Positions 1 to 53,495 of a DNA stretch of 53,495 nucleotides are shown here, one piece after another. Where the stretch lies: the NCBI GenBank assembly GCA_001714685.2, contig MDTP02000054.1, positions 1-53,495 of the forward strand. The letters run 5' to 3'. The notes below the pieces were generated by a model. The model did no database searches. It was not told the DNA's origin and saw nothing but the letters and a program-made list of their open reading frames with translations. The position numbers and the translations under genes are program-made. How positions within the stretch are numbered: position 1 is the first letter of the stretch; the number at the start of each line of letters is the position of its first letter. This stretch comes from Methanosarcina sp. Ant1 (lineage in GTDB: Archaea; Halobacteriota; Methanosarcinia; Methanosarcinales; Methanosarcinaceae).

Positions 1-160
1 GTTTAGGTCTTGACCTTGTTTGGCATTGCCGCAAAGATGAACATCGAAAAGTTGCTCGATATAAAGATTAATTCCTGCAACCTCTTCAGAAGACAGATCC
101 GTTAAGGAAAACTCAGATAGCAGTTTGAATTTACCTTCACAGCAGGGAAAAACAAGACCA
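1..160 (-). pseudogene. open frame remnant at left edge
   Basis: On the minus strand an uninterrupted frame of about 50 codons runs from near 157 off the left edge of the window. It reads like ordinary protein (for example [20 protein letters not shown]) and contains a CC pair near its beginning. No ATG, GTG or TTG is in frame before the upstream TAG, and the 16-bp repeat array begins right there. It is therefore either a gene whose 5' end was lost to the repeat array or a chance frame. I do not recognise the family. Confidence 0.25.
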
Positions 161-166
161 GCCTAC

Positions 167-344
167 ACAAGATCAAACCTAAACAAGATCAAACCTAAAC
201 AAGATCAAACCTAAACAAGATCAAACCTAAACAAGGTCAAGACCTAAACAAGATCAAACCTAAACAAGGTCAAGACCTAACAAGATCAAGACCTAAACAA
301 GATCAAACCTAAACAAGATCAAGACCTAACAAGATCAAACCTAA
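167..344. repeat. 16-17 bp direct-repeat array, about 11 units
   Basis: Tandem units alternate between a 16-mer (acaagatcaaacctaa) and a 17-mer variant carrying acaaggtcaagacct. A degenerate unit lies just before, at 151-164. Stops occur in all frames, so it is not coding. A perfect 21-nt inverted copy of one unit (229-249) occupies positions 1-21 of the window. The array is iteron-like in size and regularity, but no origin or partition gene is visible next to it. Confidence 0.9.
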
Positions 345-1127
345 ATAAATCCGGATCTGCTGAAAAAACGTAGCTTAAAAACAGGTATTAGATTGAATGC
401 AGGTCCGGAAAGGTCTTCCTTGGTAAAAATAGCGATCTCCCTGCTGTTTTAAATTTTTAATGAGTTTTTTGACTTAATTACTTCCAAGCAAGCATTTTTT
501 ATCGAGTCTTTCCGGATGGGTTTTTTGCTGAGAGTTACCAATTAAGCTATCTTGACTTATTTTACTGATTATACTGATTTTCGAGTGGTTGTTTTCTTTT
601 CGATTTTATTTTTAGATTTTTTATTTTTTTGCAGTTATTTTTTCTGATATAATATCTAATTATTATTTATTTATTCATGATTATTTTTCGTCCTTTCTGT
701 GCATGGGCCCATTTTTTTCACTTAGCTTGTTATGTTGTTTTTTGCTTTTTATGAATGTATTCTACCATTTACGAAATGTTTATATATTTATACGTGCTTT
801 TATTTATTAGCAAATCAAATTTACTTGATTTGCTCTGTAACGTGCCATTTTAAACCTCCGTAAATCTGCAAACTTCTGGGATAATTTGCCTTAAAACCTC
901 CATTAAATTTTTTTCTTTTTTTATTTTTTATAGTTGATATTTTGTTTTTGGTTTCTTTGCCTGGTCGAAATTGAAAACAACTTCAGGTTACTTCCCCTCT
1001 AGCCCAAGGTTTATTAATTGATATGAGTATTATGCAGGAAACTCAACTCTAGATAAACGAATGAAAATATCCTGATTTTTTATTTATCGTACCTGTTTTC
1101 AGGTTTTCGAAAATTCTGGTGAGAACT
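345..1127. other. AT-rich gene-free spacer upstream of lysS
   Basis: No frame of interest is present. The stretch is T-rich, with a 10-bp palindrome ATGGGCCCAT near 704. A TATA-like TTTATATATTTATA lies near 779-792. A perfect 9-bp stem with a 6-nt loop (GCAAATCAA / TTGATTTGC) follows at 810-833. If the TATA box is used, lysS would have a leader of roughly 310 nt that begins near this hairpin. Use of that promoter is inference. Confidence 0.5.
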
Positions 1128-2759
1128 ATGGCTGACACAATTCACTGGGCAGATGTCATAGCCGAAGACATGTTAAAAAAGAATGGTAAACATTTTGTTG
1201 CTGCAGGAATCACTTCCTCTGGCAGCATCCACATAGGTAATATAAGAGAAGTTGTGACTGCCGATGCTGTTTATAGAGCTATTCTTGATAGGGGGGCGGA
1301 TGCCGATTTTATCATTATTGTCGACAATTGTGATCCCCTGCATAAGGTTCACCCTTTTCTTCCGGAGAGTTACGCAGAACATATAGGAAAACCAATCTCC
1401 GAAGTTCCCTGCCCGTGCGGAAATTGCACAAATTATGCCGAGCATTTCCTGAAACTTTTCCTTGAAGCTCTGAAGCGCATTGACATCAATCCGAGGGTTT
1501 ACAGGACAGATGAGATGTACAGGACAGGCAGGTACAACGAAGCAATAAAAATTGCTCTCATTAATAGAGACGCTATTGCAAAAATCCTCGAAGACGTTTT
1601 GGGAAAAGATATAGCAGAAGACTGGAGCCCCTTCGATCCCATATGTAATGAGTGCGGGAGGATTACAAGCACTAAGGTTACGAGTTTTAATCTGGAAGCT
1701 GAGACTGTGGATTATGTTTGTGCCTGCGGGAATTCTGGAACCGTGTCCATGGCAGGAGGAGGAAAACTTGCCTGGCGCGTGGACAGGCCTGCTCGCTGGG
1801 CAGTTCTGGGGGTGACAGTTGAACCCTTCGGAAAAGATCATGCTTCGAAGGGTGGTTCTTATGATGCCGAAAAGAGGATCGTAAAGGAAATCTACGGGCA
1901 CGAAGCTCCTTATCCTGTTGCCTGTGAGCGGATAATGCTTGAAAAGCAGGGAAAAATGCCTTCTTCTAAAAGACTTGTTGTCTCGGCATCGGACATGCTT
2001 GAAGTGATGCCTCCTGAGGTTCTTCGCTACCTGATCATCCGTACGAAGCCTGAAAAACGCATACAACTCGACCCTGGGCAGCTTCTCCTTACCCTTGTGG
2101 ATGAATACGAACGGCTCAGGACACAGTTCAGGGAAAAAGATCCTTCTCTTGGTATTTTTGAACGGAGAATTTACGAACTCTCCAGGTTAACAAGCATCTG
2201 CCAGTCTGAAATCCCTTTCAAGCAAATGGCCACTATTTACCAGGTTGCCAGGGGAGATTTTGAACGGATACTTAAAATCGTAAAACGCTCAGGCTTTTCC
2301 ACTGAAAATGAAAAGTGTATAAAGGAGCTTACAGATAACGTTTCCAAATGGCTTGAAATCTATGCCCCGCCTTTTGTAAAATTTAACGTAAAAGAGAAGG
2401 TGCCTGTGCACGCAGCAACCCTTTCGGAGCTTCAGAAAGCTTTTCTTTCAGCCTTTGCAGCCCTTATTGAAACAAGAGGAAAAATTAGTGGAGAAGTGAA
2501 AATTAGCGGAAAAGAATACCATATGCTGGTTTATTCCGCAAAAGAAGATGGCTCTGAACTGAATAGAAGAATGGGAGAAAAGCTAAATACTCAGGTTCCA
2601 CCAAAGATGGACTACCGAGACCTTTTCAAAGCCATTTACATCTCAATACTCGGGCAGAGTTCAGGCCCCAAAGCCGGGTGGTTTCTTTCTTCTTTTGAGA
2701 AGGAATTTCTGGTAAAAAGATTTGAAGAAGCTTCAACTTACAGCCCTGAAAAACGTTGA
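1128..2759 (+). CDS. lysS: Lysyl-tRNA synthetase, class I
   Basis: Attaches lysine to tRNA-Lys using ATP in the cytoplasm. The protein is the archaeal class I form with a Rossmann catalytic domain: the HIGH-type motif SGSIHIGN is at residues 31-38 and the KMSKS-type KMPSSK at about 275-280. Cys pairs near residues 95-102 and 170-205 (CPCGNC, CNECG, CACG) look like zinc knuckles. About 543 residues is normal for the family. I chose ATG 1128 over GTG 1119 because GGTGA at 1118-1122 is well spaced from it. The stop is adjacent to the start of the downstream methyltransferase, so the two are probably co-transcribed. The class call is secure; Methanosarcina species often carry a class II enzyme as well, which would be elsewhere. 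Confidence 0.96.
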
Positions 2760-3445
2760 TGATTATGGATAAATCGAATACTCATACCCCTGAAGACTCG
2801 CAAGCAAGCTCTATAAAAAAGCATTTTCTCGCATGGGACAGAGAATACACCCATCTTAAATGGGGTGGGCCTGCATCTGTTAGGAATCTGCAGGCTTATC
2901 TTCGACCCGAATCCAGGGTTCTCGATGCAGGCTCAGGAAACGGCAGATACCTGGGAGAACTTGCGAGGTACTATACAGCCGTTGGAGCGGATATTTCTTT
3001 AATTGCGCTGCGCAGTTCCAGAGAGCAACTTGCAAGGAGCGGCAGGTTTGGCGAACACCTTGGGGCAAGTGTCCATAATCTCCCTTTCAAATCTCGATCT
3101 TTCGATGGAATTCTCTGTTACGGGGTACTTCAGCACCTTTTTCAGGAAGAAAGGGAATTTACTGTCATCGAATTCAAGCGTGTGCTCTACAAAGGCGGTT
3201 TTGTTTTCTTTGAGGCCTTCGGCTGTGAAGATATGCGCTATGGGGGAGAATCCTCAGATCCCTTTGAAAAAAGCACTTTTTTCCGCCAAAACGGGATAAT
3301 CTACCACTACTTTACAAAAGAAGAAGTAAGGGAACTTTTCAACGGGTTTGAAATTATCGAGCTGGAAGATGTAATAAAAGAAAAAACTTTCAGGGGAGAA
3401 GCTTATAGGAGACATATGGTAAGAGGAATATTCCGGAATCCTTGA
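2759..3445 (+). CDS. SAM-dependent methyltransferase, class I
   Basis: A Rossmann-type methyltransferase of the Methyltransf_11/UbiE style. The SAM-binding motif I VLDAGSGNGRY is near residue 50, an acidic motif II (VGADIS) follows, and the post-motif stretch FDGILCYGVLQHL is typical. The substrate cannot be read from the sequence. Translation probably starts at ATG 2759, which shares its A with the lysS stop, or at ATG 2765; the overlap points to coupling with lysS. The length of about 228 residues is usual. It might modify RNA, a small molecule or a protein; nothing nearby decides this. Confidence 0.8.
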   Translation: MIMDKSNTHTPEDSQASSIKKHFLAWDREYTHLKWGGPASVRNLQAYLRPESRVLDAGSGNGRYLGELARYYTAVGADISLIALRSSREQLARSGRFGEHLGASVHNLPFKSRSFDGILCYGVLQHLFQEEREFTVIEFKRVLYKGGFVFFEAFGCEDMRYGGESSDPFEKSTFFRQNGIIYHYFTKEEVRELFNGFEIIELEDVIKEKTFRGEAYRRHMVRGIFRNP

Positions 3446-3544
3446 ATTTCACCCTTCCAGAAGCTTTCTACATTTTTTAATTTATATACCTTCCTGTGAT
3501 TTCCGGTAATCCTGAAATACTCTTATTCTGATTTTAATCCGTTG

Positions 3545-3799
3545 TCAAAAGGCTATTTTGAGATAATTCAACAAGATTATAATAAGTGCTCCGAAAATAC
3601 CTCCTATAGCACAGACCAGGACTGCTATCCAGGTAATTGCGATTTCAAGTCCGAGTATAAACTTTGCAACGATCAGGACTAAGACCCCAAGTACTGCATT
3701 TATAGCGAGACTGGTGGCGGTCTTGAGGATTTTATATAGTACGACGGCGACTATAATTGCCAGAATCAATACTGAAATTTCTGCAATTCCAACTACCAT
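3545..3799 (-). CDS. BofA-like small membrane protein
   Basis: An 84-residue protein that is almost entirely hydrophobic, with about three membrane segments (residues 6-22, 28-50 and 55-78). The centre (NAVLGVLVLIVAKF) and the Gly-rich third segment (IGGIFGALIIILL) match the pattern of the pro-sigmaK processing inhibitor BofA family (PF07441). That family also occurs in archaea, where no sigma factor exists, so the bacterial name says nothing about its job here. AGGAT precedes the ATG at good spacing. It is a single gene, convergent with the methyltransferase. Confidence 0.75.
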   Translation of the reverse strand: MVVGIAEISVLILAIIVAVVLYKILKTATSLAINAVLGVLVLIVAKFILGLEIAITWIAVLVCAIGGIFGALIIILLNYLKIAF

Positions 3800-3942
3800 A
3801 AATCCTACTTAGGAGTTCAACTTATTTATAATTATCATTGAGTTTTGAAAATAACGACGAAATTTCTTAAAATTAGCTTATGTATACTTAAGAAAGGCGT
3901 TCAATACTTTTTACTTAAAAAATGCAGGCCGATTCCTTTTTT

Positions 3943-4401
3943 TCAGAGATCCCTGACAAAATCGATAATAATTTGCTTAAGTGATGTTTCGTTCGGATAT
4001 GCCATCACCTCAATTAAAGGGTCAGGATTTCCAAGTAACATTGCTGAGACTGAAGCATCCGGCTTGTGAAGACAGAGCACGGGAATTTCCTGTACAAGAG
4101 CCCTGCAAATCTCATAACCGACCCCTGTGGAAGGCACCGTAACTTCGGCAATCAGGGCGTCGCTTTTTACAAGCAAGCCCATATCTCTGGAGTAAATCTC
4201 TTCTTCTGTCATTTCCATTTCTACTTTTTCCAGTTCAGGGTCTGCAACGTGCCAGCTTAGTACTTCAGCTCCTGCATCTTCCAGAGTGTGATACATCAAC
4301 CTGTATATATCAAGCAGCTGCCTTCCTCCCCGGATAGAACCCGACAGGAAAATTTTCGGGCTCCGCTGTTCTGAAACTATCATTTTCTCCACAACTTCCA
4401 T
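3943..4401 (-). CDS. Nucleoside 2-deoxyribosyltransferase / DNPH1-like hydrolase
   Basis: Predicted to cleave the N-glycosidic bond of deoxynucleotides or related nucleotides. The sequence carries the whole family pattern: FLSGSIRGG near residues 19-27 (phosphate and base loop), [18 protein letters not shown] with the acidic catalytic region, and [12 protein letters not shown]. The GSIRGG loop and GVGYE closely follow 2'-deoxynucleoside 5'-monophosphate N-hydrolase (DNPH1/Rcl), more than classical transferases, so a nucleotide-pool cleansing role is likely. The length of 152 residues fits. GGTGA lies 7 nt before the ATG at 4401. The gene stands just downstream of the U32 gene on the same strand. 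Confidence 0.85.
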
Positions 4402-4447
4402 ATCTTTTCACCTTTCTACCTTTTTTCTCCGGCACTCATGGACTTTT

Positions 4448-7018
4448 TTACTGCACACCCCTGAAATAATGCCCTTTGGTAAAGCCTTCTCCCTTATTCT
4501 CACACCTTTCTTTCCCCCACTTTCCGGTCTCAAGATAAGTATCAATTGCTTTCCTGTATGCTAAGGTTACTCTCTTTATTTCTTCGGCATCTTCCATTCC
4601 AAGGGTTTCTATCCTGAGACTTGAGACTCCGCTTTCGAGAAATGCAGGAACATATTCAAGCATGCAGAGAGACCTGGAATTGAGGAGATGCATTCTGCAC
4701 TTATAGTCCAGGATCAGGGGAAATTCGTAGTTTTTCTCATCTACCAGTGTAAAATTCCCGGACCTGCACGGGGCACCACACTGTCCCTTATCTTTCCCTA
4801 GCAGCCCGCCTACAAGACAGTGTTCGGATTCCATCAGTTCCAGGCGGCCGTGGACAATACATTCCGCAGGCCCGCAAGAAGCAATGCCTTTAAGTTCTTC
4901 AAGCGTCAGCTCGGGAGAAATTACAGCCATTTGAGCTCCTTCCTGCAAAAGAAGGGAAAAAGTATGGCTGTTAAATATATTCAAAGGACTGTCCGCAATA
5001 AAAGTAATTTTCTCTGTCTTTGCGAGATTGAAAGTCCCCAGGTTTGAGACAACGATACCGTCAGCTTCCAATTTCCTGGCAAGGGAGAGGACTTTTTTCA
5101 CGGATTTCATTTCGGAGTCTTTCGCAATCTTTGGGGTACTAAAATAGATTCTCCTGCCTGTGGCCCGTGTTTTTAAAACAGCGTCCTCAAAAATAATGTC
5201 AAGATCCTCAAGATCCTTTGCAGAACTATCTTTTTTTCCTGCTGTTTCTTGCCTTCTGAAAAGTCCTTCTCCGAAATATATGCAATCTGCCCCTCCTGCT
5301 AGTGCTGCTCCAAGCCCTTCTAAGGAATATACGGAAACAGATAGTGAAGGATGAATCGGAAGGTTTTCTGGAGCAGTTTTTTCTTCCCTCTTTCCTATTT
5401 TTTTTTCCGGTTCGGGGAATTTCAGGTTTTGAAGAGGTTTTCGCTTCCACTTTGATATCCTCAGGTATTCAAGTTGCTGGATCGCTTTTGTCCTCAGGTC
5501 GTTCAACTGCCCCATAGGAATAAAAATGTCCTCTTCCATACTCACATGAAATTCAACTGCCTCAAAAAGTGTACTTCCGAGCTTTGAAAGCTGTTTTTCG
5601 ATCTGGGCTTTTGAAGTGGGTTGCTTTTCCGCTTTCTCAACAAGATACTCGGATTCAATTGTTACTGCGTTTGAATCCCTGTCCTTTATCTCAAGCCTGA
5701 CAGGTCTTCCTGATGTAATGGTTGCTGTCACAAATACAGGAATCCTAGGACTCAGACTTCCGGATTCGCTTTCTTTTTTGAGGGACTCCATAAGCTTCTT
5801 GTCATGCGTCCTGTACACCGTTCCCCCGGATGGCGCTCTTGAATCAAAAGGAAGCTCTACTATTTCCCCCTTCCCTGCACTGTATACAGGGCCATTTTCG
5901 GTATACATTGAAGATATGATTTTCCCTTTGTCTTCAGGCCTGGTTTCGGCGTTTTCGACCATTATCCCGTCCCCTAGCCGGAGAGGGCGTGAAAGTTTTA
6001 CACGAATACGATCTGAACTCCTGTCGTATCCGACAACCGTGCCTGCCGGAATTCCACGGTTATGGGGGTTCTCCCTGCTCATGAGTTCCCCACATGGGTT
6101 TTCAAAAAAGTAGCCTTGGGTAAACCCCCGATTAAAAAGCTGGGTAAGCGTTTCCTGTTCTTCTTCGGAAACAGCATATCCTGCAGGATTTTCAATATAC
6201 CTGTCAATCAGACGGCGATAGATCCTGACAACCCCTGCGACATATTCCGGTCTCTTCATTCTACCTTCTATTTTGAAGGACTCGATTCCGGCTTCTATAA
6301 GGGCTCCCAGGCCTGAGATTATGTTAAGGTCTCTTGGACTTAAGAGATAGTCTCCACTAGTTTTGATCGATTTTCCTTCGCAGTACAGCCTGTATTTTTT
6401 CCGACATGGCTGGGCACAGTATCCTCTGTTTCCACTTCTTCCCCCTATAAGGCTGCTCAGGAGGCACTGGCCGGAATAGGAGATGCAGAGTGCTCCGTGT
6501 ATGAAAATTTCGATTTCAATCCGGCTTTTTTCTCTAATTCGTTTTATATTCTCTCTAATTCGTTTTATATCCTCAAGGGAGGACTCCCGTGAAAGCACAA
6601 CTCTTTCGATTCCTAGCTTATTTACAAACTCAACCCCTGCGCTGTTATGTAGAGTCATCTGCGTGCTTGCATGCAGCGGAAGGTCAGGCAGGTATTTTTC
6701 GGCAAGAGAAATAAGCCCAAGATCCTGAATTATAATTGCATCCACTCCTATTTCTCTCAGGCAGCAGAGCAATTTGAAGGCACTTTCGACTTCTCCGTCC
6801 TTAAGCAGAGTATTTACAGTTACGTAGACTTTCACACCTCTGAGGTGGGCATAGTCAATTGCTTCTTCAAGTTCTTCATTTGAAAAATTGGATGCATATC
6901 CCCGAGCACTGAAAGCCCGGGCTCCGAGGTACACGGCATCTGCTCCGTTTTCTACGGCTGCAATAAGGGCTTCCATACCGCCGGCTGGCGCCAGCAGTTC
7001 CGGTTTTTCAGAATTCAT
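4448..7018 (-). CDS. U32-family protein with two U32 units and a DUF3656-like middle
   Basis: A long member (856 residues) of the peptidase U32 family. The N-terminal unit starts with ELLAPAGGMEALIAAVENGA. It carries the U32 signature EIFIHGALCISYSGQC near residues 173-188, then GNRGYCAQPCRKKYR. A middle region (about 390-540) is compatible with DUF3656. A second, diverged U32 unit begins near 570 with its own cysteines (CIVHGRLELMESEHC, GQCGAPC). U32 proteins of this kind are now linked to tRNA/rRNA hydroxylation (RlhA, TrhP) with Fe-S cysteines rather than to proteolysis, so an RNA-modification role is more likely than a protease. That assignment is by family only. The ATG at 7018 has no strong ribosome site. 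The 46-nt gap to the DNPH1-like gene suggests co-transcription. Confidence 0.85.
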   Translation of the reverse strand: MNSEKPELLAPAGGMEALIAAVENGADAVYLGARAFSARGYASNFSNEELEEAIDYAHLRGVKVYVTVNTLLKDGEVESAFKLLCCLREIGVDAIIIQDLGLISLAEKYLPDLPLHASTQMTLHNSAGVEFVNKLGIERVVLSRESSLEDIKRIRENIKRIREKSRIEIEIFIHGALCISYSGQCLLSSLIGGRSGNRGYCAQPCRKKYRLYCEGKSIKTSGDYLLSPRDLNIISGLGALIEAGIESFKIEGRMKRPEYVAGVVRIYRRLIDRYIENPAGYAVSEEEQETLTQLFNRGFTQGYFFENPCGELMSRENPHNRGIPAGTVVGYDRSSDRIRVKLSRPLRLGDGIMVENAETRPEDKGKIISSMYTENGPVYSAGKGEIVELPFDSRAPSGGTVYRTHDKKLMESLKKESESGSLSPRIPVFVTATITSGRPVRLEIKDRDSNAVTIESEYLVEKAEKQPTSKAQIEKQLSKLGSTLFEAVEFHVSMEEDIFIPMGQLNDLRTKAIQQLEYLRISKWKRKPLQNLKFPEPEKKIGKREEKTAPENLPIHPSLSVSVYSLEGLGAALAGGADCIYFGEGLFRRQETAGKKDSSAKDLEDLDIIFEDAVLKTRATGRRIYFSTPKIAKDSEMKSVKKVLSLARKLEADGIVVSNLGTFNLAKTEKITFIADSPLNIFNSHTFSLLLQEGAQMAVISPELTLEELKGIASCGPAECIVHGRLELMESEHCLVGGLLGKDKGQCGAPCRSGNFTLVDEKNYEFPLILDYKCRMHLLNSRSLCMLEYVPAFLESGVSSLRIETLGMEDAEEIKRVTLAYRKAIDTYLETGKWGKERCENKGEGFTKGHYFRGVQ

Positions 7019-7454
7019 CAGGTTGGATTACTGAGCCTGCCCTTAATTAAGCTTTGGCATCCTTGATCTTTGTGTTTTTATACCGAAAGATGCCTAAAAG
7101 ATTTCACATACCTATGTTAGCTGGAATTTTCGAGGAGAAATTATTTCAGAATTGGCGAGAAGGTGGCAAGCTTCGTAAAGTTTACTAGGGAAAAATCTCC
7201 ATTAATATGATATGGATGGCCTGATATCTTTTTACTTATTTTCAGCTTCTTGAAGCTGATATAGATAGGTTTTCCACAAACCAAAAATAGATATTTAAAT
7301 TAATTCAAGATACAGCGACACGAATTAGTTTAATGGATCTTGATTACTCCATAGGAATTCTTGCTTACCATATGGATCCACGGCAATAAAAATCTGAACA
7401 TTTAATAGTTTTATAGGAACCTTAGGGGATTGAATAGATCAACGAATTCATTTT

Positions 7455-7567
7455 GGTCGTGTCCGTGAGTTATTGATCAAATCTGAAAAACGAGCAAATC
7501 TCCCTTTTTGGGAAAAATGTATAGAGATTCTTGTGCTTACGGTTTTCAATAACTCACACCTACGATC
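7455..7567 (+). mobile_element. 113-bp inverted-repeat element, family A copy 1
   Basis: Ends GGTCGTGTCC...ACGATC with an inner inverted repeat GAGTTATTGA / TCAATAACTC. About 110 bp are shared with 34547-34659 in the same orientation and with 10192-10305 and 51738-51852 in the opposite one. It has no coding capacity. The flanks show no clear target duplication, so this copy looks older. It is likely a non-autonomous miniature transposon. Confidence 0.75.
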
Positions 7568-7618
7568 GATAAATTAATACTGGAAAATCACCGCATTTGA
7601 AGTTTTTAATCTGATTTA

Positions 7619-7695
7619 CTAGTGCTTCGATTCCAAATTATGTCACAAACTAAACCTTTGAATTTAGATCAGGAAGTATTAGTGCACATACACTT
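7619..7695 (-). pseudogene. decayed fragment related to the pseudogene at 39017
   Basis: Read on the minus strand, about 75 bp match 39014-39095 at roughly 85-90% by eye. The corresponding frame (LILPDLNSK..., FVT, FGI) is broken by two stops. Similarity ends abruptly at CTAG. It is probably a duplicated and decayed piece of a gene rather than a functional repeat. Confidence 0.5.
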
Positions 7696-7806
7696 CTTAG
7701 CTAATCTCAAAAGAGTATATAAAACGCGGAAAGAGCGGAAAAAGGGAATTAAGGGATTGCGGGCACAGTTATCCGATTTTTGCTTCTCGATTTTTGCTTC
7801 GGGACC

Positions 7807-7886
7807 AGAAAAATCTATGATTTTTCTTTTAGTTGCACTGCAAGTGCAACAGCACGAGGTCCTTTTCGGCAGAGTTGCGGCTCTGC
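7807..7886. repeat. cluster of three perfect short hairpins
   Basis: Three perfect stems follow one another. The first is AGAAAAATC-TAT-GATTTTTCT at 7807-7827, the second GTTGCACT-GCA-AGTGCAAC at 7832-7850 and the third GCAGAG-TTGCGG-CTCTGC at 7869-7886. The third hairpin is preceded, and the sequence after it followed, by a direct repeat ending in GTCCTTTTCG (about 7854-7868 and 7890-7904). The cluster sits between the arms of a CGCGGAAAG hairpin. Function unknown. Confidence 0.8.
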
Positions 7887-8220
7887 AGTACGCTGTCCTT
7901 TTCGCTTCGCTCAAGAAGACTAATTAAGAGACTACGTTGCAAAATTACAGTTTTTTCCTGCTTTCCGTGGTCATAGAGTGTTAAGCGAATTATTCCGTGC
8001 CCGCCCTTGCTGGTGGTGCTTATAGAACCTCAAGTAGTTTTAATGTAAATATTTCAGTTCAAAACTAAAATTATCTACATAATTGTGCATCTATTTTGGA
8101 ATCGATGCAGTAGTCCCGTTCCCTTTGCTTCGCGCCGCGGGAGGAAACTTCTTGCCTTAGTTAAAACCAATTTTTGTTTCAAATTCACTGTATGGAACTT
8201 TATTAGCATTATACATATCT

Positions 8221-9477
8221 TCAGAATTTTCCACGGCCGAGTTGAGCATGAGCTCGGGCCAGGTGTCCGGCAGCCTGGGCTCCTATGAGGGAAATCTCTC
8301 CTGCAAGCACAGCAGAAGCTACTATCTCTGCAAATTTCCGAGAGTTTTCTCCAGGAATATTTCCTGCTCCTGCAACGCCGAGAATATTCAGGCAATCTCT
8401 CTGAGTTCCAAGGCCAGTGCCTCCTCCTACTGTTCCCACGGGTAGGGCAGGCAGGGTAACAGAGCAGTGAATTTCCTCATATTTCGTGAGTTCCATGCTC
8501 GTAATTGCGGTGCTGCCTTCAACAACATGAGCTGCATCCTGCCCGCAGGCCAGGTAGATAGCAGCGATGACATTTGCAGCATGGGCATTGAAGCCGAGTG
8601 ATCCTGCTCTTGCCGAGCCTAACAGGTTTTTGCTGTAATTTACCTCAAACATGGATTCAGGTGTGCATTTCAAGGTTTCCTTAACGATTTCTTTTGGGAT
8701 GGTAACTTCAGCTACAACAGTTTTACCTCTTCCAAGAATTGTGCTTATAGAGGCCGGTTTTTTGTCGGTACACATGTTTCCTGAAAGGGTGATAGGCTGT
8801 GCTCCAAATTCGTCTTCTATCAGGTGCATTACTGCGTCAGTAGCTATGGTCACCATGTTCATACCCATGGCATCTTTTGTATCGTACGAGAATCTCAGGT
8901 ACACATAAGTTCCTGTCACAAAGGGCTTCACAGCAATTAGTTTTCCAAAGCGGGTTGTCTTTTCGGCAACTGCCTTCATCTGCTCGAAAATCGCAGGACT
9001 TTTTACCCATTCATAAAATTTTTTAGCCCTGTCCAGGCTGTCGAGCTTAAAAACAGGCGCTCTGGTCATCTCGTCTTCAAAAATCCTGACATTTGCTCCT
9101 CCTGACTTCGTGATGACCGAGCAGCCCCGATTTACACTGGCAACAAGAGCCCCTTCGGTTGTGGCAAGTGGAATATAGTATTCGGCGTTCGCATATTCTC
9201 CATTAACCTTCAGAAGCCCGGCAACTCCAAGAGGAACTTGAACTGCACCTATCATATTTTCAATGTTTTTCTTCGCTGCAGCTTCTACGTCAAGTGAAAA
9301 GTTCTGGATATGCTCAAATTCGAGTTTTGTAAGCTCCTGTATTGCAAGTCTCCGAATTTTTACTGCTGTAAAGGGGTCTGCAAACTCTTCAATCTTACGA
9401 AAAGCTATATCCCCATCCACGACTTTCTGTAAAATAAGTTTCTCGTTTTCATTTAGCTCATAGTCTTCTTGAAGCAT
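8221..9477 (-). CDS. hmgA: 3-hydroxy-3-methylglutaryl-CoA reductase (NADPH), class I
   Basis: Reduces HMG-CoA to mevalonate, the committing step of archaeal isoprenoid lipid synthesis, in the cytoplasm. Landmarks are the TTEGALVASVNRGC block with the catalytic Glu (near residue 107), AMGMNMVT (near 207), GNMCTDKKPASI with the catalytic Lys (near 240), a GQDAAHVVEGS block with the catalytic Asp, and a C-terminal GHLARAHAQL with the conserved His. At 418 residues it has no membrane anchor, as in other archaea. AGGTGG sits just before ATG 9477, and a TATA box lies about 75 bp upstream. Repeat-rich spacers on both sides make it a single-gene unit. Confidence 0.97.
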   Translation of the reverse strand: MLQEDYELNENEKLILQKVVDGDIAFRKIEEFADPFTAVKIRRLAIQELTKLEFEHIQNFSLDVEAAAKKNIENMIGAVQVPLGVAGLLKVNGEYANAEYYIPLATTEGALVASVNRGCSVITKSGGANVRIFEDEMTRAPVFKLDSLDRAKKFYEWVKSPAIFEQMKAVAEKTTRFGKLIAVKPFVTGTYVYLRFSYDTKDAMGMNMVTIATDAVMHLIEDEFGAQPITLSGNMCTDKKPASISTILGRGKTVVAEVTIPKEIVKETLKCTPESMFEVNYSKNLLGSARAGSLGFNAHAANVIAAIYLACGQDAAHVVEGSTAITSMELTKYEEIHCSVTLPALPVGTVGGGTGLGTQRDCLNILGVAGAGNIPGENSRKFAEIVASAVLAGEISLIGAQAAGHLARAHAQLGRGKF

Positions 9478-9546
9478 AGAACCACCTATTTAATTTTTTT
9501 GTTAATTTTTCCCACTGTTGATTAAACTAATTGTCCAAGGAGTTGA

Positions 9547-9557
9547 GATATATAATC
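9547..9557 (-). promoter_or_regulatory. TATA box of hmgA
   Basis: On the minus strand the sequence reads GGTGATTATATATCTC. This predicts a transcript start about 25 bp downstream and a leader of about 45 nt before ATG 9477. It is the only strong TATA box in the 100 bp upstream. Confidence 0.6.
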
Positions 9558-9857
9558 ACCGTTGCAAGTAGTGCGACATAAATCACAGGTGTGTAAATAT
9601 AATATCGCATATTTGAGTAAATACTATACAATATTATTTTATATGTTCTATTATATTGAAATCCATCTCTATTTCAATTATACACATATTTGCATATAAT
9701 CCATTCTGTGAACAACCTCTACCTGCTACCTTCCAGCGAGGAAGGGACTTCCTGGTTAATTCCTTGAACTTTGTTCACAAGTTTCGAGGCGCATCCCCGC
9801 GTTTTCAAGTGTCATAAAACTATGAGACTTTGAGTTTTATAGAAATCCCAACTACTG

Positions 9858-10030
9858 TCAGCATAGAAAATATGGTTATTCGTCATTCTCTATGGATAAG
9901 ATGATTTTCAATTCAAGACCGCGTTGGTTTTTATGAGGATATCCACACAAAAAAACGAAGAGCCGAAAATATTTACAATTTATGAATCTGGTTCTATTTT
10001 AAGAATGATGTTCAAAAGTGTAATTAACTC
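9858..10030. repeat. dispersed repeat family D, copy 1 (interrupted)
   Basis: Before the family E insertion this repeat read TCAGCATAGAAAATATTTAC and then a block ending GAATGATGTTCAAAAGTGT. It matches 28726-28796 with scattered mismatches. It is followed by the CGCGGAAAG hairpin here, whereas the 28.7 kb copy is followed by a 9-bp satellite. Confidence 0.75.
9874..9964 (+). mobile_element. 91-bp inverted-repeat element, family E copy 1
   Basis: The ends read GGTTATTCG...CGAAGAGCC. The core (TTATGGATAAGATG-type, then TTGGTTTTTATGAGGATATCCACAC) is shared with 25074-25162 and 52833-52922. It is flanked by a perfect 8-bp direct repeat GAAAATAT (9866-9873 and 9965-9972). Removing the element and one repeat restores alignment with the uninterrupted family D copy at 28.7 kb. 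This is therefore a real insertion of a miniature transposon. Confidence 0.88.
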
Positions 10031-10061
10031 ATCAGTTGGCTACAAGTTTAACGAAAGAATA

Positions 10062-10138
10062 AACCGCGGAAAGCGCGGAAAACGCGGAAGGATTGCCTGT
10101 GCCCCCTTTATTACGCGCTTTCCGCGCTTTCCGCGGTT
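10062..10138. repeat. CGCGGAAAG long hairpin, family B copy 1
   Basis: Two 25-nt arms (10062-10086 and 10114-10138) pair with one mismatch. The left arm begins AACCGCGGAAAGCGCGGAAA, and the 27-nt loop contains CTGTGCCCC. It is GC-rich in an AT-rich spacer. Similar arms with a GGGCACAG loop occur at 25382-25472 and, split apart, at 7721-7973. TTATAGAGTG follows the right arm, as it nearly does in the split copy. Confidence 0.8.
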
Positions 10139-10191
10139 ATAGAGTGCCTTGATTGGATTTCCTGCCGTCAATTTTCCATGATACAAGATCG

Positions 10192-10305
10192 GGTAGTGTC
10201 CATAAGTTATTTAAAATCATATGCGCAAGAATCTCTCTATATTTTTCCCAAATACGGGATATATACTCGTTTTTCAGATTTGATCAATGACTCGCGGACA
10301 CGACC
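10192..10305 (-). mobile_element. 114-bp inverted-repeat element, family A copy 2, with target duplication
   Basis: The ends are GGTAGTGTCC and GGACACGACC. It is flanked on both sides by the same 8-mer CAAGATCG (10184-10191 and 10306-10313), the mark of a transposition event. The interior matches the other three family A copies in reverse orientation. It has no open frame, so it would need a transposase in trans. Confidence 0.87.
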
Positions 10306-10637
10306 CAAGATCGAAAGTAAGTTAAATGGAAACTAGATGATCGAACAATATGGAAAAAAGATCGAAAATTTAGGCAATATATTGAAAATGACGCCTGGAA
10401 TATTGAAATTATATCATCGACAGGGAGTAAGTAAATTTGTTTAAGGATAGCATTCGGTTGAAGGACAGTTGGAGTTAAAGTCACTAGAGTTGAAGGGTTA
10501 TTAAGCTTGGATGATGATTAGATATTTAGATATAAGTGAAATCTTTTTAAGCCAGGGTAACAGCAAAACACATCTAACTGTTGAAAGGCAGTATTGAATC
10601 AAATGTTCAATATAAATTTTTAAGGAGTTTCTGAGGC

Positions 10638-11006
10638 TCAGAAATTAATGATTAGCTGGTTTTCTTCTGTATATGTCAGAAAAAGTTCGGCCACATCTTT
10701 TGAGCAGATAAATTCAATTCCTGGAATCAATTCTTCTTTCTTAAGCCCGATCATATCCGAGGCAAGCTGACAGCACCCAAACTCTACTCCCATATCGATG
10801 CATTCCTGAACAGTGGCATCATACTTGGGTGATCCCCTTATTTTATCTCTTTTTGCAAGCAATACTCCCATAGGTCCCCACAGAATAACCCGTACTTTGA
10901 GTCCCTTACTCCGGTAATACTTTGCAAATTTGAGAGTTTCCTGCGGGCTGGTGCTTTCGTACACCATATTTTTAAGCAGTAGTAATACCTTTTCGACTTT
11001 TGTCAT
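10638..11006 (-). CDS. DsrE/DsrF-like small protein
   Basis: A 122-residue protein with the alternating hydrophobic pattern of the DsrE-like fold: VEKVLLLLKNMVYES at the start, LKVRVILWGPMGVLLAK in the middle, and a Cys pair in FGCCQLASDMIGL near residue 80. DsrE-fold proteins act in sulfur relay or as small binding proteins; which applies here cannot be told. ATG 11006 is preferred, with GTG 11015 as an alternative three codons upstream; neither has a strong ribosome site. The gene stands alone and is divergent from mcp1. Confidence 0.65.
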   Translation of the reverse strand: MTKVEKVLLLLKNMVYESTSPQETLKFAKYYRSKGLKVRVILWGPMGVLLAKRDKIRGSPKYDATVQECIDMGVEFGCCQLASDMIGLKKEELIPGIEFICSKDVAELFLTYTEENQLIINF

Positions 11007-11015
11007 AAGAACCAC

Positions 11016-11356
11016 AGGTTAAATAATACATTTCTGAAACAGATTACTTGGATCTATATAAAGTTTCACATTGAAAATATATAAGTTTACAATTTCTTCT
11101 GCGTCATTATTGGTTTTTTTTCTGTATTTCTATTTCAATTTATCAATCCAAATGTACCGAAACCTGAAATCTTTTCATGTTTTCGAACATTTTTAATTTA
11201 TGTAGCTAGATGTATTTGGAGTTTAAACTTTAACTTTTTTCTAAAAGTCTTGTATTTTTTAAAACTGCTTAAGCTGCACAATTATCCGAAGCGTTTATAT
11301 ACATTTAAAATTTATAACTATAGTTAATATATAAATAATTAGGAGAGTGGTAAGAT
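11016..11356. promoter_or_regulatory. divergent promoter region between the dsrE-like gene and mcp1
   Basis: AT-rich spacer without genes. For mcp1, GCGTTTATATAC at 11291-11302 is the best TATA box. For the dsrE-like gene, ACTTATATATTT or ACTTTATATAGA on the minus strand (near 11055-11085) would serve. The block TAGTTAATATATAAATAATT (11321-11340), directly before the ribosome site, is repeated upstream of mcp2. Confidence 0.5.
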
Positions 11357-13372
11357 ATGGCTTCAGCTGATTCTTATTTAGGGGATACTAAGCAAATGAA
11401 ATCACCAAAAAATTTAGTTGATGATGTTAATCCCTTTACGAATGAGACGAACTGGATTACAGGCGACATTCCGGTAACTATTTTCAGATTTTCAATTGGA
11501 TCCTCAGGAGCTGTACATTACTTAAGTAATAATGTTGAGGAACTAACCGGTTATCCTAAAACGGATTTTATTGACCAAAAATTATCCTGGGCTGATATTA
11601 TTTTCCAGGATGATAATAAATACTACGGTAAGGTTATACAGAAAGCAATTAAAAGCAAAACTTCGTATCAGGTTGAATATAGAATCAAAAAAGCGGATGA
11701 CAGTACGGTATTCATTCAAGAACAGGCCCATTTAGTAAGTGATGATAAAGGAAATATAACCTACATCGACGGGGTATTTTTAGATGTAACTCAACAAGTA
11801 AAAAAATATGAAGAATATCAAAAGATAATTATTAACAGGACGTCGAAGCCTTTACTTGTATATTTTGTGGATTCATCTAAAAAGATAAAATATATTAACA
11901 ATTATTTTGTAGAAACCTGCAATGTTAAAAATGCTGATGATTTAATTGGTCTATCGCCTTCTGATATTATAGAAAGCAGCACTTTAGCACGTAGTTCTAG
12001 AAATAGTAAATCAATCGCTGAAGAAGTATTGGAAACTGGGAAAGGTGTCTATAACATTGAAGGGTTTATTAAATTCAAGGGTGCGGATAAAGAGTTATTT
12101 GTAATGTGTTCCTGTGTGCCAATAAAAAATGAAGCTGGTATCTTGACCGGCAGTCTTATGGTTCTAACCGATTTGACAAAAATAAAAGAGAAAGAAAAGG
12201 AAATTCAGGATCTTTTAAACTATACTAACATCTGTTTAAAAGAACTCGGAGAAGGTATCAGAAAAGTTGGTGAGGGGCACCTTGATGTTCATCTGGATAA
12301 AATCAAGGACGATGAATTCGGTAAAACTTTTGATGAGTTCAATAGGATTATAAGTAATCTGAAATCAATTATTGAAAATACTATAAAAGATATGGCTCTA
12401 ACTCTGGAAGAGGCTCGGCGAGCAGAAGAAGCTGCTAATCAGGTTAATGTAGGCATGCAGCAAATTTCAACAGCTGCAGAGCAGATCTCAACCGGTGCAG
12501 AGAACCTTTCAAGGTATGCAGGCACAGCAGCTTCGGACGTAAAAGCTTCTCAGGAAATTTTCAAAAAACTGAGTCAATCTTCCAATAAATCTGCCAACTA
12601 TGCTTCACAGGCAGGTAAAAACAGTGACGAGACACAAAATCTCGGCAATATGGCTTTGGAAGATGTGAAACAGTTTGTTGAAGAAATCTCGAAGCTTGCA
12701 AACATTGTTCAGTCGTTAGATAGCGCAGTCAATAATATCGGTGCTGTTACAGGAAAAATCAAATCAATCGCTGACCAGACCAATCTCCTGGCTCTGAATG
12801 CGGCAATCGAAGCTGCAAGAGCCGGAGAACATGGCCGTGGATTCGCCGTTGTAGCTGATGAGGTCAGGAAACTTGCTGCAGATTCGAGGAAAAGCACTGA
12901 TGACATAAACGAAATCGTTACAAGCGTCCAGAAAGAGACCGTAAAAGTGACAGGAGCTATTGACAAAGCGCAGGTAGGTGCAGTAACCGTAAACAAGAAC
13001 ATTGCGCAGTCTTTGAATAAGATTCATGAGATTGCTAATGCAATAAATACGATAAACTCTATGCTGGCTGAACTGGATAAACTTGCAGAAGAAGGCTTAG
13101 TGAAAATCGAGAGTATTGATAAAAGCATTAGTGAGGCTGCATCAACTGCTGAAGAAAACGCAGCTAGCAGTGAAGAAACCTCTGCTGCCATTCAAGAACA
13201 GACAGCTGCATTGCAGCAAGTAACCGCATCAGCTCAGAACGTTAGCGGCCTTGCTCAGAAGACAGTCGACACGCTAATGGAAGAATTCAAAGTTTCGGCA
13301 GAAGAGAAGAGTAGTCAACGTTCTTCAGGGAAACTGCAAAATTTCGAGAGAAAGAAAAGTTTAAAGGTATAA
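11357..13372 (+). CDS. Soluble methyl-accepting chemotaxis protein, two PAS domains (copy 1)
   Basis: A cytoplasmic chemoreceptor that would control CheA through CheW. It has no membrane segment. PAS domain 1 spans about residues 35-150 (PAS_3-like, EYRIKKAD and GVFLDVTQQ) and PAS domain 2 about 155-278. A HAMP-like stretch at about 295-345 ([20 protein letters not shown]) follows. The coiled-coil signalling domain has its tip [20 protein letters not shown] near residues 472-492. The absence of a CxxCH motif argues against covalent heme. ATG 11357 is preceded by AGGAGAGTGGTA. The gene is a close paralogue of mcp2 at 16028; the signalling domains are nearly identical at DNA level, and even the promoter and 3' flank are shared. 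A TnpB element now lies between the copies. Confidence 0.93.
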
Positions 13373-13452
13373 TGAAAGTCGATATAAGGCTGGTTGAATC
13401 AAGGACTAGTGGAATACAGATATTCTATTAGCCCTTCTTTTAGTTGTAAGCT

Positions 13453-13540
13453 ATCCCATAAATCAAAATTTATCTCTGGGAGTGCGGAGGCACAGCGAGA
13501 AGACCCCTTCCTCAGGAGGCATCAGCCGAACAGGGAGGGG
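13453..13540 (+). mobile_element. left-end hairpins of the TnpB element
   Basis: Two inverted repeats lie upstream of tnpB: TCCCATAAAT...ATTTATCTCTGGGA (13453-13481) and CCCCTTCCTC...AGGGAGGGG (13504-13540). The second resembles the right-end stem at 14812-14840. It could be the subterminal left-end hairpin, or a solo right end left by an earlier element of the same family. The exact left boundary is not defined by the sequence. Confidence 0.5.
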
Positions 13541-13650
13541 ATGAAAGCGCAGCCTCGCAGTTTAGTAGACAATGCACTAACTACTTCCAAACGTTCTACT
13601 GTTATAGATTCTGTAAATATTGATATAGTTTATAAACATATATAATACTT

Positions 13651-14763
13651 ATGAAACGAGGAAACCGATATAGAATTTACCCAAACATGGAACAGAAAGT
13701 CCTTTTGGAGAAACACTTCGGCTGTACTCGTTTTGTCTATAATAAACTTCTCAATATTAAATCAACATTATATAAACAGTGTAGAATAAGTATTTCTGAA
13801 TTTGAACTTAATAATCACTTATTAGTTTTTAAAGAAATATATCCCTGGCTAAAAGAAGTTAATTCAGGAGCATTACAGCAAGCAAGTCGAAATCTTAATT
13901 CTGCATTTAATCATTTTTTCAAAGATGGATTTGGTTATCCTCAAAGAAAGAAGAAAAAAGATAATCGCTTCTCCTTTCAGCTTCCACAAAATTATGATCT
14001 AAATATAGAAAAATCTGAAATCAAGCTGCCTAAATTCGGTTGGATAAAAGTTAAAATACATCGAGATATTTTTCAGGGAGAAATGAAAACATTAACTGTG
14101 TCCAGAACTCCTACTGGAAAATACTATATTAGTATCTTAACTGATGATGAGGAAGCTTATCCGGAACCTGAACCTTTCTCTCATACAACAATGATCGGAG
14201 TAGATGTTGGTATTACTACTTTTGCAACATTATCAACCGGAGAGAAAATAGATAATCCCAGATTCTTGAAAACTTCTCTCGACAAATTAAAGTATTTGCA
14301 GAAAAGCGTATTAAGAAAAGTAATTGGTTCTAAAAACCGAAGAAAGGCAGTCTATAAACTTGCAAAACTGCACGAACTAATTTCTAACCAGAGAAATGAT
14401 TTTCAGCACAAGATTTCTAATCGGTTAATCAGCGAAAACCAAGCAATAGCCGTGGAAACTCTCAATATTCAAGGCATGATGAAAAACCACAAACTAGCAC
14501 AGGCAACCGGAGATGTAGGTTGGTATTCCTTTGTCCTAAAATTGCAGTATAAAGCTCAATGGTTAGGAAAAACAATTTTGAAGATTGGACAGTGGGAACC
14601 ATCCTCAAAAACCTGTAATGTTTGTGGTTATCATAATTCCAAATTAATATTAGATGTTAGAGAATGGCAATGTCCCGAATGTCAACTAATACATGATCGA
14701 GACATTAACGCTGCAATCAACATCAAAAAGTTTAGTTTAATCTCCGTAGGGACTACGGTTTGA
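13651..14763 (+). CDS. tnpB: TnpB (IS605 OrfB family), RNA-guided nuclease of a solo IS element
   Basis: RuvC-type endonuclease of an IS200/IS605-group element without its own TnpA (IS1341-like arrangement). The N-terminal helix-turn-helix part begins RYRIYPNMEQKVLLEKHFGC. The RuvC residues are intact: Asp in GVDVGITTFAT near 185, Glu in VETLNIQGM near 269, and Asp in HDRDINAAINI near 349-351. The zinc finger CNVC...CPEC spans about 321-344. The length of 370 residues is normal, and nothing is broken. A TATA-like TTTATAAACATATATA ends about 12 bp before ATG 13651 and no ribosome site is visible, so the message may be nearly leaderless. The element has landed in the 3' flank of mcp1. Confidence 0.93.
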   Translation: MKRGNRYRIYPNMEQKVLLEKHFGCTRFVYNKLLNIKSTLYKQCRISISEFELNNHLLVFKEIYPWLKEVNSGALQQASRNLNSAFNHFFKDGFGYPQRKKKKDNRFSFQLPQNYDLNIEKSEIKLPKFGWIKVKIHRDIFQGEMKTLTVSRTPTGKYYISILTDDEEAYPEPEPFSHTTMIGVDVGITTFATLSTGEKIDNPRFLKTSLDKLKYLQKSVLRKVIGSKNRRKAVYKLAKLHELISNQRNDFQHKISNRLISENQAIAVETLNIQGMMKNHKLAQATGDVGWYSFVLKLQYKAQWLGKTILKIGQWEPSSKTCNVCGYHNSKLILDVREWQCPECQLIHDRDINAAINIKKFSLISVGTTV

Positions 14764-14848
14764 GCTTGTTGACTAGGATAAAACGGCAACCGCCTAGTAT
14801 GAAGCAAGAAGCCCCTTCCTCGCCATCAGGCAGGGAGGGGTAGTTCAC
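14764..14848 (+). ncRNA. predicted omega (right-end) RNA of the TnpB element
   Basis: Directly after the tnpB stop comes an ACTAGG...CCTAGT stem enclosing CGGcaaCCG (14771-14798), then a 9-bp stem CCCCTTCCT / AGGGAGGGG (14812-14840) and TAGTTCAC. Stacked stems at the right end of IS605-type elements form the scaffold of the guide RNA used by TnpB, and the guide would be the sequence just outside the element. The 3' limit is a guess. Family knowledge supports the role; expression is not shown. Confidence 0.6.
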
Positions 14849-14876
14849 TTCGTTGAACCTCATCTATTGGTAATTA

Positions 14877-15134
14877 TTATTTTTTGATCATGAAAACTAT
14901 CTTTAAAATCTTACTGATTAAGAACAAGTTGATTTCAGAATAAGCTCGATATTTATTGTGATTATACATTGACTTTATCAAATCCCACATTTCCGAATCC
15001 AATAACTCCTCTGCCAATTTAATGTGAGATAGATCATTTGGTTGATATGAAGTTAACAAAATGATATAATTAGGTATTATCTCTCTATCTTGGCAGGGGT
15101 AGAAATGTTCATTATTTTCGCTGTTATTGTACAT
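14877..15134 (-). CDS. hypothetical protein, 85 residues
   Basis: Not recognised. The frame is preceded by AGGTGA ten bases before ATG 15134, which is the main reason to accept it. The protein is rich in Asn, Ile and Leu and has two Cys-free helices (HIKLAEELLDSEMWDLIKSM). A basic hydrophobic tail (ISKILKIVFMIKK) ends it. It lies between the TnpB element and the long mcp2 upstream region, so it may be part of what the duplication or insertion left behind. Confidence 0.4.
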   Translation of the reverse strand: MYNNSENNEHFYPCQDREIIPNYIILLTSYQPNDLSHIKLAEELLDSEMWDLIKSMYNHNKYRAYSEINLFLISKILKIVFMIKK

Positions 15135-16027
15135 TTTTCTTTTTCACCTGCTAAATGATTCTCTTTTCGTTAGATGATATTATTGTGATTTAATCTTAAT
15201 ACCGTCTCAACCTCCTTCGTTTTCCGTTGTTTATCATTAATGGAGTCGCCCTGCCAAAAGCACCAGAAAGTGGTCAAACCCGGATTTAACAGAAGCGTAA
15301 ATATTAGCTTATTAATGAGTTCCATGATTCTACTTCTGTCTTCCAATTCTAAATTATATATTGTATTTTTCTATTTTACATCTTTCATTTTTAAAAAATG
15401 ATGTTGTGAAAATATCAAGCATGTATAAGTGGACGATCTCGGTTCGCATCTATATTCAATTTAAAAAATTTCACTCTCACTCTTCCTAATAAATTTCATT
15501 GTTCGGGCAGAGCGAGATGATCCCATAAAGTCATAGATAACTCGAGATAAAACGATTTTGAATTTAATTGTCAGATGTTATACGACAGCAAATTCAGCTA
15601 TATAATATTTCTGTATAGAATAGGATTTACCACTTTGGAATAAGAATCAAACACAAGCGAGGTGATATAAACAGAAGATTATGTGTACTTAGGTTAGCGC
15701 TACTTTAGAATATATTTCTTTACATCACCTGCAGAACCAAATTTATGTGTTTACTTTTATATCAGTGAGCTCAACCCAAAAACAATTTTATTCTCAAATT
15801 AACAAGAGTTTCGGAACTATTTTTCATGATCAGAAACTCTATCGGTATTACAAATTAGAGATTTAAAGAAGCAATTTTGAGTTTTGGGGGTCAGCTCCAG
15901 TAATAAAAAATGGAAAAACTATTTGAAACGCCAGCTAGACGGAAGATTTTGTTTCACCTATAGATTTAAATACTTCTTATAATTATACATATAGTTAATA
16001 TATAAATAATTAGGGAGAGTGGTAAAA
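15135..16027. other. gene-free AT-rich region upstream of mcp2
   Basis: About 890 bp without a credible frame. The end nearest mcp2 holds its promoter: ATTTAAATAC at 15964-15973 as TATA box. The block TAGTTAATATATAAATAATT, identical to that before mcp1, comes just before the ribosome site. I see no repeat family from elsewhere in the window here. Confidence 0.55.
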
Positions 16028-18022
16028 ATGACTTCATCAGATCCTTGTTTTGATAAAGCCATGCTGAGTGACTCATCAAATAATTTAGTTGATGGTGTTG
16101 ATTCAGAGGCAAAGGGAATGAACTGGATAATAGAACATCTTCCTTTAACTGTTTTTAGAGTCTCGAGTAAATCGTCATGGGGGATAGAGTACATTAACAA
16201 AAATGTTGAGAAACTAACGGGTTATTCTAAAACAGATTTTATTACCCGGGAACTATCCTGGTTCGATATTGTTTTTCCCGAGGATGTTCCGATAATCGAA
16301 AAAACTGTAGAGAAAGCAAAGAGAAGCAAAATTTCCTATCAAGTTGAGTACAGGATCAAAAAATCTGATGGTGATACTGCATTCATTCTGGAAAAGGCTC
16401 ACTTAGTGCATGATAATAAAGGAAAATTGGCCTTTATCGAAGGGATATTTTTAGACGTAACTGCTCAAGTAAAACAAAGAGAAGATTCTCAGAAAGCGCT
16501 TATTAGCAGCATACCCAAACCATCAATTGCATTTTATGTGGACATGTCTGGAAAAATAAAGCACACTAATGATTACTTCTTAGAAATTTACAAACTTAAA
16601 AGTGTAGATGAAGCACTCGGCATGGAGATTCGCGACTTCTTGGAGACTGATACTAAAACGATTACTGAAAAAGTAATGGAAAGCGGAAAAGCAGTTCATA
16701 ACCAGGAGGCTTATGTTAAATTCAAGGTTTTAGATAAACCACTTTTCACAGCAGTTTCCTCTGTCCCTGTAATAGATGAATCTGGTGCCGCGATGGGTAT
16801 TTTCACGATCGTAACCGACATGACAGAGATGAAAGAGAAAGAAAAGGACGCTCAAGGCATTTTAAATTACTCCAACACTTGTCTGAAAGATCTTGGAGAG
16901 GGTATCAAAAAAATTGGGGAAGGCAATCTTGATATCCACTTAGAAAAAGTCAGGGACGATGAATTCGGTAAAACTTTTGATGAATTTAATAAGTTTGTAA
17001 TTAATTTGAAATTACTGATTGAAAGTGCTCTACAAGATATGACTATAACTCTGGAAGAGGCTCGGCGAGCAGAAGAAGCCGCCAACCAGATGAATATAGG
17101 CATGCAGCAAATTTCAACAGCTGCAGAGCAAATCTCTACCGGTGCAGAGAACCTTTCAAGATATGCAGGCACAGCATCTTCGGATGTAAAAGCTTCTCAA
17201 GAAATTTTCAAAAAGCTCCGTCAATCTTCCAATAAATCTTCAAACTATGCTTCGCAGGCAGGCAGGACCAGTGAGGAGGCCCAGGGTCTTGGCAATATGG
17301 CTCAGGAAGATATGGGGCAGTTTGCTGCAGAAATCTCGAAACTTGGAAACATTATTCAGTCATTGGATAACGCTGTCAATAATATCGGTGCTGTCACAGG
17401 AAAAATCAAATCGATCGCTGATCAGACCAATCTCCTGGCATTGAATGCGGCAATTGAAGCTGCAAGAGCTGGAGAATATGGCCGTGGATTTGCAGTTGTT
17501 GCTGATGAGGTCAGGAAACTTGCTGCAGATTCGAGGAAAAGCACTGATGATATAAATGGAATCGTCACAAATGTTCAGAAAGAAACTAAAAAAGTGACAG
17601 AAGCGATTGCCAAAGCACAGGCAAGTGTCGAAACCGGAAACAAGAACATTAAAAAGGCTTTGAGTAAGAGTCTTGAGATCACCAATGATGTAAATACAAT
17701 AAATTCTATGCTGGCTGAATTGGATAAACTTGCAGAAGAAGGCTTAGTGAAAATAGAGAGTATTGATAAAAGCATTAGTGAGGCTGCATCAACTGCTGAA
17801 GAAAATACAGCCAATAGTGAAGAAACCTCTGCAGCTATTCAAGAACAGACAGCTGCATTACAGCAAGTGAATACATCCTCACAGAATGTTAGCAGCCTTG
17901 CCCAGAAAACAGTTGACACTCTAATGGAAAACTTCAAAGTTTCGGCAGAAGGGAGAACCAGTCAAAACTCTCTTGGAAAACTGCAACACAGAGAGAGAAA
18001 AGGGAGTTTAAAGAAATACTGA
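16028..18022 (+). CDS. Soluble methyl-accepting chemotaxis protein, two PAS domains (copy 2)
   Basis: Paralogue of the receptor at 11357 with the same plan: PAS 1 (about 30-145), PAS 2 (about 150-275), a HAMP-like segment and a signalling coiled coil with tip [20 protein letters not shown]. It is also soluble. The PAS domains have diverged clearly more than the signalling half, which suggests a shared output with different inputs. ATG 16028 is chosen by analogy with copy 1 and by the GGGAGAGTGGTA before it; GTG 16019 is the alternative. The 92-nt gap to cheW contains no clear promoter, so this copy probably heads the che operon. Confidence 0.93.
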
Positions 18023-18114
18023 AAAAACATCTGAGTATCAATATCGGGCTGGCCGAATATCGAGCTAATGAAGTACAGACAATTTCTATTAGCCTAACTT
18101 CAGGGTGATTATAC

Positions 18115-18594
18115 ATGAGTTATCATAATCAAATTGTAAATGTTGACAACACAATTCAGGTAATTGTTTTCAATCTTGGCGAAGAAAGATACGGGGTTGA
18201 AATTTCCCAGGTAAAGGAGATTATCCTGCCTACTCAAATTACTAGAATTCCAAATGTGCCTGGTTTTATAGAAGGAGTCTTAAATCTCAGGGGTCAAATA
18301 GCAGCCATTATCAATCTCAGAAAGAGGCTTGGGAAAGAGCCGGAAAAAAATGATGAAAATACCAGGATTATTGTAATTGAATTAAATGATGCTACTTTAG
18401 GAGTGATGGTTGACAGCGTTAGTGAAGTTAAGTACCTGTCCTCTCAGAACATAGAAGAAATACCCCGGATTTTAGCTTTAAAAGATGACTCAAAGTTTTT
18501 GAAAGGAGTAGGAAAGCTTGAGGATGGACTTCTTACGTTGATGGATCTTAAAGAGTTATTCAGCGAAGAAGAGCTGAAGGAGATAAAAGGATGA
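18115..18594 (+). CDS. cheW: CheW coupling protein
   Basis: Links receptors to CheA in the signalling array. This is a single CheW domain of 159 residues: the first strand block VIVFNLGEERYGVEISQVKE, the conserved RIPNVPGFIEGVLNLRG motif near residues 43-59, and the closing strand VGKLEDGLLTLMDL. GGGTGAT stands five bases before the ATG. The last codons overlap the start of cheF (ATGA), which indicates translational coupling. Confidence 0.97.
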   Translation: MSYHNQIVNVDNTIQVIVFNLGEERYGVEISQVKEIILPTQITRIPNVPGFIEGVLNLRGQIAAIINLRKRLGKEPEKNDENTRIIVIELNDATLGVMVDSVSEVKYLSSQNIEEIPRILALKDDSKFLKGVGKLEDGLLTLMDLKELFSEEELKEIKG

Positions 18595-19391
18595 CAAATA
18601 AAGTCCACCTTCGGACTCCTGTGAAAATTTATACTGAGGGGTGGGTGGATACTGAACTCGTAATAACCGATGACAGCCTAATCATAGGTAAGCAAAAGAT
18701 CTCCCTTGGGGAAATAGAAGACCTGGAAGATATTGATGTAAATGGTGTTAGCTGTATTCAGATTAAAAAAGATAGTAAAATAATAATTCAACTTCCAGGG
18801 AATATTCACCAACAAGTTTTCAGATATATTGCATTTAACCTTAAAGCAGATAAATTTGCAGTATATTTTTTGCCATCTGCTACTGTTGGTGGTGTTGTGT
18901 CATCGGCTATGCAATGGGAAAAGGGATATTTCAGTGTAACAGACGAAGGACTTTGGTTTTTGTCGTCAAAGAATCAGCAGAGAATTCCAGTTGAAAATCT
19001 TGGGTCCATTAAAAAAGATACTAGAGAAGTAGGCGGGAAGCAGAAAGTGGTCCTTGTCCTCTCTCATGTTGAAAAGAGTAATGTAGTGACAAGCTTGATC
19101 TTTTGTCCGGAAAGCACACTGGAAATGCTTGAAAATTACCTCCAGCGGCTCTTTGATAAGCATAAACCTTCAATTAACCTGTCCGAAAATGAGAAGCAAA
19201 TTCTCACGTTGATATATTCTGGATTAGATTTTGCGTCAATTGAAAATATAATCGGAATATCAACCGATGAACTAAATAAATATTATGATCGTCTTGTTGA
19301 TGCAGGACTAGCTAAGGTCGTAAAAATTAGAAAGGAAGTCGAATTGTCCCCACGTGGGGTCAGCATGGTTGATAAAATTTCGAAGAGGTAA
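18591..19391 (+). CDS. cheF: CheF, archaeal chemotaxis adaptor (DUF439)
   Basis: CheF proteins connect the Che system (CheY, CheC, CheD) with the archaellum motor and are found only in motile archaea. The 266-residue protein begins RTPVKIYTEGWVDTELVITD. It has two beta-rich halves, the second starting near 105 with WEKGYFSVTDEGLWFLS, and ends in a winged-helix-like region (LSENEKQILTLIYSGLDFAS onward). The order and length agree with the DUF439 family. Position between cheW and cheY supports the call. No cysteine-rich or membrane parts were seen. Confidence 0.88.
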   Translation: MTNKVHLRTPVKIYTEGWVDTELVITDDSLIIGKQKISLGEIEDLEDIDVNGVSCIQIKKDSKIIIQLPGNIHQQVFRYIAFNLKADKFAVYFLPSATVGGVVSSAMQWEKGYFSVTDEGLWFLSSKNQQRIPVENLGSIKKDTREVGGKQKVVLVLSHVEKSNVVTSLIFCPESTLEMLENYLQRLFDKHKPSINLSENEKQILTLIYSGLDFASIENIIGISTDELNKYYDRLVDAGLAKVVKIRKEVELSPRGVSMVDKISKR

Positions 19392-19408
19392 TTTTTTGGG
19401 GGATTTAT

Positions 19409-19771
19409 ATGACTAGAGTATTGATTGTTGATGATACGGCTTTTATGAGAAAACTTCTTAAAAATATACTTTTTGGGGCTGGATTTGACATCGCAGGTGA
19501 AGCAGAGAACGGAAAGCAAGCTGTGGAACTATATCAAAAGCTCAGGCCAGACGTTGTGACAATGGATGTGGTCATGCCCGAAATGACAGGGCTTGATGCA
19601 TTAAAGCAAATAAAATCCGTTGATAAAGATGCCAAAATAGTGATGTGTACTGCCATCGGGCAGGAACAGATAGTAAAAACAGCAATAAAACTAGGGGCAA
19701 GAGGCTACATAATAAAACCGTTCCAGGCCCCGAAGGTTATTGAAGAAATAAAAAAAGTTGTTGGCGCATAA
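19409..19771 (+). CDS. cheY: CheY response regulator
   Basis: Single receiver domain of 120 residues that carries the phosphoryl signal from CheA towards the motor. The acidic pocket is D8-D9 and the phospho-acceptor is D53 in VTMDVVMPEM. The conserved Thr/Ser (CTA) and Lys (IIKPF) are present. The stretch TFDDG...GGGG-type leader TTTTGGGGGATTTAT precedes the ATG. It is flanked by cheF and cheB with short gaps. Confidence 0.96.
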   Translation: MTRVLIVDDTAFMRKLLKNILFGAGFDIAGEAENGKQAVELYQKLRPDVVTMDVVMPEMTGLDALKQIKSVDKDAKIVMCTAIGQEQIVKTAIKLGARGYIIKPFQAPKVIEEIKKVVGA

Positions 19772-19783
19772 ATTGGAGGTAGC

Positions 19784-20851
19784 ATGATTCGTACTCTTAT
19801 TGTCGACGATTCTGCCTTCATGCGAGTGGCAATCAGAAGCATGCTTGCTAACAGCCCAGATATAAAAATAGTCGGAGACGCCTGTAATGGAATGGAAGCT
19901 GTAGAAAAAGCAGGGAAATTACACCCTGATATAATTATAATGGATGTTAACATGCCAGTTATGGATGGGCTAACGGCTGCTAAAACCATTATGGATACAA
20001 ATCCGATTCCCATCATCATGTTTAGCACCCTGACTTCAGAGGGCTCAAAAGAGGCATTAGAAGCTTTGCATCTTGGAGCAATAGATTTTGTAAAAAAATC
20101 AGAGAGTCATCATGAAGTAAATCAGGTAGAAAGTGAGCTAATAGATAAAATAAGAAGCATTAACAGATCAAACCCTCACATACTGAGATTAATGAATATG
20201 AGAAAATTTAAAGGGGAAGTTGTTAGAAGAAACTGGAAATGTTCTGGAGACTTTGGAATTCTTATAGGTTCATCTACAGGTGGTCCTTCGTCTCTTGAAC
20301 AGGTAATTCCAAGGCTTCCGGGGGATTTACCTGCTGCTGTTTTTGTTGTCCAGCATATGCCAGAGGGTAATTTTTGTGGGCAATTGGCGGAAAGACTAAA
20401 TTTTTTGTCTGAGCTGGAAGTTAAGGAAGCTATCAATAATGAGAAAATAAAAAACGGTGTCGTTTATTTAGCTCCCGGTGGCTACCACATGCAAGTTAGA
20501 AAGGCTTTGGATGTAACCAGAATAAAAGTAATAAAGGGCCAACCGGTTCATGCTGTTATGCCGGCAATCGATGTAACAGCTGAAAGTATGCTGAATGTAT
20601 ATGGAAAAAACATAGTTGCCACTATTCTTACTGGTATGGGTATCGATGGTGCTTCGGGACTTAAAATGATAAAAGAGGGAGGAGGTTTTACAATTGCATG
20701 TAGTGAGGATACCTGCGTTATCTTTGGAATGCCAAAAGCTGCGATAGAGAATGAAGCCATTGACATTGTGAAACCGCTCTTTCAAATTCCGGAAGAAATT
20801 GTGAGCCGATTGGGGGTGAAATGTAATGGAGAGCGATATGGCAGCTTATAA
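19784..20851 (+). CDS. cheB: CheB, receptor methylesterase/deamidase
   Basis: Removes methyl groups from receptor glutamates when phosphorylated by CheA. The N-terminal receiver has D8-D9 and D54 (IIMDVNMPVMDG). After a linker the esterase domain shows the catalytic Ser in GSSTGGPSSLEQ (about 164), His in VVQHMPEG (about 190) and Asp in GMGIDGASG (about 286). The length of 355 residues is normal. GGAGGTAGC precedes the ATG. The gene overlaps cheA by 26 bases if cheA starts at 20826. Confidence 0.96.
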   Translation: MIRTLIVDDSAFMRVAIRSMLANSPDIKIVGDACNGMEAVEKAGKLHPDIIIMDVNMPVMDGLTAAKTIMDTNPIPIIMFSTLTSEGSKEALEALHLGAIDFVKKSESHHEVNQVESELIDKIRSINRSNPHILRLMNMRKFKGEVVRRNWKCSGDFGILIGSSTGGPSSLEQVIPRLPGDLPAAVFVVQHMPEGNFCGQLAERLNFLSELEVKEAINNEKIKNGVVYLAPGGYHMQVRKALDVTRIKVIKGQPVHAVMPAIDVTAESMLNVYGKNIVATILTGMGIDGASGLKMIKEGGGFTIACSEDTCVIFGMPKAAIENEAIDIVKPLFQIPEEIVSRLGVKCNGERYGSL

Positions 20852-23009
20852 AGATGATTTTCTTCAGGAACTTTATGAGTGTCTCGATATATTCAATCAA
20901 TCTTTTGTGGACCTGGAAAACGGAGACAGTGCCGCAATTAATGAAATATTTAGAGTAGCACATACCATAAAAGGAATGGCTGGGTTTCTTCGATACTCAT
21001 CACTTGAAAATCTATGCCATAGTATGGAAGAAGTTCTTAGCGGCATAAAAAACGGAGATATAGAGATAAATAGTGAACTAATTGACATTATGCTTTCAAC
21101 AGTAGACAGAATTACGGATATGGTTAAACAAATCGAAAACGAAGATAATGATAAAGTGAAAATCGAAGATCTTCTGGAAGCTTTTGATAAGTATAAAAAA
21201 GTGAAGGATGTTTCCCGGGGAAACCTTTGCATACAAAAGCAAGCGAAAAATAATATTCAGTCTCTGGAAGTAACCTCTCCAAAATCGTCAAAAGATAATT
21301 TTCGTTCAGATCCAGAGCCTCACTGTGAACAACAAACCAAAAATATTGGTGATGAAAAAACCTACAATCTTATTTTGAATGTATCTCTTTCTGCTGATTG
21401 TATAGCAAAGGATTTGAGAGCATCATTAATCATAGAATCTTTGAGGGACATATGTCAAGTGCTTAAAATAAGCCCCGATGAAGATGAAATGGATAGCAGT
21501 TTTAATGGTCAATTTGCAGTGTTCCTTTCTGGAGATGGCGATAAAGTTGAAGATTTAATGGACAGAATTTCAGAAATTGAAAAATTCAATATTATTTATA
21601 ATGAAAAAGCTGAAAATCCGAACTCAGTATTAGCAGAATCTCAAACAAATACCTTAGAACAAAACTCCAAGGAATTTTCGGATCAAGAATTACAATTAGA
21701 TGAAGTTCAAGTTTTGGAAGAAAACTTAGATGAACTTCCTGATCAAGATTTAAAGCCGCAGAAAATTCCGGAAACTGGAAACTCGAAAAATGACTCAAGT
21801 ATTCCCTATTCAAAATCAGTAAATTCCAAAAAAATGTCATCTGAGACAAAACGACAAGAAACTATCCGGGTAAGTACCTCGAATCTTGACAATATAATGA
21901 ATCTTGTTGGTGAACTTGTTATCAACAAAGGACGTTTACTGCAGATATCTCAGCAATACAATATAAATGAGTTAAAAGAAGCAACCGGAACTCTGGACAA
22001 ATCAATCTCAAGCTTGCAAGATGAAGTAATGAGAACAAGAATGGTAAAAATTGAAAAAGTGTTCAGTAAGTTTCCGCGCATGATAAGGGACTTAAGTAGA
22101 AAACTAGATAAAAATATTGATTTTGAGATAGAGGGGCAGGATACAGAGTTAGATAGGACAATTTTAGACGAAATTAGCGATCCTCTGGTCCATCTTGTAC
22201 GAAATGCAGTTGATCATGGCATAGAATCTTCTCAAGAGCGAGAAAAAACCGAAAAAGGTGAAATTGGGCATATAAAACTCTCAGCTAGGAGAGAGAAAAA
22301 CAACGTCATAATTGAGATCGAAGATGATGGTAAAGGCTTGGACCTGGAATTACTGAAAAAGAAAGCGCTTGAGAAGGGATTATTATCGCCATCCGAAATA
22401 GAAAACCTTACTGATGATGAAGTCCGGATGCTTATTTTTGCCTCGGGTTTTTCAACAAAGGAAAAAGTAACTGAAATCTCCGGAAGGGGAGTGGGTATGG
22501 ATGCAGTAAAATCTGCTGTTGAAAAACTGGGAGGAAAGGTTCGAGTACATTCAAAGATGGGAGAATACACAAGAGTCAAAATAGATTTGCCTCCCACAGT
22601 TGCTATAATAAGATCTCTTTTGATAGAAGTTGGATCAGAGATCTATGCAATTCCAATTTCTAATGTTGTGAAAGCCTTGAGCGTTGGTAAAGATGATTAC
22701 AAGCTCGTAAAAGGGACTCCTCTGCTCTATATAAATAATAAGCTAATACCAGTCGTGGAATTAAAAGAAATTTTTAATATAGAATGTAAAAAATTAGATA
22801 AAGAAATTGCAATAATCGTAGAGAGGGAAAATGAAGAAGTTGGCTTGATAGTTGACTCAATTATAGATCAACAAGAAATTGTTATTAAACCACTAACGAC
22901 TATTTTCTCAAATTCAAAAGGTTTTAGCGGCGTCACGATATTAGGGGATGGGCGTGTGATACCGATTCTTGATGTTTCTTCGCTTATAAGAGATGATATT
23001 GATGATTGA
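20826..23009 (+). CDS. cheA: CheA histidine kinase
   Basis: Central kinase of chemotaxis. P1 (Hpt) carries the phosphorylated His46 in RVAHTIKGMAGF. A P2-like region at about 180-265 would dock CheY/CheB. A low-complexity acidic linker (about 270-340) is followed by P3 dimerisation (NIMNLVGELVINKGRL) and P4 with N box LVRNAVDHGIES and G boxes DDGKGL and GRGVGMDAV. P5 (CheW-like) is at the C-terminus. At 727 residues it is complete. Start 20826 has GGGGGTGA upstream; ATG 20838 with GGAG is a close alternative. Confidence 0.96.
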   Translation: MESDMAAYKDDFLQELYECLDIFNQSFVDLENGDSAAINEIFRVAHTIKGMAGFLRYSSLENLCHSMEEVLSGIKNGDIEINSELIDIMLSTVDRITDMVKQIENEDNDKVKIEDLLEAFDKYKKVKDVSRGNLCIQKQAKNNIQSLEVTSPKSSKDNFRSDPEPHCEQQTKNIGDEKTYNLILNVSLSADCIAKDLRASLIIESLRDICQVLKISPDEDEMDSSFNGQFAVFLSGDGDKVEDLMDRISEIEKFNIIYNEKAENPNSVLAESQTNTLEQNSKEFSDQELQLDEVQVLEENLDELPDQDLKPQKIPETGNSKNDSSIPYSKSVNSKKMSSETKRQETIRVSTSNLDNIMNLVGELVINKGRLLQISQQYNINELKEATGTLDKSISSLQDEVMRTRMVKIEKVFSKFPRMIRDLSRKLDKNIDFEIEGQDTELDRTILDEISDPLVHLVRNAVDHGIESSQEREKTEKGEIGHIKLSARREKNNVIIEIEDDGKGLDLELLKKKALEKGLLSPSEIENLTDDEVRMLIFASGFSTKEKVTEISGRGVGMDAVKSAVEKLGGKVRVHSKMGEYTRVKIDLPPTVAIIRSLLIEVGSEIYAIPISNVVKALSVGKDDYKLVKGTPLLYINNKLIPVVELKEIFNIECKKLDKEIAIIVERENEEVGLIVDSIIDQQEIVIKPLTTIFSNSKGFSGVTILGDGRVIPILDVSSLIRDDIDD

Positions 23010-23604
23010 TTTGGAAAATCTTAGTGAGATGGAACTTGACGTTCTCAAAGAACTGGGAAATATTGGAGCTGGGCATGCAGCAACAGCTCTTTCAAAGCTT
23101 CTTGATAAAGATGTCAATATAGCAGTTCCGGAAGTCAGACTAGGAGAAATAAAAAACTTATCCAATGAATTTATTAACGATATTGTTGCAGGCGTAGTTA
23201 TAGCGTTACAAGATCTTGAAGAAAACAAATCCGGATATCTGTATATTATGTTTCCAGAAGCTTCATCAAAACAAATTGCAACCAATCTCTTTGGTTTGGA
23301 GGAGTTTGATGAAGAAATGTATGAATCCACAATTATGGAAGTAGGAAACATCTTATCCTCTTCTTTTTGTGATGCATCAGCCGATTTTATGGATGTAATA
23401 TTACTCCCGTCTCCTCCAAGCTTTGCAGTAGATGTACCTACGGCAGTTATAGATTCAGTAGTTTCACAAATGGCTCAGAAGAGTAATCATATAATATTAT
23501 TTGAAACTTCATTAAGCTGTGATTCAGACATAGAAATTTATTTAGCTTTACTTCCGGAACCTCGTCTGCTTGAAGATATAACGAAATTAATGGAAAAATT
23601 ATGA
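23002..23604 (+). CDS. cheC: CheC, CheY-P phosphatase
   Basis: Dephosphorylates CheY-P and binds CheD. Both active-site helices of the family are present: ELDVLKELGNIGAGHA near the N-terminus and ESTIMEVGNILSSS in the middle, each with the Glu and Asn spaced E-x2-N. Two active helices are typical of CheC and distinguish it from CheX. The start lies inside the cheA 3' end (ATG 23002, or ATG 22993). The stop overlaps cheD in an ATGA. Confidence 0.93.
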   Translation: MIDLENLSEMELDVLKELGNIGAGHAATALSKLLDKDVNIAVPEVRLGEIKNLSNEFINDIVAGVVIALQDLEENKSGYLYIMFPEASSKQIATNLFGLEEFDEEMYESTIMEVGNILSSSFCDASADFMDVILLPSPPSFAVDVPTAVIDSVVSQMAQKSNHIILFETSLSCDSDIEIYLALLPEPRLLEDITKLMEKL

Positions 23605-24263
23605 CCGGCGATATTTTGTTCATCTCTAAAGGGAGTGGAAAAGCGATTTTTATCACCAAGAGAGACGTGATAATAAAATCTTATTGTTCACTTTCAAGTA
23701 CTTGTTCATTCAGAGATCGCTGCCAATCGTGTAATATAATTGATACTGCAAAAAGTTACATGATGGATAGAACCTCAAGTTTTGGTATTAAAACTTTAGA
23801 TGGAGAATTATCAGCTGGGATAGGAGAATATAAAATCGGAAAAAGTATTCTTCTGGAAGTTATGGGCCTTGGGTCCTGTATTGGAGTTGTTCTTTTTGAT
23901 ATATCTACGGGAATATCTGGAATAGCACATGTATTGCTCCCGGGAGCTTCACAAAATGGTGAGACTAAGTATGCTGAAACAGCTATTGAGAAAATGCTTG
24001 AAGATATGATTAAGCAGGGAGCCAGAAAGAGTAAAATTGCTTCAAAGTTTGCGGGAGGAGCTCAGGTTTTCAAACATATGAACCTGGAAATCCTCAAAAT
24101 TGGCAGTAGAAATGCAATATCTGTTGAAGAAACTCTAATTAAAAACAAAATTCCAATACTGGCAAAAGATGTGGGAGGGGAAGTTGGCAGAAATGTTATA
24201 TTTAATCCTTTGGATGGAAGTCTGATTATTAGATATACTAAGGGGGGAATACTTTGGCTCTAA
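23601..24263 (+). CDS. cheD: CheD receptor deamidase with N-terminal Cys extension
   Basis: CheD deamidates receptor glutamines and is controlled by CheC. The catalytic Cys93 (GLGSCIGVV) and His110 (GIAHVLLPG) are present in a core that starts near residue 72. Usual CheD proteins are about 160 residues; this frame has 220. The extra 55-70 residues contain C29, C35, C41 and C44 (C-x5-C-x5-C-x2-C). The extension is probably translated: the first ATG overlaps the cheC stop (ATGA), and the internal ATGs at residues 54-55 have no ribosome site. The extension may bind metal or sense redox state; that is inference. The end overlaps cheR. Confidence 0.9.
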   Translation: MTGDILFISKGSGKAIFITKRDVIIKSYCSLSSTCSFRDRCQSCNIIDTAKSYMMDRTSSFGIKTLDGELSAGIGEYKIGKSILLEVMGLGSCIGVVLFDISTGISGIAHVLLPGASQNGETKYAETAIEKMLEDMIKQGARKSKIASKFAGGAQVFKHMNLEILKIGSRNAISVEETLIKNKIPILAKDVGGEVGRNVIFNPLDGSLIIRYTKGGILWL

Positions 24264-25069
24264 AAATTGATGATGAATTCCACTTTCTTGTACAAAAAGC
24301 TTCTAGATCATCGGGTGTTGTTCTGACTAGTTATAGGGATAATTATCTTAGAAGAAGAATTGACCTCAGAATGAAAGCTGTAGGTATAGATAATTACGCA
24401 ACGTATACGAGGCTCTTAGATAAAAATAAGAACGAGATAACGGAATTCCTAAATGCAATTACTATAAACGTCACAGAATTTATGCGGGATAAAACACCAT
24501 TTACATTTTTCCGGAATGAAATCTTACCCGATTTAATGAAAAGAAAAAGGAAATCTCAAAGCAATTCCGTAAGATTCTGGAGTGCAGCCTGTTCAAACGG
24601 GGAAGAACCATATTCAATTGGCATTTGCTCAAAAGAGGTTTTGCCTGCAGACTGGAGTGTATCTGTATATGCAACTGATATCGATGAAGACTCCCTGAAT
24701 CGCGCTTCAATGGGAGTATATAGTAAAGAGCAATTAAAAAATTTAGATCCCACTCTAATACAAAAGTATTTTGAGCCCGCAGGGAAGGATTTCAAAGTAA
24801 GAAACATCCACAAACTATTAATTAGATTTATGAAACATGATCTGACCAGTGAATCCCCGGTCTCAAAGCACTTTGATGCTGTCTTTTGTAGAAACGTTAT
24901 GATATATTTTAATGAGAAACAAAAAGTAAAGATGTTGACTGATTTTTATAACTCTCTCTCAGATGGCGGTTATCTAATCATAGGCAAATCCGAAACTTTA
25001 CCGGATGAAATCCGGGAATTGTTCACTGCTGTTAGTATAAGGGATAAAATTTTCAAAAAATGTAATTAA
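24254..25069 (+). CDS. cheR: CheR, receptor methyltransferase
   Basis: Methylates receptor glutamates with SAM. The N-terminal helical domain (residues about 5-70, with TSYRDNYLRRRIDLRM) is followed by a SAM domain: FWSAACSNGEEPYSIG near 100-115, YATDIDEDSLNRAS and the VFCRNVMIYF block near 210-220. At 271 residues it is complete. No ATG exists before residue 40, but TTG 24254 follows GGGGGG by six bases, so a TTG start overlapping the cheD end is chosen. It is the last gene of the che operon. Confidence 0.94.
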   Translation: MALKIDDEFHFLVQKASRSSGVVLTSYRDNYLRRRIDLRMKAVGIDNYATYTRLLDKNKNEITEFLNAITINVTEFMRDKTPFTFFRNEILPDLMKRKRKSQSNSVRFWSAACSNGEEPYSIGICSKEVLPADWSVSVYATDIDEDSLNRASMGVYSKEQLKNLDPTLIQKYFEPAGKDFKVRNIHKLLIRFMKHDLTSESPVSKHFDAVFCRNVMIYFNEKQKVKMLTDFYNSLSDGGYLIIGKSETLPDEIRELFTAVSIRDKIFKKCN

Positions 25070-25073
25070 TTAT

Positions 25074-25162
25074 GGCTCTTGTTGTTTTGTGTGGAGATCC
25101 TCATAAAAACCAACGCGTCCTGAATTGAAAATCATCTTATCCATAGAGAATCAAGAAGAGCC
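25074..25162 (-). mobile_element. 89-bp inverted-repeat element, family E copy 2
   Basis: The ends are GGCTCTT...AAGAGCC and the core matches 9874-9964 and 52833-52922 in reverse. The flanking 8-mers are TTAATTAT and TTAATGTG, which share only the first five bases, so the duplication has decayed or been altered. It lies immediately after the che operon, where it could influence transcript ends. Confidence 0.8.
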
Positions 25163-25381
25163 TTAATGTGTGTTTTCGGACTTTGCACAAATATCCCAAA
25201 TTTCTTTTTATTCAACTGAGGTTTTGTCATTTTCTACCATAATCCTTATTTTCCAATAATATTAGATAATAAAGCTTATTTTGCGAAAAATTTAGCTTAA
25301 AACAACTTAAAAGCAATTTAATGTAGATTATGTCAATAATTTTAAATGAAGAGAGTTTTAATCGTTTAAAAACGAAAACGT

Positions 25382-25472
25382 AAAGCACGGAAAGCACGGA
25401 AAGCACAGAAAACACGGAAATAAAGGAAACAAGGGCACAGTTTTTCAGTGCTTTCCGCGTTTTCCGCGGTTA
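25382..25472. repeat. CGCGGAAAG long hairpin, family B copy 2
   Basis: The left arm is a run of AAAGCACGG units (25382-25420). The right arm is GTGCTTTCCGCGTTTTCCGC and following bases (25448-25472). The loop carries GGGCACAG as in the other copies. The arms pair with several mismatches, less perfectly than at 10062-10138. Confidence 0.7.
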
Positions 25473-25800
25473 ATAAAGTCTTTATTGAGTTATTCATGCC
25501 CTTATGTGTTTTCATGTTATGAATAGAGAGTTTAAGTGTAATATTTTTGTAATATAAGCATTTATTATCTATTTTTTTAGCTTCTATCGCATTTTTGTTA
25601 ATTTGGGCAAAACCTCAACTCTCTAATGAATTATGCTCCCTGCTATTTCCAGCTTTGCCTGAAATACCGTTTTTCTTCCATCGAGCCCTGGGGCCGATCA
25701 TCGAGAGATAATTTTACAGTTACAAAATCAATAATATTCAATGCATCTCGGAGTATGATTGTCATCTCGATTGTACAGTCATCTCGAGTTTCAGTAGGTT

Positions 25801-26100
25801 TTAGAAAACGTCCTTAAGGGCATTTGAAGCTGTGTATACGCTGCCGACTCCGAAAATATACTGGGTTATCCTTATTGCCTGCATTACCTCTTCTTTTGTT
25901 GCCCCTGCCTGCATGGCCTGAATTGCAAGGAATTTCATCCCGTCTACTGAACCATTAGCTGCGTCTAGTGACATCGCAATAAGGAGTTTGTATTTAAGAG
26001 GAATCCCGCCCTCTGCGAATGCAAGCTCGCGTGTATTTTCGAGAAGGGTGAATAATTCAGAATCTTCATCCATTATAACCTGAAGTGGATTTTCTGGCAA
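25801..26100 (-). CDS. Carboxymuconolactone decarboxylase (AhpD-like) family protein, Cys-free
   Basis: A 99-residue protein with the all-helical CMD pattern: LPLKYKLLIAMSLDAANGS, then MQAGATKEEVMQAIRITQYIFG. AhpD-type members use a CxxC pair in the first of these helices; here the protein has no cysteine at all, so a thiol peroxidase-reductase role is unlikely. The start is TTG 26100, with GGAGATGAT in front; no ATG is available in frame at the N-terminus. It stands alone between gene-free regions. Confidence 0.8.
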   Translation of the reverse strand: MPENPLQVIMDEDSELFTLLENTRELAFAEGGIPLKYKLLIAMSLDAANGSVDGMKFLAIQAMQAGATKEEVMQAIRITQYIFGVGSVYTASNALKDVF

Positions 26101-26525
26101 TATATCATCTCCGTCAAAACATTATTCTTGAAACTTTGATTTCATTATCTGTTTTGTTTGTTAATTATTATATCTATCTGTTAATTTCAAAACATTTGAT
26201 TTCAGAAGTTACAACCTGTATTTGAGCAGTTGCAAAAGGTGAGAAGAGAAATAAACAAGAGAGATAAATTATTTTTTCCAGAGCATACTTTTTCGGCAGA
26301 GTACGCAGGAAGAATTAAGGGAGAAGACATTTGCTTCTGGAGAGGTGAGAACGGAGATAGGAAATGGGGTGTTTCAAGGAGATTTTACATATGTCCTTCT
26401 TAAATAATCCGCATAAATATATAAAACTGATCTTATACTGTTATTTTACCTAACTTTGTAAAGGTACTCTGGTAGTTTTCTATAAAAACTCTCTCACTTG
26501 TTCAATCACTTAATCTCCAAAAATT
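26101..26525. other. gene-free spacer
   Basis: No gene found. It includes a TTTTTCGGCAGAGTACGC segment near 26290 that resembles part of the hairpin cluster at 7863-7890, suggesting a decayed copy of that structure. The remaining sequence shows nothing further. Confidence 0.4.
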
Positions 26526-27077
26526 TCAAGATTCAGATTTACTATTTCCGGCTCCATTTAAAAGTTCATATACTATAATGCCTTCTTCCTGGCTGTTTCC
26601 CTTGAAAAAGAAGCCATTTTTTTCCAGGACGCGAATAGATGCTTTCAGATGAGGGTAAGTATAAGCTATAATACGGTATCTTTTGAGGTTGGAAAAAGCC
26701 CACTTTACCAATGACTGGACCGCTTCGGTTGCATATCCATTTCCATGATATCCGGGAAGCAAAGAATACCCTATCACAAGAGTTTCATTATCGTGAGCGA
26801 GAAACCCTCCGTTTCCCATTAAAACAGGCGGTTTAGTGTCTTCCGGGCGAAGAATCCAGTAAAAACTCCATATTTTCCGGTCTCTGGCCTGCATCTGCCC
26901 AATAAACTCCTGGATCACTTCAGGATTTATTTGATCCGGTGGCCATTCTTCCGGAACATGAGCGTTAAGAGCGGAAGCAAATGCCTTACGATCATGTAAT
27001 TCCAGAAGATACAGCTTCACAGTGGCAGGAAGCAAGTACATGCGTTTGGTATTAATAGGAAATAAAAATAGAGACAC
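26526..27077 (-). CDS. GNAT N-acetyltransferase, RimJ/RimL type
   Basis: Transfers an acetyl group from acetyl-CoA to an amine. The Acetyltransf_3 pattern is visible: NTKRMYLLP at the first strand, WSFYWILRPEDTKPPVLMGNGGF, the acetyl-CoA loop GYHGNGYATEAVQSLVKWAF near residues 110-130, and SIRVLEKNGFFFKG near the end. The substrate is unknown. GTG 27077 is used because the first strand begins only ten residues later and the next ATG would cut it. The length of 183 residues is normal. Confidence 0.85.
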   Translation of the reverse strand: MSLFLFPINTKRMYLLPATVKLYLLELHDRKAFASALNAHVPEEWPPDQINPEVIQEFIGQMQARDRKIWSFYWILRPEDTKPPVLMGNGGFLAHDNETLVIGYSLLPGYHGNGYATEAVQSLVKWAFSNLKRYRIIAYTYPHLKASIRVLEKNGFFFKGNSQEEGIIVYELLNGAGNSKSES

Positions 27078-27648
27078 GCATTGGATTTGGGTTTACTTTT
27101 AAATATTCTTTTTGGTGATTTCATTTTGAGATTACCTCAAGCCTTTAATTACTGACCTGAGAATATGCAAGCGTGTGAGCAAATAAAGAATATCGTTTAT
27201 ATTTAGAGAATCACTAAAAATTCAAAATACAGAGAAAAAACTACAGAGAAAAAACTACAGAGAAAAAACTACAGAGAATAAAGTTAAAACCAGAAAAAGT
27301 TTAAGGGGGGTGAGAGCATCTAATAATTGGGAATGGTTTGGGATTTTGGGGTGTAAAAGCTGGTATGAGTGTATAGAAAAAGTGTTTATCAGATGCCCTA
27401 TCTATATTATTCACTACTATTATATAAAATTAGTGGTATAATTTTATTTTGTCGGATTTTACATGAAGGACCTCAGGAAAAATCAAGCATATTCAAAGTT
27501 ATTCTGTATACATCTCTCCTTCTTGGCTACGGAATTCTGCTGGATACTAATGCCAATCTCATTTCCGGCGGAGTTATCGAAGTTTACTTATTCTATATCT
27601 GTTATCATGTGTGGTTTTGCTCTTTATCTGTCATACGTGATCTTCCTT
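27078..27648. other. gene-free spacer with a 14-bp satellite
   Basis: No gene accepted. A four-unit 14-bp array lies at 27227-27282. Overlapping hydrophobic frames at 27369-27660 on the plus strand lack a ribosome site, and the two frames shift against each other, so they could be a decayed membrane-protein gene or chance. Confidence 0.5.
27227..27282. repeat. 14-bp tandem repeat, four units
   Basis: Unit ctacagagaaaaaa repeated four times, the first starting with an A and the last with one change (AATAAA). The array is short and perfect enough to be recent. No function is apparent. Confidence 0.9.
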
Positions 27649-28311
27649 CTATGACTCTACAGCTTTTTGTCGCTTTACAAACCTAATACCCATCTCAAAG
27701 GCTTTCTCACAATCCAATGGGAACACTTCTGCTCGTCTTTTTGCTTTCTCTTCAGGATCAAAATTAGTCGCAACATACTTAGAATAATCATCAAACTGAT
27801 AGGTATCTGTACTGCACAGTGATTCGGAATGTCCGAAGATCCTCGTTGCAATCATCTCATTTAATTCAATAAGCTTATTAAGACCAAACATATCGAAATT
27901 TTCTTCCTTTACACCCATCGTGTAGATGTAACCAATAGAAATATTTTTCGGATACAATGATTGTGGGTTAGCAGAATAAACTAGATATGGAAATACATAG
28001 CGCTCCATGAACGACCTCATTTCGCCAGTAGAATTTCCAAGATAGATGGGTGATCCTAGTATCACTGCATCAACGTCTTTCAGCTTCTCCAACACAGGTG
28101 TTAGCTCATCATTCATCGCGCATTTTCCATAGCTTTTCCCATCTTTTAATTTACAGGCAAAACAACTTGTACACCCTTTAAAATTGAGATCATAGAGATG
28201 GATTATTTCTGTTTCTGCACCCTCGGAGGCTGCACCTTCAAGAGCTTTCTCCAACAGGGTTGCTGTATTCCATTTCTTTCTGGGACTTCCGTTTATTGCT
28301 ATTACTTTCAT
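27649..28311 (-). CDS. FMN-dependent oxidoreductase / iron-sulfur flavoprotein-like
   Basis: A flavodoxin-fold NAD(P)H-dependent FMN reductase of 220 residues. The FMN phosphate loop is INGSPRKKWNTATLL at residues 6-20, and GSPIYLGNSTGEMRSFMER is the second flavin loop. Four cysteines (C47, C50, C53, C64: C-x2-C-x2-C-x10-C) lie where iron-sulfur flavoproteins (Isf) of methanogens hold a cluster, though the last spacing is longer than the usual Isf motif, so cluster binding is uncertain. GGAGGT precedes ATG 28311. It may serve electron transfer or oxidative stress defence. Confidence 0.85.
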   Translation of the reverse strand: MKVIAINGSPRKKWNTATLLEKALEGAASEGAETEIIHLYDLNFKGCTSCFACKLKDGKSYGKCAMNDELTPVLEKLKDVDAVILGSPIYLGNSTGEMRSFMERYVFPYLVYSANPQSLYPKNISIGYIYTMGVKEENFDMFGLNKLIELNEMIATRIFGHSESLCSTDTYQFDDYSKYVATNFDPEEKAKRRAEVFPLDCEKAFEMGIRFVKRQKAVES

Positions 28312-28725
28312 GATTTTACCTCCATGTTTTCGCTCTTCTAAGGATTTCCCTGGAATAACTCATTTTCTTTTCTACATTCTCCTCAAGTCTATTAGATGAA
28401 CCCTATTTATCAATCAATCTAGACCAACTGATCAAATCTAATAAGTATTCAACTAACAGATATATAGAAAAGACGCTGTTTCATTGAATATGGGAAAAAA
28501 GAAGGATCGAAAAATTTGTATGGCGAAAGTGAGGCGATTGAAAGTCTGAATCCTGGATTTTTGAGTTTAATTTTAGATTTGGCCGCCTTTTCAAGTCTCG
28601 TTTTTTGATTCTTTTTAGATCTAGGCTTTGTAGCCTTATCCTTGAGTAGCCTACGGTTGCATTGCACCAGCTACCCGTCTTTTCCTGAATTTAATGCATA
28701 AAAATAATTTAATTCCAGGTTATAG

Positions 28726-28796
28726 TCAGCACATAAAATATTTGCACTTTATAAATCTGGTCCGATTTTACGAATGATGTTCAAAAGTGTGTAATT
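28726..28796. repeat. dispersed repeat family D, copy 2 (empty site)
   Basis: Uninterrupted copy of the repeat that carries a family E insertion at 9.9 kb. It runs from TCAGCACATAAAATATTTGC to GAATGATGTTCAAAAGTGTG. Comparison with the 9.9 kb copy defines the insertion point and the 8-bp duplication there. Confidence 0.75.
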
Positions 28797-28815
28797 CGTG
28801 AGTTCTCTATATAAT

Positions 28816-28899
28816 CAGATAAAGCAGATAAAACAGATAAAACAGATAAAACTGATAAAACTGATAAAACAGATAAAACTGATAAAACAGATAAAACAG
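28816..28899. repeat. 9-bp tandem repeat, about nine units
   Basis: Units cagataaaa and ctgataaaa alternate irregularly for about nine copies, followed by a partial cag. It starts 20 bp after repeat D. Microsatellite-like; no coding role. Confidence 0.92.
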
Positions 28900-29035
28900 A
28901 AACCAAATTATCGACTTAATTTCGCAACTATTTTCTTAAACATTTGAAGTACTTCCAAAATGTTTGGATAAATTATAAGGAGGGGAATGTTACGGCTCTG
29001 GAAAACCGTAACCCTTATCCTGCATCCGTCAATGT

Positions 29036-31423
29036 TTAAATATTCTGAGCATGTGCGAAACTACTTCCTGCATACGATGCAACCGGCCTGGGCATCTCGA
29101 TGTCCAGTGCTTCTTTTATGACATCTTCAATGGTCTCTACCGTTACAAACTCAAGTTCACTTCTGACATCCTCTGGCACATCCTCCAGATCTCTCTCGTT
29201 TTCTTTTGGTAGGATTACCTTTTTTATACCTGCTCGGTGTGCTGCCAGAATCTTCTCTTTTATGCCTCCCACAGGCAATACGGCACCACTTAACGTGATT
29301 TCGCCTGTCATGGCAATTTTTGGGTCAACTGCTTTGCCAGTAATTAAGGATGTCAGAGCAGTAAATAGTGTCACACCTGCTGATGGGCCGTCTTTTGGTG
29401 TTGCACCTGATGGCACGTGAATATGAATATCACTTGCAATAAAGTCAAAGCCATTTTCAGTGTTTGCAAGCCGTGATTTGACAAGACTCAAAGATATCTG
29501 TGCAGATTCTTTCATAACATCCCCAAGCTGGCCTGTTAGTGTAAGCTTTCCTTTTCCGGGCATGAATGTACCTTCTATGAAGAGAATATCTCCTCCGACA
29601 GGTGTCCATGCAAGTCCTGTGACTACACCAGGTACATTTTCTTTTCTGGCTTCCTCCTGGCGGATCAACTCTTTTCCAAGGATCTCTGTGAGCATATCCG
29701 TTTTCACCACATAAGGAAGGTCAGCATTCCCTGACACAATCTTCTCTGATACAAACCTTGCAGTCCTTGCAAGCTGTTTTTTAAGTCCTCTGACTCCTGC
29801 TTCGCGGGTATATTTTTCTATGATTACCTTTAAAGCATCATCTTCAATTCTAAGTTTATCCGCATCAAGGCCATGTTCCTCCAGTATATAGGAAATCAGA
29901 TGATCTCTTGCAATTGCAAGCTTCTCGTTTTTAGTGTAGCCAGAGATCTCTATCATCTCCATTCTGTCAAGGAGCGGCCAGGGGATATTTGCCAGGGAAT
30001 TGGCAGTGGCAATGAACAATACATCAGACAGGTCATATGGGACTTCCAGATAATGATCTGAGAATGTGCTGTTCTGTTCGGGGTCAAGGACTTCCAGAAG
30101 GGCACTTGCCGGGTCTCCAGCATAGGAAGCTGAAAGCTTATCCACTTCATCGAGGATAAATACGGGATTTTTTGTGCCTGCTTTTTTCATGCCCTGAATA
30201 ATTCTGCCTGGCAGAGCTCCTACGTACGTCCGCCTGTGCCCTCTGATTTCCGCTTCATCTTTGACACCACCAAGGCTTGCTCGGACATATTTCCTGCCAA
30301 GAGCATCTGCAATACTCTTTCCAAGGCTTGTTTTACCAGTACCCGGCGGTCCTACAAAGAGCAGAATCGAGCCCTGTTTCTCATGTTTTAATTTCATTAC
30401 TGCCAGATGCTGGATTATCCTCTCTTTGACCTTCTCAAGTCCGTTATGATTGCTCTCAAGCACGCGGCGGGCTTCAGCGATATCGATGCTTTTTTTCTCT
30501 TCTGTTACCCATGGAAGGTCAAGCAAAAGGTCCAGATAATTCCTGACGACGTGGCTTTCAGGATTATGGCTTCCCCCCATTTCGAGTTTCTTCAATTCTG
30601 ATAATGCTTTTTTTCTCACTTCATCAGGCATCTTCGAATTCTCGATTCTTTCCCGGTATCCTCCGTCACCTGAAGTGGAATCGTCACCTTCGCTAAGCTC
30701 TTCTTGAATTACCTTAAGCTGTTCCCGCAACATTGCTTCTCGATGCGACTTGCTAATTTTCTCGGAAACTTTTTTTGCCACTTCAAGCTGCAAGTTGATA
30801 TTTTCTTTCTGTTTAGTCATAATATAAAGAAATGTAAGATATCGTTCACGAACAGAAACAATCTCCAGAAGGTTCTGCTTTTCTGCAAGTTTTATCGGCA
30901 TATATGGCATAATATATCCCATAATCTGGTCAATGGAATCCATCTTATCGATTGGCCGGGTAAACTGCTCAGAACTCTGAAAGCGATTGCTTATCTCATG
31001 AATTGTCTTTTTTACATCCGCCATTATTTCTGCCTGAATATCTTCATCCAGATCCGGAATATCAGAAATAGGCTCATATTCTGCATAGAACAGTCCATTT
31101 TTCTGGTGCAGGGAGACAGCTTCTACCCTTTGGATAGCTTTCGCAGCAACTAGATATCCGTCATCAGTAGGCTGCACAAGCGTAATCTTTAACAGATTTC
31201 CGGTTTTATAAAAATTGTCTTCCGATAAGTCTGTAGTTTCAGTACCGCTCTTTACTGTCAACCCGATAGCATATGTAGGTTCGGCATTTTTCATATCAGT
31301 TAATAGCATTTCTCCGGTGATTTTGTCAGCCATGAATTTTGTCCGGCTTTTCGGGTAAACCACTATCTCAAAGAGAGGTATTACAATGCTCTCTCTGTCA
31401 TCTTCAGTTTGTCTTGGATACAT
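29036..31423 (-). CDS. lon: ATP-dependent Lon protease, soluble bacterial (LonA) type
   Basis: Degrades misfolded and regulatory proteins in the cytoplasm. An N-terminal LON substrate domain (about residues 10-205) is followed by a helical linker. The AAA+ module has Walker [13 protein letters not shown] near 358 and Walker [10 protein letters not shown] near 424. The S16 protease has the catalytic Ser in KDGPSAGV near 678 and Lys in [14 protein letters not shown] near 721. Archaeal LonB normally lacks the LON domain and has two membrane helices inserted in the AAA+ module. Neither feature applies here, so this is the bacterial form, probably acquired by transfer. I chose ATG 31423 (GAGATGAT upstream) over 31447. 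It lies 69 nt behind marR on the same strand. Confidence 0.95.
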
Positions 31424-31466
31424 TATCATCATCTCAATTATTATCATATTTGTTTGTTTGAATTAA

Positions 31467-31479
31467 CCTAACTATTAGG
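31467..31479. promoter_or_regulatory. palindrome CCTAA-CTA-TTAGG between marR and lon
   Basis: A perfect 5-bp inverted repeat with a 3-bp spacer lies in the marR-lon gap. A related TTAG-N7-CTAA stands at the marR promoter (31934-31948), close to the TATATAATTAGG sequence. MarR proteins bind such palindromes, so autoregulation is a reasonable guess; binding is not shown. Confidence 0.4.
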
Positions 31480-31492
31480 CCGAACAAAAAAA

Positions 31493-31912
31493 TCACCTTA
31501 ACTTTCCCAGAATTTCAATAAGAGTATCTAGCTCTTTTTCATCTAAGGAATCTGCCATCTTTTCAATAACCTTCATCAAAGCTTTCTCTTCAGCACGGGC
31601 TATCATCTGCCCTTTTTCGGTCAGACGAATATAAATTACTCTGCCATCATCGGAGCATTTTTCTCTGTATACACACTCCATTTTAACAAATTTATTGATC
31701 ATCTCTGTGATGGTGGGTTTTGAGTTTTTGGTGATTTTAGCAAGTCTGCTAAATGTCACTTCCCCATGTTCATCAATGGCTCTTAGATATCCTATCTGCT
31801 TCACAGTAATATCCGATAATCCACATTCAGAGAAGATCTCACAAGAGCATCCGCTTTTGATGCTGATCAGGTTTTCAAAAACTATGAACAAATGCTCTTT
31901 TTTCGCAATCAT
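31493..31912 (-). CDS. MarR-family regulator with N-terminal cysteines
   Basis: A 139-residue winged-helix repressor. The DNA-binding part runs VTFSRLAKITKNSKPTITEMINKFV (about residues 52-76) and the wing follows with DDGRVIYIRLTEKG. Cysteines C22, C24 and C30 sit in the N-terminal dimerisation region (GCSCEIFSECG), and C80 and C86 lie next to the wing. Such clusters in MarR proteins often sense oxidants or metals, but the signal here is unknown. It directly precedes lon and is divergent from the Cys-rich small protein at 32211. The regulator probably controls lon and itself. Confidence 0.88.
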   Translation of the reverse strand: MIAKKEHLFIVFENLISIKSGCSCEIFSECGLSDITVKQIGYLRAIDEHGEVTFSRLAKITKNSKPTITEMINKFVKMECVYREKCSDDGRVIYIRLTEKGQMIARAEEKALMKVIEKMADSLDEKELDTLIEILGKLR

Positions 31913-32210
31913 ATCTCAATCTGACTTGTTAGTTAGTATTCTCCTAATTATATACTTTTCGCTTGTGGCAAGTTTTACCTGTATTGCCTGCCAGAATTGA
32001 TTAGTCGTCCTACATTTGGCCATAAATGAGGATTTGTACAGACATTAGGGGCAGAATTAAAGGTCCTGAAAATAAGCAGATTATGTGGCTACTTCATTCA
32101 TTTCCCTTCGGATTCCAGATTTATAGATTAATCTTCAGAATCAATGTTTCGAAAACGGTTTGAACCTAAATTACATACTTTTTCTATTAAGCATATTGAG
32201 GTGATATGGA

Positions 32211-32369
32211 ATGAACTGCAGTGAACTAAAAGAAGGTCAGGTCCTTTCTTGTGAAGGATGCGGGTTCGAACTTAAGGTATCAAAAGAATGTAAAGATGAA
32301 AATTGTTCTACAGATGTCTGCTGTACCGGCAACATAACGTGTTGCGGAGAACCGATGAAATTAAAATAA
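32211..32369 (+). CDS. small Cys-rich protein, desulforedoxin-like
   Basis: A 52-residue protein with nine cysteines (3, 14, 17, 27, 32, 37, 38, 44, 45). GQVLSCEGCGFELKV resembles the N-terminal CxxC of desulforedoxin, and ITCCGEPMKLK its C-terminal CC-G-x-PM motif; an insert of about 12 residues with four more cysteines lies between. It should bind iron or zinc. The start is firm: GAGGTGAT lies five bases before ATG 32211, and an earlier ATG runs into a stop. It is divergent from marR-lon, which suggests a shared stress or metal response. The function is not established. Confidence 0.8.
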   Translation: MNCSELKEGQVLSCEGCGFELKVSKECKDENCSTDVCCTGNITCCGEPMKLK

Positions 32370-32478
32370 TAAGTGAAGTGAATTAACATAGTATAAAAAT
32401 GAATAAATCCGGAGAGGGTGCAGTAAAGATAAATCCAGAAAAAATCTTATTTCTGGACCTTTTTCTGGAATCTAAAAA

Positions 32479-32529
32479 GCCTATTGTTGCTTTCTTTCAA
32501 GCCTATTGTTGCTTTCTTTCAAGCCTATT
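32479..32529. repeat. 22-bp direct repeat, two full copies plus partial
   Basis: The 22-mer gcctattgttgctttctttcaa occurs at 32479-32500 and 32501-32522, then gcctatt starts a third. It lies in the T-rich tail downstream of the DUF3147 pair and could be part of a terminator region for it or for the small Cys-rich gene. Confidence 0.85.
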
Positions 32530-32554
32530 TTTTGCGGTCTTTTTTCTTTACTTT

Positions 32555-32938
32555 TCAAAAATTAATCAGTCGGGTTGTTATATATGAACTGACGAACCAG
32601 ACTGAAAGGGCAATAATGAGTGATAGACCCCACTGGTTAAGGTGCTCCATGCAAAAAACAGCAGTGAGCACACAAATAGTACAGCCAAGCATTCCTGCGC
32701 TGGCTCCGAGGGCAATGTCAGCAGCTTGCTTCGAACTTCCGAAGTAGCCTGCCATTATTACGGATGCAGCCATAACAGCCGGAAAAGCGGCAAAAATACC
32801 CGCAAAGGATTTTGAGGGAATAAGCTGCAGCAGGATATAACAGGTAGCAACTGCAGTTCCTCCGAAGACGAACCTGAGACCTTGATCCCGAAAATCAGCT
32901 TTAATTGTATCTATTTCCACTATTGATCCAATTTTCAC
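32555..32938 (-). CDS. DUF3147-family membrane protein
   Basis: A 127-residue protein with four membrane segments. The pattern RFVFGGTAVATCYIL then FAGIFAAFPAVMAAS is shared with the neighbour at 32982, and together they look like a DUF3147 (PF11345) paralogue pair that may form a heteromer. GTG 32938 follows GGAG by nine bases. It ends with a hydrophobic helix and a short basic tail. No transport substrate can be inferred. Confidence 0.75.
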   Translation of the reverse strand: MKIGSIVEIDTIKADFRDQGLRFVFGGTAVATCYILLQLIPSKSFAGIFAAFPAVMAASVIMAGYFGSSKQAADIALGASAGMLGCTICVLTAVFCMEHLNQWGLSLIIALSVWFVSSYITTRLINF

Positions 32939-32981
32939 TTATTTTAACTCCTGCATATTTCTCTACTTTCACGTTTGCTTC

Positions 32982-33344
32982 TCAAAACCCAAACCAGGTG
33001 ACGTAGATTGTCGGGGCAATTATAATCCAGAGGAAGAGAGTATAAACCAGGCCTTTCTTCCACCCGTACCTAAGAATCATGTAGCTTGCTGCAATAGCAC
33101 AGCAAATATTGGCTAGCATCCCTACAAACGCACCTTTGGAAAGCTGCTCTGAGACCAGGAGCAAATCACTACCTTTATATTCTCTACTCAGGCCTATAAC
33201 TACTGCCAGGTATACTGCAGGGAAAGCTGCAAAAATTCCCCCAAGCCTGCCTCCGAAATTCTTCGCAATTAAAGCGGCAGCAACAACTGCACTTCCTCCG
33301 AATAGAAAGCGAAGGAGAACCTGGAATACATCGATACTGATCAT
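32982..33344 (-). CDS. DUF3147-family membrane protein
   Basis: A 120-residue, four-helix membrane protein. RFLFGGSAVVAAALIA and LGGIFAAFPAVYLAVV match the neighbouring paralogue. The last helix contains LWIIIAPTIYV. The 43-nt gap to the second gene suggests one transcript. The family is uncharacterised; the conserved GGxxAAFPA motif may line a pore or interface, which is inference. Confidence 0.78.
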   Translation of the reverse strand: MISIDVFQVLLRFLFGGSAVVAAALIAKNFGGRLGGIFAAFPAVYLAVVIGLSREYKGSDLLLVSEQLSKGAFVGMLANICCAIAASYMILRYGWKKGLVYTLFLWIIIAPTIYVTWFGF

Positions 33345-33486
33345 TATTTTCTGTCCTTGTATAGAGTATCCTGGTGATAGCAGTATGCCTTTTTTGGAGA
33401 ATTGAGCTTATTTACCGTCACTGGAACATGCGTAATCCACTGGCCATTGAATATTTTTTCGATTGCTAGAGTGATTACAGGTGAAT

Positions 33487-34413
33487 CTAACCCTCGTGTC
33501 CATACTTTTCCCTGATCTCGGACTCTTTAAGAACTTTGAGCCCCAGCTTCTCCAGAATTGCAGAAATTCGGTTCCTGTCCTCACTTTTCATGGATTTCCT
33601 GTCAAAATAAGCAAAATCAGCATTTGATTTCTCAACAGCTTGCCTGATAAGGGCTTCATCCACGAAATCTAGCTGGTACTTAGGAAAGTTATGTCCGAAG
33701 GAGATGTCGGTTTCAAGTAAAAGCCCTGTCTGGCGCATGGCATAATGCCCGCCTCCGAAACCGAGGGCCACTGGTACTTCTTCAAGAGATACTGCAAGGA
33801 TAGCTTTTGCAGCAACCTCGCCTGCTTCCACGTCTTCCCATTGCTTCTCGGTGCTTCCAATTTCGGCATAGATAGACGGGACTGAGAGTTCGGTGGGGCC
33901 GTGATGGGTCACTTCGAGGGTGACATCGTACTTCAGGCCTTTTTCTTCCGCCAGCCTTTTCATTTCCTTAAGTATGGACTTCATTGCAGGCGGGGAAGAA
34001 ACTGCAAGTTCTTTTGGGCGGCCCCCGAGTCTTGCCTCCTCAGAAGGATTTCCTGTACAATGCACGGTAAGGGAATTGACCTCCTCTTTGCCCCTGTGCT
34101 TGGATGCAAAAATTATAAGGGACGCTGGCAGCCCTGCTGTTTCCAATTTCTTATCAAGTCCATCCTGAAAGACATGAATTTCTTCAATTTCCACAAGCCG
34201 GAATTTTCCGTCAGAGGATTTTCGGGCTGCTGAAAATCCGGAGTTTTCGGGGAGCTCAAGGGGTTTCCACTCCTTCAGGCTCAAAAGATGCTTTTTAATG
34301 TTCTGGCTGGCAAGGTCAGGGGCAGAACAGATTATCGTTATTTTTGGAAAAGGATTTTCAGGGAGGTTTTTTTCCTGCTTACTGAGTCCTTCTGGATTGC
34401 TGTTATCTTCCAT
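33487..34413 (-). CDS. dtdA: D-aminoacyl-tRNA deacylase, archaeal type (DtdA/GEK1)
   Basis: Hydrolyses D-amino acids wrongly attached to tRNA. The family features are ITIICSAPDLASQNIKKHLL near the start, VTHHGPTELSVPSIYAEIGS in the centre (about 165-185) and GFGGGHYAMRQTGLLL near 220. The length of 308 residues fits the archaeal and plant family, which is unrelated to bacterial Dtd. The first 25 residues are hydrophilic and may be an extension. It is a single gene convergent with nothing nearby; a family A element lies 130 bp upstream. Confidence 0.9.
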   Translation of the reverse strand: MEDNSNPEGLSKQEKNLPENPFPKITIICSAPDLASQNIKKHLLSLKEWKPLELPENSGFSAARKSSDGKFRLVEIEEIHVFQDGLDKKLETAGLPASLIIFASKHRGKEEVNSLTVHCTGNPSEEARLGGRPKELAVSSPPAMKSILKEMKRLAEEKGLKYDVTLEVTHHGPTELSVPSIYAEIGSTEKQWEDVEAGEVAAKAILAVSLEEVPVALGFGGGHYAMRQTGLLLETDISFGHNFPKYQLDFVDEALIRQAVEKSNADFAYFDRKSMKSEDRNRISAILEKLGLKVLKESEIREKYGHEG

Positions 34414-34546
34414 TTTAGATCAATCCGAGTCTTGTCACTTTAGCGTTCCTATAAATTTCGTTAAAATAGATAAAGCCAACCCCGAATCGCAGCCTTGAAT
34501 GTAAAGTACAAAGAGGCCATGAAAAGGTCACACTGAAAAGTTAGGG

Positions 34547-34659
34547 GGTCGTGTCCTTGAGTTATTGATCAATTCCAAAAAAGCGAGTACATCTCTCGTA
34601 TTTGAGGAAAATGCAGAGATTCTTGTGCTTACGGTTTTCAATAACTCACACCCATGACC
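34547..34659 (+). mobile_element. 113-bp inverted-repeat element, family A copy 3
   Basis: The ends are GGTCGTGTCC...ATGACC with the inner pair GAGTTATTGATCA / TCAATAACTC. It is the closest match to copy 1 (the right-hand 35 bp are almost identical). No target duplication is visible. It lies between the dtdA promoter and the glnA 3' end. Confidence 0.78.
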
Positions 34660-34919
34660 GGAATAGGAAGCCTAATGGAATATGAATTCTAAGGAGTAAG
34701 AACTATAGTCACGAGGCCAAATAATGCAACTATTCGATGAACTTAAAGTGGTTTTCATTGCAACAATTACAGGCGTGACTATAAGTAAAAAAGAAGCTTA
34801 TTCTCCGGAAAATTTTACATAAAAAATATAATTAGCAGAACCCTGCTCCCAAAAGAGAGGACTCTGCGCTTTTTCCTGGCGGAAAAAGAAAAAAGGTTTT
34901 TAAAGTGCCTAAACTGGTT

Positions 34920-36440
34920 TTAGCCAATGTGGATGTAAGCGTCCACAAGTTTCCTGATTTCTTCGTTCTTGCCGTAGAGCCTCTCGCTGAGCTGGTAGTC
35001 ATCAAGGGCTTCAAGTCCTTTTGCGGTATCGTTTATCATGCCTTCGGTGAAGACACCGTACTGCGTGAAAATGTCTTTCTGTTTCTTCAGGGCCTGAGCG
35101 GACTCGTAGCAGGAAGCAGGTAGGTGTTCAAGCTGTGCAAGCCTGTCTTTGTGCTCGTCCTTGAAGATGTTCACGTTGATGTAGAGCTTCTTAGCGATGT
35201 CAAGGGCATTTTTCATCTCAAGCCCGTGGCGGATAGCTACAGCGAAGGCTGCAAAGAGAAGGTAAATGTCAGCTGAGCTGTCTGCAGCACGGAATTCGAA
35301 AGTTGACTTGTAGCTGTGGCTCTTGAGCTCCTCGTTGTAGTTCGGATTGGCGAGGGTTACCATCTTGCTGGATTCCTCGGCGAACCAGCCAAGGGGCACA
35401 CGGACAAGTGCAGAGCGATTCCTGTCTCCCCAGCAGATGTTGGTAGGAGCTTCCTGGTGAGGAACAAGGCGCAGGTAGGAGGTAGGGATCCGGTTTCCAA
35501 ATGCAGTGATTCCTGCTGCGATGTCAAGAAGACCAGCCATTGCACGTTTTGCAACGTTGCTGATATCGCCGTTCTCGACCATGACACTCTTTCCATCCTT
35601 CAGGAGCTTCATGTGGACGTGCATCCCGCTTCCGGCTTTTCCGACAGTGATCTTCGGGGCAAAGCTAGCCATTACACCATACTGCTCGGCAAGCATCCTG
35701 AGCATCCATTTTGCAATAAGCAGACGGTCGGCACTGTTTTCAAGTGTGTCAGTCTCGAATTCGATTTCGTTCTGCTCGTAGTAGTACTTGTCGTCAGTGA
35801 AGTTCCCGACTTCAGAATGCCCGTATTTGATTTTTCCGCCAGCTTCGGAGATATACATCATTGCTTCTTTCCTGAGCTGGTCGAATTTAGTGAAGGGATT
35901 GGATTCGTGGTACCCTCTCTGGTCAACTGCAGGGAAACCCATGTTGATTTCATCTTTGTTGGCAATGATATAGTATTCGAGTTCGCCCATTGCCTGAAGT
36001 TCGTAGCCTGTCTTCTCGGTAAGGACCTGGCCAGCCTTCTTCATGACGGTTTCTGAAGCGCTTTTGAGAGGGGTTCCGTCCTTGTCGAAGTAAGAACAGA
36101 GAATATCAAGGGTGGGGATTTCTTCAAAAGGATTTACGAAAGCAGTCCTGTATTTAGGAAGTACATAGAGGTCGCTTGTGTCTGCCTCAATGTATGTAAA
36201 AAGACTTGATCCATCTACTCTCTCCCCGGCAGAGAGTAAGTTGTCAAGGTGCTCTTCGTCTCTGATCACGAAGGCGAGGGCTTTAAGTCTCCCATCCCCG
36301 CCAACATAACGGAAAGTCAGCATCTTAATGCCGTTTTCCTTGACGAACTTCATGATGTCTTCTTTGGTGAATTCGCTTGCCGGTTTATTAAGGTACTGTA
36401 CCAGTTTGTTCGGATTCAGTTCTACATTTGATGGTCTCAT
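34920..36440 (-). CDS. Glutamine synthetase family protein, divergent
   Basis: Likely makes glutamine from glutamate, ammonia and ATP. The core motifs are RVDGSSLFTYIEADTSDLYV, the metal-binding Glu in MGELEYYII, EQNEIEFE, AGSGMHVHMKL, YLRLVPHQEAP...NRSALVRVP and FEFRAADSSADIYLL. It is longer (506) than the usual archaeal GlnA of about 440, and the regulatory NLY adenylylation site is replaced by NIF. It may be the GlnA2-type paralogue known in Methanosarcina, or act on another glutamyl substrate. GGGAT precedes the ATG, and a TATA box is at 36581-36590. Confidence 0.85.
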   Translation of the reverse strand: MRPSNVELNPNKLVQYLNKPASEFTKEDIMKFVKENGIKMLTFRYVGGDGRLKALAFVIRDEEHLDNLLSAGERVDGSSLFTYIEADTSDLYVLPKYRTAFVNPFEEIPTLDILCSYFDKDGTPLKSASETVMKKAGQVLTEKTGYELQAMGELEYYIIANKDEINMGFPAVDQRGYHESNPFTKFDQLRKEAMMYISEAGGKIKYGHSEVGNFTDDKYYYEQNEIEFETDTLENSADRLLIAKWMLRMLAEQYGVMASFAPKITVGKAGSGMHVHMKLLKDGKSVMVENGDISNVAKRAMAGLLDIAAGITAFGNRIPTSYLRLVPHQEAPTNICWGDRNRSALVRVPLGWFAEESSKMVTLANPNYNEELKSHSYKSTFEFRAADSSADIYLLFAAFAVAIRHGLEMKNALDIAKKLYINVNIFKDEHKDRLAQLEHLPASCYESAQALKKQKDIFTQYGVFTEGMINDTAKGLEALDDYQLSERLYGKNEEIRKLVDAYIHIG

Positions 36441-36844
36441 AATTATCCCTTCTTTTTAACTGGAATATTCGAAGTATTCAAAGCCTCATCCAATATCGAA
36501 TATCCCCAGGCTTACTGGTTACAACATAATCATAATTTTGTGAATTATTGCCTGATAGGAAAGTGATAACTTACTGCTAGCTATATAAATGTTTTCTTTA
36601 TTTTATTTTTTTAAAAAGATATAATATAGCAAAAAGTAGCAAAGCTTTGTTCCTTATAGCACGGCTTTGCTCCTTATAATCTGTTCTCCTTATGAGCCGG
36701 AATATGTAGATCGGGGTTTTGCCCAATAAATATATTGGACGAATCTCATATAGGCATTTGATAGATATAGTTCTCAAATTGATAGGAGCGGCCAGATACC
36801 TCGGTCTGCTTTCTAAATTTTATCAAGGATAATGGGGGAAAAAT
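36441..36844. promoter_or_regulatory. divergent promoter region between the glutamine synthetase and fprA
   Basis: Gene-free. The minus-strand TATA box ATTTATATAG (36581-36590) serves the synthetase with a leader of about 120 nt. For fprA the best TATA lies inside the palindrome CCAATA-AATA-TATTGG (36723-36738), with a leader of about 85 nt. In between, a TTTGYTCCTTATA motif occurs three times (36645-36695). The NrpR-type GGTA-N6-TACC operator was not found. Confidence 0.5.
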
Positions 36845-38026
36845 ATGAAGATTTACAGTATTCCTGAAATTGCCCGGAACGTTTTTTGGGTTGGGGCAAA
36901 GGACTGGAACCGCAGAATGTTTGATGCTTTGATTCCGCTGCCCGAGGGGACAAGCTACAATGCTTATCTTGTGAAAGGAGAAGAAAAAACAGCGCTTATC
37001 GATACCGTGAATCCTGGTTTTGAAAAGGAGTTCGAAAATAAAATAAACATGATCTCCAATCTGGAAAAGCTTGACTACCTGATTATGAATCATGCCGAGC
37101 CCGACCATGCCAGTGCAATTCGTTATATCATGGATATGGCTCCTAACTCGGTGTTTGTTACGACGGATAAGGGAGTAAAAATGGCCAGTCTTTACCACGA
37201 GCTTCCTGAAGCCCGGGTAAAGGTTGTCGCCGATGGAGATAGCCTCGATCTGGGTGGGAAGACGCTTCGTTTCATAGAAGCACCCTGGCTCCACTGGCCT
37301 GAGACGATGTTCACATATCTGCCTGAAGATAAAGTCCTTTTTCCGTGCGACTTTTTCGGTGCCCACACTGCACAGGGAGTTTATGACGAAGACATTGAAG
37401 ACCTTATTCCTCTTGCAAAACGCTATTACGGGGAAATCATGATGCCTTTTGGGAAAATGGGGGCAAAAGCTCTTGAAAAAATAAAGGATCTTGATATCAA
37501 AATTATTGCACCGAGCCACGGCCCTATCTATAAAAACCCACAGCGTATACTTGAGCCTTATGCAAAATGGACTGCAGGGGAGACCGAAAATAAAGCCCTT
37601 ATTGTCTATGTCAGTATGTGGGGTTCCACAGCACAGATGGTCAGGACAATTGCAGAAACCCTTCTAAAAGAAGGCGTAGATATTCGAATGTATGACCTTG
37701 CAGTCTCAGATATAGGAGATGTTGCAAGGGAACTGGTTGATTCCCGTGCGATTATTCTTGGAACCCCGACTGTCCTTGGAGGCATGCACCCTCTTGCCCT
37801 TTACGGCACTTACCTTGTAAAAGCTCTCAACCCACCTGCAAAATACGGGGTTGTACTCGGATCTTTCGGCTGGGGCGGTGGGGCACTGAAACAGGCAGGC
37901 GAAATCCTGGCTCCTTCTAAAATGGAGATTGTGGGGACCCTTCAGGTGAAAGGTCGAGCCAGGGAAGAAGACTTAAAAAAGGTTGAGGAAATCGGCCGAG
38001 AGCTAGCTCAAAAAATGAAAACATAA
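36845..38026 (+). CDS. fprA: F420H2 oxidase / A-type flavoprotein FprA
   Basis: Reduces O2 to water with F420H2 in methanogens, a defence against oxygen. The N-terminal metallo-beta-lactamase-like domain holds the diiron site: NHAEPDHAS near residues 82-90, then CDFFGAH and PSHGPIY. The C-terminal flavodoxin domain starts near 255 with LIVYVSMWGSTAQM (FMN loop) and GSFGWGGGAL. The length of 393 residues is typical. GGGGG stands before the ATG. It is divergent from the glutamine synthetase. Confidence 0.95.
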   Translation: MKIYSIPEIARNVFWVGAKDWNRRMFDALIPLPEGTSYNAYLVKGEEKTALIDTVNPGFEKEFENKINMISNLEKLDYLIMNHAEPDHASAIRYIMDMAPNSVFVTTDKGVKMASLYHELPEARVKVVADGDSLDLGGKTLRFIEAPWLHWPETMFTYLPEDKVLFPCDFFGAHTAQGVYDEDIEDLIPLAKRYYGEIMMPFGKMGAKALEKIKDLDIKIIAPSHGPIYKNPQRILEPYAKWTAGETENKALIVYVSMWGSTAQMVRTIAETLLKEGVDIRMYDLAVSDIGDVARELVDSRAIILGTPTVLGGMHPLALYGTYLVKALNPPAKYGVVLGSFGWGGGALKQAGEILAPSKMEIVGTLQVKGRAREEDLKKVEEIGRELAQKMKT

Positions 38027-38113
38027 CTATGAGAATAATTGGATGAAGACTCATACCTGAGGAACATTATTTTAAGCATGCCTTTGAGGCTCCTTTCAGT
38101 CAGGATAAAACAA

Positions 38114-38968
38114 TTAGTCTGGCTGAGAGGGTTTACTTCGTTTTTTCAATAACACCTGTAGATTTCCGTAAAGGGAAATACCTAAAATTGCTCCCCATAA
38201 AGGCATGAGGCTTTCTGCTCCTGCTGCTCCTCCTAAAACTGCAGATAAACCTGCACTCAGAATGGCTGTCATCTGAGCTGCCCGCATCCGAAGTGAATCC
38301 AAAGGAATTCCTGTCAGGTCTCCTCTTGATTTTATTTTACGAGAGCTAAGGACATGGAGGATGAAAAGGAGAACTGCTGCAAGTATAAATAATCCTACCT
38401 CTGCGTCCAGCAAAATACTTTCTTTTCCTGGAGTTCTTATGAAAGCAAGTAATGAGAATATAAATGCGATAAGTCCAAAGATTCTGTTTTGACGGTTGGG
38501 CTCAGGTAGAAAAGAGTCCAGGAAAAATGCAAGCGCAGTAAATAAGCCGAAAATCCAGTTTCCCTGCGATGAAATCCAGCCTGAAAGCAGAAGTACCGCA
38601 ATGGAATCGGAAGTTTTTGAAGGTAAGCCAGTACTCCTGTTTACAATACGAATCAGCAGGATTTCCAGGAAGAGAGCAAGCAGAAAAGGGGAAGGAAAAA
38701 ACAGGAATCCTGCGCAACCCAAAAAAGCTGCAAAAAAAGCAGATCGTTCATTGTCCGGGTCCAGTTCCCTTGCAAAAGCCCAGGCCAAAAATACCGATGC
38801 TCCTCCTATTAAGCCTGAATATAAAGCCGAAGAAATGGCTTTTCCCAGGATAAGCTGAAAGCCTGCAGTTCCAAGGAGAAAGAGAAGGGTAATTTCCACA
38901 ATTATCCTGTTAGTGGGATAATTTAGGTCTATGGCGCGAGTAATTGAACTAAGCCTTTCAATCCTCAT
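38114..38968 (-). CDS. polytopic membrane protein of unknown function
   Basis: Not recognised. A 284-residue protein with about eight hydrophobic segments: around 28-45, 50-66, 83-105, 120-135, 140-155, 160-178, 193-212 and 240-270. A basic stretch SSRKIKSRGDL separates the last two. The N-terminus is cytoplasmic-looking and basic. GAGGTAAAA precedes ATG 38968. It is convergent with fprA and has no close neighbours. Confidence 0.7.
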   Translation of the reverse strand: MRIERLSSITRAIDLNYPTNRIIVEITLLFLLGTAGFQLILGKAISSALYSGLIGGASVFLAWAFARELDPDNERSAFFAAFLGCAGFLFFPSPFLLALFLEILLIRIVNRSTGLPSKTSDSIAVLLLSGWISSQGNWIFGLFTALAFFLDSFLPEPNRQNRIFGLIAFIFSLLAFIRTPGKESILLDAEVGLFILAAVLLFILHVLSSRKIKSRGDLTGIPLDSLRMRAAQMTAILSAGLSAVLGGAAGAESLMPLWGAILGISLYGNLQVLLKKRSKPSQPD

Positions 38969-40055
38969 TTTTACCTCAACGAATTATATACTCTTTTGAG
39001 ATTAGCTAAGGAATGTATGTACACTTGTACACTAATACTTCCTGATCTAAATTCAAAGATTTGGTTTGTGACATACTTTGGAATCGATTTACTAGAACTT
39101 AATAAGTTCGATGAAAAAGCCGAGCTTATCTATGAATCCCATAAGGAAGAATAGTAGAAGTTATACAATGGTAAGATAATAGCCATAGATATTGATGATG
39201 CTGATGCTAATGACCTTGAATCTGTTGGGAGCACATTGGAGATGTCGGTCTAGAGGCAAGGAGAGAGCAACCGGGTCATCAGATATTCATGCGCAGAGCA
39301 AGGAAAAATCTTGCCGTCGCCAGACTTTCGCGATTTTTCAGTAAAGTTAGTTCAGCCTCAAATTCTTTTCTATACTGCGGCTTAACCTTCCTTTAATTTC
39401 AAAGATATTTTAAAGTTAACTTCAAAAAAGAGAAGCTGTTTTCAAAAAATGATATGAAAAATAAACGGCCTTTTCAGATTTTTTCTTAAATTCTAACGAG
39501 TCTTCTGAGTTTTCTAGGCTGGAAGATGATATTCCCGGAAATCTTACAGAAATTCAGTAATCATGGAAAAATAACAGCCACCTATTCTATAATTTAAGAT
39601 TTATATTTTTTTAAAAAAATGGCTCAATCATATAATTAGTTATTTTAAAAAACAGATACTACAATTTAAGTTACAATTATACTTCTATAGGGGCGTTTTC
39701 TGAGCAATTTTTGTATTTATCTTCCTATATTTATTTATTATAAAATAACTAAATATTATATATAAGTTATGTATAAATGCAGTATTTTTACAAGAGCCTG
39801 CAAAGACTATATTTAACTCACTACACTAAATAATATTATCAAAATCAGACATTATAAGCCAAATTAACATTATGGATTTCGCTTTTATTTTGCAATGAAT
39901 GCTTTTATTTTACAGGAATGATTCTACAGATCTTGATTTTTTAAATTAATTTTTGCAGATTGTTGGCTGAATTACTTACGAAAGATTTATATTCTTATGA
40001 ATGATATTCTTATCGTTAATATAATAGTCACGCTATCAAGAATGGGTGATTTATT
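38969..40055. other. long spacer upstream of arlB1
   Basis: Contains the pseudogene at 39017-39253. The remaining 800 bp is AT-rich without credible genes and ends in the archaellin promoter: AAAGATTTATATTC at 39981-39994 is the TATA box, followed by GGGTGAT before ATG 40056. The length of the spacer suggests room for regulator binding at the archaellin promoter. Confidence 0.55.
39017..39253 (+). pseudogene. small gene remnant with two in-frame stops
   Basis: One frame of 79 codons begins ATG TAC ACT, reads LPDLNSKIWFVTYFGIDL and LNKFDEKAELIYESH, hits two adjacent TAGs, and continues in the same frame as LYNGKIIAIDIDDADANDLE to a TAG. The sense on both sides of the stops suggests a decayed gene. 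A more decayed fragment of its 5' part lies at 7619-7695. The FDEKAELIY...GKIIAIDI pattern is vaguely like DUF2283 proteins, which is a weak guess. Confidence 0.5.
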
Positions 40056-40727
40056 ATGAGTAATAGGTTCCTAAAAGACGAAAAAGGATTTACTGGGCTA
40101 GAAGCAGCAATAGTGCTGATAGCCTTTGTTGTCGTAGCTGCAGTATTCAGCTACGTCATGTTGGGAGCGGGTTTCTTTACAACCCAGAAAAGCCAGGAGG
40201 TCGTACATACTGGTGTACAGCAAGCAAGCAGCAGTATTGCACTTTCTGGAGATGTGATTGTGCGAGGATTCAATACATCCGCTGCTAATCAGATTACATT
40301 TTATATAACGAACACTGCCGGCGGAACTGCTGTAGACCTGGACAAGACAATACTTACCTACACAGATAGTAAAAGTTTTAAAACGAAATCATACGCTTTC
40401 GATAATAGTCCAGGAGCTATAGTTCAAGGATCGAGCAGCATTCCACCCACTTCTTGGGCAAAAACGAATGCGTGGCTTTATAATGGGATAATTGTTACTG
40501 ATAATTCAGCGACTAATGGTAACGGTGGAAGTGGTAACAATCTGCTTGAACCGGGTGAAAAGTATAAGGTAGTAGTTGATTTAACTTCATTGGTTACTGA
40601 TCCGAAATTACCCACAGTAAACGAAAAATTCACGATTGAGTTAAAACCATCAGAAGGTGCAGTACTTTATATTACAAGAACATTGCCTCCTGTCTTTGCA
40701 GCTAGTAATTATTATTCGGTTTACTGA
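40056..40727 (+). CDS. arlB1: Archaellin ArlB1
   Basis: Filament subunit of the archaellum. A class III signal peptide (MSNRFLKDEKG) precedes the cleavage site before FTGLEAAIVLIAFVVVAAVF, the hydrophobic helix that builds the filament core. The outer domain is beta-rich with Ser/Thr and Asn (possible N-glycosylation NTS and NNL regions). The length of 223 residues is usual. GGGTGAT precedes the ATG and a TATA box lies 65 bp upstream. The first 60 residues are nearly identical to arlB2, the rest diverges. Confidence 0.96.
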   Translation: MSNRFLKDEKGFTGLEAAIVLIAFVVVAAVFSYVMLGAGFFTTQKSQEVVHTGVQQASSSIALSGDVIVRGFNTSAANQITFYITNTAGGTAVDLDKTILTYTDSKSFKTKSYAFDNSPGAIVQGSSSIPPTSWAKTNAWLYNGIIVTDNSATNGNGGSGNNLLEPGEKYKVVVDLTSLVTDPKLPTVNEKFTIELKPSEGAVLYITRTLPPVFAASNYYSVY

Positions 40728-40738
40728 GGTGATCTGTT

Positions 40739-41347
40739 ATGAGTAATAAATTTGTAAAAAATGAAAAAGGTTTTACCGGGCTAGAAGCAGCAATTGTGCT
40801 GATAGCCTTTGTCGTCGTAGCTGCAGTATTCAGCTACGTCATGCTCGGAGCAGGTTTCTTTACAACCCAGAAGAGCCAGGAAGTTGTGCACACAGGTGTA
40901 ACGCAGGCAAGCAGTAGTGTTGAATTAAGTGGAAATGTAATTTCCCAAGGTGGAATTGAAGGTGCAGGAACTGTTCTGAACGAAATTGACACTGTTGATA
41001 TGTTCATGCAACTGACTTCAGGCGGTTCTGAGGTTGATATAGGTAAGACTCTTATTGTTGTATCAGCTCCGGGCATCCCACCAACTGAGTTAACATACGT
41101 TGCTGGTGTACCCACTGCTTCAAAATTCGGAATACGTGAAGCATTCAACGATAACGGTGATCTTATCGTAGACAAAGGAGAGACATTTGATATACAGATC
41201 GATCTAGACGCAATTGCAAATGCTGCTAGTACTACTATAGGAGCTAACAAGGATTTCACAGTTGAAATCAAACCTCCTAGTGGAGCACCCTATATTGTAC
41301 GCAGAGTAGCACCCCCAACAATTAAGGCAATAATGACACTCGTCTGA
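40739..41347 (+). CDS. arlB2: Archaellin ArlB2
   Basis: Second archaellin, 202 residues, with the same signal peptide and FTGLEAAIVLIAFVVVAAVF helix as ArlB1 and a different outer domain (GIPPTELTYVAGVP, DIQIDLDAIANA). GAGGTGAT precedes the ATG; only 11 bp separate it from arlB1, so both are on one message. The stop codon lies within a hairpin followed by a T-rich tract (41332-41371). Confidence 0.96.
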   Translation: MSNKFVKNEKGFTGLEAAIVLIAFVVVAAVFSYVMLGAGFFTTQKSQEVVHTGVTQASSSVELSGNVISQGGIEGAGTVLNEIDTVDMFMQLTSGGSEVDIGKTLIVVSAPGIPPTELTYVAGVPTASKFGIREAFNDNGDLIVDKGETFDIQIDLDAIANAASTTIGANKDFTVEIKPPSGAPYIVRRVAPPTIKAIMTLV

Positions 41348-41371
41348 GTGCCATTATCTTTTTATTTTTTT
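41332..41371 (+). terminator. hairpin and T-tract at the end of arlB2
   Basis: AATGACACTC and GAGTGCCATT form a stem of 4 + 5 bp around one mismatch, with loop GTCT. The stop TGA is inside. CTTTTTATTTTTTTAATTT follows. In archaea the T-tract alone can end transcription, and the hairpin may stabilise the arlB1-arlB2 message. Confidence 0.6.
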
Positions 41372-41455
41372 AATTTAGAAAAAAGGAAGAATATGGTAAA
41401 TCGATAACTGTAATATTTAATTTCAACTTTAATACGAAAAAAGAAGCTTAGAGCC

Positions 41456-41465
41456 TTTATATAAA
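41456..41465 (+). promoter_or_regulatory. TATA box of the arlCE-J operon
   Basis: CCTTTATATAAAC lies about 55 bp before the arlCE ATG (41519), in ideal position for a start near 41490. With the upstream hairpin and T-tract it implies that motor genes are transcribed apart from archaellin. Confidence 0.6.
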
Positions 41466-41518
41466 CTATTGATATTTCTGCCCAAGTTGGGTTTTGATGC
41501 TACAGTTTTGGTGATAGA

Positions 41519-42271
41519 ATGAATACGAAGGAAGCTTTCGACCAGTCCGATATTGATAGACTTGTAGCTTCAGCTGAAAGCGATACTATCGAATCCAAAG
41601 TTGAGAATCTTGAACAAGAGGTAGCTGAGATCAAAGGCTCTATAAAAGCTCTTCTTATGGATATCAGGGAAACGATGAGTGTTCTTGAAAATCCTTTCCA
41701 GGATATACAGGGTATTGCTAACATTTCCAGTGCTATAATAAATACTACTTCTAAACCTACTGAAAGCGATAACTTCGAAGATTATCGTAATGAAGAAGAA
41801 GCAAATCTTCGTAAAGTGGAAGCAAATCTTCATGCAGAAAAAATAAAAGAAAGCGAATCTGATGACATAGATATGGAATTAATTGAGCCCACTCCAAAGC
41901 GTCCTTTGGAAGATCTCAAACAAGCGGCTAAAATGCTGCCTAAAATACCTGACTCTAAACTTATTGATCCTATGTCCTTTTACAAGACTATTGTCTGGAG
42001 TAAGGACATGGTCGAGAAATATGATTATGAGACCATAAAGGAACTTGTTGAAATATTCTACCTTTTAGGTTATATTCAGAGTGATGTAAAGGAAATAGTT
42101 CTCAAACTTACTGAAATGCTGGATAAGAGCAATGACCTTGATAATGCAGTAATGGATCTCTATAGACTTTATCACATACTCCATCCGGAAGATTTGTCTC
42201 TTGATTCCAAAGTATTGGACTACGTTCTGAATGAAAATGATACGGTGAAAAACTTATGGCAAAGGAAGTAA
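41519..42271 (+). CDS. ArlC/ArlE-type archaellum fusion protein
   Basis: Part of the cytoplasmic ring that relays chemotaxis signals to the motor in euryarchaea. An N-terminal coiled coil (about 20-60: ESKVENLEQEVAEIKGSIKA) resembles FlaC. The C-terminal half (about 125-220, MSFYKTIVWSKDMVEKYD and IFYLLGYIQSDVKEIVLKL) is the Arch_fla_DE domain. In methanococci C, D and E are separate; here one 250-residue protein combines C and D/E, as the ArlCE fusions of haloarchaea do. GGTGAT precedes the ATG. It overlaps arlF by 16 bases. Confidence 0.85.
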   Translation: MNTKEAFDQSDIDRLVASAESDTIESKVENLEQEVAEIKGSIKALLMDIRETMSVLENPFQDIQGIANISSAIINTTSKPTESDNFEDYRNEEEANLRKVEANLHAEKIKESESDDIDMELIEPTPKRPLEDLKQAAKMLPKIPDSKLIDPMSFYKTIVWSKDMVEKYDYETIKELVEIFYLLGYIQSDVKEIVLKLTEMLDKSNDLDNAVMDLYRLYHILHPEDLSLDSKVLDYVLNENDTVKNLWQRK

Positions 42272-42732
42272 TAGTTACAGCGATACTCATAATATCGAGT
42301 GTTATAGCTGTAGTTGCCTTTGTCAATGCCATTGTTCCGTCTGTATATGACTTATCTAATTCTTATAACTCTCTTGCAAATAATATGGGAGATCAGCTTA
42401 AAACAGATATAGAAATTGTATTCATTCACCCGGATGGAAACAATGTTAATGTGTGGATAAAAAATGTCGGGTCAACAAATATACCTCTTTCACAGTTAAT
42501 ATATTCTGACATCTTTATTCTTTCTCCTTCAGGCTACTCGAATCCTGTTTTTCAATCCACTACTTCATATCCATCATGGAATTGCACCCTTGTGAATGAA
42601 AACGACGATATATGGAATCATGGGGAGACTCTAAACGTATCAATAAATTTTGATACTCTGCAAACTGGTAATTATCAGATGACATTTTTCCTTTACAATG
42701 GAGTGTCTGCATCGGATAAATTCTCAAAGTGA
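42256..42732 (+). CDS. arlF: ArlF archaellum stator component
   Basis: With ArlG anchors the motor to the S-layer outside the membrane. The 158-residue protein has an N-terminal helix (VIVTAILIISSVIAVVAFVNA) that inserts in the membrane, and a beta-sandwich domain starting near 50 (TDIEIVFIHPDGNNVNVWIKN). It starts inside the arlCE 3' end, and arlG follows by a few bases. Confidence 0.92.
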   Translation: MAKEVIVTAILIISSVIAVVAFVNAIVPSVYDLSNSYNSLANNMGDQLKTDIEIVFIHPDGNNVNVWIKNVGSTNIPLSQLIYSDIFILSPSGYSNPVFQSTTSYPSWNCTLVNENDDIWNHGETLNVSINFDTLQTGNYQMTFFLYNGVSASDKFSK

Positions 42733-42737
42733 TAACT

Positions 42738-43217
42738 ATGGGTCTCGATACAGTAATCGTGGCGTTCTTTGTAGTTGGAACGATTCTGGTTGTAGCAAGC
42801 ACTCTAACAATGGGTGCTAATAATCTCATTAAATCTTCTTACGAGGGATATAGTGCAACTACTCAAACGACAATGGATAGGCTTCACACCAATATAGAAA
42901 TCCATAATGTATGGTTTGATGGAACTAATTTTCATCTTACGGTCAATAACACCGGGGAGACCAAATTAAGTAACTTTGACCTGTGGGATATCATTGTAGT
43001 TAATGTAGAAAATGGGCATGCTTCCCATTTGAGTACAGATCAGTATATAATCACACCCATTGAAGATTTCGTAAATCCACGTATACTGGACCCACATGAA
43101 AGTATTGACATTGAATTAGTACCTGAACCTGAGTTTAATTCCGATGATAACTTACTTATAAAGATTATTACTGAAAATGGCCTTTCATCTTCAGTACATT
43201 ATTCATTAGGGGGATAA
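42738..43217 (+). CDS. arlG: ArlG archaellum stator component
   Basis: Partner of ArlF. An N-terminal helix (TVIVAFFVVGTILVVASTLT) is followed by a beta-sandwich with NIEIHNVWFDGTNFHLTVNN, parallel to ArlF. ATG 42738 is used; GTG 42729 is possible, but GTGAT at 42729 makes a good ribosome site for the ATG. It ends one base before arlH. Confidence 0.92.
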   Translation: MGLDTVIVAFFVVGTILVVASTLTMGANNLIKSSYEGYSATTQTTMDRLHTNIEIHNVWFDGTNFHLTVNNTGETKLSNFDLWDIIVVNVENGHASHLSTDQYIITPIEDFVNPRILDPHESIDIELVPEPEFNSDDNLLIKIITENGLSSSVHYSLGG

Positions 43218-43218
43218 A

Positions 43219-43935
43219 ATGGCACAAGAAGACGAGAAAAAAGGCATTCTTTCAAGTGGCAATGATGAAATTGATAAAAAGTTAGGTGAGGGCATTCCTT
43301 TAGGTTCTCTTGTGCTCATAGAAGGTGAAAACGATACTGGAAAGAGCGTTCTTTGCCAGCAGATGACCTATGGAGGATTGAATCAACTTCATAAAATAGC
43401 ATATTATACAACCGAGAATACCATCAAAAGTATGCTGGGGCAAATGGAAAGTTTGAGTCTTGATATCTCGGATTTTTATAGTTGGGGTTATTTTAGAATC
43501 TTTCCGGTTCATCTTGAAGGTGTTGAATGGACCTCCGATCAAATGAAAGGAACTTTGCATCTTCTTGCAACTCATCTTAAAAGCATAAGAGAAAGAGTCA
43601 TTATAATTGACTCTCTCACAATGTTTACTACTTATTCCGGTGAGGACGGTATATTTGAATTTCTTACAAAGCTGAAAAATTTTTGTGATAGAGGCTATAC
43701 AATCTTCGTCACCTTGCATCAACATGCTTTCAAAGAAGACACACTTGTAAGAGTACGGTCTTCATGCGATTGTCATTTATTTCTCAGAAAGGAGCAGCTC
43801 ACTGATAGATATATTAGCGTCATGGAAGTGTCAAAAATTAGAGGCGCTAAGAAAAGCACAGGCAATATAGTGAGTTTTGAAGTTCAACCTGGATATGGAA
43901 TAAGGATAATTCCGGTATCACAGGCCAGGGTATAA
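43219..43935 (+). CDS. arlH: ArlH, KaiC-like ATP-binding motor protein
   Basis: Binds the ArlI ring and regulates motor assembly. A RecA/KaiC-like fold with Walker A GENDTGKSVL at about residues 35-44 and a Walker B ending VIIIDSLTMFT near 135. The catalytic Glu expected after Walker B is replaced by Ser-Leu, consistent with an ATP-binding switch. The length of 238 residues is normal. GGGGG stands before the ATG. Confidence 0.95.
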   Translation: MAQEDEKKGILSSGNDEIDKKLGEGIPLGSLVLIEGENDTGKSVLCQQMTYGGLNQLHKIAYYTTENTIKSMLGQMESLSLDISDFYSWGYFRIFPVHLEGVEWTSDQMKGTLHLLATHLKSIRERVIIIDSLTMFTTYSGEDGIFEFLTKLKNFCDRGYTIFVTLHQHAFKEDTLVRVRSSCDCHLFLRKEQLTDRYISVMEVSKIRGAKKSTGNIVSFEVQPGYGIRIIPVSQARV

Positions 43936-43964
43936 CAAGCATTCAAAATCACATGGAGACTAGA

Positions 43965-45803
43965 ATGGATAGTATTGAGGATAAGCTCCGTATTGAAGAT
44001 GGTCGCGTAATGGGAATATACACAAATTTCCCGTTTAAGCCAAATAAGTATGAGGGGCACGACCATTCAAACCTAAAAACATGTAATCTTTACAAGCTCC
44101 TTCCCTTAGATATGAAAAAAGAAGTTGAAACTAATCTTCATCTTCTAGAGTACCTTCACATCCTGCCCATCGATACGATAGGTATACCTCGATACGTCTC
44201 TAAACTTGAATCAAAACATGGTGATATAGAGGAACCCAATCTGATTTACAAGGTCAACGACCAGACGTATGTACACATCTACCCAAATAAAAACGACGTT
44301 AGGAATTTCTACATTCCTATAGAACCTATACTTCTGACAGGAGTCGCAAGTCTCATTAAAGAACTGGAAAACAAACTTGTAGATCATCTTACCGGGATCG
44401 AGTTTGATCCTGAAAATGTGGAAGAAAAAGAGAAGATATTAAGGGAATCCCTGGATGATATTTGCATAATAGGCAATCAAAAGAGAGTTAATAATTCCAG
44501 CTCCGAGGTCGATAAATTCTCTGCTGCTAAATCCTTTTTAAATATAAATAAAAAAAAGGATAACCATATTCACCTCTCAAAAGAACATTATGAGGCTTTG
44601 AAATATTCAATTATCAGGGATAAAATAGGTGTGGGATTTCTTGATCCATATATACATGACAGTCATATTGAAGATATAACATGCAATGGTTTGGGGCCTA
44701 TTTTCATTGAACATAAGGTGTTCAAAGGTTTGAGAAGTGTTATTGAATTTAATAATAGTGACATACTCAATCAATACATTATAAGGCTTGCAGAAAGGAT
44801 TGGAAAACCTATAACTTTCAAGAATCCCATTGTGGACTCAACGCTCCCTGATGGATCAAGGATTAATATCGTTTTTGGTGACGATATCAGTAAAAACGGA
44901 AGCAATTTCACGATAAGAAAGTTCAGTGATATTCCATTCAGTATTCTTCAGGTCATAAAAAGCGGAACTATGAATTATATGCTTGCAGCTTATCTCTGGA
45001 TTCTCATCTCTGAAGGCATGAGCGGCTTTATATGCGGTGAAACCGCAAGCGGCAAAACAACTACATTGAATGGGATTACAGCATTTATAAATCCCGATTC
45101 AAAATTGGTTTCAATTGAGGACACCCCTGAACTGCAGATCCCTCACAAAAATTGGACAAGGGAAACCACAAGGGGCAGCACACGGAGTGGTAAGACTGGA
45201 GAAGGAAGCGGTTCAGATGTTACAATGTTTGATCTTCTCAAAGCAGCCTTGAGACAGAGGCCAAATTATATTCTTATCGGAGAAATCAGAGGAGTTGAAG
45301 GAAACGTAGCGTTTCAGGCTATGCAGACAGGACACCCTGTTATGTCAACTTTTCACGCAGCAACTGTGGAAAAATTAATCCAGAGACTTACAGCTGACCC
45401 TATTAGCATTCCCAAAACATATATAGATAATCTTAATTTTGTTTTAATCCAATCTGCGGTCAGGAGACCGGATGGAAAACTTGTGAGAAGAGTAATTAGT
45501 GTAAATGAGATTCTCGGATTTAATCCGGATAAAGGTGGAATTTCATTCATAGAAGCTTTCTCCTGGGATCCTGTTTCTGATTCCTTTGTTTTCAGTGGTA
45601 AGGGCAGTTCATACCTTCTTGAGCAAAAAATAGCTACAAGGCTTGGAATTCCTGCTAAGAAAAAGAAAATAATTTATGATGAAGTTGAAAAAAGAGCAAA
45701 AATATTGGAGAAACTGAGTAATGAAGGGATTGTAGGTTATTATGATTTCTTTAATACTGTTGCAAAGATTACAAAACATGGTATATTGAGAATTCAGTTC
45801 TAA
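43965..45803 (+). CDS. arlI: ArlI, hexameric motor ATPase
   Basis: Powers assembly and rotation of the archaellum. It is a type IV/secretion ATPase family member of about 612 residues. The N-terminal part (to about 220) is variable. ARLI core landmarks are FTIRKFSDIPFSILQVIKSG, Walker A GETASGKTTTLN near 358, Asp box and Walker B ILIGEIRGVEG near 436, and TFHAATVEKLIQRL. I prefer ATG 43965, preceded by GGAG at six bases, over 43953. arlJ follows after 13 bases. Confidence 0.95.
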   Translation: MDSIEDKLRIEDGRVMGIYTNFPFKPNKYEGHDHSNLKTCNLYKLLPLDMKKEVETNLHLLEYLHILPIDTIGIPRYVSKLESKHGDIEEPNLIYKVNDQTYVHIYPNKNDVRNFYIPIEPILLTGVASLIKELENKLVDHLTGIEFDPENVEEKEKILRESLDDICIIGNQKRVNNSSSEVDKFSAAKSFLNINKKKDNHIHLSKEHYEALKYSIIRDKIGVGFLDPYIHDSHIEDITCNGLGPIFIEHKVFKGLRSVIEFNNSDILNQYIIRLAERIGKPITFKNPIVDSTLPDGSRINIVFGDDISKNGSNFTIRKFSDIPFSILQVIKSGTMNYMLAAYLWILISEGMSGFICGETASGKTTTLNGITAFINPDSKLVSIEDTPELQIPHKNWTRETTRGSTRSGKTGEGSGSDVTMFDLLKAALRQRPNYILIGEIRGVEGNVAFQAMQTGHPVMSTFHAATVEKLIQRLTADPISIPKTYIDNLNFVLIQSAVRRPDGKLVRRVISVNEILGFNPDKGGISFIEAFSWDPVSDSFVFSGKGSSYLLEQKIATRLGIPAKKKKIIYDEVEKRAKILEKLSNEGIVGYYDFFNTVAKITKHGILRIQF

Positions 45804-45816
45804 ACCGGTGATTTAG

Positions 45817-47427
45817 ATGGAAATATCTGAAATAAAAAACATGTTCAGCAAACGGTCTAACTCACAATCTATTATTAAAAAACTTTCTCTTAAACTTACT
45901 AATTATAAGAACGAACTATATATGAGTAACGATTTGCTTTTTTCGCTTACTTATATGGCAGCAATTTCAACGGCTAACTTAACAAGAGATAAAATATTTG
46001 GAAGTATCTCTGAAAAGAAAGAATATTGTCCAAGTATTTACTTTAATCAGATCAGAGAATTGGCTCAGAACTGGCATTACGATTACGCTCACGCATGTGA
46101 ACTCATATCCGAAAAAGTAACTAACGATAAATTAAGAGAACTTTTTAACAGATTATCAAATGCTATTTCTGCAGGAGAACCTGATAACGAATTTCTCACA
46201 AAAGAGTGGAAGTTATTCAAGACTAAAAGAAAAGACGAATATGAACGAGAACTTGAAACCACAAAAGAGTGGTCAAATGCTTACACGGCATTGCTTGTTT
46301 CCACATCTCTTGTATCTATAATTATATTGCTTTCGGTAATATTATATAATCTCGGTAACACAAAAACTACATTATCTTCTACAGTAGTTGTCATAGCTTT
46401 AATGTCACTTTTTGGCGTAAGTTTACTCTTTCAAGCTTCTCCTAAGGATGCTAGAGCCCATGATTTAAAAATAAAATCAAAAGAACAGGTCTTTATCTAC
46501 AAGTGGCTTCCACATACGCTTATTTTATCCACTTTAATTATTTTATTTCTCACGATTGTGCCGGCTTTTATTGGTTCGGTTGAATTTTATCTTGACATCA
46601 AAGGAATTGGAATGATTTTAGCCGGAATAGTCATGCTGCCTGTTGGGATCCATGCAAACAGAGATGTTGTTAAAATAGATCAGAGAGATGAAAGTTATAC
46701 AACATTCATAAGGAGTCTGGGGTCTATTGTCAGTGGTGGGGGCTTGACAGTTCCAAAAGCCCTTTTCAAGATCGATCCAAAAAATCTCGGTGAGCTTAAA
46801 GAGATGAGTCGGGATCTTTATAAGAGGCTGGCATCAGGCCTTGACCCCAAGCTATGCTGGGAGAGATTTGTAGGAGAAACAGGCAGTTATTTGATATACA
46901 AATTGACGAATGTTTTTGTGGATGCTGTAAATTTAGGAGGAGATGCAGAAACAGTAGGGGAGCTTGTGAGCTCATCGAATCTTGAAATAGTTCTTTTGAG
47001 GATGAAAAGAGACCGTACATCCAAAGCATTTACCAGTCTCGTTATACCTCTCCATATGTCAATGGTTGCTCTTCTCCTTTTTATAGGCCAGATTCTGACA
47101 GTTTTTACGACTATTATCGCAAAACTGTTTGTCCAATTTAGCATCTCTGGTTCACAACTTCAAGATATCCCAGGAGGTTTGAGTGGTATGAACCTGGGCA
47201 TATTTGGTGGGGTTCCTGTAGAATTATTGGAACAGTTTGTTGTAGTGACAATTATTATTATAACAGTAACTAATATATTAGCAATTGTTGCGGTTAAAGG
47301 GGGGCCAATATACCTGGCATTGTATTATGGTGTGATTTTATTCATCCTATCCGGAATATTAATGGTCGTGATCCCTCCTGTGGTAGATCATACTTTCTCA
47401 TTTAATGGGTTTATGAACGGTATATGA
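45817..47427 (+). CDS. arlJ: ArlJ, membrane platform of the archaellum
   Basis: Integral membrane core protein on which the filament is built, related to pilus TadC/GspF proteins. A soluble N-terminal region (1-165) leads to membrane segments near 170-190, 195-210, 230-255, 265-280, then a T2SS-F-like cytoplasmic domain (290-400) and further helices near 410-435, 470-500 and 505-530. The length of 536 residues is normal. GGTGAT lies before the ATG. Confidence 0.94.
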   Translation: MEISEIKNMFSKRSNSQSIIKKLSLKLTNYKNELYMSNDLLFSLTYMAAISTANLTRDKIFGSISEKKEYCPSIYFNQIRELAQNWHYDYAHACELISEKVTNDKLRELFNRLSNAISAGEPDNEFLTKEWKLFKTKRKDEYERELETTKEWSNAYTALLVSTSLVSIIILLSVILYNLGNTKTTLSSTVVVIALMSLFGVSLLFQASPKDARAHDLKIKSKEQVFIYKWLPHTLILSTLIILFLTIVPAFIGSVEFYLDIKGIGMILAGIVMLPVGIHANRDVVKIDQRDESYTTFIRSLGSIVSGGGLTVPKALFKIDPKNLGELKEMSRDLYKRLASGLDPKLCWERFVGETGSYLIYKLTNVFVDAVNLGGDAETVGELVSSSNLEIVLLRMKRDRTSKAFTSLVIPLHMSMVALLLFIGQILTVFTTIIAKLFVQFSISGSQLQDIPGGLSGMNLGIFGGVPVELLEQFVVVTIIIITVTNILAIVAVKGGPIYLALYYGVILFILSGILMVVIPPVVDHTFSFNGFMNGI

Positions 47428-47440
47428 GGATGTGTATAAA

Positions 47441-48307
47441 ATGGATTTAAGTGCCGTAAGCGGATCAAACTTTACTATATATATAGGGGTTTTTGTAACT
47501 CTGCTAGTAATGGGGATAAGTACTTTATATGATAAATACAAAAGTGAGGGTAAAACCTTAGCTAAAACCAGGGAATTGAAGCATCCTCAAGATTTGAACC
47601 AGAAAATAAAGGGTTTCAGCTCTCAATATATAAACAATTTTTCTGAGTTTAGTAAAAAATTCAGCAATTTAATTCCGAGAAAAGTAAACAAAAGCAATCT
47701 TGAAAACAGTGAAATAAAGCCTCTAAAATCAACAAGCGGGATCCCAAAAATTTTTGGTACTATACGAAGTAAAATTTCATCTTTTTCATTCACTCTAAGT
47801 GGCAAGAAAAACAAGCTTGGTAGTGGAAAATCGGTTCTGCAGTCCAATAAAAAGGTAGAAACTTCAAAACTTCGTGGAAATGAAAAAGTTAGTGCTTTTG
47901 ATATCGATAAAATAGTAGACTCGAAAAAGGATGAGTTGGATTTCGATGATGATATCTTAAATGAAATGTCTACTACAAGTGGTCTAAAAAACAATAAAGC
48001 CGCGTTATTAAATGCAGACCAGGCGTTCGATAAAAATGAATTTGACATTGGATTTGGGGAAATGAATGATGAATCTTCTGAAGATGATTTGTTATTTAAT
48101 ACCAGCTCTGAAAAGATAGCTTTATCTGACGACCGTGACAGTTTAATGGACTCATTAAAGAAAGATATCGTCATTTCTAAAGCGAATAAAATTGATTTTA
48201 TGTCTAAGATGCAGGGTGAAAATCTGGATTTGAAATTAATAAAATCTGATCTTCAGGATGTTCTTAAAAGGTTGAAAAAATTCAGGGATTATTCGAATCA
48301 TAACTGA
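47441..48307 (+). CDS. membrane-anchored coiled-coil protein following arlJ
   Basis: Not recognised by sequence. About 288 residues: one membrane segment near 9-28 (IYIGVFVTLLVMGISTLY), then a long hydrophilic part rich in Lys and Ser, an acidic stretch (about 155-230), and a C-terminal coiled-coil-like region (LDLKLIKSDLQDVLKRLKKF). It has only 13 bases to arlJ, so it belongs to the operon. ArlX of crenarchaea has the same plan (one membrane helix plus coiled coil forming a ring around the motor), yet euryarchaea use ArlC/D/E instead. ATG 47441 is chosen; GTG 47432 would be too close to GAGG. Confidence 0.75.
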   Translation: MDLSAVSGSNFTIYIGVFVTLLVMGISTLYDKYKSEGKTLAKTRELKHPQDLNQKIKGFSSQYINNFSEFSKKFSNLIPRKVNKSNLENSEIKPLKSTSGIPKIFGTIRSKISSFSFTLSGKKNKLGSGKSVLQSNKKVETSKLRGNEKVSAFDIDKIVDSKKDELDFDDDILNEMSTTSGLKNNKAALLNADQAFDKNEFDIGFGEMNDESSEDDLLFNTSSEKIALSDDRDSLMDSLKKDIVISKANKIDFMSKMQGENLDLKLIKSDLQDVLKRLKKFRDYSNHN

Positions 48308-48467
48308 CTAATGGGTTATGAAATAAATTAGAAAAATCACCGTATCCAAAATTGAAGAACTACGATATCAAACTTGAATGGAATAGTATTGCTTTAAAAC
48401 GGAAATAAAATTAATTAAATAATTGTTGAACTAAGTTAAATTTTATAATAATAAACAAAGGTAAGTG

Positions 48468-48659
48468 ATGAAAATGGAAGATGCAAAAGTAGATTCAAAA
48501 ATAGATGCAAAATATATCGGACTTATAGTCTTAGCAGTATTTTCAGGATCAATGCTTGTATACACGTGGCTGTCGATATTTAATAGATTTGATTCTAGTA
48601 TAATGTTCTACGCAGCGCTTCTTATATTTTCATTTTCTTTGATGCTCGTAAAAAGATGA
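48468..48659 (+). CDS. small two-helix membrane protein
   Basis: A 63-residue protein with two membrane segments (about 18-35, IGLIVLAVFSGSMLVYTWL, and 42-60, IMFYAALLIFSFSLMLVK) after a charged N-terminus. GGTAAGTG precedes ATG 48468. It lies 160 bp downstream of the archaellum operon on the same strand and is convergent with valS. Function is unknown; co-transcription with arl is possible but not shown. Confidence 0.6.
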   Translation: MKMEDAKVDSKIDAKYIGLIVLAVFSGSMLVYTWLSIFNRFDSSIMFYAALLIFSFSLMLVKR

Positions 48660-48735
48660 ATGCATTGTCTATGAATTTCTTTAACAGGTTAAAGCTCTCA
48701 AGAAAAGTCAAAATATTAAAAAGGTAAGCTCCTGC

Positions 48736-51345
48736 TTACCTTACAATTACAACAACCGTACCGCTAACTTCAAGCACATCGACTTCCCGGCCGCCGGAGA
48801 TCACTTCTTTTCTTATCTCCACGGCTTCGGATTCGAGCTCAATTTGCTGGCCATTTACAGTAACGGTTATTTTTCCTGAAGTTGCCTGGGCTTCAAGAGC
48901 TGCAGGATTCTCTGCCTGGAGAGCTTTTACAACAGCGCCTGCATCCTTCCTGAAAAGCGGCCCAATAAGGCCCATGTTGGGCTTAACTTCAATGGGCACA
49001 TATTCAAAGGATGGAGCACCCTCCATTAACTCAACTTCAGAGTTCGTAGCGCCTGCAATATCACCTGTATCGATATTTGCACTATATATCTCGATTTTTT
49101 TCAAGGGGGCGTTGAGGGCCATTCCCAGGTCGGACTTATACCTGCGGACTTCACTCGTAATTTCCTTAATAAGCTCTCCTGCAGCTTCGGCTTCTTCGCT
49201 GATGAGACTTTCATCGATCGTGGGCCAGGCTTGTGTATGGACGCTTTCATTGCTAAACCTTGAATACAGCTCTTCTGCAAAAAAAGGTATAAAAGGCGCA
49301 AGCAGGAGCGAGAGAGTTTTCATTGTCCTGTATAGGACATACTGCGCTGCTTTTTTTCCTTCCGGCTTGTCCCCGTAGAGCCTGCCTTTCACGAGTTCCA
49401 GATAGTTGTCAGCAAGAACTTCCCAGGAAAAGCCCCTAATAGCCTTGAAAGTGGAATCAAACTGGTATCCATCAAACTCTTTCGTGGCAGTCTCTACAAG
49501 TCGGTTAAGTTTGCTTAGAAGCCATCTGTCAATTGTAAAGAGGGAATCCAGGGGGAATTTTTCTGCGTCTTCGGGCCCGAAATCCTTTAAGTGGGACATC
49601 GAGAAACGATAGATACTCCACATCTTCTGCAGGAAGCGAGAAGCTGAAACCACATCTTTCCAGCGGAACATTACGTCCGAACCTGTGGAGCCGCCAACTG
49701 CTCCCCACTGCCTGAAGGCATCGGCGCTGTACTGTGAGGTCACTTCTTCGGGGGAAATAACGTTTCCAAGGGACTTGCTCATCTTATGGCCGTCTGTCCC
49801 GAGCACCATGCCGTTGACCATTATAGAATCCCAGGGTCTCTTGCCTTCAAGGGCCAGGCTCCGGAGGATCGTGTAAAAAGCCCATGTCCTGATGATATCA
49901 TGCCCCTGTGGGCGGATCTGTGCAGGTAGGCGGAGTTCGTGCTCGCTTTCCCAGCCAGTAACATGTAATGCCGTAATCGAAGAATCCATCCAGGTATCCA
50001 GGACATCGGTCTCCGGTTCAAATTCGGTTGAGCCGCAGATACAGGCTTTCTTTGGGGCTGCTTCGTTTGGGTCAATCGGGAGCCAGCTTTCTTCTGAAAT
50101 CATGACCTCCCCGCACTGCTTACAGTACCAGATCGGAATTGGAGTTGCAAAGATTCTCTGCCTGGAAATGCACCAGTCCCATTCCATAGTGCCTGTCCAG
50201 TTCTGGAGCCTGACTTTCATATATTCAGGGTACCAGTTAATCTCGTCTGCAGCCTTCAGGATGCCTTCAGGGTTGATCTTCACGAACCACTGGGGTTCGG
50301 AAAGGATTTCTATTGGGGTGTCACAGCGCCAGCAGAGCCCGACATTCTGCTCAAGAGGCGTCTGGTTGTACACAAAACCCACAGTTTTCAGGTCGGAAAT
50401 GACAGCTTCTCTGCACTCGGTTATGCTCATGCCTTCGTACTTGCCTGCCGCTTTTGCCATCTTCCCCTGTTTGTCGATAGCTTTTACAAGGGGCAGTCCG
50501 TACTTTAGCCACCAGCGCACGTCCTGCTTGTCTCCGAAAGTACAGATCATTACCGCGCCTGTACCGAACTCAGGTTCAACAGCTTCATCAGCAATCAGAA
50601 CCACGTTCTGCCCGAAGATGGGGACTGTAATTGTCTGGCCAATGTATCGGCTATAACGCTCATCTTTAGGGTTTACTGCAACTGCAACGCAGGCTGCCAT
50701 CAGTTCTGGCCTGGTGGTTGCAATGTCAACTTTATCGAAGTGGACAAAGTTAAGTTTTGTTTGTCCTGCATCATACTCTACTTCTGCAAAAGCAATGGCA
50801 GTTTCGCAGCGAGGGCACCAGTTAACAGGGTGTTCTTCATGGTAGATATGGCCGTCATTGTACATTCTGACAAAGGACTTCTGTGTCTTTACGAAGTATG
50901 AAGGCTCCATGGTTACGAATTCGTTGCTCCAGTCCACAGAAAAGCCCAGACGCAGCATTGTTTTACGCATCTTGTCAATGTTTCCTTCCGTGAGTTCCCT
51001 GCACATCCTCCGGAATTCTGCACGAGGAACCTGGTTTTTAGTGATCCCGTGAATTTCTTCAACCTTAACTTCTGTTGGAAGACCATGACAGTCCCAGCCC
51101 TCGGGGAACATCACATTGTACCCTCGCATGCGTTTGTATCGGGCAACAAAGTCAATATAGCACCAGTTAAGCGCGTTTCCGATATGGAAATTGCCTGTAG
51201 GATAAGGAGGTGGGGTGTCGATAATATATTGGGGGCGGGTATCCTCTCCCCAGTTGAAGTGGTACATGGAGAGGTCCCACTTCTCCATCCACTTTTCCTC
51301 AACCTCATTTGCATTATATTCTTTTGGAATTTCTGATTCTGTCAT
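48736..51345 (-). CDS. valS: Valyl-tRNA synthetase
   Basis: Charges tRNA-Val. It is a class I synthetase with HIGH motif PTGNFHIGN at residues 48-56, a long editing (CP1) domain near 150-350, zinc-type cysteines (CPRCE, CWRCD, CKQCGE), and KMSKS motif HKMSKSLGN near 522-530. The anticodon domain follows, and a short C-terminal part (about 790-869) ends in VVIVR. The length of 869 residues is usual for archaea. GGAGTG precedes the ATG and a TATA box lies near 51408-51419. Confidence 0.97.
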
Positions 51346-51407
51346 AAAGACACTCCGTGATTGGAAAATAGTTCAAGAATTTCTTGGGTTTTAGAGTGCT
51401 TGCGATT

Positions 51408-51419
51408 ATTTAAATATAT
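51408..51419 (-). promoter_or_regulatory. TATA box of valS
   Basis: On the minus strand GATATATTTAAATAATCG. A start about 25 bp downstream gives a leader near 40 nt before ATG 51345. No other strong TATA was seen in the 100 bp upstream. Confidence 0.5.
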
Positions 51420-51737
51420 CTGGTTTTGGATGAAATGAAAAGCTCTTACTGTTCGAGAACTATCAGGTGTATAAATTTGCTTTCCGTTGATTGCATTTTT
51501 ATCCTGAAAAGCGGCTTGCAGGAAATAATATTTTTTATAATGAGCAAATTTCAAGACTATTATACTTAATTTATAAGGGTATGCTTTCACTGGTGTCTTT
51601 GTGTGATAATATTTACAAAAGATACGTCTAAAGAGAATAAAAATAATGACTTAATATTGAAGCCCGCGAAAAACTGCAGAAAATAGTTTTAACTTAATAA
51701 TAAAATAAGTGAAGCTATTTGAAAATAAGGAATGTTA

Positions 51738-51852
51738 GGTCGTTGTAATGAGTTATTGAAATCCGTAAGCACTAGAATCCCTCTACACTTCCCTCAAATA
51801 CAGGAGATGTACTCACTTTTTCGGAATTGATCAATAACTCATATACACGACC
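51738..51852 (-). mobile_element. 115-bp inverted-repeat element, family A copy 4
   Basis: The ends are GGTCGTTGT...ACACGACC, in the same orientation as copy 2. The flanking 7-mers AATGTTA and AATTTTA differ in one base, which may be a decaying target duplication. The interior (GAGTTATTGA, CCCTCAAATACAGGAGATGT, TCAATAACTC) matches the family. Confidence 0.75.
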
Positions 51853-52187
51853 AATTTTACCAGGAATTTCTTATAAGAAAATACAGGTTGATTCTCAGAC
51901 TCCCGGTTGAACGTTTAGACTATGGCTAGACTAATTATATTAGAGGTGTTTTGCTGATATTGTCTTTGATGATTATTTAAATAAATGGAATTATAGAGTT
52001 ATTACCAAAGTGAAAACTTGAAGTTATTTTCTAGCTATTCCTTAATAAGGATCATATAATTGTAACGTTCCTTTTGAATAATTTCCAAAATACTGTTGAC
52101 GAAATAGCGTTTCCGAAATTATTTATCAAATAGAGTAGATGGAATAATTTAGTTTTGTCGATTAAATTCTGTAATGGAGGAAAATAA

Positions 52188-52766
52188 ATGGGTCAATATG
52201 AAGCAGCTGAAAAACAATATATTCTTGCTCTGGAAAGCGATCCTGATAACGCAGCTGTACACAGTAATTACGGGAATCTCCTGCAACAAATGGGACGCGA
52301 TGAAGAAGCTGAAAAACAATATATTCTTGCTCTGAAAACGGATCCCGATAACGCAGCTATGCACAATAATTACGGAGTTTTGCTTGATAGGATGGGTCGC
52401 TATGAAGAAGCTGGAAAACAGTATATGCTTGCACTGGAAGCTGACCCTAACTATACAGCAGCACATTATAATTACGGGAATAAATTATGTGACATGGGAC
52501 GTTATGAAGAAGCTGAAAAACAGTATCTTCTTGCTCTGAAAACTGACCCCAATAACGCAGCTACACGCTATAATTACGGTTATCTCTTGCAACAAATGGG
52601 ACGCTATGAAGAAGCTGAAAAACAGTATCTTCTTGCTCTTGAAGCTGACCCGAAAGATATAGATATACATTGGAATTACGGAGTTCTCCTCGAAGAATTG
52701 GGACGTAAGGAAGAAGCTGCAATACAGTATCTTCTTGCTCTGGAAGCTGGTTCTGACAATGTATAA
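52188..52766 (+). CDS. TPR-repeat protein, five to six nearly identical 34-residue units
   Basis: A 192-residue helical solenoid made only of tetratricopeptide repeats (consensus NYGxLLxxMGRYEEAEKQYLLA). Units are so alike that 102-bp repeats are visible in the DNA. The frame begins in the middle of a unit (MGQYEAAEKQY) and has no capping helix at the end, so it may be a truncated or contracted copy of a larger TPR protein. GGAGG precedes ATG 52188. Such proteins mediate protein contacts; no partner can be named. Confidence 0.85.
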   Translation: MGQYEAAEKQYILALESDPDNAAVHSNYGNLLQQMGRDEEAEKQYILALKTDPDNAAMHNNYGVLLDRMGRYEEAGKQYMLALEADPNYTAAHYNYGNKLCDMGRYEEAEKQYLLALKTDPNNAATRYNYGYLLQQMGRYEEAEKQYLLALEADPKDIDIHWNYGVLLEELGRKEEAAIQYLLALEAGSDNV

Positions 52767-53495
52767 ACGGTACTGTCAAGTCTACGGGGGATATACAATT
52801 TATAGGTCAGAGTGTAGCTGGAAAAAAATTCTGGCTCTTCGCTATTCCTTATGGATAAGATGCTTTTTCAATTTACCCGTATTGGTTTTTGTGATGATAT
52901 CCACACGAAACAGCGGAGAGCCAAAATTCTTATTCCCTGTAGACTTGACAGAACCTGCCGATGTTTAAGAATATCTGTATCTCACTGAGGGACATAAGTT
53001 CAAAAATTAAAACCAATAAGACAGTAAAAATGTAGTGAGGAACTTCCAAGCCGCAGAGCAGCCCCGCGAGCTGTTTCAGGGCTCATTTCCGCCCCTGACT
53101 TCAGGACAGAGGAATGGGAACTCATTCCCTGGACTTTCCAGCCCAGGCTCTGGAGCTTTTCAATGGGCAGCTCGTGAGTATCTTATATTGTCAAAATCCT
53201 GTATCTCGGGAGAATTTCCAGGAGCATAAAAGGGCTTAAGATGCTAAGAGGCTGTCTTAAAATTCAGGTCATTTCGGGTTTACTCATGGTTTAAAAACGA
53301 TAGCAGCAAAACATTGCTATTTGTTTGGGTAAGTCCCATTCCATAGACCCTAGAAAGGTTTTAAAAAACACCATCATATAACTTGATTGAGGATTTACCT
53401 ATTTTTACTATCGATTACCTAGTACCATGACAACTTAGTTGTGAGTCATTTATATACTTTGAGTTCTTTTTATATCTCATGTTAAATATTAATCT
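52767..53495. other. gene-free right end
   Basis: Contains the family E element at 52833-52922 and a GC-richer stretch (53035-53225) with several inverted repeats, for example GGAATGGGAACTCATTCC and CAGCCCCGCGAGCTG. No accepted gene. The frame at 53035-53229 is Gly/Ser/Pro-rich and has no ribosome site. Confidence 0.5.
52833..52922 (+). mobile_element. 90-bp inverted-repeat element, family E copy 3, with target duplication
   Basis: The ends are GGCTCTTCG...CGGAGAGCC. It is flanked by a perfect 8-bp direct repeat AAAATTCT (52825-52832 and 52923-52930). The core TTATGGATAAGATG and TTGGTTTTTGTGATGATATC match copies 1 and 2. It has no coding capacity. Confidence 0.88.

Follow-up and report, generated by a model that had tools for sequence, protein, structure and literature searches.

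A stretch of 53,495 nucleotides from Methanosarcina sp. Ant1, which is referred to here as the window and corresponds to contig C54 of assembly G000 (a 4.29 Mb genome in 342 contigs), carries several short repeats, and these raise the question of whether they are mobile elements and which enzyme moves them. An earlier note, made from the letters of the window, had proposed a miniature transposon family with four copies of 113-115 bp at 7455, 10192, 34547 and 51738. All four were confirmed, two in each orientation and all between genes (Table 1), and none contains an open reading frame of gene length, in agreement with the lack of coding content that had been claimed. We hold with high confidence that these repeats are a genuine IS1-family MITE of Methanosarcina, which has no gene and is most likely moved by an IS1-type transposase.

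Table 1. MITE copies and flanking target duplications in the window
Feature	Positions	Strand	Length	Remarks
MITE copy 1	7455..7567	+	113 bp	flanks 3/8 alike, target duplication gone
Left target duplication of copy 2	10184..10191	.	8 bp	CAAGATCG
MITE copy 2	10192..10305	-	114 bp	symmetric-end subtype (GGTCGTGTCC.../...GGACACTACC)
Right target duplication of copy 2	10306..10313	.	8 bp	CAAGATCG
MITE copy 3	34547..34659	+	113 bp	asymmetric-end subtype, intergenic; 3/8 flanks, no duplication left
MITE copy 4	51738..51852	-	115 bp	flanks 3/8 in 8-bp register

Within the window, a peptidase U32-like gene (4448-7018, - strand) has copy 1 in the intergenic space on its upstream side, and an isoleucyl-tRNA-synthetase-like gene (48736-51345, - strand) has copy 4 upstream. 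Copy 3 repeats both ends of copy 1, the left over 36 nt (D15, 89%) and the right over 46 nt (D12, 93%), and copy 2 matches the subtype-2 consensus at 87% across its full length. The perfect duplication described for copy 2 was borne out, with CAAGATCG on both sides. The near match reported for copy 4 lacks support in the 8-bp register of the family, where its flanks agree at only 3/8 positions; in a 7-bp register they read AATGTTA/AATTTTA, a 6/7 match that may or may not be a duplication.

Curation of fetched loci across the genome yielded 79 two-ended copies, 64 of which measure 113-115 bp (115 bp, n=28; 114 bp, n=22; 113 bp, n=14). The MITE is about 115 bp long, with the end pattern GGTCGTG-N5-GAGTTATTGA, terminal inverted repeats of about 20-22 bp and a consensus terminal pairing of 7 + 12 bases. 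One end of a typical copy reads GGTCGTGT-NNNN-GAGTTATTGA and the other GGTCGTGG-GTGT-GAGTTATTGA, from which the ends of copy 2 differ (GGTAGTGT, with the inner motif worn at one of them). The common ends with an inner inverted repeat that the earlier note described are indeed shared among copies, although the two ends of an element are not identical.

The number of copies was estimated from end-pattern and BLAST counts, which do not amount to a complete catalogue. A BLAST search with copy 1 against its own genome returned 40 copies at E < 2e-22, and 157 candidates were obtained initially, a part of them unscored. The end pattern at up to 3 mismatches occurs at 205 sites in G000 versus 9 for a reversed-pattern control and, given 1.75 detectable ends per copy, the end count translates into approximately 112 elements. 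The genome probably holds about 110-160 copies in total. Size-defined copies are present genome-wide as well as genus-wide, and the expectation of hundreds was somewhat too high. A window of this length would be expected to contain 1.4-2 copies, so that the four observed represent a mild local excess.

Among Methanosarcina genomes, 28 of 31 contain a match to the MITE. Ends at no more than 1 mismatch number 110 in G000 versus 0-13 in the other 30 genomes, and G000 is an outlier in MITE copy number, part of the gap reflecting sequence divergence since the end pattern was built from G000 copies. When 84,980 species genomes were scanned for the exact pattern, matches came only from records labelled Methanosarcina or unclassified Euryarchaeota, and the same type of scan gave no match in viral contigs.

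Evidence of movement comes first from the flanks. Perfect 8-bp duplications border 23 of the 79 curated copies, with a chance expectation of 0.06% each as judged from mismatched flank pairs; six more copies have duplications of exactly 7/8 (mismatched flank pairs, 0.5%), which brings those with at least 7/8 to 29 (0.6%). A lack of duplication at all other copies, which would have spoken against a transposon, is not the case, as many copies in G000 and in the relative G013 are flanked. The insertion targets are AT-rich, and their positions 1 and 8 favour C and G, respectively (roughly CAAATTTG-like). In the complete genome of G013, the identical 115-bp MITE sequence is found at five loci with unrelated flanks, four with perfect and one with 7/8 8-bp duplications, which indicates recent transposition in that genome.

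The surroundings of copy 2 provide a further line of evidence. This copy was inserted inside a dispersed repeat (...TTTTCCATGATACAAGAT...), a paralogue of which on contig C72 of G000 (approximately 11994-12096) has neither the element nor the second duplication; the alignment across the copy-2 junction shows 86% identity over 101 nt (E 2.6e-26). Two other paralogues, on C57 (L137) and C126 (L247), hold an oppositely oriented MITE at exactly the nucleotide of the 10192 insertion, which suggests target reuse or inversion. The comparison of empty sites between strains that had been proposed was thus successful for a paralogous unoccupied site in the same genome, whereas exact orthologous junctions between species were unalignable. 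For copy 2, no cross-species unoccupied site was found, the surrounding intergenic DNA not being conserved in relatives. For a copy on C76, the element is absent near the conserved upstream gene in four relatives, where the right flank is unconserved and no exact junction is seen. Taken together, the target duplications, the identical copies at unrelated loci and the unoccupied site show that the element is mobile.

An insertion sequence with the same terminal 20 bp, which the earlier note had recommended looking for, does exist. An IS1-family element of about 1.2 kb with the same ends is present in full length in four relatives, and in G004 its right end matches bases 1-20 of the MITE consensus without a difference (E 6e-07). 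Its transposase is split between two frames, ORFA and ORFB, at a run rich in A (A8GCA7 in G009; L078 780-812 and L088-L091), the kind of site at which classical IS1 joins its frames by -1 frameshifting. The two frames stand in a -1 relation in G008, G009 and G004, but each G013 copy has one base less at this putative frameshift site. The second frame matches Pfam PF03400 DDE_Tnp_IS1 (29.5 bits vs a cutoff of 24.1), and both frames match NF033558 transpos_IS1 collinearly, at scores below its whole-protein cutoff. The ends of the IS start with GG, and perfect 8-bp duplications border eight of its copies (five in G008, two in G013 and one in G004), the G009 copy having no clear duplication. The few IS targets resemble the MITE targets in base preference.

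The G000 assembly (342 contigs) of the host yielded no intact IS copy, only partial or degraded ones. A left part remains on C68, a right part that contains one stop is located at a contig edge on C240, and further remnants lie on C105, C197, C65, C160 and C211; MITE-like ends are recognizable on those of C105 (GGTCGTTTCCTTGAGTTATTGA), C197 (GGTCGTGTCCGTGAGTCATTTA), C240 and C68. The partner IS of the host may be dead or lost, or an intact copy may be hidden in an assembly gap. A search of plasmids for the IS transposase returned distant relatives only, with about 25-28% identity to the best full-length hits. On C240, a spacer of precisely 8 bp (TAAAATTT) separates the right end of the remnant from that of a neighbouring MITE (L121, 417-447), an arrangement that would fit the use by one element of the other's duplicated target.

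From the shared ends, duplication length and target preference, we infer that the MITE is mobilised in trans by an IS1-family transposase. The enzyme of the 1.2 kb element would most likely bind both MITE ends and insert the MITE into AT-rich 8-bp targets, giving rise to the 8-bp duplication; the copies that survive are located almost solely between genes.

Whether this IS is the true partner can be questioned on account of one end type. A GGTCGTGG-GTGT-GAG type end is present in 44 of the 79 copies and is matched by none of the IS ends seen, from which it could be argued that another, undetected IS with such an end moves the family. The block between the two conserved end motifs is, however, variable among IS copies too (CCCC, CCTC, CCGT), and in duplication length (8 bp) as well as target preference the family agrees with the IS1-family element, so that we regard a different partner as unlikely. 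The common ends could likewise mean that the MITEs arose from the IS1-family element by internal deletion (type I MITE), but we consider this origin quite unlikely. Alignment to the IS is confined to the outer 16-20 bp, the remaining matches being chance-level 10-mers (E ~0.6), and the interior, which is conserved in all species, is unrelated to the IS. Such an interior speaks rather for a type II origin or for some unknown parent. Since simple internal deletion does not account for such an interior, the element that we attribute to IS1-type mobilisation is best called a type II MITE.

The position and folding of the copies bear on a possible role for the host. Only 1 of the 79 copies lies inside an open reading frame of at least 150 codons, compared with 65% of random windows, and this intergenic bias would reflect selection against hits in genes, with AT-rich targets contributing somewhat. 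Hairpins are predicted in all four window copies (MFE -26.9 to -39.4 kcal/mol, z -2.9 to -6.0 vs shuffles), and the mean folding z of 20 sampled copies is -4.2. The earlier suggestion that each copy adds a long hairpin to transcripts is accordingly a possible outcome of the predicted folds for any copy that is transcribed. One may go further and speculate that a hairpin core kept genus-wide at near-fixed size marks a partly domesticated IS1-type MITE that serves the host, a proposal that we judge very unlikely; if true, the hairpin might, for instance, direct RNA processing or end transcription.

Another reading sees a non-mobile or domesticated structured RNA family (regulatory RNA or bidirectional terminators), with the hairpin as the selected feature. 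Folding that is better than in shuffles and the nearly exclusive intergenic location are in keeping with it, as is a slight excess of two-sided changes at the inner pairs of the consensus fold (34 vs a shuffle mean of 20 and maximum of 32). This covariation is weak, though, and could be produced by subfamily relatedness, and the palindromy is partly due to the inverted ends. RNAalifold predicted no consensus structure from the 79 aligned copies, and an Rfam search of the window gave nothing at E up to 0.1. Given the weak covariation and the RNAalifold result, selection for RNA structure is not claimed. Where both neighbouring genes were identified, the context is tandem in 23 of 36 cases with no clear convergent bias, and a promoter and terminator scan around copy 2 gave no signal inside the element, the models being bacterial and of little value for an archaeon. 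With the duplications, identical copies at unrelated loci and unoccupied site all indicating mobility, a structured RNA family is highly improbable. A REP/BIME-like extragenic palindrome, which is defined without target duplication, is ruled out by the clear 8-bp duplications.

The MITE read as an IS1-family element has several known counterparts. That of the partner IS is the IS1 family itself (e.g., ISAba3-like elements with 24-bp ends GGTGGTGTTTCAAAAAGTATGCTG and 8-bp duplications; PMC6382973), with which it shares the GG-starting ends, the 8-bp duplications, an IS1-type DDE transposase and, apparently, coding split over two frames at an A-run. It differs from curated IS1 in its divergent archaeal transposase, each frame of which falls below the NCBI whole-protein cutoff, and in its ends (GGTCGTGTCC...). 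Methanosarcina MITEs have been described before, and they are alike in being short, non-coding and multicopy with IS similarity confined to the ends (Kamoun et al. 2013, PMC3852290, Table 4). Those families range from 89 to 418 bp and belong with IS5, IS1634, IS1182, IS630, ISL3 or IS200/605 (PMC3852290), and none among them is an IS1-family MITE of about 115 bp with 8-bp duplications (Kamoun et al. 2013, PMC3852290). MITEAba12 of Acinetobacter is a close parallel, with 113 bp, no gene, partner-IS identity in the terminal repeats alone and a spread across a whole bacterial family; its partner ISAba12, 9-bp duplications and GGCTTTGTTGC ends set it apart (PMC6382973). It reaches 1-22 copies per genome (PMC10969869), compared with the approximately 110-160 estimated here. 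A 2024 review makes no mention of Methanosarcina (PMC10969869). We provisionally regard this MITE as undescribed, its kind of element being well known. The catalogue of archaeal mobile elements gains a genus-wide IS1-family MITE with high copy number in one genome, and as this MITE can be paired with one particular full-length IS of its relatives' genomes, trans-mobilisation becomes directly testable in a methanogen.

Other repeats were observed in the window. A dispersed palindromic repeat lies at 10043-10138 (CCGCGGAAAGCGCGGAAAACGCGG...), copy 2 sitting in one of its members, and many partial copies of it occur in G000 and in the relative G024. Directly downstream of copy 1 is one member (7619-7722) of a repeat of about 105-110 bp, the other member of which (38984-39095) is in the opposite orientation and about 90% alike (I1, I8). 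A family of about 85 bp occurs in both orientations at 9867-9956, 25081-25167 and 52826-52912 (I2, I7, I10, D14), and it is possibly the other miniature family of the earlier note. Short tandem repeats are found at 28804-28918 (D3) and 145-364 (D2), the repeat unit being 9 bp in the former and 16-17 bp in the latter, and a TnpB-like (IS200/IS605-type) open reading frame at 13651-14763 is flanked by a related pair of chemoreceptor-like genes (11357-13372 and 16019-18022).
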